From a virus, in the IMG/VR virus record IMGVR_UViG_3300036985_001013, positions 1-46,998 of that record: DNA of 46,998 nt; one strand, 5' to 3'. The translations under genes were made by a program, and so were the position numbers. A model generated the notes under the pieces. It was not told the origin of the DNA and did no database searches. It saw only the letters and a program-made list of their open reading frames with translations. Shown here one piece after another: positions 1-46,998 of the stretch (position 1 is its first letter; each line of letters begins with the position of its first letter).

Positions 1-2
1 CT

Positions 3-230
3 GATGGTTCTTTGGTTAACAACATCCGTGAAGTTCGTATGAAGGGTGCACCTTCTATGACTTGGGGATATATCGATGGAACTCGCCACCACTTGGGCTT
101 TGCTAAGTCTCAGGGTATGAGCTCTGCGAACAAATTCCCAGGATATGAAATCTGGATGAAGGATCGTTGTGATGTATTCATTGAAGATCTGTCTCGTACA
201 GTTCTGATTGAGGAAATCCCACAATTCTAA
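3..230 (+). CDS. C-terminal end of probable major capsid protein (5' partial)
   Basis: The frame is open from the window edge to the TAA at 228-230, so only the last 75 residues are present and the true start lies upstream. The fragment contains a GTRHHLGFAKSQG stretch followed by FPGYEIWMKDRCDVFIEDLS. A compact beta end of this kind would suit an HK97-fold capsid protein, but I cannot prove the fold from 75 residues. Arginine is mostly CGT here, whereas most genes in the window prefer AGA; this suggests very high expression. A strong hairpin directly follows. Position upstream of connector genes also fits a capsid gene. Alternative: another abundant head protein. Confidence 0.5.
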   Translation, partial: DGSLVNNIREVRMKGAPSMTWGYIDGTRHHLGFAKSQGMSSANKFPGYEIWMKDRCDVFIEDLSRTVLIEEIPQF

Positions 231-260
231 CACTGCTGCAGCTTAGCTGCGCTAAATACC

Positions 261-301
261 GAGAAGGAGTGCCCCCCACATCCAAGTGGGGGAGCCTTCT
301 C
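261..301 (+). terminator. Strong two-part hairpin after the capsid gene
   Basis: Outer arms GAGAAGG (261-267) and CCTTCTC (295-301) are perfectly complementary. Inside them CCCCCAC (273-279) pairs with GTGGGGG (286-292) around a 6-base loop. No T-run follows, so it may be a partial terminator, an RNA-processing site or a 3' stabiliser for the capsid transcript rather than a full stop. No promoter is evident before the next gene, so some read-through is expected. Confidence 0.6.
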
Positions 302-308
302 AAACTAC

Positions 309-364
309 AGAGTGATTGGACTGGGGTGTCTCCCAATCGCTGTCCCTTCGATGGGAATCACTCT
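309..364 (+). promoter_or_regulatory. Folded RNA leader, possible three-way junction
   Basis: AGAGTGATT (309-317) is perfectly complementary to AATCACTCT (356-364). Between them GGG (324-326) can pair with CCC (332-334), and CCC (344-346) with GGG (353-355), giving a small three-way junction. An alternative pairing GATTGG (314-319) with CCAATC (333-338) competes with the closing stem. It lies 31 bases before the ATG at 396. The function is unknown; a leader switch, a protein-binding site or simply a second terminator stem are all possible. Confidence 0.4.
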
Positions 365-395
365 GCAAATTAAACCAAACAAAATAAACTACATC

Positions 396-1364
396 ATGGG
401 TAAGACTGGAAAAATCTCAACACTTAAGAAGGAGTATAATAACTCCCAGTTGCAGACAATGCAAGGAGGGCTTGCACTAAGAGGCTATACAAGAATTCCT
501 GGAACAGGGGTGTTCAAATATCCCTATAAGGAACTTGATGGTCAGTACAGAACAGGAATTGATCCTAATGCTGCTTACATTCGTAGAATCCAAGATCCTC
601 TTGAAAAGGAATTGGAAATTGAGCGTGTAACAACACTTAGAAAAAAGCTCGAAGCTGCTCTTGGAGATATTGACTTAGGGTCTCGTTCTGCATTCTGGAA
701 CTATGGACTCTCAACTTCTAATAATGATAATCTACACGTTCAGCCTGTAAAACTGCTGGACGGTGATAACTTCTTTGATCTTAGCATTCCCCTTCAGGAG
801 CTAGCATTCGCTTGGTTGCGTGTGCATCCTACAATCGCTTCTAGCTACCAAGCTTGGGAGCGTGGTGAATATCCTGCTGATACTCAGTTCTATGTAGCTG
901 ATGATGAAGTGGAGAATGCAGTGCTCTTCAAGAAGAAACAGCTCATCAACAAGGCTATTGTCAAGTTTGATAGCATGACTCCTGAGAAGAAAAAGAAAGT
1001 GGCAAGACTGTTGGGACTGCCTGTTACAGATAATTCAACTGAACAAGCTGTATACAATCAGGTAGATAACCTCCTGAAACAAACAGAATTCAAGAATGGC
1101 AAATATCAAGGTTTGACTCCTGTAGAGGTGTTCAACAGATTTGCAGACATGAAGGAAAACTTACTCCATATTAAAGACTTGGTGAAACAAGCTCTCACTC
1201 ATGCAGTTTATAGAGTGAAACCTAGCGGTAAGATTTATGAAGGTGAGTTTGAGGTAGCCAAGGATGAAGATGATTTAATTAGAACTCTGGCAGATGATGA
1301 CAATCAAGACATGTTGATCACTCTGGAGCAGAGATTAAAAACTAAGAAACTAGCATCCGTATGA
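396..1364 (+). CDS. Head or neck structural protein (322 aa), conserved-looking
   Basis: The ATG at 396 is chosen because it follows an A-rich leader; the in-frame codons from 312 to 395 lie inside the folded RNA and read as non-protein-like sequence. The product is soluble with no membrane segment. Residues around 120-170 include HPTIASSYQAWERGEYPAD, a distinctive aromatic stretch that I associate with proteins next to the capsid gene in Bacteroidota phages. The middle and C-terminal parts are charged and helical. The gene overlaps the next by 4 bases (ATGA), implying translational coupling. Likely a capsid accessory or head-completion protein; no enzymatic motif is visible. Confidence 0.6.
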   Translation: MGKTGKISTLKKEYNNSQLQTMQGGLALRGYTRIPGTGVFKYPYKELDGQYRTGIDPNAAYIRRIQDPLEKELEIERVTTLRKKLEAALGDIDLGSRSAFWNYGLSTSNNDNLHVQPVKLLDGDNFFDLSIPLQELAFAWLRVHPTIASSYQAWERGEYPADTQFYVADDEVENAVLFKKKQLINKAIVKFDSMTPEKKKKVARLLGLPVTDNSTEQAVYNQVDNLLKQTEFKNGKYQGLTPVEVFNRFADMKENLLHIKDLVKQALTHAVYRVKPSGKIYEGEFEVAKDEDDLIRTLADDDNQDMLITLEQRLKTKKLASV

Positions 1365-2092
1365 TATCTGTAGATAGTTTATTATATAAGATTGACCAAA
1401 GACTAAATAAACTATCAACCAATGATCATCAGCAAATCAACCTCGAAGATAAGATCTTGGCTCTTAATGAGGCACAGATCAAGCTGATAAAGCAAAAGGT
1501 TGATGGTTTCAGTGTAGTTAATGGTATGGGGCTTGATGCGTTCAAGAAGCGTTATGAAGACCTTCAGAGTTTGGTAATCACTTATATTAACCAACCTCTA
1601 ACGCTCACAATACTCAATCCAGAACTACATCAGTGGAAAGCTAGTCTTCATCTCCTTGTTCCTAAGTACATGTTCTACATTGATGCATATATATTAGCTG
1701 ATAAAGGAGTTTGCAAGGATAGAAAGATTTGGATCAATAGAGATTTGGCTAAACATGGTGATCTTCAGTTCATTCTGAATAACGATCATTATAAGCCTTC
1801 CTTTGAATACCAAGAAACTTTCAACTTCCTATCTTCCGATGAGATAAGTATATTCACTGATGGGACATTCACACCTACAAAGATTTACATATCATACATG
1901 AGGTATCCTCAGTATATTGATAAAACAGGATATGTAAGATTTGATGGTCAACCTTCTGTTGATCAAGATTGTGAACTAGAAACTTATTTAGAGGATGAAT
2001 TGTTGGATCTCACAGTGCAGAATCTGGCAATGTACACTGAGAATCAATCTGCTGTACAAAGCTCCATAATGAGAATACAAACGAACGAATAA
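1361..2092 (+). CDS. Head-tail connector / ring protein (243 aa)
   Basis: The start ATG overlaps the upstream stop. The N-terminal 70 residues are helical (LYKIDQRLNKL and a long Glu/Lys helix), the middle is beta-rich, and the end (about residues 200-243) is a helical pair around CELETYLEDELLDLTVQNL. This helix/beta/helix plan is shared with the 242-aa gene at 7860-8588, which also ends in a leucine-rich LEKQVLELTSQ helix. Such proteins form the dodecameric rings between portal and tail in short-tailed phages. The ring role is inferred from layout, size and neighbours. It lies between the head protein and the abundant protein at 2127. Confidence 0.55.
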   Translation: MISVDSLLYKIDQRLNKLSTNDHQQINLEDKILALNEAQIKLIKQKVDGFSVVNGMGLDAFKKRYEDLQSLVITYINQPLTLTILNPELHQWKASLHLLVPKYMFYIDAYILADKGVCKDRKIWINRDLAKHGDLQFILNNDHYKPSFEYQETFNFLSSDEISIFTDGTFTPTKIYISYMRYPQYIDKTGYVRFDGQPSVDQDCELETYLEDELLDLTVQNLAMYTENQSAVQSSIMRIQTNE

Positions 2093-2126
2093 AGTAATTT
2101 TTTTTAACATTTAAATAAAAAACAAA

Positions 2127-3290
2127 ATGGCTGATTTTTCATTAACTACCCTTTTCGTAGTTCCCGTTGGCACATCGATTGCTAGTTTGGGTTCTACGCA
2201 AAATCTCGCTGCTGGTGAAGTTGGTTTCTTCAGAGCTGACTATTCAGTGGCAACTGCTGCTAACATCGCAGCATCTGCTTATTTCTATGTTGCACAAGGT
2301 AGAACAAACACTTATCTGCAAGGCTCTAAGCGTTCTGATAAGATTAAAGGATGCCCTACAGCAAATTGTAACTCTAACGTTACAGATTTCTACAAGGTAT
2401 CTGGTTGCCCTACTGCTGCTACTCAGGTAACTGATGTATCTAATTGGACTGTTAAGTGTGGTGACATTGTTACCCTTACACTTCGTGCTCACTCTAGCTA
2501 CATTGACACTCTGTATTTCAATGGTTTCACCCGTTCCGTAACTGTTCAAGCTCCTTGCTGTGATTGCGGTGGTGATCCTTGTACTGATGTTGATGTTCCT
2601 GCTTTGATTGACAAGTTCATTTTCCAACTGGAACTTCAAGCTCCTGGTAACAACCCTGACAACATTAGCTTCAACACCTTCTATCAATTCCAAAGAATTG
2701 GTAATGATGCAAATGCAATCTTGCGTATCTCTGGTAAGCCTCTTACTAAGTACGGACAGCCTTGTGATGTTGCAGCATTTCCTTTCGAGTATGACAGAAT
2801 GTGGTTCCGTACATTTGTGTACAGTGGACCAGCAACTACAGCTGACTTCATCGTTGCTGATCGTTGTAACTTTGTAGCTGAGCCTGTTGTTACTCAACGT
2901 GCTTCTTATGCTTCTGGACAATCTGCAGAGATTCAACAATTGGAGAAGAATTTCTACAGCTACCAAGCTGGTTATTTGAAGCACCTTTACAGAATGGCGG
3001 GTTATAACGAGAACTTTGAAAGCTGGGTAACTGCAAATACAACTTACGACACTTACTACATCAAGTTCAACGAATATAACAAGTCTGAGTATCAGTGGGG
3101 TGACTACATCATGGAAGATAGCACTGTAATCATTGCTGTTCAGCAAGGTTCTGCTGCAGCTACTTCTGTTAGCGACATCCTGACTGCAGCTCTTGGTACT
3201 ATTCCTGGTAATAATACTTGTGAAACAACCACATCTACTACTACCACTGTATGGCCTTCTACTACTACTACATCAACTTTGATTCCGTAA
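2127..3290 (+). CDS. Abundant virion protein with Cys-rich loop and Thr-rich tail (387 aa)
   Basis: I do not recognise a named family. The protein is beta-rich, has a cysteine cluster near residues 143-152 (CCDCGGDPC), and ends in a low-complexity Thr/Ser tail from about residue 367. Codon use is strongly biased (AAC for Asn, CGT for Arg, GCT and GGT) compared with neighbours that prefer AGA and AAT. This is the same bias as in the capsid fragment at the window start and points to a high-copy protein. The leader is TTTAAATAAAAAACAAA before ATG, typical of well-translated Bacteroidota genes. A terminator hairpin follows. Candidates are a capsid decoration or head-fibre subunit, with the Thr tail exposed on the surface. 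Confidence 0.6.
   Translation: MADFSLTTLFVVPVGTSIASLGSTQNLAAGEVGFFRADYSVATAANIAASAYFYVAQGRTNTYLQGSKRSDKIKGCPTANCNSNVTDFYKVSGCPTAATQVTDVSNWTVKCGDIVTLTLRAHSSYIDTLYFNGFTRSVTVQAPCCDCGGDPCTDVDVPALIDKFIFQLELQAPGNNPDNISFNTFYQFQRIGNDANAILRISGKPLTKYGQPCDVAAFPFEYDRMWFRTFVYSGPATTADFIVADRCNFVAEPVVTQRASYASGQSAEIQQLEKNFYSYQAGYLKHLYRMAGYNENFESWVTANTTYDTYYIKFNEYNKSEYQWGDYIMEDSTVIIAVQQGSAAATSVSDILTAALGTIPGNNTCETTTSTTTTVWPSTTTTSTLIP
3225..3287 (+). repeat. Thr-rich C-terminal tail coding segment
   Basis: Two short tracts (TTTSTTTTVW, then PSTTTTSTLIP) end the abundant virion protein. The tail is built from mixed ACA, ACC and ACT codons, so the amino-acid pattern, not a DNA slippage tract, is what is kept. The same kind of tail recurs in the genes at 5459, 5920 and 10022. 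Confidence 0.75.
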
Positions 3291-3326
3291 TAGTAAGGTA
3301 GATACATAGAAATATTATATTAACCT

Positions 3327-3375
3327 AAGCCAGAGGTGAGAGGATTAAAACTCAATCCTCTGGCTTAATTATTTT
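3327..3375 (+). terminator. Hairpin terminator with T-rich tail
   Basis: AAGCCAGAGG (3327-3336) is perfectly complementary to CCTCTGGCTT (3357-3366), followed by AATTATTTT. A competing inner stem GAGGATT / AATCCTC also exists. The next ATG is at 3383, leaving no room for a promoter. This is therefore probably a leaky terminator that lowers expression of the genes after the abundant virion protein. Confidence 0.7.
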
Positions 3376-3382
3376 AAACAAC

Positions 3383-3949
3383 ATGCCAGATTTGAAATTA
3401 GATATATTAGTGGTGCCTACATACAATGTACAAACATTAGGCATTGCTGATGCATCGATCTATCCGACTGATCCACCTGTTGTTTCATCTCCCACAATTG
3501 ATATAACTGTTCCTGCATTTGGGACAGTGAGCCTTCCTTTTAACGTGAATGATTTTAACATCTTCAATTCTCTGTCATTAGGAATATCAGCAATTGGATC
3601 TCCTTTACTACCTCTTCCTGACGGTGTTTATTATTTGAAATACACTGTTGCTCCAGCCTATCTTAATTTTGTAGAGAAAACCATCATTCGTGTAGATCAA
3701 CTACAGGAAAAGTTTGATGCTGCCTTTATGAAGCTTGATATGATGGAATGTGACAGAGCAATCAAAACACAGCAGAAGGTAAATTTAAATACTATCTATT
3801 TCTTCATTCAGGGAGCAATTGCTGCTGCAAATAATTGTGCTGTAGCTGAAGCAAACAAATTGTACAACCAGGCCAACATGATGTTAGATAATTTTATCAA
3901 GAATAATTGTGGATGTTCTGGAAATAATTATGTATTAAACTTTCAATAA
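3383..3949 (+). CDS. Appendage-module structural protein (188 aa)
   Basis: The first half is beta-rich (residues 1-95, ending DGVYYLKYTVAP). The second half is helical and contains MMECDRAIKTQ and IQGAIAAANNCA, followed by a helix with NKLYNQANMMLDNF and a terminal CGCSG. I associate this layout with a small protein found next to fibre genes in Bacteroidota phages, but its biochemical role is not known to me. It is followed after 1 base by a zinc-ribbon-like gene and then fibre genes, suggesting a role in assembling or attaching fibres. No signal peptide or catalytic motif is seen. Confidence 0.6.
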   Translation: MPDLKLDILVVPTYNVQTLGIADASIYPTDPPVVSSPTIDITVPAFGTVSLPFNVNDFNIFNSLSLGISAIGSPLLPLPDGVYYLKYTVAPAYLNFVEKTIIRVDQLQEKFDAAFMKLDMMECDRAIKTQQKVNLNTIYFFIQGAIAAANNCAVAEANKLYNQANMMLDNFIKNNCGCSGNNYVLNFQ

Positions 3950-3950
3950 T

Positions 3951-4103
3951 ATGGCTAGTTGTAGTAAATGTGGAGCTAAGTTTGGATGTGGATGTCAATT
4001 AATTAACGGTCTCTGTGCAGCATGTAACATAGAGGCTACCAAAGCAAAACAAACTTTAAAAAATGTTATCTCCAAGGCTTACAGATTGTGTGGCTTGCGC
4101 TAG
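3951..4103 (+). CDS. Small Cys-rich zinc-ribbon-like protein (50 aa)
   Basis: ATG at 3951 directly follows the previous stop and the frame ends at TAG 4101-4103. The product has CSKC at residues 4-7, then CGC at 13-15 and CAAC at 22-25, a spacing suited to one bound zinc ion, followed by a basic helix. It overlaps the next gene by 41 bases in another frame. Small proteins of the same style (CxxCG, CQ, GLCxxC) are common beside fibre genes in Bacteroidota phages, in my memory. The role is unknown; an assembly helper is a guess. Confidence 0.65.
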   Translation: MASCSKCGAKFGCGCQLINGLCAACNIEATKAKQTLKNVISKAYRLCGLR

Positions 4104-4329
4104 TATACCTGCCCTCCTAGAGGACATTGATTGTAAACTAAAGCAGCTTGCTGGCAATCTATATAACAATGTTGTGTTTTCTTTAAACCAACCCATCCCA
4201 GCAGGGGCTATTCTGGACTTACTAAACTACAAAAGAATCTTAACATTCAAGTATTGTAATTCAGACTATCTCCCTCATTACACTATTGAAATGATCGCTA
4301 GTAGAGTTAAACTTCTAAAATTTAGATAA
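4063..4329 (+). CDS. Small structural or assembly protein (88 aa)
   Basis: The ATG at 4063 follows an A-rich stretch but lies inside the preceding gene; the next in-frame Met is near the end, so this start is the likely one. The N-terminal half has DCVACAS followed by a helix with LLEDIDCKLKQLAGNLYNN; the second half is beta-like. The stop overlaps the next start (TAATG), so the gene is translationally coupled to the fibre gene at 4329. The CVAC helix resembles the Cys-plus-helix starts of neighbouring appendage proteins. Function not recognised; a fibre connector or chaperone is possible. Confidence 0.6.
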   Translation: MLSPRLTDCVACASIPALLEDIDCKLKQLAGNLYNNVVFSLNQPIPAGAILDLLNYKRILTFKYCNSDYLPHYTIEMIASRVKLLKFR

Positions 4330-5447
4330 TGTCAACTAATTGTTCAAATTGTTTTAACGGTTGTGCAGAGATTGTCTCTGACCAATGTGTACGATATACA
4401 GGAGTGGATGTTCCTCTCTTAGGTATTCAAAATGGAGACTCTCTATCTTATGTAGAGCAAGCTCTCATTACCTTTCTCACTGCTGCTTTAGATGGTACAG
4501 GAATTAAGCCCACCATTGATCCAGCTATCATCTGTGAGTTAGTTCAACAATATCTTCCTGATTGTGAAGATCTTAACGCTACAAACCTTTTCATTGCTCT
4601 CATTGAGGCAGCTTGTGACTTACAAGAACAAATAGATGCTATTGTAGCTGATATAGCTGTAATTGAAGCTCCTTACACAGTGGATTGTCTAGATGGTGTA
4701 ACGTCTACATCTGGAACACATAATGTTCTTCAGGCTGTTATTACAAAGCTCTGCACATTAATAGATGACTTTGATGCTTTTGTATTAGATGTTGAGACCA
4801 ACTATGTGAAGCTGGCTGATCTTTGCACCCTTGTTGATGCATGTATAGCTGCTGCAAACCCTGGTCCCACTCAGCAATATCAAAAGATGGTTCCTTACAC
4901 AGTGGTAGAATACTACGGTCCTCTTAGCAACTTTAGTGCTTCAGGAGCTGGTCTTGCTGGTCTTGGATGGGATAAGGTGTATCTCTGCAATGGTGCTAAT
5001 GGTACTCCTGACAAGCGTGGAAGAATTGCTGTAGGAGCTATTCAAGGTGTTCCTGGTGGAGGTGCTCTCAACCCTGTTGTTGATCCTGCATTCCCTGGTA
5101 ACCCTAACTATGTACTTCTTGGTACAAGTGGGGTTAATACTATTCAGCTTTCGGTTAACCAAATTCCTTCTCACTCTCACACCGCAACAGTCACTGTAAC
5201 AGACCCTGGGCACAAGCACAGCTTAATAGCTAACTATTTTGCTGGTAGCGATGCTAGAGGAACATCTATTTCATCTAGTGGTTCTGATGTTTGGAACTGG
5301 CAAAGTGGTAGACTTGGAACTGATGTTGTAGACACTAACACTACAGGAATTGGTGTAAGTGTTGTGAATGGTTCAACAGGAGATAGCCAGACTCACAATA
5401 ACATTCCTCCAGTGCTTGCTTGTTACTATATTATGTACATCCCGTAA
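4329..5447 (+). CDS. Tail fibre with phage tail-collar tip domain (372 aa)
   Basis: Residues 1-50 hold a Cys-rich start and the module CVRYTG...LLGI...DSLSYVEQAL that recurs in three other genes here. Residues about 50-180 are helical (probable trimeric stalk). Residues about 185-372 match the T4 gp12-type collar fold: GWDKVYLCNG, then PDKRGRIAVGA, then LSVNQIPSHSHTATV, and a final THNNIPPVLACYYIMYI. In T4-type short fibres the HSH histidines bind metal at the trimer axis and this region forms the receptor-binding tip. It is therefore probably a host-binding appendage. Translation is coupled to the upstream 88-aa gene. Confidence 0.8.
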   Translation: MSTNCSNCFNGCAEIVSDQCVRYTGVDVPLLGIQNGDSLSYVEQALITFLTAALDGTGIKPTIDPAIICELVQQYLPDCEDLNATNLFIALIEAACDLQEQIDAIVADIAVIEAPYTVDCLDGVTSTSGTHNVLQAVITKLCTLIDDFDAFVLDVETNYVKLADLCTLVDACIAAANPGPTQQYQKMVPYTVVEYYGPLSNFSASGAGLAGLGWDKVYLCNGANGTPDKRGRIAVGAIQGVPGGGALNPVVDPAFPGNPNYVLLGTSGVNTIQLSVNQIPSHSHTATVTVTDPGHKHSLIANYFAGSDARGTSISSSGSDVWNWQSGRLGTDVVDTNTTGIGVSVVNGSTGDSQTHNNIPPVLACYYIMYIP

Positions 5448-5458
5448 ATCTAATCTAA

Positions 5459-5908
5459 ATGGCTTGTATACCAGGAATGCCTTGTTTTGGACCTGTTAAA
5501 GGTCCTGTATACCCAGAAGGAATGGGTCCTTGTACCATCCCCTGTGTGGATGCTCAGTATATCATCTATGAGGGACCGAACCTTCCATGTACAGGCATTA
5601 ATACCAGTACTAATTTGCAAGTTGCTTTAGAGAAGATTGATGAAAAGGTTTGTCCTGAGAATATTCTCACGTCAATTCTGCTTCTTCTTCAAACTGATCC
5701 AGCTTTCAAAGCAACCTTCTGTAGTATAGTGAACAGTTGTCTTCCAACTACCACAACTACTACCACTCTTTTCCCTCCAACCACTACTACTACAACTACT
5801 TTAGTACCACCTACTACCACTACTACAACCACATTAATACCTCCTACAACAACTACCACTACAACTCTTGAACCTCCAACTACTACAACTACTACCACTT
5901 TACCATAA
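5459..5908 (+). CDS. Small appendage protein with five-copy poly-Thr tail (149 aa)
   Basis: Residues 1-30 are Cys/Pro/Gly-rich. Residues 29-65 carry the module IIYEGPNLPCTGI...NLQVALEKID shared with three other appendage genes. A helix follows to about residue 95. Residues 96-149 are five tandem copies of an 11-residue unit, PTTTTTTTL plus two residues (FP, VP, IP, EP, and a shorter last copy). The tail is expected to be extended and could be glycosylated or act as a spacer. It starts 11 bases after the collar fibre gene. No enzymatic motif is present; the likely role is a virion surface decoration or fibre adaptor. Confidence 0.7.
   Translation: MACIPGMPCFGPVKGPVYPEGMGPCTIPCVDAQYIIYEGPNLPCTGINTSTNLQVALEKIDEKVCPENILTSILLLLQTDPAFKATFCSIVNSCLPTTTTTTTLFPPTTTTTTTLVPPTTTTTTTLIPPTTTTTTTLEPPTTTTTTTLP
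5744..5905 (+). repeat. 33-bp tandem repeat encoding PTTTTTTTLxP, five copies
   Basis: Each unit encodes Pro, seven Thr, Leu, one variable residue and Pro; the last unit is one residue shorter. Thr codons are mixed within and between copies, so protein sequence is constrained more than DNA. Copy number could change by recombination. Confidence 0.85.
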
Positions 5909-5919
5909 ACCAATAAATC

Positions 5920-6432
5920 ATGACCGTAGTAATAACACTCACAGTTGCAGGAGCTGATACAGGCCCTTTCAATCTCTATTCAGATGTAGATGGATTTACC
6001 ATTGCTTTTGAGACAAGCGTAAGTAAGGCTTCTCTCTTGGCAGGATATACATCTACTCTTGTGCCTCCAGGAACCACAACAATAAGAGTTGTCTCTCTTG
6101 GGATTTGCTCAGATTATATTGATATTTCTATAGAAGGTGGCTGCCTTTGCTGTACAAATCATGAATTCTCAGCTAATAGAGGGGCTGATGTAACATTTAC
6201 ATTTGTTGAATGTGGGGCTACAACTCCCACCACATACACTGCTTCAGACACTCCTGCAACATACTGTGTAGACAGATCCTATCCTATCATCCAAATTGGA
6301 ACTGAGGGAAGTTACGCAGACACAGGTGTGTGCTGTGAAACAACAACCACTACCACAACGGTGACTCCAACAACAACCACTACCACAACGGTGACTCCTA
6401 CAACAACTACTACCACAACAGTACTGTTATAA
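5920..6432 (+). CDS. Two-domain beta protein with poly-Thr tail (170 aa)
   Basis: Domain 1 (residues 1-72) is a small beta domain with TGPFNLYSD, LLAGYTSTL and SLGICSDYIDISI. It resembles the first 70 residues of the gene at 15983 (SGPFDISDN, SKGLCKKTINFPI). Domain 2 (about 75-139) has CLCCTNH and FVECGA and ends in a CC pair. It resembles a domain inserted in the muzzle at residues about 1660-1727 (CEVCYN, YYECGA). Residues 141-170 are three copies of TTTTTTTVTP-type repeats. So all its parts recur elsewhere in the window. Probably a virion surface or fibre-associated protein; function beyond that is unknown. A terminator follows. Confidence 0.65.
   Translation: MTVVITLTVAGADTGPFNLYSDVDGFTIAFETSVSKASLLAGYTSTLVPPGTTTIRVVSLGICSDYIDISIEGGCLCCTNHEFSANRGADVTFTFVECGATTPTTYTASDTPATYCVDRSYPIIQIGTEGSYADTGVCCETTTTTTTVTPTTTTTTTVTPTTTTTTTVLL
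6340..6429 (+). repeat. 30-bp tandem repeat encoding TTTTTTTVTP, three copies
   Basis: Units 1 and 2 are almost identical in DNA (ACAACAACCACTACCACAACGG shared), unlike the 5744-5905 repeat. This suggests recent duplication. The last copy ends in VLL and the stop codon. Confidence 0.85.
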
Positions 6433-6441
6433 ATTATCAAA

Positions 6442-6504
6442 ACCCTGTTTTGTTGGTTTTACAGGGTACCTCCCTGGGGTTTCTACCCTGGGGAGTTTTT
6501 GTTT
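6442..6504 (+). terminator. Double hairpin terminator ending the appendage operon
   Basis: ACCCTGT (6442-6448) pairs with ACAGGGT (6461-6467). A second stem, CTCCC (6470-6474) with GGGAG (6491-6495), holds inner GGG/CCC pairing and is followed at once by TTTTTGTTT. This is a classic intrinsic terminator and marks a transcription boundary. Confidence 0.8.
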
Positions 6505-6548
6505 ATAACTAGAAATGTTATCAACGATAACCAGAAATGTTTAAATAA

Positions 6549-6581
6549 TTTGGAAAATATCAAAAAAGTTTCCTACCTTTA
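6549..6581 (+). promoter_or_regulatory. Bacteroidota-type promoter candidate
   Basis: TTTG (6549-6552), a 21-base spacer and TACCTTTA (6574-6581) match the Bacteroidota consensus TTTG-N19-21-TAnnTTTG with one mismatch. It sits just after a terminator and about 28 bases before the ATG at 6610, where a new transcription unit would be expected. Confidence 0.55.
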
Positions 6582-6609
6582 CGGTAATTTTAATTAAATT
6601 AAAACCTAA

Positions 6610-7860
6610 ATGCCTGAAAATCAATCTCTTCTGCAACAGCTGGAGCAAATGCTCAGCTGGAAAAAGAGCAAAAAGTTCTATGCAGATAAACTTGGAATTA
6701 CAGAAGATGAGGTGGATGAGTTGCTAAAAGAATTGAAGGGTTCAGAACAAGCAACAATTGATGCAGAAGTTGGTTCTTACATTGGTGAATTAGAGAATAC
6801 GGTGGTGAGATTTTTTGAAGATGTAAGCAAAGGAACAGGTGAAGTTGTACTCAACAGCAAAGAAGAAATCAGGTCACTTGACGAACTTATCGAAAAGTGC
6901 AACATTGATACAGACAAGTGGGAAATCACTAAATACGTCCAAAACTACTGGGGAAATGGTGAAAATCCTCATTGGCAGGTTAAGGCATGGCTAGGAAAGA
7001 AGAAGAATGAGCAAGTGTTTCAGGATAGCTTTGTCACCTTCCTTGAGAACTATGAGCCCTGCTCTCCTGAGATAGTAGCTCCTAAATTTGATAACAGTAA
7101 AGAAGTAGCTTGCTTAATTATCAATAAGCAAGACTCTCACCTGAATAAACTAGATATTGAAGGAAACAATGATATAGAAAAAAGATTTGGCACATTCATC
7201 CAAAAGGTGGAGGTGATTCTAAATCAAGCCTCTCTTTCTAACTTCATTGCAGATATTAAATATATCATTGGATCGGATGAGTTTAATAGTGAGTTTACTA
7301 ATACCACTACAAAAGGCACCCCTCAGCAAAACATTCTTTCTTACCACAAATCTTTCCAAGCCATTTGTGATCATGAGGTGAATGTAATTAACCTTCTTCT
7401 TCAGAAAGGAGATGAGATTGAAGTGATCTTTGTAGCAGGTAATCATGATGAGTTTGTAGGCTGGCACCTAGCTAGCTGGTTAGAAACTTATTTCAGAAAT
7501 GAACCTCGTATAAGTTTTGATATCTCCCCTAGATACAGAAAGTATGTAAGTTACGGAACCTCAGCAATCATGTTCAACCATGGAGATGCTCTGAAGCCCG
7601 CAAAACTTGCTGGACTATTTCCAATGGAGTATAAAGAAGAATGGTCACATCATGACAACTTCTACATCTTCACAGGAGATAAACATCATGAGGTGAGTCT
7701 AGACTTCAATGGTATTAAGTTCTATCAACTTCCAGCTTTCTCTACAGCCAAGAGTTCTTGGGATGATAAAAATGGATACACTGTAACAAAAGGAGAAGTT
7801 ACTGGATTCCTTTTAGATTACAATGATGGAATGACGAATATATTCAAACAGTATTTATAA
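6610..7860 (+). CDS. Calcineurin-like metallophosphoesterase with N-terminal HTH-like region (416 aa)
   Basis: Metal-ligand motifs appear in family order: D175-S-H177, G221-S-D223, G277-N-H-D280 (GNHDE), N323-H-G-D326, and GDKHH ending at H360. These match calcineurin-like phosphoesterases, including Mre11/SbcD-type nucleases and phosphodiesterases. The DxH and GDxxD motifs are slightly altered (GSD instead of GD). Residues about 15-45 (KKFYADKLGITEDEVDELLK) look like a helix-turn-helix, so DNA may be a target. It is the first gene after a terminator and promoter candidate, and its stop overlaps the next start by one base. Its presence in a virion block suggests a packaging or virion-linked nuclease, but a metabolic phosphatase cannot be excluded. 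Confidence 0.8.
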   Translation: MPENQSLLQQLEQMLSWKKSKKFYADKLGITEDEVDELLKELKGSEQATIDAEVGSYIGELENTVVRFFEDVSKGTGEVVLNSKEEIRSLDELIEKCNIDTDKWEITKYVQNYWGNGENPHWQVKAWLGKKKNEQVFQDSFVTFLENYEPCSPEIVAPKFDNSKEVACLIINKQDSHLNKLDIEGNNDIEKRFGTFIQKVEVILNQASLSNFIADIKYIIGSDEFNSEFTNTTTKGTPQQNILSYHKSFQAICDHEVNVINLLLQKGDEIEVIFVAGNHDEFVGWHLASWLETYFRNEPRISFDISPRYRKYVSYGTSAIMFNHGDALKPAKLAGLFPMEYKEEWSHHDNFYIFTGDKHHEVSLDFNGIKFYQLPAFSTAKSSWDDKNGYTVTKGEVTGFLLDYNDGMTNIFKQYL

Positions 7861-8588
7861 TGGCAACTTTAAGGAAATTAGTTTCAGATGTACGCTCTAT
7901 GCATAAGCTGTTATCTACAGACAGTCTTATTACAGATAGAGCTGTGGCTTCTGAAATAAAGAACAACACCCTCATGCTGGTGAAAAGAGAAACCAATCTC
8001 AGAAAGCTCTGGGCTACGGATACTCTTTTTACTACCATCCCCTGTTTGGAGATGGTAGAAGTTCCTATTTCCGAATGTTGTGAATATGTTGATCCTTGCA
8101 GTGTAGCAAGAACCAAATTTAAACTTCCTCGCATTTCTGAAGGTAACTATCAATATGTTATTCAAGGTGTCTACTCAATTAACGCTATGAGTGGGCAGGG
8201 TAAGAAGTTGAAAGAAATAACCATCAATAGATATATCAATCTTCTGAAACTTCCTATTATCAAGAACGAAGAATACTACTGGATTTCTAATGGCTATCTA
8301 TATGTAAACAATCCTCTGTTGAAAGCCATCAGACTTGTAGCATTCTTTGAGGAAGATGTTCCAAATGAAATTATGTATCCTGAGTGTGGATGTGGCACTC
8401 CTGAATACACCACAGAACAACTGTGTATGAATCCTTTGGACAGAGAATATGCTCTCCCAGGCTATCTTGAAAAGCAGGTGTTGGAACTCACATCTCAGAA
8501 ATTACTCAGTACATATTTCAGACTTAAAACAGACATCACAGAAGATGGTATAGATGGTCAAGCACCAAATGCACCAAATCTGAGATGA
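7860..8588 (+). CDS. Ring / connector structural protein (242 aa)
   Basis: The start is coupled to the upstream stop (TAATG). The N-terminal 60 residues are helical, the centre is beta-rich (EEYYWISNGYLYVNNPLLKAI), and after a Cys-rich loop (CGCG...EQLC, about residues 176-192) the chain ends in a helix with YLEKQVLELTSQKLL. The plan matches the 243-aa gene at 1361-2092, so the two may be distant relatives stacked in the neck. Placement next to an HU/IHF-like gene and an adaptor gene matches the crAss-like neck cluster as I remember it. The role is inferred from architecture and position. Confidence 0.55.
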   Translation: MATLRKLVSDVRSMHKLLSTDSLITDRAVASEIKNNTLMLVKRETNLRKLWATDTLFTTIPCLEMVEVPISECCEYVDPCSVARTKFKLPRISEGNYQYVIQGVYSINAMSGQGKKLKEITINRYINLLKLPIIKNEEYYWISNGYLYVNNPLLKAIRLVAFFEEDVPNEIMYPECGCGTPEYTTEQLCMNPLDREYALPGYLEKQVLELTSQKLLSTYFRLKTDITEDGIDGQAPNAPNLR

Positions 8589-8589
8589 T

Positions 8590-9066
8590 ATGCGAACAAA
8601 GATAGACTGGAGAAGTTCCAGTAAAAGTAACTACAATCATTTCTGTAAGAAGAATCCTTCAATGAAGCTTTCTTTTGATCAGTGGAGGAATATCATCTAT
8701 GAATACAATGAAGCATTCAAAGAGTATATTCTAGAAACTGGAGAGAAAGCAAAACTCCCTTTTGGGTTTGGTGAGTTTTCCATCAATAAGAAAAAGAGAA
8801 GGAAGATGAAAGGGGTGGATGGAAAAGAGTTTGTCAATCTTCCAATTGACTGGAAAAAGACAAAAGAGAAGGGTAAACGCATCTATAATTTCAATTTTCA
8901 TACAGAAGGTTATTTCTTTGGCTGGATGTGGTTCAAAGACTCTGCTAGACTTAAACACACAGAACTTTGGTACTTCAAGCCTTCCAGAACAACATCTAGA
9001 TTACTGTCACATTTTTTAAAAACCAACGACAAGTATCAACACATTTATAGAGAATGGAAAAGATAA
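8590..9066 (+). CDS. HU/IHF-like DNA-binding protein (158 aa)
   Basis: Residues about 37-75 fit the HU/IHF signature: a helix (WRNIIYEYNEAFKEYILE), then TGEKAKLPFGFGEFSINKKKRRK-type sequence, comparable to the GekVxLpGFGxFxvxxR motif. The beta-arm region is very basic (KKTKEKGKRIYNF). At 158 residues it is longer than classic HU (about 90); the extra C-terminal part is rich in Trp, Phe and Lys. IHF-like genes occur in the structural block of crAss-like phages, supporting the call. Likely role: DNA bending or packing during head filling or in the neck. It begins 1 base after the preceding stop. Confidence 0.55.
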   Translation: MRTKIDWRSSSKSNYNHFCKKNPSMKLSFDQWRNIIYEYNEAFKEYILETGEKAKLPFGFGEFSINKKKRRKMKGVDGKEFVNLPIDWKKTKEKGKRIYNFNFHTEGYFFGWMWFKDSARLKHTELWYFKPSRTTSRLLSHFLKTNDKYQHIYREWKR

Positions 9067-9069
9067 ATT

Positions 9070-10044
9070 ATGTCGTACTATTATAAATATAACTTTACAT
9101 CACCAGAGGTTGTCTACTCCACTGTTAAGGAAGAGTTTAAAAGCTATTTCGATACAGGGGCTGTAGATGATTTGATGTTTCCCACCTACTTAGACAAGTG
9201 TCTGAGAAAGTTGGGAAGAACCACGTATGTCATTTCACAAGACATCTTACACATATCAGATTATGAAGCTAGGCTTCCTGATAACTTTTTTGCTGTAAGA
9301 GAGGCTTGGCTTTGTACAGCTGTGAATGGATTTCCTTATCAATCAGCCAATTCATTCTACTCCCAAGCTGCTACAAGAACCACTATTCAAGTGAGTCCTT
9401 TGGTAATTGGTGGTACACCTTGTAACAACCCAACTTGCCAGAACCCTCAATGCGATGGTACATGTATGCCTGAAATCATCCAGGCTGTATACAAAACAAA
9501 TAACTCTACACCAGTTCAATATAGAAGAGAATACCTGCTACAACCAGGTAATATTTCTGCTAGAAGAAACTGTGGCGTAGATTATACTAATAATTGGGAG
9601 TTTTATCAACAGGCTCCTCCTATACATGAGTTCACTCCAGGATCTGCTGGATATGACTCATTTGACATTAGAGACAATAAGTTCGTTACTAACTTCAGAA
9701 ATGGTGTGGTGCATTTGGTTTTCTATGCTACAGAATATGATGCAGGTGGAAATCAAATGATTCCTGATAACTATCGTATCAGAGAATACATTGAGGCTTT
9801 CATCAAGTTCAAAGTGATGGAAACCCTCACTAATCAGACCAACGATGAGACCTTTAACCAGCTACAACAAAAGCTTGCTTATTACAAGCAACTTTCAGAA
9901 GAAGCGTTCATCATGGCTGATATTGAAATCAAGAAACAAGATTCATGGACCAAGCAGAGAAGAATTAAGCAGGACCTGAATAGATTTAACATGTACGAAC
10001 TTCCTAATAGAACAAACAGATATGGCTGGAGAAGAAACAACTAA
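9070..10044 (+). CDS. Head-tail adaptor / tail-stabilisation-like protein (324 aa)
   Basis: The N-terminal 80 residues are helical and end with ISDYEARLPDNFFAVREAW. This form (short beta strand, LPxxF, helix) is typical of P22 gp4 / T7 gp11-type adaptors. Near residues 212-250 VVHLVFYATEYDAGGNQMIP leads into a long helix (YIEAFIKFKVMETL), another feature of these adaptors. A Cys-rich loop lies at about residues 117-136 (CNNPTCQNPQCDGTC). The C-terminus is basic and Arg/Asn-rich. It overlaps the muzzle gene by 23 bases. Likely forms the ring joining neck to the tail barrel. Confidence 0.65.
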   Translation: MSYYYKYNFTSPEVVYSTVKEEFKSYFDTGAVDDLMFPTYLDKCLRKLGRTTYVISQDILHISDYEARLPDNFFAVREAWLCTAVNGFPYQSANSFYSQAATRTTIQVSPLVIGGTPCNNPTCQNPQCDGTCMPEIIQAVYKTNNSTPVQYRREYLLQPGNISARRNCGVDYTNNWEFYQQAPPIHEFTPGSAGYDSFDIRDNKFVTNFRNGVVHLVFYATEYDAGGNQMIPDNYRIREYIEAFIKFKVMETLTNQTNDETFNQLQQKLAYYKQLSEEAFIMADIEIKKQDSWTKQRRIKQDLNRFNMYELPNRTNRYGWRRNN

Positions 10045-13000
10045 TCAGGGTAATATTAAGGTAGAGTATAACAATGCTACTACTGGCTTAAACCTAGATC
10101 AGACCGTAAATCAGATCTCCAAGGGTAAGCTCACGTATGCATTGAATGCTGCTGTCGAAAACTTTGATGCTAGTTCTGTTAACTATCAGAATGAGCCAGG
10201 GAATGAGTTTTGCCTAAACTTTCCTGATGGGTATCAACTCATTGGTGAACACTCTATTCCTGAAAGAGATAAGCATATCTTCTACTTAGCAAATCCTGAT
10301 ACAGGGGCTTCTGAGATTGGATATATGTTTAACAATGATTGTATCTACCAAACCCTGGTAAATGCTCCATGTCTCAATTTTAATATTAACTATCCTATTC
10401 ATAAGACTGTCCATAAGATAACTAATTGCACCACAGAGATTTATTGGACAGACGGACTCAATCCTAGAAGATGGATGGACATAGATAATGTCCCTTACAA
10501 AAAGTCTGATGCTTCTAGTGTGTGCGATCCAATCCCTACAAATGAGCTTGATTGTAATCAAATCAAGGTGCAACCCAACTTTGAGATTCCTGAGCTCAAT
10601 GTAGTTGATATAAGAAGTGGTGGGGATCTGCTTGCTGGTACTTATCAATTTGCTATTCAGTATTGTGATCCTGCTGGGAACGCTTACACTTCTTTCTACT
10701 CTGTTACCAACCCTACACCAATTGCTGATATACAGAAAACTACACCTAATTTCAATTATGCTGTAGGTAAGTCAATTAAGGTGCGTGTTTCAAATCTGGA
10801 TTTGACAGGGCAGTTTCAATACTTTAATCTGGCTGTGATTAAAACAGTCAATGCTATTACATCTGTTGAACTGATTGGTACATATTTTATTGAGGGTGCT
10901 GAAAGATCCATCACTTACACTGGTCAGAATAAAACTGATGTACGTCTTACAGTTGATGATATTTTTGAGAAATACCCCTATTACGAAATTGCTCAGGATA
11001 TTACAGCTGTTCGTGATATTCTTGTATGGGATAATTTGACATCTATTGATAGAATTAACTATCAACAGATTGCTAATGGAGTCACTCTTCAATGGCAGAC
11101 ATACAAAATCCCAGCTTCAGAAAACTACTCAGATGAGTTAAATGCTACCAACTTACGTGGATATTTGCGTGATGAGGTGTATGCATTTGAGATAGTATTC
11201 CTTTTAAGGAATGGTAAACAAACAGACGGTTTTCATATTCCTAGTAGAGCAATTACAGGAAATGATACAGTTGCTGTTCCCAATACAAATGCTGACTTTA
11301 TTGGTGATCCTGATTATTACATAGGAACTACAGGATATAGCCCTTATTGGAAGATATACAATACAGCATCTGTAGTAGGTCCTGCTACAGGAAACAATAT
11401 AGGAAATGCCACCCCTTATGAGTTCGGTGAGTTTGCATACTGGCAATCTGAAGAACTCTATCCTTGTAACAAGGACGTATGGGGAGATCTTGCAAGCACC
11501 CCCATTAGACATCACAAGTTCCCCGATGTTCTCGTAAGCCCCATTTTTGAATCTGCCATCTTCTCATCTCCTAGTGCAATGGTGATGCAGAGTGATGCTG
11601 TATTCCCTATAGGTGTAAAACTAGATATCTCTCAGGTTGTTTCTCTTATTAACTCTTCTAATCTTACACAAGAGCAAAAAGATGAAATTGCTGGATTTAA
11701 GATTGTAAGAGGGGATAGAGGAACAAATAAGTCTATTGTTGGTAAAGGTATTTTGAGAAATGTAGGTAAGTATGAAAGAGAGGGTACAGAATACTACTAT
11801 CCAAACTATCCTTATAATGACATTAACAAGGACCCTTTTCTATTAGATAAGAGCAATGCTTATACAGCAAACAATGATGTCGCTGCTGGTATGTTTTGTA
11901 GAAATTTTACCATTGAAGCAGTGGGTGATACAACAGTACAATATACAGACTGTTTCACTAATACAATTGCTACATTACAAATTAATGCTGGTGAAACTGT
12001 AGATGTTTGTGCACTAGATTTTCCAAAACCTACTATTATTGGAAACGCATGTGTTACGTCTAATACATATAAGACTTATAAAATTACAGCAAGAGGAGCT
12101 TACTTTACATTCTACCCTCCTCAAGATGTATGTCTTCCTGTTCCTACACCTATCGGTTATAGCAGCTGGTGTGACTACTGTATTCAGAACCCTGCAGACT
12201 TGTGCTGTAACACAGCTCTTACAGAAAGACAAGTTTATGCAAGTATATATGATCCAGTTACTGGTCAAGATGTAGGACGAGTTAGAATTGTAAACTCAAT
12301 CACTCCCCCTCTTTATGCAAGTGGTGATGGAAATTACACTATTGAAGAAATAGGATCTACTGGTTACGAGATATGTGCTCCTAAATCCTTAGATGGATTT
12401 TCTACAAATGCTTCTCAGTACAGACAGGTGTTCAATTCTCCTGAGACATCTTTTGGACAACCGTTCCTTGGAAATATTCTCAAACTAGAGAATGTTATCT
12501 ATGGGGCTGGTAAAGCACACTTCACACAAGTGAACAAGAATGCTCTTTACAAAATGATTAGTAAGGAGGCACAACAAGATGCTCTTGTTTCTGCAAATGA
12601 TATTGCTGACATCACTACAGACTACAATGCTGTAGCTCTGTTCGCTGCATACCAAGCCTATCTGACCATTTACATTAATGGTATCACCAGACGTAACTAT
12701 GCCTGGTCTTTCAACTCTATAGCTAGCTACGACTATAGCTCAAACATCAACAATAATGTAATTGGAAATGATGGCTATTTAGGAATTAAACAAAGAGAGA
12801 TTGATATTGCCACATACCTGATTCCTGCAGTGCAAGGTGTTGGGGATGTTGATGGCATTAGTGTAAATAACTGGCAGAGAGAGTCTTCCGTATTCCTGAA
12901 AACTGTAGATAAGTCTGGAACCTTCCAAAGAGTGTACAATACGTACAGAATCTGTAACGTTAACATCTTACCTAACACACAGGTATTTAGTTATACAGAT

Positions 13001-15973
13001 ATTACCACTGGAACTACCTCCACTTTAACCCTCACTGCAGGAAACTGTTCTACAATAAGCTCTTACACCTATCCTGAGCTAACCTCTGGAAACACTACGT
13101 ACACTGTTTCAGTTACAGGTTCTAATACAAACAATGTTGTAATTAACACACCTGCTCTAGCTTTCCCAGATCAAACTCCTAGCATTGCCCCTAGTGGAAC
13201 AAGCTTGGTAACAGATGATTCTAGATTTGTTCTGTCTGATAGTAGAGGAGATTGTAACAAGCCTGGTAGAGATACACACATCAGTACAGTTTGCTACTAT
13301 GCCTCTTTGAAAAACATTAGTGTTAGTCAATGGGGACAGATTTATTCTTATGACACAGTGGATACAGGATTCCAAAGAGACATCACTCCTTTTGCATCTT
13401 CTGTATTTGACACAGTGTTTGGTGGAGATACGTTCATCAGCAGATTTACATTTAAGACTAAGCTTCCTTTCTTCATTGACAATCGTGTAGGGGCTCCTGA
13501 TGATAGTGATATCTACTACGATGAGATTGGTAATGTAGCCTATCCAACATATTGGTACTCAGCACGTTCTGTCCTTACAGATGCTAGTGTAAATACTGTC
13601 ACTCTTAAGAACTTTATATCAATCAAGGCTCACAACCTGGATTGTCCAAATAGTCAAACCCCTACAACAAGCCCTGGTAGAACTTTCTATGATGGTAAGA
13701 TGTACCTGTTTGCTTATGGTGTTCCTAATTTCTATTGTGAGAGTTCTTACAATGTGGATCTTCGTCAAGCATTTAATAATAAAGAAGGTGACTTCTGGCC
13801 ACATGTAACTACAGGAATTCCTGATGATTGGGTTCAGGAGAGCAATGTTTCTATTGCTAATGATAACACCTATTACTACAATGTAACTTTCTCTAAACAG
13901 AACAGAGAGAATACATTTACACACTTACCTGCTGACTGGACCTCTCAGCTCTGCTACACCTACTATCCTTTCAGAGCAGTGTATTCTGATAGTCAGGAAG
14001 CAAATGCTGATAACAGAGTGAACAACTGGCTCACATATAGAGCTATATCATTCTATGATTTCCCACAGAACTACGGAGATCTTATCTCTCTGGATGGTAT
14101 TCAAAATAAGGCTGTTCTGGCTAGATTTGAAAATAAGAGCTTGTTATACAACACGTTGCTCACTGTTCAAACTAGCAATCCTCAAGCTGCTTATTTGGGC
14201 AATGATACATTGTTTAGATCAGCTCCTCCTGTAGATTTTGCTGAAACTGATCTTGGTTATGTAGGAAGCCAGAACAAAATGCTTCTTAAGATTCCTCAAG
14301 GACAAATCACCATAGATGCTAAGAGAGGTCAAGTATTCCTTCTGAATGGCAACCAAGCAACTGACTTGTCTGCATTTGGATCTGGAATGAACAGGTTCTT
14401 TACAGACCATCTAGCATTTGAAATCTTGAGATATTTTCCAAATGCTGATACAGATAATCATTTTAATGGGCTTGGTTTACATGGTGTATTTGATAGTAAG
14501 TATGATCGTGTGATCATCACTAAGCTTGACTATATTCCGAGAAACAAGGATATTAAATATGACGATGTTACCAAAAACTTCTATCTTGAGAAGCTTTTCA
14601 ACGGTCAGGTGATTAGAACACAGGTGTACTTGACAGATGTGGAATATTTCTGCAATAAGTCTTGGACACTCTCATTCAACATGAACACTCAAAGTTGGAT
14701 TAGCTTCCATAGCTATATTCCCAACTTCTACATAGCTGAGAATAACTTCTTCTATTCTGGATTGAATGACTGTTGCAGTGATTTTGAAGCTGTTGTAGCT
14801 GAGGTTCTTCCTGAGCCTTCCACCACCACCACAACTACATCATCAACTACTACAACTAGCACTAGTACAACTAGCACCACTACCACTTTGTTTGTAGGAT
14901 GTGATCTTGAAGGTGAGGCTGTAGAATACTGCTGTAACCTTCTGGGTGTTGCTTGTGATATTACACCTACAACCACCACTACAACTACACTATTCCCTTG
15001 TGAGGTGTGTTACAACTATTTGTTAGAAAACAACTCTGAGGTAAATGTTTTTGTTGCATATTATGAGTGTGGAGCTCAACAAGACACTGACATACTTGTA
15101 CCAGCTGGAGAATCACAAGTGATATGTGCTTGCGAGGGAACTGTAATTGATCCTTTGGTTAGTGGATTTACAATTACAGAAGATGGTACATGTGTACCTA
15201 CAACCACTACAACTACCACTATTTCTCTATGTCCCTCAGCGGGATTCCCTGAACCTGCTTATGCAGCATTGTTCTGGTCTCAAGGAGAGGTGGATACATC
15301 ATCTACAATTATCTGTGATGATAATCCAGTGGTTGAACCTTCTCAGTCTAAGTCTGTGTGGATTGCGTTCTTCTCAGATGCAGGTTTGACAACACCTTTG
15401 GCTACCACTATCAATAACTACCCTGTCACAGTTGGTGGCACTCCATATCTGATTGGAGCAGGAACTACAGAGTTTGCTTATTTTATTGACTACTTCCCAT
15501 ACTCGTCTAATCCTGTTGATCCTTTCACTTGCATTGTTGGAGAAACAATATTTGAACCTCTGCCTTCTTTAAGTGCAAATGATTGTTTCACAGTGGTAAC
15601 TGAGCCTACAATTGGTGATGGTGACATGATAATTCAAAGAGGGGCTGGAGATCCTACAACTAACGAATATACAGCAGACTTGGGTAATTGCTTATATGCT
15701 CCTGGATCAGGTACACCAATTCAGGTGGTAATAAATACTGGTCAGGCTGGTCCTATCACTCAATCAAATATTGCTGGATACTGTAATATAACTGTACGTG
15801 GTTTAGTGGTGACACAAGCATACACAATTACCATCTCAGGAACTGCCAATGATGGTAGCACTGGAGAGACCATTAGTGTTCCTTTTGCAATAGACATATT
15901 TGCAACATCTATTAAAAGTTACTTCCTAGATAGCAATCACAGTATTACAGTAACCGTTGATGAACTTCCATAA
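10022..15973 (+). CDS. Muzzle / nozzle-like tail protein with Thr-linked inserted domains (1983 aa)
   Basis: The start ATG lies inside the end of the adaptor gene; no other Met is near. Residues 1 to about 1583 are beta-rich and show the pattern of large tail-barrel proteins (T7 gp12/P22 gp10-like nozzle, crAss muzzle): a GKLTYALNAAVEN start, YQLIGEHSIPERDKHIFYLAN, a WTDGLNPRRWMDID turn, and late SKYDRVIITKLDYIPRNKD and SWTLSFNMNTQSWISFHSYI. From C1584 the sequence changes. Thr tracts sit near residues 1600-1621, 1648-1658 and 1727-1734, separating small Cys-containing beta domains, followed by about 250 residues of immunoglobulin-like beta sequence. The usual C-terminal muzzle part seems to be in the next gene. 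Probable role: DNA exit channel and distal tail. Confidence 0.75.
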   Translation: MAGEETTNQGNIKVEYNNATTGLNLDQTVNQISKGKLTYALNAAVENFDASSVNYQNEPGNEFCLNFPDGYQLIGEHSIPERDKHIFYLANPDTGASEIGYMFNNDCIYQTLVNAPCLNFNINYPIHKTVHKITNCTTEIYWTDGLNPRRWMDIDNVPYKKSDASSVCDPIPTNELDCNQIKVQPNFEIPELNVVDIRSGGDLLAGTYQFAIQYCDPAGNAYTSFYSVTNPTPIADIQKTTPNFNYAVGKSIKVRVSNLDLTGQFQYFNLAVIKTVNAITSVELIGTYFIEGAERSITYTGQNKTDVRLTVDDIFEKYPYYEIAQDITAVRDILVWDNLTSIDRINYQQIANGVTLQWQTYKIPASENYSDELNATNLRGYLRDEVYAFEIVFLLRNGKQTDGFHIPSRAITGNDTVAVPNTNADFIGDPDYYIGTTGYSPYWKIYNTASVVGPATGNNIGNATPYEFGEFAYWQSEELYPCNKDVWGDLASTPIRHHKFPDVLVSPIFESAIFSSPSAMVMQSDAVFPIGVKLDISQVVSLINSSNLTQEQKDEIAGFKIVRGDRGTNKSIVGKGILRNVGKYEREGTEYYYPNYPYNDINKDPFLLDKSNAYTANNDVAAGMFCRNFTIEAVGDTTVQYTDCFTNTIATLQINAGETVDVCALDFPKPTIIGNACVTSNTYKTYKITARGAYFTFYPPQDVCLPVPTPIGYSSWCDYCIQNPADLCCNTALTERQVYASIYDPVTGQDVGRVRIVNSITPPLYASGDGNYTIEEIGSTGYEICAPKSLDGFSTNASQYRQVFNSPETSFGQPFLGNILKLENVIYGAGKAHFTQVNKNALYKMISKEAQQDALVSANDIADITTDYNAVALFAAYQAYLTIYINGITRRNYAWSFNSIASYDYSSNINNNVIGNDGYLGIKQREIDIATYLIPAVQGVGDVDGISVNNWQRESSVFLKTVDKSGTFQRVYNTYRICNVNILPNTQVFSYTDITTGTTSTLTLTAGNCSTISSYTYPELTSGNTTYTVSVTGSNTNNVVINTPALAFPDQTPSIAPSGTSLVTDDSRFVLSDSRGDCNKPGRDTHISTVCYYASLKNISVSQWGQIYSYDTVDTGFQRDITPFASSVFDTVFGGDTFISRFTFKTKLPFFIDNRVGAPDDSDIYYDEIGNVAYPTYWYSARSVLTDASVNTVTLKNFISIKAHNLDCPNSQTPTTSPGRTFYDGKMYLFAYGVPNFYCESSYNVDLRQAFNNKEGDFWPHVTTGIPDDWVQESNVSIANDNTYYYNVTFSKQNRENTFTHLPADWTSQLCYTYYPFRAVYSDSQEANADNRVNNWLTYRAISFYDFPQNYGDLISLDGIQNKAVLARFENKSLLYNTLLTVQTSNPQAAYLGNDTLFRSAPPVDFAETDLGYVGSQNKMLLKIPQGQITIDAKRGQVFLLNGNQATDLSAFGSGMNRFFTDHLAFEILRYFPNADTDNHFNGLGLHGVFDSKYDRVIITKLDYIPRNKDIKYDDVTKNFYLEKLFNGQVIRTQVYLTDVEYFCNKSWTLSFNMNTQSWISFHSYIPNFYIAENNFFYSGLNDCCSDFEAVVAEVLPEPSTTTTTTSSTTTTSTSTTSTTTTLFVGCDLEGEAVEYCCNLLGVACDITPTTTTTTTLFPCEVCYNYLLENNSEVNVFVAYYECGAQQDTDILVPAGESQVICACEGTVIDPLVSGFTITEDGTCVPTTTTTTTISLCPSAGFPEPAYAALFWSQGEVDTSSTIICDDNPVVEPSQSKSVWIAFFSDAGLTTPLATTINNYPVTVGGTPYLIGAGTTEFAYFIDYFPYSSNPVDPFTCIVGETIFEPLPSLSANDCFTVVTEPTIGDGDMIIQRGAGDPTTNEYTADLGNCLYAPGSGTPIQVVINTGQAGPITQSNIAGYCNITVRGLVVTQAYTITISGTANDGSTGETISVPFAIDIFATSIKSYFLDSNHSITVTVDELP
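14816..15221 (+). repeat. Poly-Thr linkers and exchangeable domains inside the muzzle gene
   Basis: Three Thr tracts (about 14816-14888, 14964-14993 and 15197-15221) are joined by Cys-bearing segments. The segment between tracts 2 and 3 contains CEVCYN and YYECGA and matches the second domain of the gene at 5920. Thr codons are mixed ACA/ACC/ACT. Confidence 0.75.
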
Positions 15974-15982
15974 CATAAGTAA

Positions 15983-16849
15983 ATGTCTAAAGTAATATTC
16001 ATAAAGTTAACCAAAGCCTCTTCTAGAAGTGGTCCGTTTGATATTTCTGATAATCTCGGAAATGTTCTGGCCATAGATGTGCCTAGAAGCGTACTGATTT
16101 CAGGGGTTAGTTACTCTGTGGATGATCTTGTCAGTGTTATTGTTATCAAGTCCAAAGGCTTGTGCAAAAAGACAATCAACTTCCCTATTAGTGAAATTAT
16201 ACCTTCTCAGCAAGTTATTCTTACATTCACTCCTTCTAAGCAGGCTTGCTTGTGGAGACACTTGACTGATGTAGTGAACTATAACTACTTTTATGGTGTG
16301 GTGGAGCCTTACATCATCGAGTATCCTTTTTCATACCAGTTCTATGATGAAATCTTACAGAATGTAAAAGATTACACCAAAGCTTACAATTATCTTATTG
16401 ATGGTACTGGTGTATTTAATGACAACAATAGGATTGAAGTGGATAACCAGTGGTTCAACAAGGCTGTTCTGTATAATGGACAACAGTCAACGGGTGTACT
16501 TGAGCTTGTTCCCAAGCCAATTAACAACCTAAGTGAATACTTAAAATATCCAATATACAACGCTGAGAGTAAGACAATCATCTATACAAAGAGTGATAAC
16601 TTCTATCAGTATAACATCTTCTGGTCTTTGGTAAAAAATAAATCCATCCCATTGTTCATAACTACTTGTGAATCACTATCTTTGGACAAATTTGTCAACC
16701 AGGCAAATATGGACTATGGCAAGCGTTCTTTCAAGAAAGAGCCCCTAAGAGCTAAAGATCTGAAGGTGAGACACATTCTGGACAATAGTTCCACAGCACA
16801 CTTAGTTTCCCAATTCATTATTACACCTGCTCAAATTTCTTACAAGTAA
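15983..16849 (+). CDS. Separate C-terminal muzzle segment with new N-terminal beta domain (288 aa)
   Basis: Residues 1 to about 72 form a small beta domain (SGPFDISDN, SVLISGVSY, SKGLCKKTINFPI) resembling domain 1 of the gene at 5920. After about residue 88 the sequence changes to CLWRHLTDVVNYNYFYG, VEPYIIEYPFSYQFYDEIL, NKAVLYNGQQSTGVLELVPK, ANMDYGKRSFKKEPLRAKDL and a terminal VSQFIITPAQISYK. From memory, this is the normal C-terminal continuation of muzzle-type proteins, directly after the SWISFHSYIPNFYI region found in the upstream gene. It starts 9 bases after the muzzle stop. It is therefore probably assembled with the upstream product as a two-chain muzzle. Confidence 0.65.
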   Translation: MSKVIFIKLTKASSRSGPFDISDNLGNVLAIDVPRSVLISGVSYSVDDLVSVIVIKSKGLCKKTINFPISEIIPSQQVILTFTPSKQACLWRHLTDVVNYNYFYGVVEPYIIEYPFSYQFYDEILQNVKDYTKAYNYLIDGTGVFNDNNRIEVDNQWFNKAVLYNGQQSTGVLELVPKPINNLSEYLKYPIYNAESKTIIYTKSDNFYQYNIFWSLVKNKSIPLFITTCESLSLDKFVNQANMDYGKRSFKKEPLRAKDLKVRHILDNSSTAHLVSQFIITPAQISYK

Positions 16850-16850
16850 A

Positions 16851-19800
16851 ATGGCTAATAAGATTACATGTACATGTGGACATTCCTGGAATAAATCAGA
16901 TTCCAGCAAGAAAGACATGAACGTATGCCATATCTGTGGAAAGGATAACACTATGAAAAATGGTGGGTGGTTAGACAAATATGAACAAGGAGGACTAGTT
17001 TTAAAACAAAAGACTCACGATAATTACGGAAAGAAACCTAATGCTAACTATCCTGAGGTAACTCTTCCTCCAGGATTTGTAGGACAAGGATATAACATTC
17101 AAGGACGTAACTATAGTCCTGCATGGGGTGGACAGTTTCAGAATGGTGGTAATTTGATGCCTCCTATGGCTGGAGCTGATCAAACAGTTCCCATGGCTCA
17201 AAAAGGAACCAGACAACCCATCTATACATCAGACCCTCAAGATCCTAGATTAAGAAACTATCAGGATAGTTTGAATTTGTACAAAGCTTATCAAATGCAG
17301 GATAAGTTAATGGGACCTGGTAGTGGACCAAGTGATTATAAGTTTAAATGGACTACAGATGAACTTAAAAAAGGAAGAGTTAAGAAGATTGTTAAAGGGT
17401 TAGAGGAGGTTGGTCCAATATCTGAAGATTTTCAAAGCGAAAAAGATCAGTTTAAAAAAGGTTTTAATGATTTTACATCTAGACGAGAAGATAAAAAGTT
17501 AATAGATTATTATGAGAGTTTGGGATTTGGACCTAATCAAATAATGTATCATTCTTCTCCAGATGTAATTAGTGATAAGATTAGAGCTATTGGTACTTAT
17601 TTTGATGGCACTGCTAATAGTCCTATTTATAAAAAACCTGTACAACCTGTCGTATACAAAAAACCCATACTTGAAAAACCAAGCCTTAGTGTTGATCTTC
17701 CTAACATTGAACTCACTGATGTTAGACCTTCTATAGCTCAACCTACATTTGAACAGGCAAGAGTGGATATGTCTAAGCCCACTAAATACAGCTATACCTA
17801 TCCCACATTTGATAAGGATGTTCAGAAGACAATGTATTTCCCTGACAGAAGCAGCTGGAAAACATTTGTAGAACAACAAAGAGGAGCTAGTTCCCAGGAA
17901 GGAAAAGATTATGGATCTGCTACAGGGCAGTTTGCAATGGGTGGAAGTATTCCTGGTGCTGTAGGATTCACATACGCACGTACAGCTGGGGCTGCTCCTT
18001 CAGAAGGTCCTTATGCTAAGAAAACTCTTCCTAGTGCACAAGATGGTGAAGAAGTAACATATACACATAATCCATCAGGTTCTAGAGAAGCGTACACGTT
18101 GAAGAGAACTGTAACTCCGTACACTTCAAAAAGAGATATACGTAGGCTTACACAGATGCCCACTGATCCTAGACAAGTTAACTTTCTTTCTAACTATGCT
18201 GGAGCAATAGGAGAGCCTGGATTAGAAGGATTTCAATACCCAACCTCTGTACCATTTGAAGGGAAAAAGCATTGGAATATAGATAGATTTATAATTGATC
18301 CTCAATTTGGTACCAGTTATCCAGAATTACGCAATCAAGCAAGTACAAGAGAAGAAATGAGAAATAATGTACTTGCTGATATGTACAAGTACAACATGCT
18401 TCAGAATCCTGACAAAAGAGGAAAAGCTTGGAGACAAGCTAAAAGATTTGTCAGAACAGAAATAGATCCAAGAACCAGTGGTGCATATTATGAAGAAGCT
18501 GTAAGATCTAAATTGCCTTTTGCAGCTGGTTCAATTACAGATGCTGTTGATGAGTCCTACATGAGAGGTTTTGGTATAGCTCAAAGTTCTGCTCAAAGTC
18601 CAGAAATTAGTGATGATGATTTCTACACTGCAGACTTTAAAAATAAACCAATAACAGAGTCTAGAGCAAAAGAGGTTGCAACAGATTGGTTAAGAAATTA
18701 CAAAGGCTTATCTAAAAAACAAGCTAAGCAATACATTCAGTCTTTACCAACCTATACCAAATTTAGAGCAGTTAATTCCTCAAAACCCTCAAACAATACA
18801 GCCACCTGTCCTCCAGGTTATGAGTTTAATTATGAGGTGCAGGAATGTTTACCTAAAAAATCTAAGTTTGGCGGTGTTACAGAGACATTACCTAGTGCAC
18901 AGGATGGATTAATGACTGGAAAAGATTACTATGAGCAATGGATGAACTCTCCAATGTACAAACAAATGCTTGAGACGAGTGTTCAAGGTCCAGAACTTGA
19001 AAGAATATCTCAAGGAAGAACAAAGAGTTATAGTTTGCCATATTCAGTAGTACCAACAAACTTTGAAGATCCTACAGTTGGTGGAGAAAGAAGATATCGT
19101 GTAAGAACCCCTCTAACTGCAACTTCCAAAGAGTTGGAAGAAATGACCAGTGCTCTGAGATATGCAGCTGCAAATCCAAAAGATAAAGATGCTGTTAGAA
19201 AAGCTAAACAAATAATGGAACCAACGATTACAGGTTGGGATGTATTAATAAATAAACAATTCAAGCCAGGAACTGCAAGATATGAAAGTACACTTGCTCA
19301 TGAGCTTGGACATTTAACTGATGCTCCTTTTGTTCCAGGAAAACTTTCTGCTTCTGATTTAAAGAAGTTTGATACAAGAGATTATATACCAGCTTCTGAT
19401 AAAGAGAAAATAAAAAAATATACAGAAAACAAAACCCTTGATGAATACAATAAGTATCTGAGTAATCCTAAAGAAACTAGACAGTTTCTCAATGAACTTA
19501 GATATGTAGGAAAAACACAAGGTATCTATGATCCTTTTACAGAAAAAATAACTGTTGATAAGTTTAGAAAAATTAGTGGAGATCAATCACCATCAAAAGA
19601 TGCTCTTTTACATTTGTATAGTGAGGATGAGATTGTAGATATGTTGAACAGCATATCAAAAGCTCCACAAGAAGGAATTCCTACAGCCCAGAATGGTCAG
19701 GAAATGTCCTTCTACCAACATGGACTAGATTGGACTCCTAGAAACATTAGTAGGAATGGAGGATGGTTGGATAAGTTTGAAGAAGGTGGTGAGATTGTAA

Positions 19801-20126
19801 AAGATAATGAGGGCTATTGGAATCCTCAAAACTGGGGAAAGCCTGTTGAAATCAATTCTAATAAAATCACCATGGAAGGTGTATTAGAACCTCTCCTTGG
19901 AGTGTCTGATACAGGAGATACACAGATGATGTATCCTGGCAAAAATTACACTTTCAATGGAACCAAGGTGGTGGAATATCCAAGAGAATATTTCACAGCA
20001 AGAGATGGCAAAAGTGTAAATAGAGCTGATGAGTACCCCTTGGAGAAACTAGATAATCTTCTTAATTTTACTAATTATAATAAACCTCAAAAAGCCAAGA
20101 ATGGCTGGCTTGATAAATATCAATAA
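16851..20126 (+). CDS. Large probable ejected protein with zinc ribbon and HELGH peptidase site (1091 aa)
   Basis: Residues 7-29 have a zinc-ribbon arrangement (C7, C9, C26, C29). The motif NGGWLDKYEQGG follows at 37-48, recurs as NGGWLDKFEEGG at 969-980, and KNGWLDKYQ is the very C-terminus. AQ(D/N)G occurs at 396-399, 683-686 and 946-949, each after a short hydrophobic/Pro lead such as LPS. A zincin site lies at 817-821 (AHELGHLTD), so the central C-terminal region is probably a metallopeptidase; the third ligand is not assigned. A short Cys segment (CPPGYEFNYEVQECLP) lies near 660. Between motifs the chain is polar and low in complexity. Position after the muzzle matches cargo proteins of crAss-like phages. 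Confidence 0.65.
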   Translation: MANKITCTCGHSWNKSDSSKKDMNVCHICGKDNTMKNGGWLDKYEQGGLVLKQKTHDNYGKKPNANYPEVTLPPGFVGQGYNIQGRNYSPAWGGQFQNGGNLMPPMAGADQTVPMAQKGTRQPIYTSDPQDPRLRNYQDSLNLYKAYQMQDKLMGPGSGPSDYKFKWTTDELKKGRVKKIVKGLEEVGPISEDFQSEKDQFKKGFNDFTSRREDKKLIDYYESLGFGPNQIMYHSSPDVISDKIRAIGTYFDGTANSPIYKKPVQPVVYKKPILEKPSLSVDLPNIELTDVRPSIAQPTFEQARVDMSKPTKYSYTYPTFDKDVQKTMYFPDRSSWKTFVEQQRGASSQEGKDYGSATGQFAMGGSIPGAVGFTYARTAGAAPSEGPYAKKTLPSAQDGEEVTYTHNPSGSREAYTLKRTVTPYTSKRDIRRLTQMPTDPRQVNFLSNYAGAIGEPGLEGFQYPTSVPFEGKKHWNIDRFIIDPQFGTSYPELRNQASTREEMRNNVLADMYKYNMLQNPDKRGKAWRQAKRFVRTEIDPRTSGAYYEEAVRSKLPFAAGSITDAVDESYMRGFGIAQSSAQSPEISDDDFYTADFKNKPITESRAKEVATDWLRNYKGLSKKQAKQYIQSLPTYTKFRAVNSSKPSNNTATCPPGYEFNYEVQECLPKKSKFGGVTETLPSAQDGLMTGKDYYEQWMNSPMYKQMLETSVQGPELERISQGRTKSYSLPYSVVPTNFEDPTVGGERRYRVRTPLTATSKELEEMTSALRYAAANPKDKDAVRKAKQIMEPTITGWDVLINKQFKPGTARYESTLAHELGHLTDAPFVPGKLSASDLKKFDTRDYIPASDKEKIKKYTENKTLDEYNKYLSNPKETRQFLNELRYVGKTQGIYDPFTEKITVDKFRKISGDQSPSKDALLHLYSEDEIVDMLNSISKAPQEGIPTAQNGQEMSFYQHGLDWTPRNISRNGGWLDKFEEGGEIVKDNEGYWNPQNWGKPVEINSNKITMEGVLEPLLGVSDTGDTQMMYPGKNYTFNGTKVVEYPREYFTARDGKSVNRADEYPLEKLDNLLNFTNYNKPQKAKNGWLDKYQ

Positions 20127-20127
20127 T

Positions 20128-23100
20128 ATGAAAGCAAAAATGCTCAAAATCGCTGGTGTTAAATCTGAAAAGGAATTCTACAAGAAGTATCCTACAGAGG
20201 AAGCTTTTATGAAAGCTCATGGTAAGGAGTTTAAAAAAGCCCAGATTGGCACATACATTAGTAAACAAGCTAATCCACAGCCATTTATCCCAATGGACAT
20301 TGGTGCATTACAAGAGTACTATTCGTATTTATCAGAAGCTGGTCAGAAAGAAAGTGAACCAAGTACAGTTGATGCAATTGGATCTGCGTTGGAAGGAGTG
20401 GGTAAAGAGAATGCGACTGGTAAGAAAGGTAAGAAGATCAAGAAAGCACAAGTTGGTGATATTCTTGGGCTAGGGCAAGGTCCTCAGCTTGGTGGAGGTC
20501 CTGCAATTGGTGGTGAGTTCAACTGGCAAAATAATATTGGCGGCACTCCTTATCAAGCTTCTGATACAAGAGGAACATCTGGGGTAGGAGCTGTAGCAAA
20601 AAAGAAATTTGACCCTACATCCCTCATTCCTGTAGCAGGCGGTATTATCAAGGGGATTGGAATGCTCAAAGAAGAAAGAGAAGAAAAAAGAAGAGCTGAT
20701 CAGTCTAGACAATTAACAGGTGTACAAGCAAAAGCTGCTGGCACAAGACCAGAAGCTATTAAAAGACAATACGTTAGACCTGAGGATGTTATCATTCAGC
20801 CAGAACAAATGTTCCCTACATATGGTGTAGGTACAAATGTACTTGCTCAAGATGGTGCTGTAATCAATCAGATTGGTGGCAATCCTACAGAGATTCAGAA
20901 CATGTACAATCCTGGCACCATCTATACAGATCTTGGATATGAGCCTTTGAATGATACAGATAAAATGAAATCCTATTATGCAGGAGGAAAGCTTTCAAAA
21001 GCTGGTTTTGGTGATTTTATTGACAAGGCACAAGGTTTTGGAACCACTGGTGGATTTGGTGATGTGATGAGTGCTGTAGGACCTTATGGTGGTAATCTTG
21101 GAAATCTGCTAGGTGGTGGAGGATTTGAACCTAGTGGTGGAGGACAAATAGGTTCTTCTATTGGTGGTATCTTTGGTCCTGTTGGTGGATTTGTAGGAGG
21201 TGTTCTGGGTGGTATTCTTGATAAGAACCCTGCGAAGATAAAGCAATTCAGAGAAGAAGCAAATAAGAATATCTGGAACACTGTGGGAGCAACTGCAGGA
21301 ATTGGATTCCAAAATCAGAATAGAGCATACATGGAAGATGGTGGAATTATTAAGGCTCAAGATGGCAAAGATCTCACCAAGAAAGATGGCAAGTGTAAAG
21401 CTGAAGAAGCTCGAAATAGAGCTGATAGAGCACAGAGTAAAGTTGATGCTAGCGCAAATGCTGCATGGGATAGAGAAGTTGCTAGAGATAATAAAGAAAT
21501 TGCAAGACAAAACGCTCAAAGGATGGCTGACTATCTGAGTGAGGGATTTACAGGATATGGTGATAAGATTAAGAAGAAAGATTTTGAAGCTGCCTATCAA
21601 ACATTTGCAACACAGAATCCTGAACTAGCTAAAGACAGACTTCTTTATACATTAGCAAATAAAGAACTTAACAAGGTTCGTAATAACCCTGATTATCTGA
21701 TGCGAAATGTTCTTAGAAGAACAGATCCCAATCTTGACTACAAAACTCTCACACTTCCTCAACTTATGCAAACAATGCAAAAAGGATATGGAAGTGGACA
21801 GGGATATTACGATGCTTGGAAAGAAGGATTTCCAATGAGACAATCTGCAATACAGCAAGTTGTTCCTATTCAACAACAAAATGGTGGAGAAACCTCTGAA
21901 TATGAGTGGGTTAGCCATACATGGCAGCCACAGGTGATCACCACCTTTGGAGAGCACAAAGTGTCTGATCTTCTAAAGCCCCCTCATGATGCAGATATGT
22001 TGAGAGCTGGTGGTCATCTAAAAGCTTACACTCCTCCTAGTGAAGCAGCTATGTCTACAGAAAGACCTATGATGCAAGATGGTGGAGACATTAATGTATA
22101 TTGGGGTGGATATGTAGAACCTACAGCACAAAATCCTTTCCTACCAGGGGATGGTATGCAATTGGAAGGTTTTGGACAATCTCACGATGAGTCTGATGGA
22201 AAAGGTAATACAGGCATTGGTATTGACTTTGGTGGAAATCCTGTAGAGATAGAGAGAAGAGAACCTATGGTTAAACTTAGGGATGGTAGTACAGGAGATC
22301 AAAATCTTACAGTGTTTGGAAACATTAACATCACCAAAGGATTAGCAAGTCTATTAGATAATCCAAAGATTGATAATAAAGACATAGCTGGTATGAAATT
22401 TAAAAATGCTATGAGGTTAATAGGTGATAAAACAAATAAACAGAACAAGATAATTGAAGATGCAACTAATAAGATTAACTCATTGGATGTTGAGTCTTCT
22501 TTTGATAAACTTGCTCTTGGTACAGAACAAATGAGAATTCTAGGAGCTAATCAAAAGCTAATGAAATATGCTGACCAAACAGAGGATCTTGCTGCTCTTC
22601 AGAATGCAATCAATGACACAAAAGAAGAAGAAGGGCTTGTAGACATTACAGATGAAGGGGATGTAAAAGCTGAAAGAGGTGCTAAAATCTCTAAAGCTCA
22701 GGATGGAAAGAAACTCTCTAAACTGGAAGCACTTCCAAATGTTCCTAAAGGACAAAAAAAGAGTGGGAGTTTCTGGGGTAGTGTTACACAAGAGCAGTTT
22801 GAAGAAATGAAAACCAGAAACCCTTGGTATGATTGGGACAGCTTTAATCCTGGTAAAAAAGGAGACACTAAAAAATTCCAAACAGAATTTAATAGAAGGG
22901 CAAAAGAGATTGGAAGTAGTGCTCGTTTGAGAGAGGATGATGCTTTTGGTGAGCAAACTGCTAGTGCAAAAGGGTTGTATGATGAAGCTACACCAAAAGG
23001 AAGAATGCAGAGAATTGATCTTGGTAGAGCTTACAAAGGACTTCCACCAATTACACTCCCAACACCCAAACAACCAAATTTCGAAGGACTGTTAAAAAAA

Positions 23101-23880
23101 CCTACCATCGTTCCTAATAAGAGGAATGCATTCATGGACATTTTTAATCAGGTGCTTCCCTACCTGAGACCTTCTGATGCTGAGGAACTTGATCCTACGC
23201 AACTTATGGGTGAGATGTATGCTTTGGCTAATAATCAGGTGGAACCTGTTCAGGCTCAGAAGTTTACGCCTGAGCTAGGTATTCCCTATGACATCTCTTT
23301 GCAGGACATGCTGAATGAGAATCAGGCTGATTACAATGCTACACAAAGACTGGTGGGATATCAACCAGCAGCCCTTTCTCAGCTCAATTCTCAGAAATAT
23401 AAGGCTAACCAAAGAGTGCTTGCTGAACAGTTTAGACTAAACCAGGCTCAGAAAGACAGAGTGTATGGTGAGAACAGAAACATCCTGAATCAAGCTAAGC
23501 TTCAGAATCTGGGTATTTTGGATCAGCAGTATGCTAGACAGGCTCAAGCTTTGTCTAATACCAAAGCTACAACACAGGCTGCCCTAAACTCTATTACTAG
23601 CAAATATGCTCAGAACAAGCTGGATAACAGGACATTAGCTGTATATGAGAACATGTACAACTACCGCTATGACCCTCGTTTCAGAGCTATCAACATGAAT
23701 CCTTTGCAACAATTTGATACCACTGTGGGAGGATCAACTGCTTCAAGTAGAACAGGCGGTCTTGCTCCAGGCTATGAGTTCACATATGATGCTAATGGAA
23801 ATATCATCGGAACTAGAAAGACAAGTAAGGATGAAACAGCTAGAAATGGTTCTATTGTAAAAAACTTAAAAAACATCTAA
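20128..23880 (+). CDS. Large probable ejected protein with Gly-zipper and peptidoglycan-binding-like stretch (1250 aa)
   Basis: The ATG at 20128 is preferred because it lies 1 base after the upstream stop and gives the MKAKMLKIAGVKSEKEFYKK start; an in-frame ATG at 20101 would overlap. AQxG-type motifs occur near residues 38, 107, 240, 410, 585 (QNGG), 650 (QDGG) and 857. Residues 342-364 form a 23-residue hydrophobic Gly-rich segment (GG pairs every 3-4 residues), a plausible membrane-active helix. Residues about 900-950 (WYDWDSFNPG, then FQTEFN and FGEQTASA) look like a peptidoglycan-binding domain. The C-terminal 200 residues are Gln/Asn-rich helix. These features fit a protein that helps DNA cross the envelope. 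Confidence 0.6.
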   Translation: MKAKMLKIAGVKSEKEFYKKYPTEEAFMKAHGKEFKKAQIGTYISKQANPQPFIPMDIGALQEYYSYLSEAGQKESEPSTVDAIGSALEGVGKENATGKKGKKIKKAQVGDILGLGQGPQLGGGPAIGGEFNWQNNIGGTPYQASDTRGTSGVGAVAKKKFDPTSLIPVAGGIIKGIGMLKEEREEKRRADQSRQLTGVQAKAAGTRPEAIKRQYVRPEDVIIQPEQMFPTYGVGTNVLAQDGAVINQIGGNPTEIQNMYNPGTIYTDLGYEPLNDTDKMKSYYAGGKLSKAGFGDFIDKAQGFGTTGGFGDVMSAVGPYGGNLGNLLGGGGFEPSGGGQIGSSIGGIFGPVGGFVGGVLGGILDKNPAKIKQFREEANKNIWNTVGATAGIGFQNQNRAYMEDGGIIKAQDGKDLTKKDGKCKAEEARNRADRAQSKVDASANAAWDREVARDNKEIARQNAQRMADYLSEGFTGYGDKIKKKDFEAAYQTFATQNPELAKDRLLYTLANKELNKVRNNPDYLMRNVLRRTDPNLDYKTLTLPQLMQTMQKGYGSGQGYYDAWKEGFPMRQSAIQQVVPIQQQNGGETSEYEWVSHTWQPQVITTFGEHKVSDLLKPPHDADMLRAGGHLKAYTPPSEAAMSTERPMMQDGGDINVYWGGYVEPTAQNPFLPGDGMQLEGFGQSHDESDGKGNTGIGIDFGGNPVEIERREPMVKLRDGSTGDQNLTVFGNINITKGLASLLDNPKIDNKDIAGMKFKNAMRLIGDKTNKQNKIIEDATNKINSLDVESSFDKLALGTEQMRILGANQKLMKYADQTEDLAALQNAINDTKEEEGLVDITDEGDVKAERGAKISKAQDGKKLSKLEALPNVPKGQKKSGSFWGSVTQEQFEEMKTRNPWYDWDSFNPGKKGDTKKFQTEFNRRAKEIGSSARLREDDAFGEQTASAKGLYDEATPKGRMQRIDLGRAYKGLPPITLPTPKQPNFEGLLKKPTIVPNKRNAFMDIFNQVLPYLRPSDAEELDPTQLMGEMYALANNQVEPVQAQKFTPELGIPYDISLQDMLNENQADYNATQRLVGYQPAALSQLNSQKYKANQRVLAEQFRLNQAQKDRVYGENRNILNQAKLQNLGILDQQYARQAQALSNTKATTQAALNSITSKYAQNKLDNRTLAVYENMYNYRYDPRFRAINMNPLQQFDTTVGGSTASSRTGGLAPGYEFTYDANGNIIGTRKTSKDETARNGSIVKNLKNI

Positions 23881-23921
23881 CTAACTCAGTTATAGCGAAT
23901 TACCAAAACTCGTTAGAACTC

Positions 23922-23952
23922 TTGGAAATTCTAATATTTCATATTACATTTG
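23922..23952 (+). promoter_or_regulatory. Bacteroidota-type promoter candidate before the RNA polymerase block
   Basis: TTG (23922-23924), a 20-base A/T-rich spacer and TACATTTG (23945-23952), which matches TAnnTTTG exactly. It lies in an 86-base gap, 14 bases before the ATG at 23967, giving a very short leader. It would allow separate control of the 878-aa, polymerase and nuclease genes. Confidence 0.55.
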
Positions 23953-23966
23953 TAACTTAATATCCC

Positions 23967-26603
23967 ATGGCTTCATTTACCGATATAATCCCCCAGTTTA
24001 ACCCCTACATCAAGCAGCTTCCTATAGATGCTATGGTGAAGGTGGGCATGCAAAAGCAAGCCCAATATGATGCTGGCGTGCAGAAAATTCAGGCTCAGAT
24101 AGACAATGTTGCTGGGCTAGATATTGCAAAAGATGTGGATAAGCAGTATCTTCAGTCCAAGTTGAATCAGCTTGGTAATGATCTGAAGATAGTTGCTGGT
24201 GGAGACTTTTCTAATTTCCAATTAGTTAATTCTGTTAGTGGAATGGCTAAACAAATTGGGAAAGATGAGGATATTCAAAATGCTGTAAGTTCTACTGCTT
24301 GGTATAAAAAACAGAACGCCTTGATGGAGGAAGCTATAAAGAGCGGAAAGTCCTCACAAGCAAATATTTATGACTTTAATGAGAAGACTGCAAATTGGTT
24401 AAATTCTGATAAAATTGGTGAAGTTTTTAGAGATAGATACACCCAATTTAAAGATACTAAGAAGGTAGCACTAGAGGCTATCAAAGCCCTTCATCCTAAG
24501 CTCCAGGCATATGATATTCCTTTTGAGGTGAAAGATGGTAAGATTAACACTGCAATTATTGCAGATGCTATGCAGCGTTATAAGATTGAGGGCATTGATG
24601 AATCTCAGATTCAACAAGCTATATCAGCAGCATTCACTCCTGATGACTGGAATCAACTTAGAATAGACGCAAGATATCAGTTTAGAGGGGTGACACCAGA
24701 CCAGTTGGAAAAGAGGGCTGAGCTTTTGTATGTTGGAAAAAAAGCTAGATATGAGTCTGAATTAGATGCCACTAGACAGAAAAGAACAATTGCTACAGAT
24801 CCTACACTAATTGCTGATCTGGATAAAAGAATTCAGTTTTACGAAGACCAACTTGGAAAAGATGGTAAATCAGGCATATTAGACAATGAGCTTAGAACTA
24901 ATGTTGATCTGGCTAGAACCAATCCTGATGATGTTAAGTATTCTATTTATAGAGATGGATATGTGAGTGAGTTTGCAAATGCGTTTTCTTGGAAGAACCA
25001 AGAAATGCAGTATGTAGACAGCCCCCTCAAAAAGCAAGAAAACTGGAGATCAGAAATGACTCTTAAATGGGCTACAGAAAATAGACAGCGTTATGAGTTT
25101 GCTGAAAATCTGAAAAGAAAAGATATAGAAATTGGTTTGAAGGCAGACGAAATTGCTCTTAAAAAGATTGAGCTTGGTTTGGTTCCTACAGACACAAGAG
25201 TTCCTGTTGGTAATCCTACAGACATTGCAAACAATGCTGATGGGATTATTCTTGGCTTTGCTAATGAGGTGAGTGAAAAAATCAATGGTGGTAAAGCTGA
25301 GCTAAAACAAAGAGGTCTTACAGATGCTCAAATTAATTCCATCTTGGATGATTACAGAAAAAATGGTGCTAAAGCTAAGTCAGCACCTGCCTGGGCAATC
25401 AAAACAGTTCAAGAGATATTGAGACAGGAGAATGTGTTAACATCTGTTCAAGAAATGGATGATAATGCTAAAGCTTCCGCACAAGCAGCTACATTAAATG
25501 ATCCTGCTATTAAAGGTCAAATTGCTGGAAGAACAGCAGATTTAGCAGCTATTAATAATGGAAAGCCAATAACTTTCACTCAATACGCTGGTAGAGATCC
25601 TAATACAGGTCAGGGGAAATATATTAAGTTCTCAAGAACTTCACAGCAATTAATAGAAGATATTAAATCTGGTAGAGCATCTCTTAGTGTAGACAAGGCT
25701 CCTCTTGGGGATATCCGAGTGACATTTAATAATGTTCCTGAAGCAGGAGGTAAACCTATAAGTATTCAAATTAAAAAGAATGCTTTTGGTACAGATGTTG
25801 CAGGTGGTAGTGAAATGAGAAGTGCGCTAAAAGAAGTGAGTGCTTATTATGGCAAGCATGGAAATTTTGAAAATAATTATCAAAGCATTTACAATAGAAA
25901 TTACAAAAATATCCTTGCTCCAGTTGCTAATGAACTTGTTCCAACAATTATAGCTGTAAGAACAGGAAATAAATCTGAGGTTCCACCTAGAGTGATAAAT
26001 AACCTTAGTGCGTTCATTTCAGCAAATGATGCTAAGAGTATTCAGGCTGATGATAAATTTAATACAACAACTGCATCAGATTTCTTATCTGAAAAGAGGA
26101 ATAAAGACACAAGAGTATTTATTCAACAAGATGGTGATAAGTTTGAAGTGCTTATAAAAAATGAACAAGATCCCACTAATATTCAAAGATTGAAAATGAG
26201 TGGTTCAGATGTAGCTAGATATATTGGTGCTGATTACATAGACAGTCTTACCCAAGATTCTAAGGTGATTAGACTTAGTGGTGGTTCTGGTACAAACATT
26301 ACAAAGAACCCCAATCGTGCAGTGATGCAACAGACCTTTGGTGATTTCCCTGGAATTAGAAAGCTACAAGTGAAAGGTGATTTGATACAAGAAGCTGGAA
26401 GTTCAGGCTTGTTCTACCCAACATTTTACGTTAAGAGAAAAGATGGAGGATGGCAGCCTTTTGAAATTTCTGGTCAAGATCAACTTCAGAGAGTTGGATA
26501 TGAACAAGGTAAGAAACAAATGAACAGTCTCACAGATGCAAGTTTTCTTACTCTTTTAAAAGAAAGCTATCCTAGCTTTGATTTCTCTACATTAGACTAT
26601 TAA
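23967..26603 (+). CDS. Large virion/ejection-block protein (878 aa)
   Basis: I recognise no enzymatic domain. The N-terminus (FTDIIPQFNPYIKQLPIDAM, then KVGMQKQAQYDAGVQKIQ and LQSKLNQLGNDL) is helical and looks like a conserved start found in proteins just upstream of the giant proteins in Bacteroidota phages, as far as I recall. Long charged helices, probably coiled coil, cover about residues 255-420; the last 300 residues are mixed alpha/beta. There is no signal peptide or membrane segment. It is the first gene after a promoter candidate and lies 12 bases before the polymerase gene, so it may be co-packaged with the polymerase. Confidence 0.6.
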   Translation: MASFTDIIPQFNPYIKQLPIDAMVKVGMQKQAQYDAGVQKIQAQIDNVAGLDIAKDVDKQYLQSKLNQLGNDLKIVAGGDFSNFQLVNSVSGMAKQIGKDEDIQNAVSSTAWYKKQNALMEEAIKSGKSSQANIYDFNEKTANWLNSDKIGEVFRDRYTQFKDTKKVALEAIKALHPKLQAYDIPFEVKDGKINTAIIADAMQRYKIEGIDESQIQQAISAAFTPDDWNQLRIDARYQFRGVTPDQLEKRAELLYVGKKARYESELDATRQKRTIATDPTLIADLDKRIQFYEDQLGKDGKSGILDNELRTNVDLARTNPDDVKYSIYRDGYVSEFANAFSWKNQEMQYVDSPLKKQENWRSEMTLKWATENRQRYEFAENLKRKDIEIGLKADEIALKKIELGLVPTDTRVPVGNPTDIANNADGIILGFANEVSEKINGGKAELKQRGLTDAQINSILDDYRKNGAKAKSAPAWAIKTVQEILRQENVLTSVQEMDDNAKASAQAATLNDPAIKGQIAGRTADLAAINNGKPITFTQYAGRDPNTGQGKYIKFSRTSQQLIEDIKSGRASLSVDKAPLGDIRVTFNNVPEAGGKPISIQIKKNAFGTDVAGGSEMRSALKEVSAYYGKHGNFENNYQSIYNRNYKNILAPVANELVPTIIAVRTGNKSEVPPRVINNLSAFISANDAKSIQADDKFNTTTASDFLSEKRNKDTRVFIQQDGDKFEVLIKNEQDPTNIQRLKMSGSDVARYIGADYIDSLTQDSKVIRLSGGSGTNITKNPNRAVMQQTFGDFPGIRKLQVKGDLIQEAGSSGLFYPTFYVKRKDGGWQPFEISGQDQLQRVGYEQGKKQMNSLTDASFLTLLKESYPSFDFSTLDY

Positions 26604-26615
26604 CCACATCTTATT

Positions 26616-29600
26616 ATGCCAGAGTTTGACAGAAATCTAAACCCGATTCTACTTAATACTGATCAGGCCCTCCCTCAGCTAGATAATCCTGCAAATAGAC
26701 TTAATGTTGGTCCTGCAGATTATTCTCTAGGTGGAAGGCCTCTTAGTGCCACTGAGAGATTCTTTGGTGAAGGACCTGTTGTCACTCCTATGGCTCCTAC
26801 AGTTAGTGCTAAAGAACTGTATGAAAATAGAAGATATGCCACCTATAGTCCTGATATTATAGATATTGAGGATCAAAAAGCTTATGCCCAGTCTAATTGG
26901 GATAAGGCAGCAAACGGTCTTTTGAAGGGTGTAAACCTTGTAGGCACTACAGTTGCTGGTGGATTTGGTATGCTCTATGGATTAGCTAAATCTCCTTTTA
27001 CAGGAAGACTGGCTGATATATGGGACAATAATATAATGAGAGATTTGGATGCTTGGAACAATAAAGTGGACCAAGAGTTTCTTCCAAACTATTACACCAA
27101 CGTTGAAAGAGATGCTAAATGGTATTCTCCTGACAACTGGTGGAGAACAAACTTTTTATTTGATAAACTTATCAAGAACTCAGGCTTTGCTGTAGGTGCT
27201 ATGGTAAGTGGTAATATTGCTAATGCTGGTTTAAGAATAGCAGGTGCTGCTATTGGTGAAGCTGCAACAACAGTTGCTGCTGCCACAGCTGCTGAAACTT
27301 CTCAAGCATTTAAACTTTTTACACCCCTACTGAGAAATACAGCTAGGGCTTTTTCTGCTGGTAAAAATATTGAAACAGCTGCTGTACTAGAAAGAGAAAT
27401 TTCTTCTATTGCTGACCTAACATCTAAAGCTTCACGTATTGGTGAAATAGCAAAAGATGCTAATTTCTTTGCTAACATAAATGATGTTGGAAGAAGAACA
27501 GCTATTGCTGCTTATTCTTCTGCAGGTGAAGCTTCATTTGAAGCCCTTCAAACTGCTACAGAGCACAGAAACAATCTGATCCAGAAATTTAGAAATGAGA
27601 ACGGTGGGCAAGATCCTACAGGAGCAGAACTTGATGCAATTAATGAATCTGCTGAGGATGTAGGTAAAGCATCATTCTTTGGAAACCTTGCTCTCCTAAG
27701 TGCTACAGAATATGTACAACTTCCCTACTTGGCTGGTTCTACGTACAAGTCTAGCAAACAGGCTGCAAACAGTCTGCTTGGAAAGGCAGATGATGTCATA
27801 TTGAAAGAGGGTAAATGGATAGCAAAAGAAACCACCAGTAACTTTGCTAAGATTTGGGAAAAGGCTAGAGTGGGCAGATATGTGTTTGATCCTAAAGAAG
27901 CTGGTCAGGAATTGGGACAATATGCTCTTCAGGTTGGTACACAAAACTATTTTAGTAAGGCATACCAAGGACAAGATGCAAATGCTTGGGTTGATGGCTT
28001 CTTGTATGGATTTGTGGGTAGAGATGAGAAGGGGGAAGGAAAAGGTGCTTTGGTATCTAAAGAGGGTATGGAAAGTTTGGTTCTCGGTGGTATCACTGGA
28101 GGACTAATGCAATCTGTAGGTCAGTTCAAAGAATCTAAGGCTATAAGTAATAACACTCAGGCTTTAATATCAGGTTTAAATAATGCACCTACATTTAAAG
28201 AAGCTTTCAAGGAAAAACTTGATGCTGTAAACAGAGGTGTAGTGTTACAGCAGCAACAACAAGATGCTGTAATTAATGGTGATGAGTTGGAGGCTAAAGA
28301 TTTGAAAGCAGATCTACTGCATAACTACTTAGCCCCTCGTATCAAATATGGTAGATTTGATCTCATCATGGATGATCTGCAAGAACTTAAGAGAGAAGGA
28401 CTTACACAAGGTGGTTTGGCTGCTCTTAAGGAACAAGGACTTGCTAACATCAATGATACTGTTGATAGCTATCAGGAAAGACTTGGTCAAATAGAAGCTT
28501 CTGCAAAGAATACAGAAGAGCTCTACAAGTCTATGAATTTGAGATTTGGTGGGGAGATGAATGCTGATGGAACAAAGAAGTATCCCCCGAAGCTTATTGA
28601 TAAGATGATCTATGCAGCTAGTAAAATAGCTGACTATGACGTGCGCATACCTCAGGTGAATGCTCCACTGGCTCAAGCTGGTGTAGTTACAAGTGAGATT
28701 TTAAGTGATGTAATTATTGGTGGTAAACCAAAACAAGAAGCATTAGATAAAGCCACTGAGGACATACTCAAACTGCAAAGTGTTGATTATGATGATCTTG
28801 TAAAAAAGCTCAATGATGTAATTGAACTCTCCTATCGTAGGAAACTGTTCCTCAATGAGTTCAATGAAATGAAAACTAACCCTGAGAAATATCTTGATAA
28901 AGAGGTTAGTGAAACTCCTACAGGTGAGCAGGGAGAAACTGTATCTGTAAAGACCAAGGATGGTGATGAGGAATTAGAAATTGGTCAGGAATACTTCTTG
29001 GGTAAGGTGTTTGAATCTGATAAAAATGGTAACGAGGTGTATCGTTTTCCTAAGCTCACTATTCTAGGTGAGAATGAAGATGGTACAATCAAAATAAAAG
29101 ATTCTAACGGTAATGTTAGAGATGTCTCCAAAGCTGTATTAGCTGACTATAAATTGGGAAGAGTGAGTGACACTCTGAACAATAAGAAAGCTAAGTTCTA
29201 CATGGAAACTGCTAATACCATCTATGAGTTCAACTTTGGAAAGGGTAAGAAGGTAAAGGGTAGATTGGAATATGTTCACAAAGATGGTGTTCTCAACTTT
29301 GTATATAAGAATAAGAAGGGACAAATCTCTCGTATTGAAGTGACTGGTGATCAGTTTATTCCTAAGCAGGGATTCACTGAAGCAATGGTTACGCCTATAG
29401 GTACCCTCACTGCTGTGCAGAAAGCAGCACTTGATCAGTTCAGTTCTGAGAAAGATACTCGCATTGAAGCTAAGAGAAAGGTGAGACTTAAGATTCTTAG
29501 TGATTTATTTGATGACGTATCAGAGAAATTAAATAAGACACAAGAGAAACTTAACAAGAAGCGTAGTGAGTTTGAAAAGATTACAGAGGAAATCTCTGAG

Positions 29601-32600
29601 CTGGAGAAGAAGATTGCTGCTGGTGAATTGACTAAAAAGAACACGTTTAAGTCTGCTACCAATAAAGCAATTAAGTCTGCAAATAAGCTTTCTAGATTGC
29701 GTGAAGACTTACGTCTTGAGATAGAATCTCTTGAAGCTGAAAGAGATACACTTGAATTTAATCTGGCATATGTAGCTGATATGGCTCAAAACATTGATGA
29801 GCTTCCTACAGATAATAAGGAGTTCTTGAGTGATTTGAAAGAGCAGGTTAGCAATCTCGAGTCTATGATTCTTGAGAATGGTAACAACATTAATCAGACT
29901 GCCAAGTTGATGGAAAAAGTTGACAAGGCTCTGAAAGATGCTGTTGACTTTGCATTTGATCTAATTAACAAGTTTGAGGCTAAGTATCCTAGCCTCCCTG
30001 TTGCTCCAATAGCCCTCCGTCAATTCTTGAATAAAGATATGGAGGTTAAGGGAGTGTGGCCTGATTATCAGTCCTATCTCCAGGCTAATCCAAATCTTCT
30101 TAATGACTTATTGGAATTTGACAGAGAGCTTGCTGATATAGACGAGCTTGATGTTGTTCCCAATGAAAGAACATTAAAAGAACTTGGCGATAGTATCAAG
30201 GAAGTACAAACTGGTATAGCAGAGCTTGAGAAAGAGCTTCGTGCAAAAGAGACTATATTGGCTAAATTCCAAGAAGTTGCTGATAAATATAAACAAGAGG
30301 TTGAGGAAGAGAACAAAATGAGAAAGAGTGAGGAGTTCAGAAAAGCTGCTCTTGGAACTCTTTCTTCTGACCAACCTACCCTTGAGGCTAGTGATAAATA
30401 CGAAGCTGATCGTAAGAAAAATGATAAAGCTGTTGTAGCCTCTACAGTGAATGCTGGTAATGAGAGATCTAATAAGTTTGGTGCTAATCTAGAAAATCTT
30501 CCGAATAGAAAGAATATTCGTGGTGTATATCTTACAGCTAATAATGAGATAGAACTTGGACTGGAAGGGTTTACAGATGATGTGGTTAAGAACCAAGATC
30601 CTAGTTTCCCTCCTGTAGAAAAGTCTAAGATTATTGCTCTGGTAATGGTTGAACAAAATCCAGACAATGCTGAAGACTTCTGGTTAGTAGATGAGAATGG
30701 TCAGAGACTAGAAAATGCTAGCTATGAGAATGTAGTGTATCAGATGTTCCCTCTAGAAGATCTTGAGTGGGATGATAAGTGGAGCAAAACTCCTGGTAAG
30801 AAGGTGAGCATGTTCAGAAAATCTACTCCTCAAGAGGTGGTGGATGATCTGAAAAAACAATACAAAGCTTGGAGAAATGGTGTTCTTGAGAACCCAACAC
30901 TTGCTAGATATAACGTGCAGGCATCATTTGGTAAACCTGAATATGTTAGCGTAAAAGATCAGAACGGTAATGAGGAGAGAGTGAAAGATGCTGCTGTTGC
31001 TGTTTCTGATTCTGGGCTCGTGCGTGAAGGAGATTTGAGAACAGAACAAGTGGTACTTATTCCCACTGTACAGAAATCTATAGATAAGGGATCTACATTA
31101 TACAATGATCCTAAAGGACTTCCATTCCTTGATACTCCTAACGGATATGTAAAACTTCAGAATAGAAAGCTCACCCAACAAGAGGTTAAGAGTGTATACC
31201 AGGCAATTAAGCGTCTGGTTAAAAATATGTATGAGGATGGTAATGCTAAATCAGCAGACTCTAAACGTTTGTTGAACTGGCTTAAGTCTGTAGTGTATTG
31301 GGGAACACCTCAAGATGCACAGGGTAACAGAAAGCCTGCAGCATTTAATAGCATCTGGTTTGAACAAGTGGATGCTGATGGTATATTCAAAGAGATCAAA
31401 TTGTTTATATCTGGTCTTGGAGAAAATGTACCTTTCACACCTACAGCAATTGCTGATAATGAAGGTAAGATTATTGCTCTCCTGGAAGGTATGTACAATA
31501 ACGTAAATGCTACAATGGTGAGTGGTGGTCAGAAAGGTAACTGGAATGAGTCTTATGAAGAACTTCTGGAAATCCCTGAGACAGGAGATATCAAATCTAG
31601 AACCTGGAAGAACTATCAATCGTTCCTTCTTTCTAAGAACGATCCTGATGGTAAAGCTAGAGATGCTAAGCAAATACCATTAACCACTCAGATTAGACCT
31701 CTTGAGAGCGCTAATGATGTAAATAGACAAGGTATTTACTTTACAGTGTTAGAAGCTGCTCAAAGCTACACTATCCCTGAGGTTAAAGCTACTAAGAAAG
31801 CCACTACAGTAATTACACCTGGTGCTCCTAAACAAGCAGTTAAAGAAGGTGAGCAAAAAGAGGCTTCTGCTAAACCTGATTTAACAGGTAAGGTGAGAAA
31901 TACATTCACCTCTCCATCTGGTCTGAAAATTAACTATACAGCTAATGCAGAGTTGTTATTACAAAACGATCCCAAAGGATTGTTAGTATTACAAGAAGCT
32001 GATGTTCAATCTGCTTTAGAAGCCCTGCAAAAAGCTGGTAAAACTCTTGAAGAGGCTAAGAAACAAATTAGAGGAAACATCATCGCTTCCCTCACTCCCT
32101 ATCTCAATGAGTATAAGAATCAAAAAGCTCAGGCAGGAATGGAACTTGTTCTTACAGATGATGCTGTAGAAGAAGTGGAAGATTCTTCTGGTGAGGAGAT
32201 GACAGATGCTCAGATGAGACTCTTCAAAAAACAAGCAGCCTCCACTCCTAATAGAACAGCACTTCGTGTTAAGCTGGTTGATGCAGCTAAGAAGTTTGAG
32301 GGTGAGAATTGGAATAAGGTGGAAACTTGGCTGAAAGCTAATTTCCCCAACATTCCTGTATATAGAGTGAAGAACATTCTGAAAGCTACAAATGGTATTC
32401 AGGCTTGGGGTATGTTCCAAGATGGTGCTATTTATGTATATGAGAATGCTGAGGTGGGTACAATCTACCATGAGGTGTTTGAGGCTGTGTGGAAGATGTT
32501 TGCAGATAATACAGAGCGTCAGGCTGTTATTGGTGAGTTCAAAAACAGACAAGGCTCATTTGTAGACAGACCTACAGGTCAGACAGTTAAATACTCTGAA

Positions 32601-35600
32601 GCCACAGATCAGCAAATTAAAGAACAGCTGGCTGAGGAATTCAGAGATTATGTACAAGAAGGTAAGATTCCTGCTAAACCAAAAGATGGTAGACCTTTTA
32701 TTGTGAAGCTATTTGCTGATCTGGTGAACTTTATTAAACAATTCTTCACTGGAAAAACTGCAAAGAATAATACAGAGAAACTATTTGAAAAAATAGGCAC
32801 AGGCTACTACAAGCAACATGCCCCTTATCACAATGCTCTTTCTTATGCTAAGGAAGGATTAATTGATATTGAGGATGCCATCATATCTGACAATGCTGAA
32901 TTTCGTATAAAGAATATCAGAGGTGAGTATATTGGTGACATCATTCAGCACATGACCTATGCAACTATCTATAAGCTAGTTGACACAAATGAAAGTTTGT
33001 TCAGTGTACCAGAATTAAACAAGAAAGAACTATATGATGGTCTTCTTGAAGAGGTACAAAGTTCTATTGCTCAAACTGCTGGCACTCTTGAAAAGGCTGT
33101 AGCAAAAAAAGAGATTTCTCCAAAACAGGCTGAACAAGGAGTTAAGAATGCACTGAGTCTTTGGAAGAATGTTACAGAGCAATGGGATGATATTGTAGAA
33201 AAGCATGAGGAAAAGCTTAAGTCTTTCAACATTGAGTTTGATGAAAACGATAATGCAGTGTTGAGAGATGAGGATGCTTCTAAACGAGGTGATTGGCAGA
33301 ACGCCACTCAGGTGGATAATTTCAGAAAAGCAAATGGAGCAATTAAGCTTCTGTTATCAACCATACCTGTCACCAGAAGATTAGAGAATGGTAAACTTGA
33401 AACTGTTGAGTCTTCCATCAATGGTGTAAAACTCCTGTCCCCTACAGAGGTGTACATGGCTATTATGAACAATGTTCACAAGTCTCGCAATGTTGATGAG
33501 ATGATGGAGAAGATTCGTGAGATGGCTATCAACGATCCTAATTACGAAGCGCTATACACACGCCTTACTAACAACTACGATATTACAAAAAAGGCTAATC
33601 TGACCAAGAGCCTTTCTAGTATGCATGACGTCCAACTTATTACAGCATTTTGGAAGTCCTTTAAGAAACAAAGTCCTGATGTAAAGACTGTTTACATTCT
33701 AGACAATGGAGATATTGTAGTGGGTGATTCAAATTTCACTACAGCTGCTAGACAACTGAAAGAGGAATATATAAACAGCATCAAGAAGACAATCAAAGGC
33801 AAGAATCCTTACTTTGAATATTCTGAGAAAGAGAAAGGTTACATTGGAAAACCAGGAAGCGTTGCTAATATACAAGCGAACACTCAGGGTAGAGTGAGAT
33901 TCTTAGCCAACCTTGGAATTGAGTTTGATGCAAATGAGATTGACTATTCTTTAAGTGTTAAAGATAGAGAGAAGTTCAACACTGCTGTTGATGGTATTGT
34001 TGATAGCATAGGTCAAGCTAAGAAAATTGCTACAGTTAATGCTAAAGTGTTGAATATAGATGGGCGTTTGAGACAACTTAGTGAGTTACAAGCTAAGTTG
34101 GATAATCCTGAATTCAGCTCTACATACTTCAATGTTAACGGTGAACGCACACAAACTTTCATTGGAACTAATGCTGCTAGTGATCTGTTTGATACACTGT
34201 CTCAAATAGATAACCTTTCTGAACTACAAGGCACTCAGTATGAATACCTTACGAAAGGAGGAGATGTGTTTGCTGCTAATTCAAATATTCTTAGTAGAAT
34301 GTTTGACATGGAGACTGGTAAACGAATTCAGGGAAGTGAGGACCTTATGAAAACTGCTTATGCTGATGGTCTCATAGACATGTCAAGTGGTAAGAAAAAG
34401 CAGTCCTCTAAGCTTACATATGCAGAACGTCTGACACAGGAAGTGAACATGAACTTGGAAGGTTATTACATGAATCTGATTCCTGGAGATGCTTCCATCG
34501 AGTGGATGATGTACATGGGCAATGCAGTTTCTGAAAAGGAAATGCTTGCTGGTTTTACTAGAATAAATGAAATCTTCAAGGGTTATTTCCTTGATGAATA
34601 CAATCTGTCTAAAGACGATCGTAAGATTGCTACAGTGAAAGGTAGAAAGACTACAGACCTTCGCTTTTTCAAAGCCATTCTTAAAGATAAACTTCATAAT
34701 GACATTATTAAAGAAAGTGGTACTGCTGAAGAGGTGTACACCAAGTATGAAGATAAAATCAATAGAGCTGTTGATAACTTTGTTAAAGAGCAAACAGCAA
34801 TCTTTAGAGAAACTCTTGAGAAGTATCAGATCATAGAAAGAGCTACAGATGATAACAACAACTTCCTTGATGGATATGATGTTAATGGCTTAGCACTTTC
34901 TAGCACAAGTAATGTATCAAATGAGAACCTGAATCTGGATCTCACCCGTCTGACAGTGAACTATATGATCAATAATATAGAGCTCCACAAGCTTCTGTAT
35001 TCTGATCCTTACCAATACTCAGATGAGTTGAAGCGTATCAAGAGCTTTAACTCTCCTCGCCAGGCGCTTATCTATGGCTCTGCAGCAATGAATAGTGTTA
35101 TGCATAGACTGTGGAATACAGGCTTTGCAGAGAACAGTGTTGGCTATACTAACTTTGACAAGGACTTCTTTAAGACCACAACTCTTGAAGACATCAAAGC
35201 TATCAATGACCTTCCAGGTTATGATGCTTGGGATGAGACAGATGGTGGTGGTGTTATTACAGCAAAAGCCTACCGTGAGTTCAGAGTTCGTTCTGGTGAA
35301 TGGACTACTGCTGAAGAGAACCAATACAGACATGATGTTGCTTATGAAGAGCTGGTAAAATCTGGTGCTTCTGAGAAAGAGATTGCTGCATTTGAGAAAA
35401 AGAATCCTGGTATTAAGAGTGTGTACACTCCTCTGAAACCTATTGTTTCTGGTAATAAGGCTGATGGAAACAACTACAATGATGTAGTGCTTGATAAGTT
35501 TGCCCTTTATCCATTGTCTTTCAGAATCTTACACAAGCTCAATACTAGTTCCAATGCCCTTAGAACCTACAATAAAATGCAGGTAGAGGGTATTGATTAT

Positions 35601-38600
35601 GCTGTATTTGCAAGTGGTAGAAAGGTTGGGGCTACAGTGGCTAACCCTGTATACAATGAAGATGGTTCTCTTAATAATGAGCCATACGATGGAATCATAA
35701 ATGTTCCTTTTGCCATCATGAGTGTTCAGTCTGAGGTTCCTTCTAAAGAAGATAACCTTGTGACCAGAGGATCTCAGGTGACAAAAGAAATTACCATGGA
35801 CTACATGGAGGCTGGTGTACCTATTGATTTTGAAGAGGGTGGTGATTTCACAGCTCGCTTTGAAAACTGGTACAAGCTTACAGAGGAACAAAAACTTGAA
35901 GAGTCTGAGCTCTATAGAGAAATCAAGAATAACCAAGATCTTTTAGAAGAACTTACAGAAGTTGGATATCAGAATGTACTGAAATCTTTAGGTATTGTTG
36001 AGACTAAAGATGGACTTGAGATAAAGGATAGATTTGAGATAAAGGATAGTTCCAAGGCAGTTAAAACTCTGCGTGAAGAAATCTTCAAAAGAGAAGTGAA
36101 TGATAACATCAGCGATGCTTTGGAAGGATTCCTGGATGGTGATGTTGTATTAGAAGCCACTCCTGCTTACCAACAAGTGAGAAACATTCTTTATTCTATC
36201 GTGGATAGAGAAATCACTTCTCCTAAGGTGAGCGGTGGTCAAAAAGTTCAGATATCTTCTGCCCTTCTTGAATCTGTGAAAGCCGAACGTGCTGGTAAAC
36301 AAGGCTTTACATCTGACACCCTGAAGTTCTATGAAGATAAAGATGGTAAACGCTATTGTGAAATCATGGTGGGCAGATGGTTTAAGAGTGACAAATCTGA
36401 TGAGGAGCTTCTTAAATATCTCAATGATACCCCTGAAGGACAGAAGGTTCTTTCTGGACTTGCATTCCGTATCCCTACACAAAAACAGAACTCTATTGAT
36501 GCTTTCAGAATCAAACAGTTCCTCCCTGAGGAGTTTGGAGATAGCGTTGTAATCCCCTCAGCCTTGGTTAAGAAGGTGGGATCTGACTTTGACATTGATA
36601 AACTCTTTGTCTATCTTAAGAACGTATATACAGATGCTAAAGGAGATATTAAAATTATTCCTTACTATGGTATTGGTGCTGAAGCTAGAGAGAAGTTAAA
36701 AAGAGACATCCTTGCTGAAGACTTAAAGAGTGTGTTCAGACTAGAAGAAGATGTTGTAAGAGCTGGTGAGAACGAGTATGAGAACCTTTACAGAAAGTCT
36801 CTTGAGAATGCTTACATAGAATCTGGAGAAAAGCTTGTTTCACATCCCAAAAACTTTGAGAGACTTATCAAGCCCAACTCTGCAGATCAGTTGAAGAAAC
36901 TGGCTGGAGAAATTACTGATAAGCTTGGAGCTAAGAAGTTTGACTACGCTAATGTTGGTAACATGCTTGACAGATCTTATATGTCAAACTTGAGACATGC
37001 GTTTGTGAGTGGTAAGTATGCAATTGGTATTGCTGCTGTGAGCCAGACTAACCACTCTTTAAATCAGCGTCAGCCAATATACATTGATCCTGCTAGACTT
37101 AATCTTGTGGGAAGAGATGCTAAGTGGCTAGGAGATGCAGAGGTTAAGTTTAAAGAGTTCAATAGGATTATTATAAATAATGAGTCCTATGCCACATTAT
37201 CTATGATTAAGAATGCTGATGGTCAGGATATCTCAGACATCATTGGTCAGTTTATCGATGGATATGTGGACATCTCTAAGGGTCCCTGGATCATGGAACT
37301 TGGTGCTACACCAAATGTAGCTTCTACATTCTTGTTCCTTGTTAAGGTGGGAGTTCCTATTGATACAGTGGCTTACTTCATGAATCAGCCTATTGTTCGT
37401 GACTATCTAACTAGACTAGAGAGTGCTGGGCAAACTTGGTTATTTAATGATGAGTTGGTAAAGGACACGTTGTCTGATTACACAACTACAGAAACTAATA
37501 TTAAAACTGTCACTCAGGTACCGAGCAACAAGACTCTTGTTGATATGATTGGTGTTACAAAGCTCAATGGTGTACAGAAAGGACAGCAGCAATTCATCCT
37601 TGGAGAGTTCTTAAAATATGCTGCTATGGCTAGTCAGCTATTTAAGGTGACTAATGGAACCAATTATGATACAGCTTCTTTCAACGATCCATATTTAATC
37701 TTTAAGAAGAACTTACAATTCATTGAGTCTCAGAACAATATCATTTCATCTTCTGCTGATCTGATTAATAATTCATTCATAGGAAAGGTACAGGGTAAAC
37801 TGAATGACGTAAGAAATGCTCTTTCCCTAATCCTTAAGTCAGACTCTGGTAATGTAAGAAGAGTGATGCAACAGTTACTTTCTAACTACGTTAACCTTTC
37901 TGATAGAGATTTTGTTAAAATGGCTCAGAAAGCTGTAGCAGATTTGTTTGATTATGCTGTTCAGGTGGATCAGGAGCTAAACACAATGATTCAGGATACA
38001 CTTCTTTCTGATACCAAAAATGCTGCAAAAGAAATAGCAACGCTTGTAAACCAAGCTAAGAAAAATGCTGCACATCCATTACATAACAATCAGGTAATTA
38101 AGCTGTTCGATCCTAAGTTCAGTGACAAGAAGAATGGTGTTAACAACATTAATCTAAAGAATAAGGACAATAAGGTGTATGATCAAAATCAGATTATATA
38201 TGCCTTCAATGAAATCAAGTCCTATTTGAAAGAACAAAATAACCTACCTCTTTATGAAAAGCTTGTAAGAGCTTCTGTTCTACAAAGCGGTTTGTCCACC
38301 TCTCCAATATCTTTCACTAACCTGCTTCCTTATAGTGATTTCAAAGAAATCTATAACAAAACCTTGGCTAGATTGGAAAAACCAAATAACTTTACGCTAG
38401 ATAGTTTCCTGGAGCTCAACGTGTTCCAAAGAAACAACTGGAGTAATGATGACATTGTTCCTCACAAGAAGGCTAAGTGGAGAGTTGATGAAAAGGGTAA
38501 ATGGAAATATAATGGTAGCATGAACTTTGCAGGCAATAGAGCTGTGAGCAAAGCAATGGCTGATGGTAAAATTTCACCAATTGTAAGAGTGTCACCTTTC

Positions 38601-39032
38601 TCTAGAGAGGGCAGATTTGATGTAATTGTATATAGTTGGGAAACAGGAACCAAGGCTGAGAAGGCTGCTAAAAGAAAGATTGGTGATTATTCCTTTATTA
38701 ATAAAGGACTGTTCAAGAAAGTGACAGATGACTTTGGTGAACCGTTGACAGAAAGTTTTATTACTAAAGACGGTACAACAGTTCGTTCCTTCATCTATAA
38801 AGCAATTAATGCTTGGGGTGATAGCTTCAGAGCAAACGAGTTCTACAATGCACCTAATCAATCTATTATAGACAATGGATTTATACCAGTCACTGAAACA
38901 GAAGACACTTCTATAATTGATCTTTTTGAGAACAAGAAAGATGAGGTGGACAATAAGCGTAATCAGAAAAGTGAGATTAAGCCATCAGGTAAACCAGCAA
39001 TAAATAACAAGAATAAAAACAACTGTGGATAA
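26616..39032 (+). CDS. Giant virion protein with DPBB RNA polymerase core (4138 aa)
   Basis: The catalytic signature is D3324-F-D3326-I-D3328 in a context like beta-prime subunits: FRIPTQKQNSIDAF, then IKQFLPEEFGDSVVIPS, then KKVGSDFDIDKLFVYL. The usual motif is DFDGD; here Gly is Ile. An upstream conserved-looking lysine region (GIDYAVFASGRKVG, K3003) could be the beta-like barrel lysine, and DGGGVITAKAYREFR (2876 onwards) precedes it. Other parts: hydrophobic Gly/Ala segments at about 105-124 and 191-227, long coiled coils at about 957-1055 and 1190-1240, and a zincin-like GTIYHEVFEAVW at 1952 with Glu in place of the second His. crAss-like phages carry virion RNA polymerases of the YonO/QDE-1-related type that are ejected to transcribe early genes; this is probably one, fused to accessory ejection domains. 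Confidence 0.75.
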   Translation: MPEFDRNLNPILLNTDQALPQLDNPANRLNVGPADYSLGGRPLSATERFFGEGPVVTPMAPTVSAKELYENRRYATYSPDIIDIEDQKAYAQSNWDKAANGLLKGVNLVGTTVAGGFGMLYGLAKSPFTGRLADIWDNNIMRDLDAWNNKVDQEFLPNYYTNVERDAKWYSPDNWWRTNFLFDKLIKNSGFAVGAMVSGNIANAGLRIAGAAIGEAATTVAAATAAETSQAFKLFTPLLRNTARAFSAGKNIETAAVLEREISSIADLTSKASRIGEIAKDANFFANINDVGRRTAIAAYSSAGEASFEALQTATEHRNNLIQKFRNENGGQDPTGAELDAINESAEDVGKASFFGNLALLSATEYVQLPYLAGSTYKSSKQAANSLLGKADDVILKEGKWIAKETTSNFAKIWEKARVGRYVFDPKEAGQELGQYALQVGTQNYFSKAYQGQDANAWVDGFLYGFVGRDEKGEGKGALVSKEGMESLVLGGITGGLMQSVGQFKESKAISNNTQALISGLNNAPTFKEAFKEKLDAVNRGVVLQQQQQDAVINGDELEAKDLKADLLHNYLAPRIKYGRFDLIMDDLQELKREGLTQGGLAALKEQGLANINDTVDSYQERLGQIEASAKNTEELYKSMNLRFGGEMNADGTKKYPPKLIDKMIYAASKIADYDVRIPQVNAPLAQAGVVTSEILSDVIIGGKPKQEALDKATEDILKLQSVDYDDLVKKLNDVIELSYRRKLFLNEFNEMKTNPEKYLDKEVSETPTGEQGETVSVKTKDGDEELEIGQEYFLGKVFESDKNGNEVYRFPKLTILGENEDGTIKIKDSNGNVRDVSKAVLADYKLGRVSDTLNNKKAKFYMETANTIYEFNFGKGKKVKGRLEYVHKDGVLNFVYKNKKGQISRIEVTGDQFIPKQGFTEAMVTPIGTLTAVQKAALDQFSSEKDTRIEAKRKVRLKILSDLFDDVSEKLNKTQEKLNKKRSEFEKITEEISELEKKIAAGELTKKNTFKSATNKAIKSANKLSRLREDLRLEIESLEAERDTLEFNLAYVADMAQNIDELPTDNKEFLSDLKEQVSNLESMILENGNNINQTAKLMEKVDKALKDAVDFAFDLINKFEAKYPSLPVAPIALRQFLNKDMEVKGVWPDYQSYLQANPNLLNDLLEFDRELADIDELDVVPNERTLKELGDSIKEVQTGIAELEKELRAKETILAKFQEVADKYKQEVEEENKMRKSEEFRKAALGTLSSDQPTLEASDKYEADRKKNDKAVVASTVNAGNERSNKFGANLENLPNRKNIRGVYLTANNEIELGLEGFTDDVVKNQDPSFPPVEKSKIIALVMVEQNPDNAEDFWLVDENGQRLENASYENVVYQMFPLEDLEWDDKWSKTPGKKVSMFRKSTPQEVVDDLKKQYKAWRNGVLENPTLARYNVQASFGKPEYVSVKDQNGNEERVKDAAVAVSDSGLVREGDLRTEQVVLIPTVQKSIDKGSTLYNDPKGLPFLDTPNGYVKLQNRKLTQQEVKSVYQAIKRLVKNMYEDGNAKSADSKRLLNWLKSVVYWGTPQDAQGNRKPAAFNSIWFEQVDADGIFKEIKLFISGLGENVPFTPTAIADNEGKIIALLEGMYNNVNATMVSGGQKGNWNESYEELLEIPETGDIKSRTWKNYQSFLLSKNDPDGKARDAKQIPLTTQIRPLESANDVNRQGIYFTVLEAAQSYTIPEVKATKKATTVITPGAPKQAVKEGEQKEASAKPDLTGKVRNTFTSPSGLKINYTANAELLLQNDPKGLLVLQEADVQSALEALQKAGKTLEEAKKQIRGNIIASLTPYLNEYKNQKAQAGMELVLTDDAVEEVEDSSGEEMTDAQMRLFKKQAASTPNRTALRVKLVDAAKKFEGENWNKVETWLKANFPNIPVYRVKNILKATNGIQAWGMFQDGAIYVYENAEVGTIYHEVFEAVWKMFADNTERQAVIGEFKNRQGSFVDRPTGQTVKYSEATDQQIKEQLAEEFRDYVQEGKIPAKPKDGRPFIVKLFADLVNFIKQFFTGKTAKNNTEKLFEKIGTGYYKQHAPYHNALSYAKEGLIDIEDAIISDNAEFRIKNIRGEYIGDIIQHMTYATIYKLVDTNESLFSVPELNKKELYDGLLEEVQSSIAQTAGTLEKAVAKKEISPKQAEQGVKNALSLWKNVTEQWDDIVEKHEEKLKSFNIEFDENDNAVLRDEDASKRGDWQNATQVDNFRKANGAIKLLLSTIPVTRRLENGKLETVESSINGVKLLSPTEVYMAIMNNVHKSRNVDEMMEKIREMAINDPNYEALYTRLTNNYDITKKANLTKSLSSMHDVQLITAFWKSFKKQSPDVKTVYILDNGDIVVGDSNFTTAARQLKEEYINSIKKTIKGKNPYFEYSEKEKGYIGKPGSVANIQANTQGRVRFLANLGIEFDANEIDYSLSVKDREKFNTAVDGIVDSIGQAKKIATVNAKVLNIDGRLRQLSELQAKLDNPEFSSTYFNVNGERTQTFIGTNAASDLFDTLSQIDNLSELQGTQYEYLTKGGDVFAANSNILSRMFDMETGKRIQGSEDLMKTAYADGLIDMSSGKKKQSSKLTYAERLTQEVNMNLEGYYMNLIPGDASIEWMMYMGNAVSEKEMLAGFTRINEIFKGYFLDEYNLSKDDRKIATVKGRKTTDLRFFKAILKDKLHNDIIKESGTAEEVYTKYEDKINRAVDNFVKEQTAIFRETLEKYQIIERATDDNNNFLDGYDVNGLALSSTSNVSNENLNLDLTRLTVNYMINNIELHKLLYSDPYQYSDELKRIKSFNSPRQALIYGSAAMNSVMHRLWNTGFAENSVGYTNFDKDFFKTTTLEDIKAINDLPGYDAWDETDGGGVITAKAYREFRVRSGEWTTAEENQYRHDVAYEELVKSGASEKEIAAFEKKNPGIKSVYTPLKPIVSGNKADGNNYNDVVLDKFALYPLSFRILHKLNTSSNALRTYNKMQVEGIDYAVFASGRKVGATVANPVYNEDGSLNNEPYDGIINVPFAIMSVQSEVPSKEDNLVTRGSQVTKEITMDYMEAGVPIDFEEGGDFTARFENWYKLTEEQKLEESELYREIKNNQDLLEELTEVGYQNVLKSLGIVETKDGLEIKDRFEIKDSSKAVKTLREEIFKREVNDNISDALEGFLDGDVVLEATPAYQQVRNILYSIVDREITSPKVSGGQKVQISSALLESVKAERAGKQGFTSDTLKFYEDKDGKRYCEIMVGRWFKSDKSDEELLKYLNDTPEGQKVLSGLAFRIPTQKQNSIDAFRIKQFLPEEFGDSVVIPSALVKKVGSDFDIDKLFVYLKNVYTDAKGDIKIIPYYGIGAEAREKLKRDILAEDLKSVFRLEEDVVRAGENEYENLYRKSLENAYIESGEKLVSHPKNFERLIKPNSADQLKKLAGEITDKLGAKKFDYANVGNMLDRSYMSNLRHAFVSGKYAIGIAAVSQTNHSLNQRQPIYIDPARLNLVGRDAKWLGDAEVKFKEFNRIIINNESYATLSMIKNADGQDISDIIGQFIDGYVDISKGPWIMELGATPNVASTFLFLVKVGVPIDTVAYFMNQPIVRDYLTRLESAGQTWLFNDELVKDTLSDYTTTETNIKTVTQVPSNKTLVDMIGVTKLNGVQKGQQQFILGEFLKYAAMASQLFKVTNGTNYDTASFNDPYLIFKKNLQFIESQNNIISSSADLINNSFIGKVQGKLNDVRNALSLILKSDSGNVRRVMQQLLSNYVNLSDRDFVKMAQKAVADLFDYAVQVDQELNTMIQDTLLSDTKNAAKEIATLVNQAKKNAAHPLHNNQVIKLFDPKFSDKKNGVNNINLKNKDNKVYDQNQIIYAFNEIKSYLKEQNNLPLYEKLVRASVLQSGLSTSPISFTNLLPYSDFKEIYNKTLARLEKPNNFTLDSFLELNVFQRNNWSNDDIVPHKKAKWRVDEKGKWKYNGSMNFAGNRAVSKAMADGKISPIVRVSPFSREGRFDVIVYSWETGTKAEKAAKRKIGDYSFINKGLFKKVTDDFGEPLTESFITKDGTTVRSFIYKAINAWGDSFRANEFYNAPNQSIIDNGFIPVTETEDTSIIDLFENKKDEVDNKRNQKSEIKPSGKPAINNKNKNNCG

Positions 39033-39034
39033 TC

Positions 39035-42000
39035 ATGAGTAAATGCGCACTTGATATAAGACTTGATATTGTTGACACAGTAGGTGAAAAACTTACAGCT
39101 CAAGGGGCTGTGGTAGAAAACAATGTGGGATATTTTCCCAATCCTGCAAGTGCTGGAAAAGCTATTGGCAGTGTTAATAAAGAGTTTGGTGATCTAGTTG
39201 TAAAACAAGGAGAAAAAGGATCATTTCTAATAGATCCATCAGACAAGTTAGTTCAAGATTATTTTGCTGAATACAACAAACAACTTCCTCTGTTTCAGCT
39301 CGAAGGAGAAACTGTTAGCTCTGAAGCCTCTGAAGCAACCATCAGTAAGATCAAAGCTGCTGGTGAGGCTATGGGCATATCTTTCACTAGCCTTGTAGAC
39401 TATGCTAAGAAAACAGGTCTTGACACTACATCTATTAATGGTGTAGCTGATTTGGTAAGAGGAATCGTAGCTGTTGCTGAGGGTAAGGAGAATGTAGCTA
39501 TCACAGAGGAAATGGTGCACATTGCTACAGCTATCCTGGAGCAAACCAATCCTGCTTTGGTAACAGAGATGATTTCAAAGATTGGTAACTTTAAGATTTA
39601 CAAACAGGTATTTGAGCAGTATAAGAACAATCCTTATTATCAAATAAATGGTAAGCCTGACATCCGTAAGATTAAGAAAGAGGCTGTAGATAAATTAATT
39701 GCTGAGGTGATTGTAAACCAGAGCGAAGGTTCTACAGAATATCCTGAGCTTATGGAAGAAGAGACTCAATCCTGGGTGAGAAGAACATGGAACAAAATAC
39801 TTGCCTTCTTCAGTGAGAGATATAGAAAAGCTAACATATCCATCTTTGAAGAGACTGCTGCTAAGATATTAGGAGAAGACATTGGTACAGTGAGTGACAT
39901 TGCTGAAAGAGAAATCTATTTACAAATCACTGATGCTCAGAAGAATATACAACAAAAGATTCAACAAACTAGAGATAGTGTTGAAAAGGTTGTAGAAAAA
40001 CAAAAGGAAACTGATCCTGAGCTATTGGATTCTGAAGAAGCTAATAACTACTACAGAATTAAACAACCTAATGGAACATTTGAGAAGGTTGTTAAAAGGG
40101 TAACTGATCGTGTCAAAGCTTGGTATAAAAGCAAGTTTGGTGGTAAGGTGTTCACTGAACAAGAAAAGAAATTCAATGAGCTTAAGAGAAAGTATGGTGT
40201 TGAGGGGCACGCTGACTTTGAAGAAATTCATAGCAGATACTTCAATACCGATGGTACTAAGAAAGCCAATCCTGCTCCCCGCCCCTCTAAAATAAACTTA
40301 CCTTCTCAGCAAATGTATGATAAGCTTGAGAAGTATTATGTAGACCTTATTAACAGCTTTCCAGAAAATACACTTGTATTCTCTGAAGTGATTATTTATG
40401 ATCCTAAGAATAAAGAAGCTGGTACTATTGACTTCTTGGCTGTAGAACCTTCTGGTAAGGGGCACATCCTTGACTGGAAGTTTATGAACATTACAGGTGA
40501 TGATGTGGCTTGGTTTAAGCAGGGTGCATTCAATATACAAATTGGAACCTATAAGGACATCCTTCGTGAACAATATGGCGTTAAGGAATTTGGTATGAAA
40601 AGAGCCATTCCTATTGCTATGGAGTTTGGAAATGAGAATCCTAAGGATAATAAGTCTCCTTTAGTATTAAAAGGAATTGCAATAGGATCTGTCAACAAGA
40701 ATCAGATTGAAGATATTCGTCTGGTCCCTGTATCAGAAGAAACTGAATCTACTGGATACAAAGAACTTGACAAGATAATCACCAAGCTCAACGGTCTTTT
40801 GAAGCAGTATAGCAAAGAAGATGCTACCACTGATGAAGAGCGTGAGTTTAAGATTGAACGTTTAAACACCTTGAGAAAAGCAATTCGCTATGCTCAAGGA
40901 ACCAATAACATCGCTCCTCTAATTGATGTAATTGAGGTGATGCGTAAGGATGGTCAGAGAATCCTAGAGGATTATGAAACCACTTATAAGAACAGAGCTG
41001 CTACATCTGCTGACTCTACTGATAGTGAACTTTCTGACTTTGCTGAAGAAATGAACACTTACATCAAGTTTTCTGAAATGTTTACCAATATTGGTAGAGA
41101 CATTGGTAAACTTGTGTATACAGAAGAAATGCTCAAAGATGCTAAGACAGAAGAAGAGGTGGAAGCTGCTGAGCAAAGAAGAGATGTATTGGCAAAGCTG
41201 TATAGTGAGGCTGATGAAATCTATAGCTCTAGAGAAGCAATTAAAGAAATTGTTGGAGAATTTGCTGACAAGCATATTGGACAGCGCAATCTTGTTACAG
41301 GACTCACTAAAGCTGAAGCAGTTGTAAAAGGACTGAGTTCAATATTCAGAGGTGTATCAGAACTTCCTCTTCGTTCTTTACAGGTTTTATACAAGCTCAC
41401 CAGATCTGCTCAAAGTAAAGCTTCTCAGGATTCCCTCAAGGAAGTTGAGGAGCTTATGGCTATTAGAAAGAAACTGGCAGATAAGGGTGGAGATCTTAGA
41501 AAACTAGTTCAAAAACTGTATCAAAAAGATACAAAAGGTGGTCTTATAAATAAAATCATCTATAAGTATAGCAAGAAGTTTCATGATACAGTGGATGAAC
41601 TTGCTGCTAATGGTGGTGACAAGGAATGGTTGTTAGACAACATTGATGTTGAAGGATATAAGAAAGAGGCTGCTAAAAAGCTAGCAGATCAAATAGATAA
41701 GATTAATAAAACTCGTTACTCTGGTACTGCTGAGCAAGAAGAAGAACAAAGAGAGAAATATATTGAGCAGGCTAAGCGTTTGTGGGACATCACCAGAGAT
41801 GACTTTAATGGATTTAATAACTATATTGTTAAGCGCCATCCTCTAAGTAAATGGTACTCAGAGGAATACAAAGAAGTGGTTGCTGATCCTGATCTTCTTT
41901 CTTTGTACAACTTCATTGTGAAGTTTAACGAGAAGTCTAATAATGTAGGGTATATACAGAATGCTGTAGCTAAAACCTTTTTACCATTTGTAAGAAAGAG

Positions 42001-44068
42001 CATGGCTGAGGAGCTTGTATGGGATAACACCCTGTCTCCAATGAAGAACTTTGCAAAAAGCTTAGAGATAGATGTAGAAAGTGTTGGGTATGGTAAGATA
42101 AATGAAGTGACTGGAGAGGTAGAAAATAGCATCCCTAAATACTATACGTACGACTTTACAAGAAGAGAGGATGGTGTAAATGACTACTCTGAGGTGAGTG
42201 AAGACTTGTTTAAAAACATGATTCTTTATATTCAGCATGTCAATAAGTATAAATACATGACTGAGGTGGAAGGTCAGCTTAAGCTTGTCAAAACTATTGA
42301 AGAGTTTAAAGGACACCTAAAAACCACCAAGACAAGTAAGGTGGTAAGAGGCGAAGATGGTAAAGTGATTGAAGAGAAAGGTAATGAAGAGAACACCAAG
42401 ATGTTTGATGACTTCTTAAAGGTGCTTCTCTATGATCAAAAGTATGTGTTGTCAGACTCAGATACACCACTTAATGTTGGAGGTGTACTGAACTTTATAA
42501 GAAAGAGTGTTAACCAGGTGGCTGGTAAAGAGATTTGGAAAGAACAGGAAGGTAGTCCTACATCTCTGGTTAAGACTATGGATGCTGCAAATAGAGCGTT
42601 CCAATTGAAAACCCTAGGACTTGAGTTCATATCTGGAGCTGTGAATGCTTTTGGTGGTAACATTCAGGTGGCCACTTATGCAGGTAACTACTTCAAAGCT
42701 AGGGAGTTTGCAAAGAACGAAGCTAAACTCATTGCTCAGTCTTTTGCTAATGAAGATGAGAAACAACTGTTTGCACAACTTGTAAATAAGTTCATGCCTT
42801 TGAAGGATGATCCTTCGTACGAGCTTTTTAAAGAAGCTGGTATGAGCAAACTTACAAGAGGTAGTCTTGGTGATACACTGATGGTGTTCATGAGAAAGCC
42901 TGAACAACTTATTGAAAAGTCTATCTTCTTAACACTATTGCAAAACACAATGGTTGAGAATGGTAAGATTGTAAGTATTTCTGAGTTTGTAAGAAACAAG
43001 TATAAAGATCGTTACAAGTCTGGAGCAGCTTATAGAGAGTCTAAGAATAAAATTGAGGCTGAAATTGAGGAGCTTAAGAAGACCAGATCAATTGATGCTA
43101 CTAAGAAGTTAGTAAATGGAGAGCTTGAGATTCCTGGTCTCGATCTTAACAACTTTAATGAAATACAGCGTCTTACAACTCTTACAAGAAAAATATCCAG
43201 AGATGTAACTGGTGGATTATCAGATAGTGATATAAATAAAATGTCCATGTCTATATGGACTAAATCAATGATGATCTTCAAGAACTGGATTCCTAAACTG
43301 GTTGATACACGTTTTGGAGAATTTAGAAAGATTGCAGATGACTTCTCTGTAAGAATTGAGGAAGATGAGAACGGTAACCTAATTACCACTGGTGAGAAAT
43401 ATGACATTGGTAGAGTTCGTTTATTAGGCCATGTTCTTGGAAAAGGTATTATAAGAGGTGCTGCCAATCTGCGTAACATTCTTCTCATGAATGATGCTGG
43501 TATAGAAGAGACAGATAGAATGTTTGAAGAATTTAGAGCTAAGTATGAAGATGAGACTGGTGAAACTTTGAACATGACCAGGGAACAATTCATGGATTTG
43601 ATTAGAACCAATCTTCGTAACCAGATAAAAGAATTGACCATTTTGATGTCCATGTTTGGAGCAATGATGGCTCTTGGATTCTTAGCTCCTGGGGATGATG
43701 ATGATGCAGATAAGGCTACAAAGAATGCCCACAGATATGCTCAGAAAGTGGTAGACAAGTTTATTGGGGAATTGTCATTCTTCTATAACCCAATTGAAGT
43801 GCAAAACTTACTTAGTGGTAGTGCTTTCCCAGCAATTGGTCTAACCTCAGATGTTATCAGATTCACAGACCATTTCTGGAGAGAAACTACAGGAATGGAT
43901 TTTAATCCAGAGACAACATATGATGAGGCTAGGAAAAAGGCGCTTCCTACAAAGTATCTGTTTAAGATGTTGCCTGTTACAAAGTCTGCACTCACCTATT
44001 TGTCTATTCTAGATGCTGAGTTTGCTAAAGAGTATGATATAACTATTCAGAAGGAAAACAGAAGATGA
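39035..44068 (+). CDS. Giant ejection-block protein with RecB-like PD-(D/E)XK nuclease domain (1677 aa)
   Basis: A RecB/Cas4-type nuclease core is visible: E451, then AGTID466 FLAVEP, D480-W-K482 (ILDWKFM) and Q502-IGT-Y506 matching QxxxY. All key residues are present. Near residues 151-165 lies ITEEMVHIATAIL, a helix that resembles a zincin helix with the first His lost. A long helical body follows (about 640-1500). A hydrophobic helix (LTILMSMFGAMMALGFLAP) lies at 1534-1552, and the C-terminus is conserved-looking (RKKALPTKYLFKMLPVTKS). It starts 2 bases after the polymerase gene and is probably co-expressed. Likely an ejected protein that acts on DNA; a host-DNA or competitor-DNA target is inference. 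Confidence 0.65.
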   Translation: MSKCALDIRLDIVDTVGEKLTAQGAVVENNVGYFPNPASAGKAIGSVNKEFGDLVVKQGEKGSFLIDPSDKLVQDYFAEYNKQLPLFQLEGETVSSEASEATISKIKAAGEAMGISFTSLVDYAKKTGLDTTSINGVADLVRGIVAVAEGKENVAITEEMVHIATAILEQTNPALVTEMISKIGNFKIYKQVFEQYKNNPYYQINGKPDIRKIKKEAVDKLIAEVIVNQSEGSTEYPELMEEETQSWVRRTWNKILAFFSERYRKANISIFEETAAKILGEDIGTVSDIAEREIYLQITDAQKNIQQKIQQTRDSVEKVVEKQKETDPELLDSEEANNYYRIKQPNGTFEKVVKRVTDRVKAWYKSKFGGKVFTEQEKKFNELKRKYGVEGHADFEEIHSRYFNTDGTKKANPAPRPSKINLPSQQMYDKLEKYYVDLINSFPENTLVFSEVIIYDPKNKEAGTIDFLAVEPSGKGHILDWKFMNITGDDVAWFKQGAFNIQIGTYKDILREQYGVKEFGMKRAIPIAMEFGNENPKDNKSPLVLKGIAIGSVNKNQIEDIRLVPVSEETESTGYKELDKIITKLNGLLKQYSKEDATTDEEREFKIERLNTLRKAIRYAQGTNNIAPLIDVIEVMRKDGQRILEDYETTYKNRAATSADSTDSELSDFAEEMNTYIKFSEMFTNIGRDIGKLVYTEEMLKDAKTEEEVEAAEQRRDVLAKLYSEADEIYSSREAIKEIVGEFADKHIGQRNLVTGLTKAEAVVKGLSSIFRGVSELPLRSLQVLYKLTRSAQSKASQDSLKEVEELMAIRKKLADKGGDLRKLVQKLYQKDTKGGLINKIIYKYSKKFHDTVDELAANGGDKEWLLDNIDVEGYKKEAAKKLADQIDKINKTRYSGTAEQEEEQREKYIEQAKRLWDITRDDFNGFNNYIVKRHPLSKWYSEEYKEVVADPDLLSLYNFIVKFNEKSNNVGYIQNAVAKTFLPFVRKSMAEELVWDNTLSPMKNFAKSLEIDVESVGYGKINEVTGEVENSIPKYYTYDFTRREDGVNDYSEVSEDLFKNMILYIQHVNKYKYMTEVEGQLKLVKTIEEFKGHLKTTKTSKVVRGEDGKVIEEKGNEENTKMFDDFLKVLLYDQKYVLSDSDTPLNVGGVLNFIRKSVNQVAGKEIWKEQEGSPTSLVKTMDAANRAFQLKTLGLEFISGAVNAFGGNIQVATYAGNYFKAREFAKNEAKLIAQSFANEDEKQLFAQLVNKFMPLKDDPSYELFKEAGMSKLTRGSLGDTLMVFMRKPEQLIEKSIFLTLLQNTMVENGKIVSISEFVRNKYKDRYKSGAAYRESKNKIEAEIEELKKTRSIDATKKLVNGELEIPGLDLNNFNEIQRLTTLTRKISRDVTGGLSDSDINKMSMSIWTKSMMIFKNWIPKLVDTRFGEFRKIADDFSVRIEEDENGNLITTGEKYDIGRVRLLGHVLGKGIIRGAANLRNILLMNDAGIEETDRMFEEFRAKYEDETGETLNMTREQFMDLIRTNLRNQIKELTILMSMFGAMMALGFLAPGDDDDADKATKNAHRYAQKVVDKFIGELSFFYNPIEVQNLLSGSAFPAIGLTSDVIRFTDHFWRETTGMDFNPETTYDEARKKALPTKYLFKMLPVTKSALTYLSILDAEFAKEYDITIQKENRR

Positions 44069-44103
44069 TAGCTATATTATGCCCCAAATTTACCCATAAG
44101 TCA

Positions 44104-44133
44104 TTGAAAATACATTAATTATAAATAATTTCG
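44104..44133 (+). promoter_or_regulatory. Weak Bacteroidota-type promoter candidate
   Basis: TTG (44104-44106), 19 bases, TAATTTCG (44126-44133), one mismatch from TAnnTTTG. It lies in the 71-base gap after the nuclease gene, but only 6 bases before the ATG at 44140, so transcripts would be nearly leaderless. Confidence 0.3.
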
Positions 44134-44139
44134 CTCGCT

Positions 44140-44541
44140 ATGAGAACAGCTGCTATTTGCCCAACATGTGCCACGTATGAGAATGCTTTGTGTATTCTTT
44201 ACAATGGCGAATATCTAACAAACACAGATATCGAACCCCTTGATTCTGTGGAAGTTGCGTTACAAAAAATTAACGACAACTTGGTTCCTGTTTCTGGAGC
44301 AGGTGCTCCTACAAACAGTGCTGTCTATTTGGGACAGTTTTATGTAAATACAACCCCCACACAACCCCTTGTTTATGTTGGTGTAACCACAGGACTTGGG
44401 GCTGCTGACTGGAGAATTGTTACAACTGTTCCTACAAGCGGTGCTCCTGTTTATGCAGATAATGCTGCAGCCCTTGTTGGTGGTCTTGTGATAGGTCAAA
44501 TCTATCGTACAGGAGATGATTTGAAGATAGTTCACGTTTAA
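44140..44541 (+). CDS. Small fibre or adaptor protein (133 aa)
   Basis: Residues 1-18 are Cys-bearing (CPTC, C18). Residues 18-49 carry the shared appendage module (CILYNGEYL...DSVEVALQKINDNL). Residues about 60-95 are beta-rich. The end (VYADNAAALVGGLVIGQIYRT) is a motif seen at the tips of phage fibre proteins, where a Tyr/Asp start leads to GGL.xG.xYRT. The protein is likely a short fibre or tip anchored by the same N-terminal module as the three other appendage genes. It precedes the long Gly-X-Y fibre gene by 14 bases. Confidence 0.65.
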   Translation: MRTAAICPTCATYENALCILYNGEYLTNTDIEPLDSVEVALQKINDNLVPVSGAGAPTNSAVYLGQFYVNTTPTQPLVYVGVTTGLGAADWRIVTTVPTSGAPVYADNAAALVGGLVIGQIYRTGDDLKIVHV

Positions 44542-44555
44542 TTCCCTACTAAGCC

Positions 44556-46998
44556 ATGAATGTACGTTGTTCCGCAACACCATGCCCTGTTGTGCTTAAT
44601 GCCACATGTGTACACTATGAGGGTCCAAACCTGATATGTACAGGTATTAAGACAAACGATAATTTGGAGACTGTCATTGAGAAAATCAATGACAGGCTTT
44701 GTCTTATTGGTACATCTGGGTCTTCTGGTACAAGCGGTACATCTGGAACAAGTGGTGAAGCAGGTAGTAGCGGATCATCTGGTAGTTCAGGGTCAAGTGG
44801 AACATCAAATACAAATGGAACAGGAGGTACAAGCGGTACGAGCGGCACATCTGCCACATCTGGCACTTCAGGTACCACTGGGACAAGTGGAAGTTCAGGA
44901 ACTAGTGGCTCTAGTGCTACATCAGGAACAACAGGTACATCGGGTACAAGTGGAACAGATGGTACTGGTGGAACAAGTGGTACCACTGGGACTAGCGGTT
45001 CTAGTGGAACCTCAGGTTCAGCTGGAACAAGTGGAACAACGGGCACCTCTGGTACTAGTGCAACAAGTGGTTCTAGTGGTACGAGTGGTAGCTCAGGATC
45101 AGGTGGTAGCTCAGGCACATCTGGTAGTAGTGGGTTAACAGGTTCTTCAGGCACTAGTGGATTGTCTGGTTCATCAGGCTCAAGCGGATCTTCAGGTTCT
45201 TCTGGAAGCAGCGGTACTACAGGCACTAGTGGTTCTTCAGGTAGCTCAGGAGTGAATGGAACATCTGGAAGTAGTGGTAGTTCTGGTTCAGCAGGTTCTT
45301 CTGGGACATCAGGCACTGATGGGACAGGTGGTACATCTGGTAGCTCTGGCTCTAGTGGTAATAGTGGCACATCAGGATCTAGTGGTACCTCAGCAACGTC
45401 TGGTACCTCTGGAACTAGCGCCACATCAGGAAGTTCTGGAACTAGTGGCAGTAGTGGCTCAGGAGGAACATCTGGTACCTCAGGTAGTACAGGTACTTCT
45501 GGTACATCGGGTATAAATGGCACAAGTGGAAGTAGCGGTTCCTCAGGCTCTTCAGGTTCTAATGGGTCAAGTGGAACATCTGGTACTAATGGATCAGCAG
45601 GTTCATCAGGAAGCTCAGGAAGCTCAGGAACAACTGGCTCATCTGGTACATCAGGTACAAGTGCAACTTCAGGAAGCAGTGGGACAACAGGAACTAGCGG
45701 TAGCTCAGGTGTGAGTGGTAGCAGTGGTTCGTCTGGTACAACTGGTACTTCTGGAAGTAGTGGTTCAAGTGGATCTTCTGGATCTTCGGGAACCACAGGA
45801 ACAAGTGGGACTACAGGTACATCAGGTACAACGGGCACTAGTGGTACATCAGGTCAAAATGGTGTATCTGGAGGACTTGTATACTACCTTAACCAATCAT
45901 TAAATACTAGTAGTGCAATAGGCACTCCTACATATAAGCAGTGGTCTGGCACACCTACGGGTGGTGCACAACAAACAGTGGTGACAAGTGTTGCGGGTAG
46001 TACAAGAACACTAATTGCTACATATGCTACAGACTCAAATCAACCAGGGGTAACAAGTTTACCTTCAGGACTTTGGGCATGGGTAACGCACTTCTCAATA
46101 GATGCTAATGTTAGCATGAAGGTGGATGTGGAGTTTTATAAATGTGACTCCACAGGTGGAAGCGTGGTTTCCTTAGGAACCACCAACCTTGACACTGAGG
46201 CGATGACTACAGGTGTCATAAGAGAGTTTTTTACAGACCTATTCCTTACTCAAACTGCAGTGCTTGCTACAGACAGACTTTACTGTCAAATCTATGCTGA
46301 GCATACAGGAGGCGGAAGTCAAAACATTACATTCTATACAGAAGGAACAAGTAACTATTCCTATGCCCAAACAACATTCACTCCTCCTTCTGGTACGTCA
46401 GGTACTAGTGGGGTGAATGGAACAAGCGGAACATCAGGAAGCTCTGGTTCTTCAGGTGTATCAGGAACTTCTGGTACCACTGGAACCAGTGGATCTTCTG
46501 GAAGCTCAGGAGTGTCAGGATCTTCAGGCACCTCGGGTACCACTGGTACATCAGGGAGTAGTGGAACTTCTGCCACTTCTGGTACGTCTGGTACATCAGC
46601 CACCTCAGGTACATCAGGCACCACTGGAACTTCTGGTTCTAGTGGTAGCTCTGGAGTGAATGGGACAAGTGGTACTACAGGAACAAGCGGATCTTCTGGC
46701 TCATCAGGTGTAAATGGAACCAGCGGATCAAGTGGATCAAGTGGTGTGAATGGAACTAGTGGCACTTCAGGAACTACGGGCACCAGTGGATCGAGTGGTA
46801 TAAATGGTACCAATGGATCATCAGGTACAAGTGGTACATCAGCTACCTCAGGAACCTCTGGTACGACAGGTACCAGCGGAACATCTGGAATAAATGGAAC
46901 CAGTGGTAGCAGTGGATCTTCAGGATCAAGTGGAACCTCTGGTGTGAATGGCACTTCAGGTACTTCAGGTATAAACGGAACTAGTGGAACCAGTGGTG
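44556..46998 (+). CDS. Long Gly-X-Y repeat fibre with inserted globular domain (3' partial, 814+ aa)
   Basis: ATG at 44556 opens a frame that runs off the window without a stop. Residues 18-49 are the shared module (CVHYEGPNLICTGI...ETVIEKINDRL). Residues 52-439 are about 129 triplets of Gly-X-Y, almost all GTS, GSS, GTT, GSN or GVN and without proline. Residues about 440-612 are a non-repetitive beta domain (GGLVYYLNQSLN start, LPSGLWAWVTHFS, LYCQIYAEHTGGG). Gly-X-Y repeats resume at 613. It is a trimeric fibre by analogy with collagen-like phage fibres, with the globular domain as a possible receptor or knob domain. C-terminal tip not in the window. Confidence 0.75.
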   Translation, partial: MNVRCSATPCPVVLNATCVHYEGPNLICTGIKTNDNLETVIEKINDRLCLIGTSGSSGTSGTSGTSGEAGSSGSSGSSGSSGTSNTNGTGGTSGTSGTSATSGTSGTTGTSGSSGTSGSSATSGTTGTSGTSGTDGTGGTSGTTGTSGSSGTSGSAGTSGTTGTSGTSATSGSSGTSGSSGSGGSSGTSGSSGLTGSSGTSGLSGSSGSSGSSGSSGSSGTTGTSGSSGSSGVNGTSGSSGSSGSAGSSGTSGTDGTGGTSGSSGSSGNSGTSGSSGTSATSGTSGTSATSGSSGTSGSSGSGGTSGTSGSTGTSGTSGINGTSGSSGSSGSSGSNGSSGTSGTNGSAGSSGSSGSSGTTGSSGTSGTSATSGSSGTTGTSGSSGVSGSSGSSGTTGTSGSSGSSGSSGSSGTTGTSGTTGTSGTTGTSGTSGQNGVSGGLVYYLNQSLNTSSAIGTPTYKQWSGTPTGGAQQTVVTSVAGSTRTLIATYATDSNQPGVTSLPSGLWAWVTHFSIDANVSMKVDVEFYKCDSTGGSVVSLGTTNLDTEAMTTGVIREFFTDLFLTQTAVLATDRLYCQIYAEHTGGGSQNITFYTEGTSNYSYAQTTFTPPSGTSGTSGVNGTSGTSGSSGSSGVSGTSGTTGTSGSSGSSGVSGSSGTSGTTGTSGSSGTSATSGTSGTSATSGTSGTTGTSGSSGSSGVNGTSGTTGTSGSSGSSGVNGTSGSSGSSGVNGTSGTSGTTGTSGSSGINGTNGSSGTSGTSATSGTSGTTGTSGTSGINGTSGSSGSSGSSGTSGVNGTSGTSGINGTSGTSG
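44709..45872 (+). repeat. First Gly-Thr/Ser-Ser repeat block
   Basis: Period of 9 bases (three codons) starting with GGN for about 129 units. The X and Y positions are mostly Thr or Ser, with rare Asn, Ala, Val, Ile, Leu, Asp or Glu. The strict triplet period also leaves a long open frame on the minus strand (Pro/Val/Leu-rich), which is a mirror of the repeat. Confidence 0.9.
46392..46998 (+). repeat. Second Gly-Thr/Ser-Ser repeat block (continues past window)
   Basis: The same triplet period resumes after the globular domain and reaches the window end. GVNGTSG and GINGTSG variants are more frequent here than in the first block. Confidence 0.9.

Follow-up and report, generated by a model that had tools for sequence, protein, structure and literature searches.

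The window, by which we mean the whole 46,998-base viral metagenome record that was analysed, carries in its tail block, together with the ring-protein genes, two consecutive ORFs that lie in the same reading frame with two in-frame TAA codons between them. The features on which the argument draws are the following.

5920..6432, plus strand: small separate gene encoding, in this order, ND, a TD-like domain and three Thr tracts (ND E 2.2e-9)
7860-8588, upstream of ORF1: CrAss_Ring_2 gene (Pfam)
9070-10044, directly before ORF1: CrAss_Ring_1 gene (Pfam)
10022..15973, plus strand: ORF1, muzzle N-terminal chain, 1983 aa (PF25731 crAss_MUZ, phrog_37948, phrog_15100)
11897..12013, plus strand: partial TD-like segment within the ORF1 core, an in-chain copy (TD HMM domain E 7.9e-6, search of seven window proteins)
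14636..14764, plus strand: block A, the final conserved stretch of the propeller ahead of the break (DVEYFCNKSW...SWISFHSYIPNFYI...FYSGL), aligned in single-chain and split relatives
14756..15970, plus strand: 405-aa extension at the C-terminus of ORF1, hypervariable and absent from single-chain relatives
14819..14887, plus strand: Thr/Ser tract 1 (tail comparison)
14969..14989, plus strand: Thr tract 2 (tail comparison)
15008..15193, plus strand: TD, a Cys-bearing domain between Thr tracts (home-made HMM, E 1.2e-13 and 5.6e-18, this copy itself being among the seeds)
15200..15220, plus strand: Thr tract 3 (tail comparison)
15971..15982, plus strand: gene boundary, consisting of TAA, two codons and a second in-frame TAA, followed by the ORF2 ATG (sequence)
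15983..16849, plus strand: ORF2, muzzle C-terminal chain, 288 aa (phrog_15100, 3.9e-12; 80 relatives in viral contigs)
15983..16249, plus strand: ND, the N-terminal domain of ORF2 (about residues 1-89), a predicted six-stranded beta domain (pLDDT, HMM)
16250..16846, plus strand: block B (LWRHL to the end), the C-terminus of the ancestral single-chain muzzle (alignments; pLDDT when folded with ORF1)

ORF1 consists of a conserved muzzle core and a variable C-terminal tail. It matches PF25731 (crAss_MUZ) with 100.5 bits (E 1.1e-28), well above the curated cut-off of 27, and the PHROG families phrog_37948 (6e-107) and phrog_15100 (9e-27), residues 22-414 aligning to the start (first 420 positions) of the latter. 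The first-pass annotation had drawn the gene limits and the break correctly: ORF1 spans 10022-15973, SWISFHSYIPNFYI occupies its residues 1558-1571 and ORF2 spans 15983-16849. Conservation of the core stops at about residue 1578 (nt 14755), beyond which Thr-linked domains continue to the TAA at 15971. Within the core, the alignment to most split relatives breaks at about 12900-13160 (residues about 961-1046); this stretch and the TD-like segment at 11897-12013 suggest that there are more variable spots inside the ORF1 chain.

ORF2 carries the remainder of the same family. Its residues 89-286 match positions 1589-1781 of phrog_15100 (family length 1783), so that the start of the family corresponds to ORF1 and its end to ORF2, in agreement with the earlier proposal that ORF2 continues the chain; searched alone against Pfam, ORF2 gave no match. 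In Lbo-JY46 (1654 aa), csAssE-Sib (2257 aa, annotated as the muzzle), phi17:2 (2289 aa) and Fpv2 (1783 aa) the sequences homologous to the two sides of the break lie within one annotated CDS, where block A (SW..S..S..P.YYI....F.TG) and block B (LW.H...) are only 5-14 residues apart. A profile test of the fetched loci found both blocks in one ORF at 63 loci, 16 of which are split upstream instead, and 42 loci otherwise have a single muzzle ORF that spans blocks A and B. When joined, the blocks are almost always separated by 9-42 nt (about 3-14 residues), the exceptions being L245 (84 nt) and L214 (246 nt). In the csAssE-Sib locus (L082), an annotated TnpB-family gene at 1898-3121 lies directly upstream of the muzzle gene. 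The scan found no relative with the Lbo-JY46 C-terminus alone, and every informative relative either fuses the C-terminus to the muzzle or encodes it in the following gene, rather than ending the muzzle at this point and lacking the remainder.

The split is conserved among the relatives of this phage. All 79 informative loci of a first scan were divided at the window-type point, and the fetched loci taken together contain 111 distinct split junctions, which fall without exception in that loop and have two ORFs in place of the single polypeptide that reaches the C-terminus in other muzzles. At these junctions the tail of chain 1 ranges from 26 to 555 aa and is mostly Thr-linked, while chain 2 keeps a length of about 287-300 aa, with 88-93 aa of ND (100 in one case) ahead of block B. 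The chains are separated by no more than 40 nt at 84 of the 111 junctions, where relative frames 0, 1 and 2 occur 16, 28 and 40 times, and by 463-1951 nt at the other 27. The wide gaps that were read as examples contain one or two extra small genes, each of which starts with an ND-type domain and goes on with Thr tracts or variable domains; such genes lie between the muzzle genes of L019, L022, L025, L031, L036, L038, L045, L053, L059, L067, L068, L069, L073 and L076. In close pairs, pN/pS was 0.116 for ND and 0.036 for the C-terminus of ORF2, which is under strong purifying selection, tighter than that on ND.

Junction frames, wide gaps, the search for introns and pN/pS together lead us to reject the explanations in which the break is not a real division of the protein. 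A sequencing or assembly artefact, a thought prompted by the metagenomic source, is scarcely credible when there are 111 distinct junctions, a conserved domain has been added and both chains are under selection. Joining of the products at expression, through readthrough, frameshifting, an intron or an intein, would leave the mature muzzle as one chain; it accords with the shared frame of ORF1 and ORF2 in the window and with the recoded stops, introns and inteins known in crAss-like phages (PMC7886860), where interrupted structural genes likewise appear as several ORFs. We nevertheless judge it very improbable, given the two in-frame TAA codons, the dispersal of relatives over all three frames, the genes lying inside the wide gaps that were read, and the absence of any Rfam intron family match at the junction. 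In addition, ND is conserved as protein, begins after an ATG and keeps a constant distance from block B. Unlike the interrupted genes described previously, the window has no detected intron or intein and encodes two chains, both translated and conserved, that have a new domain between them.

One relative, L208, is informative about the history of the split. It carries a single 1645-aa muzzle gene with the loop KVGIG, the gene order around it matches, and a homologue of the window gene at 16851 directly follows the muzzle gene. In a tree drawn from blocks A and B alone, L208 had an unresolved position at the root of the split clade; with more alignment columns (733) it fell inside, in one well supported group with the split phages and as the fully supported (100/100) sister of the split phage L077, with which it shares 84% identity. 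Monophyly of the split phages without L208 was rejected (AU test, p = 0.0006). The tree is best read, in its simplest form, as one split followed by one natural re-fusion in L208; two separate splits are a possible alternative.

Structural modelling is consistent with the assignment of both chains to the muzzle. The muzzle of phiCrAss001, gp44 (PDB 7QOK, 7QOL; PMC10172136), is one hexameric protein of five domains: a ring-joining domain, a seven-bladed propeller, two Ig-like domains and a crass domain inserted in IG2. It was out of sequence reach for profiles built from the present proteins, and PDB sequence searches with ORF1, ORF2 and two profiles matched no muzzle. When AlphaFold2 folded ORF2 alone, pLDDT was about 80-93 over ND (residues 1-70) and mostly 45-75 over the C-terminus, which rose to mostly 76-96 when ORF1 from residue 1167 onward and ORF2 were modelled as one artificial read-through chain; the rise is partly due to a richer alignment rather than to the partner chain, since the alignment for the joint model took in single-chain relatives (minus five named-phage collection rows). 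In this model most of ORF1 ahead of the break scored 80-96, and most of the tail stayed under 50. The only significant Foldseek matches of the joint model were the phiCrAss001 muzzle chains 7qok_A (probability 1.00) and 7qol_P, at E 4e-5, which points to a gp44-like fold of the modelled C-terminal part; the aligned residues are not reported in the output, and weaker matches included beta-propellers. From the published domain layout of gp44 and the predicted strands, the break would fall in the propeller, which the C-terminal part of ORF2 should complete. The window muzzle resembles gp44 in that ORF1 scores above the Pfam cut-off and directly follows the ring-protein-1 gene, and in the structural match of the joint model; it differs in that its last part has a gene of its own, which starts with a foreign domain, and in that chain 1 ends in a variable tail.

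We conclude, with a probability of about 0.86, that ORF1 and ORF2 together make up a single crassvirus muzzle subunit, one half each, and re-associate at the tail tip. A short loop connecting two beta strands in the C-terminal (propeller) part of the ancestral single chain would be where the break occurred, and co-assembly of the products, with the break at an exposed loop, most likely rebuilds one subunit, so that both chains would be present in the virion. The comparison of split with single-chain relatives supports the first-pass reading of a muzzle gene split in two, and a distal tail built from both chains is its most likely outcome. ORF2 might instead be a tail protein in its own right, active at another place and carrying a duplicated or captured muzzle C-terminus, with ORF1 working as a truncated muzzle. 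Its extra domain and its own start would fit such a role, as would the fact that its association with ORF1 is a predicted one, and we consider this improbable: block B was seen once per split locus, always adjoining ORF1 and never in a second copy, it is more constrained than ND, it has no confident predicted fold by itself, and a single gene in the unsplit L208 takes the place of the two in its split sister.

The new C-terminus of chain 1 is hypervariable. In a comparison of 59 distinct extensions, 88% of the pairs with 75-80% identity in ORF2 had no alignable tail in common. Some of the domains involved are shared with other genes of the window and, as had been noticed from the sequence, both sides of the break carry domains that also occur in the 5920 gene, namely ND and a TD-like domain that is weaker there (domain E 5.5e-5, search of seven window proteins). 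ND is foreign to single-chain muzzles; its HMM matched split-clade loci and the window, and none of the 63 loci unsplit at the window-type loop. Tracts of six or more Thr occurred in 167 of 179 split and 3 of 63 other loci, the flank lengths being somewhat unequal between the two sets. Recombination of the muzzle gene with a 5920-like, module-bearing gene is a possible route to the split. Thr tracts also end two other genes of the tail region, at 2127-3290 and 5459-5908, the latter with five regular TTTTTTT blocks. In L056, which has the window-type split, a Thr-linked domain lies in frame within the muzzle chain just before block A (about 9060-9319).

A second set of 16 loci (13 distinct in the tree) has the muzzle broken at the loop preceding block A: L181, L183, L186, L190, L192, L199, L202, L205, L210, L214, L215 and near copies. 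These loci sit apart from the window clade, with unsplit lineages in between, and this break is therefore of independent origin; in both lineages split and unsplit phages occur side by side. Where the ITKKDY motif was found in the upstream ORF, chain 1 extends 192-715 residues beyond it, and the tails examined contain Fib_succ_major (3e-33), PKD_5, DUF285 (1e-86) or leucine-rich repeats, while chain 2 starts with a small Cys-rich domain that is, by eye, unlike ND. L191, an unsplit neighbour of this lineage, has no large insert in the loop. In L199 and L205 (7192-7788), a 199-aa ORF that by eye resembles a homing-type endonuclease lies between the muzzle genes; the L199 copy had no Pfam match.

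The first-pass annotation held that the gain of Thr-linked domains had split the gene. This is only partly supported. ND and Thr tracts track the split, but an inserted domain does not suffice to split the gene and is not required for the split to persist, because in L214 a TD domain (E 3e-5) lies in frame at precisely the loop that is broken in the window, with no break there, the unsplit L213 and L195 have VWA domains (above and just below the curated cut-off, respectively) in the loop before block A, and L209, L052 and L042 are still split with the shortest tails of all (26-31 aa). Nor is an order of domains before split supported as a model-free claim. These short tails and unbroken insertions are what would be expected if fission and domain gain were unrelated, the former an ancient accident of no selective consequence and the Thr-linked tails a tolerated free end, an alternative that is unlikely and yet the most substantial of those we weighed; against it, two lineages are broken at adjacent loops with surface-type domains on both new C-termini, and the split is accompanied by ND and Thr tracts. 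In the two-chain muzzle that we favor, the new C-terminus of chain 1 would display Thr-linked domains in an array open to free exchange, probably exposed toward the host surface and binding hosts, and chain 2 would open with its own small beta domain, ND, common to small neighbouring genes. We propose tentatively that the muzzle has been repeatedly and reversibly broken at two adjacent loops for domain swapping, and that ND may dock separate ND proteins, i.e. the products of the extra genes in the break and of the 5920-type gene, which would assemble at the tail tip into an interchangeable, multi-protein display.

The muzzle that gates the crassvirus tail is a single protein in one structure, and insertions in its crass and IG2 domains are known to make its length vary among crassviruses (PMC10172136). 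Domains have been inserted into surface loops of the muzzle in those cases as in the window, where the insertion site is another loop, close to the C-terminus, and coincides with the break in the gene. We found no report of a split crassvirus muzzle within the searchable literature and no isolate that has one. A large uncultured, environmental group of crAss-like phages encodes its muzzle as two genes, and an independent lineage does likewise at the next loop. Annotation of the first muzzle gene alone misses the C-terminus of the protein. The split phages constitute a natural test of how far a key tail-tip protein tolerates being cut, and the break sites mark where crassviruses vary their host-facing surface.
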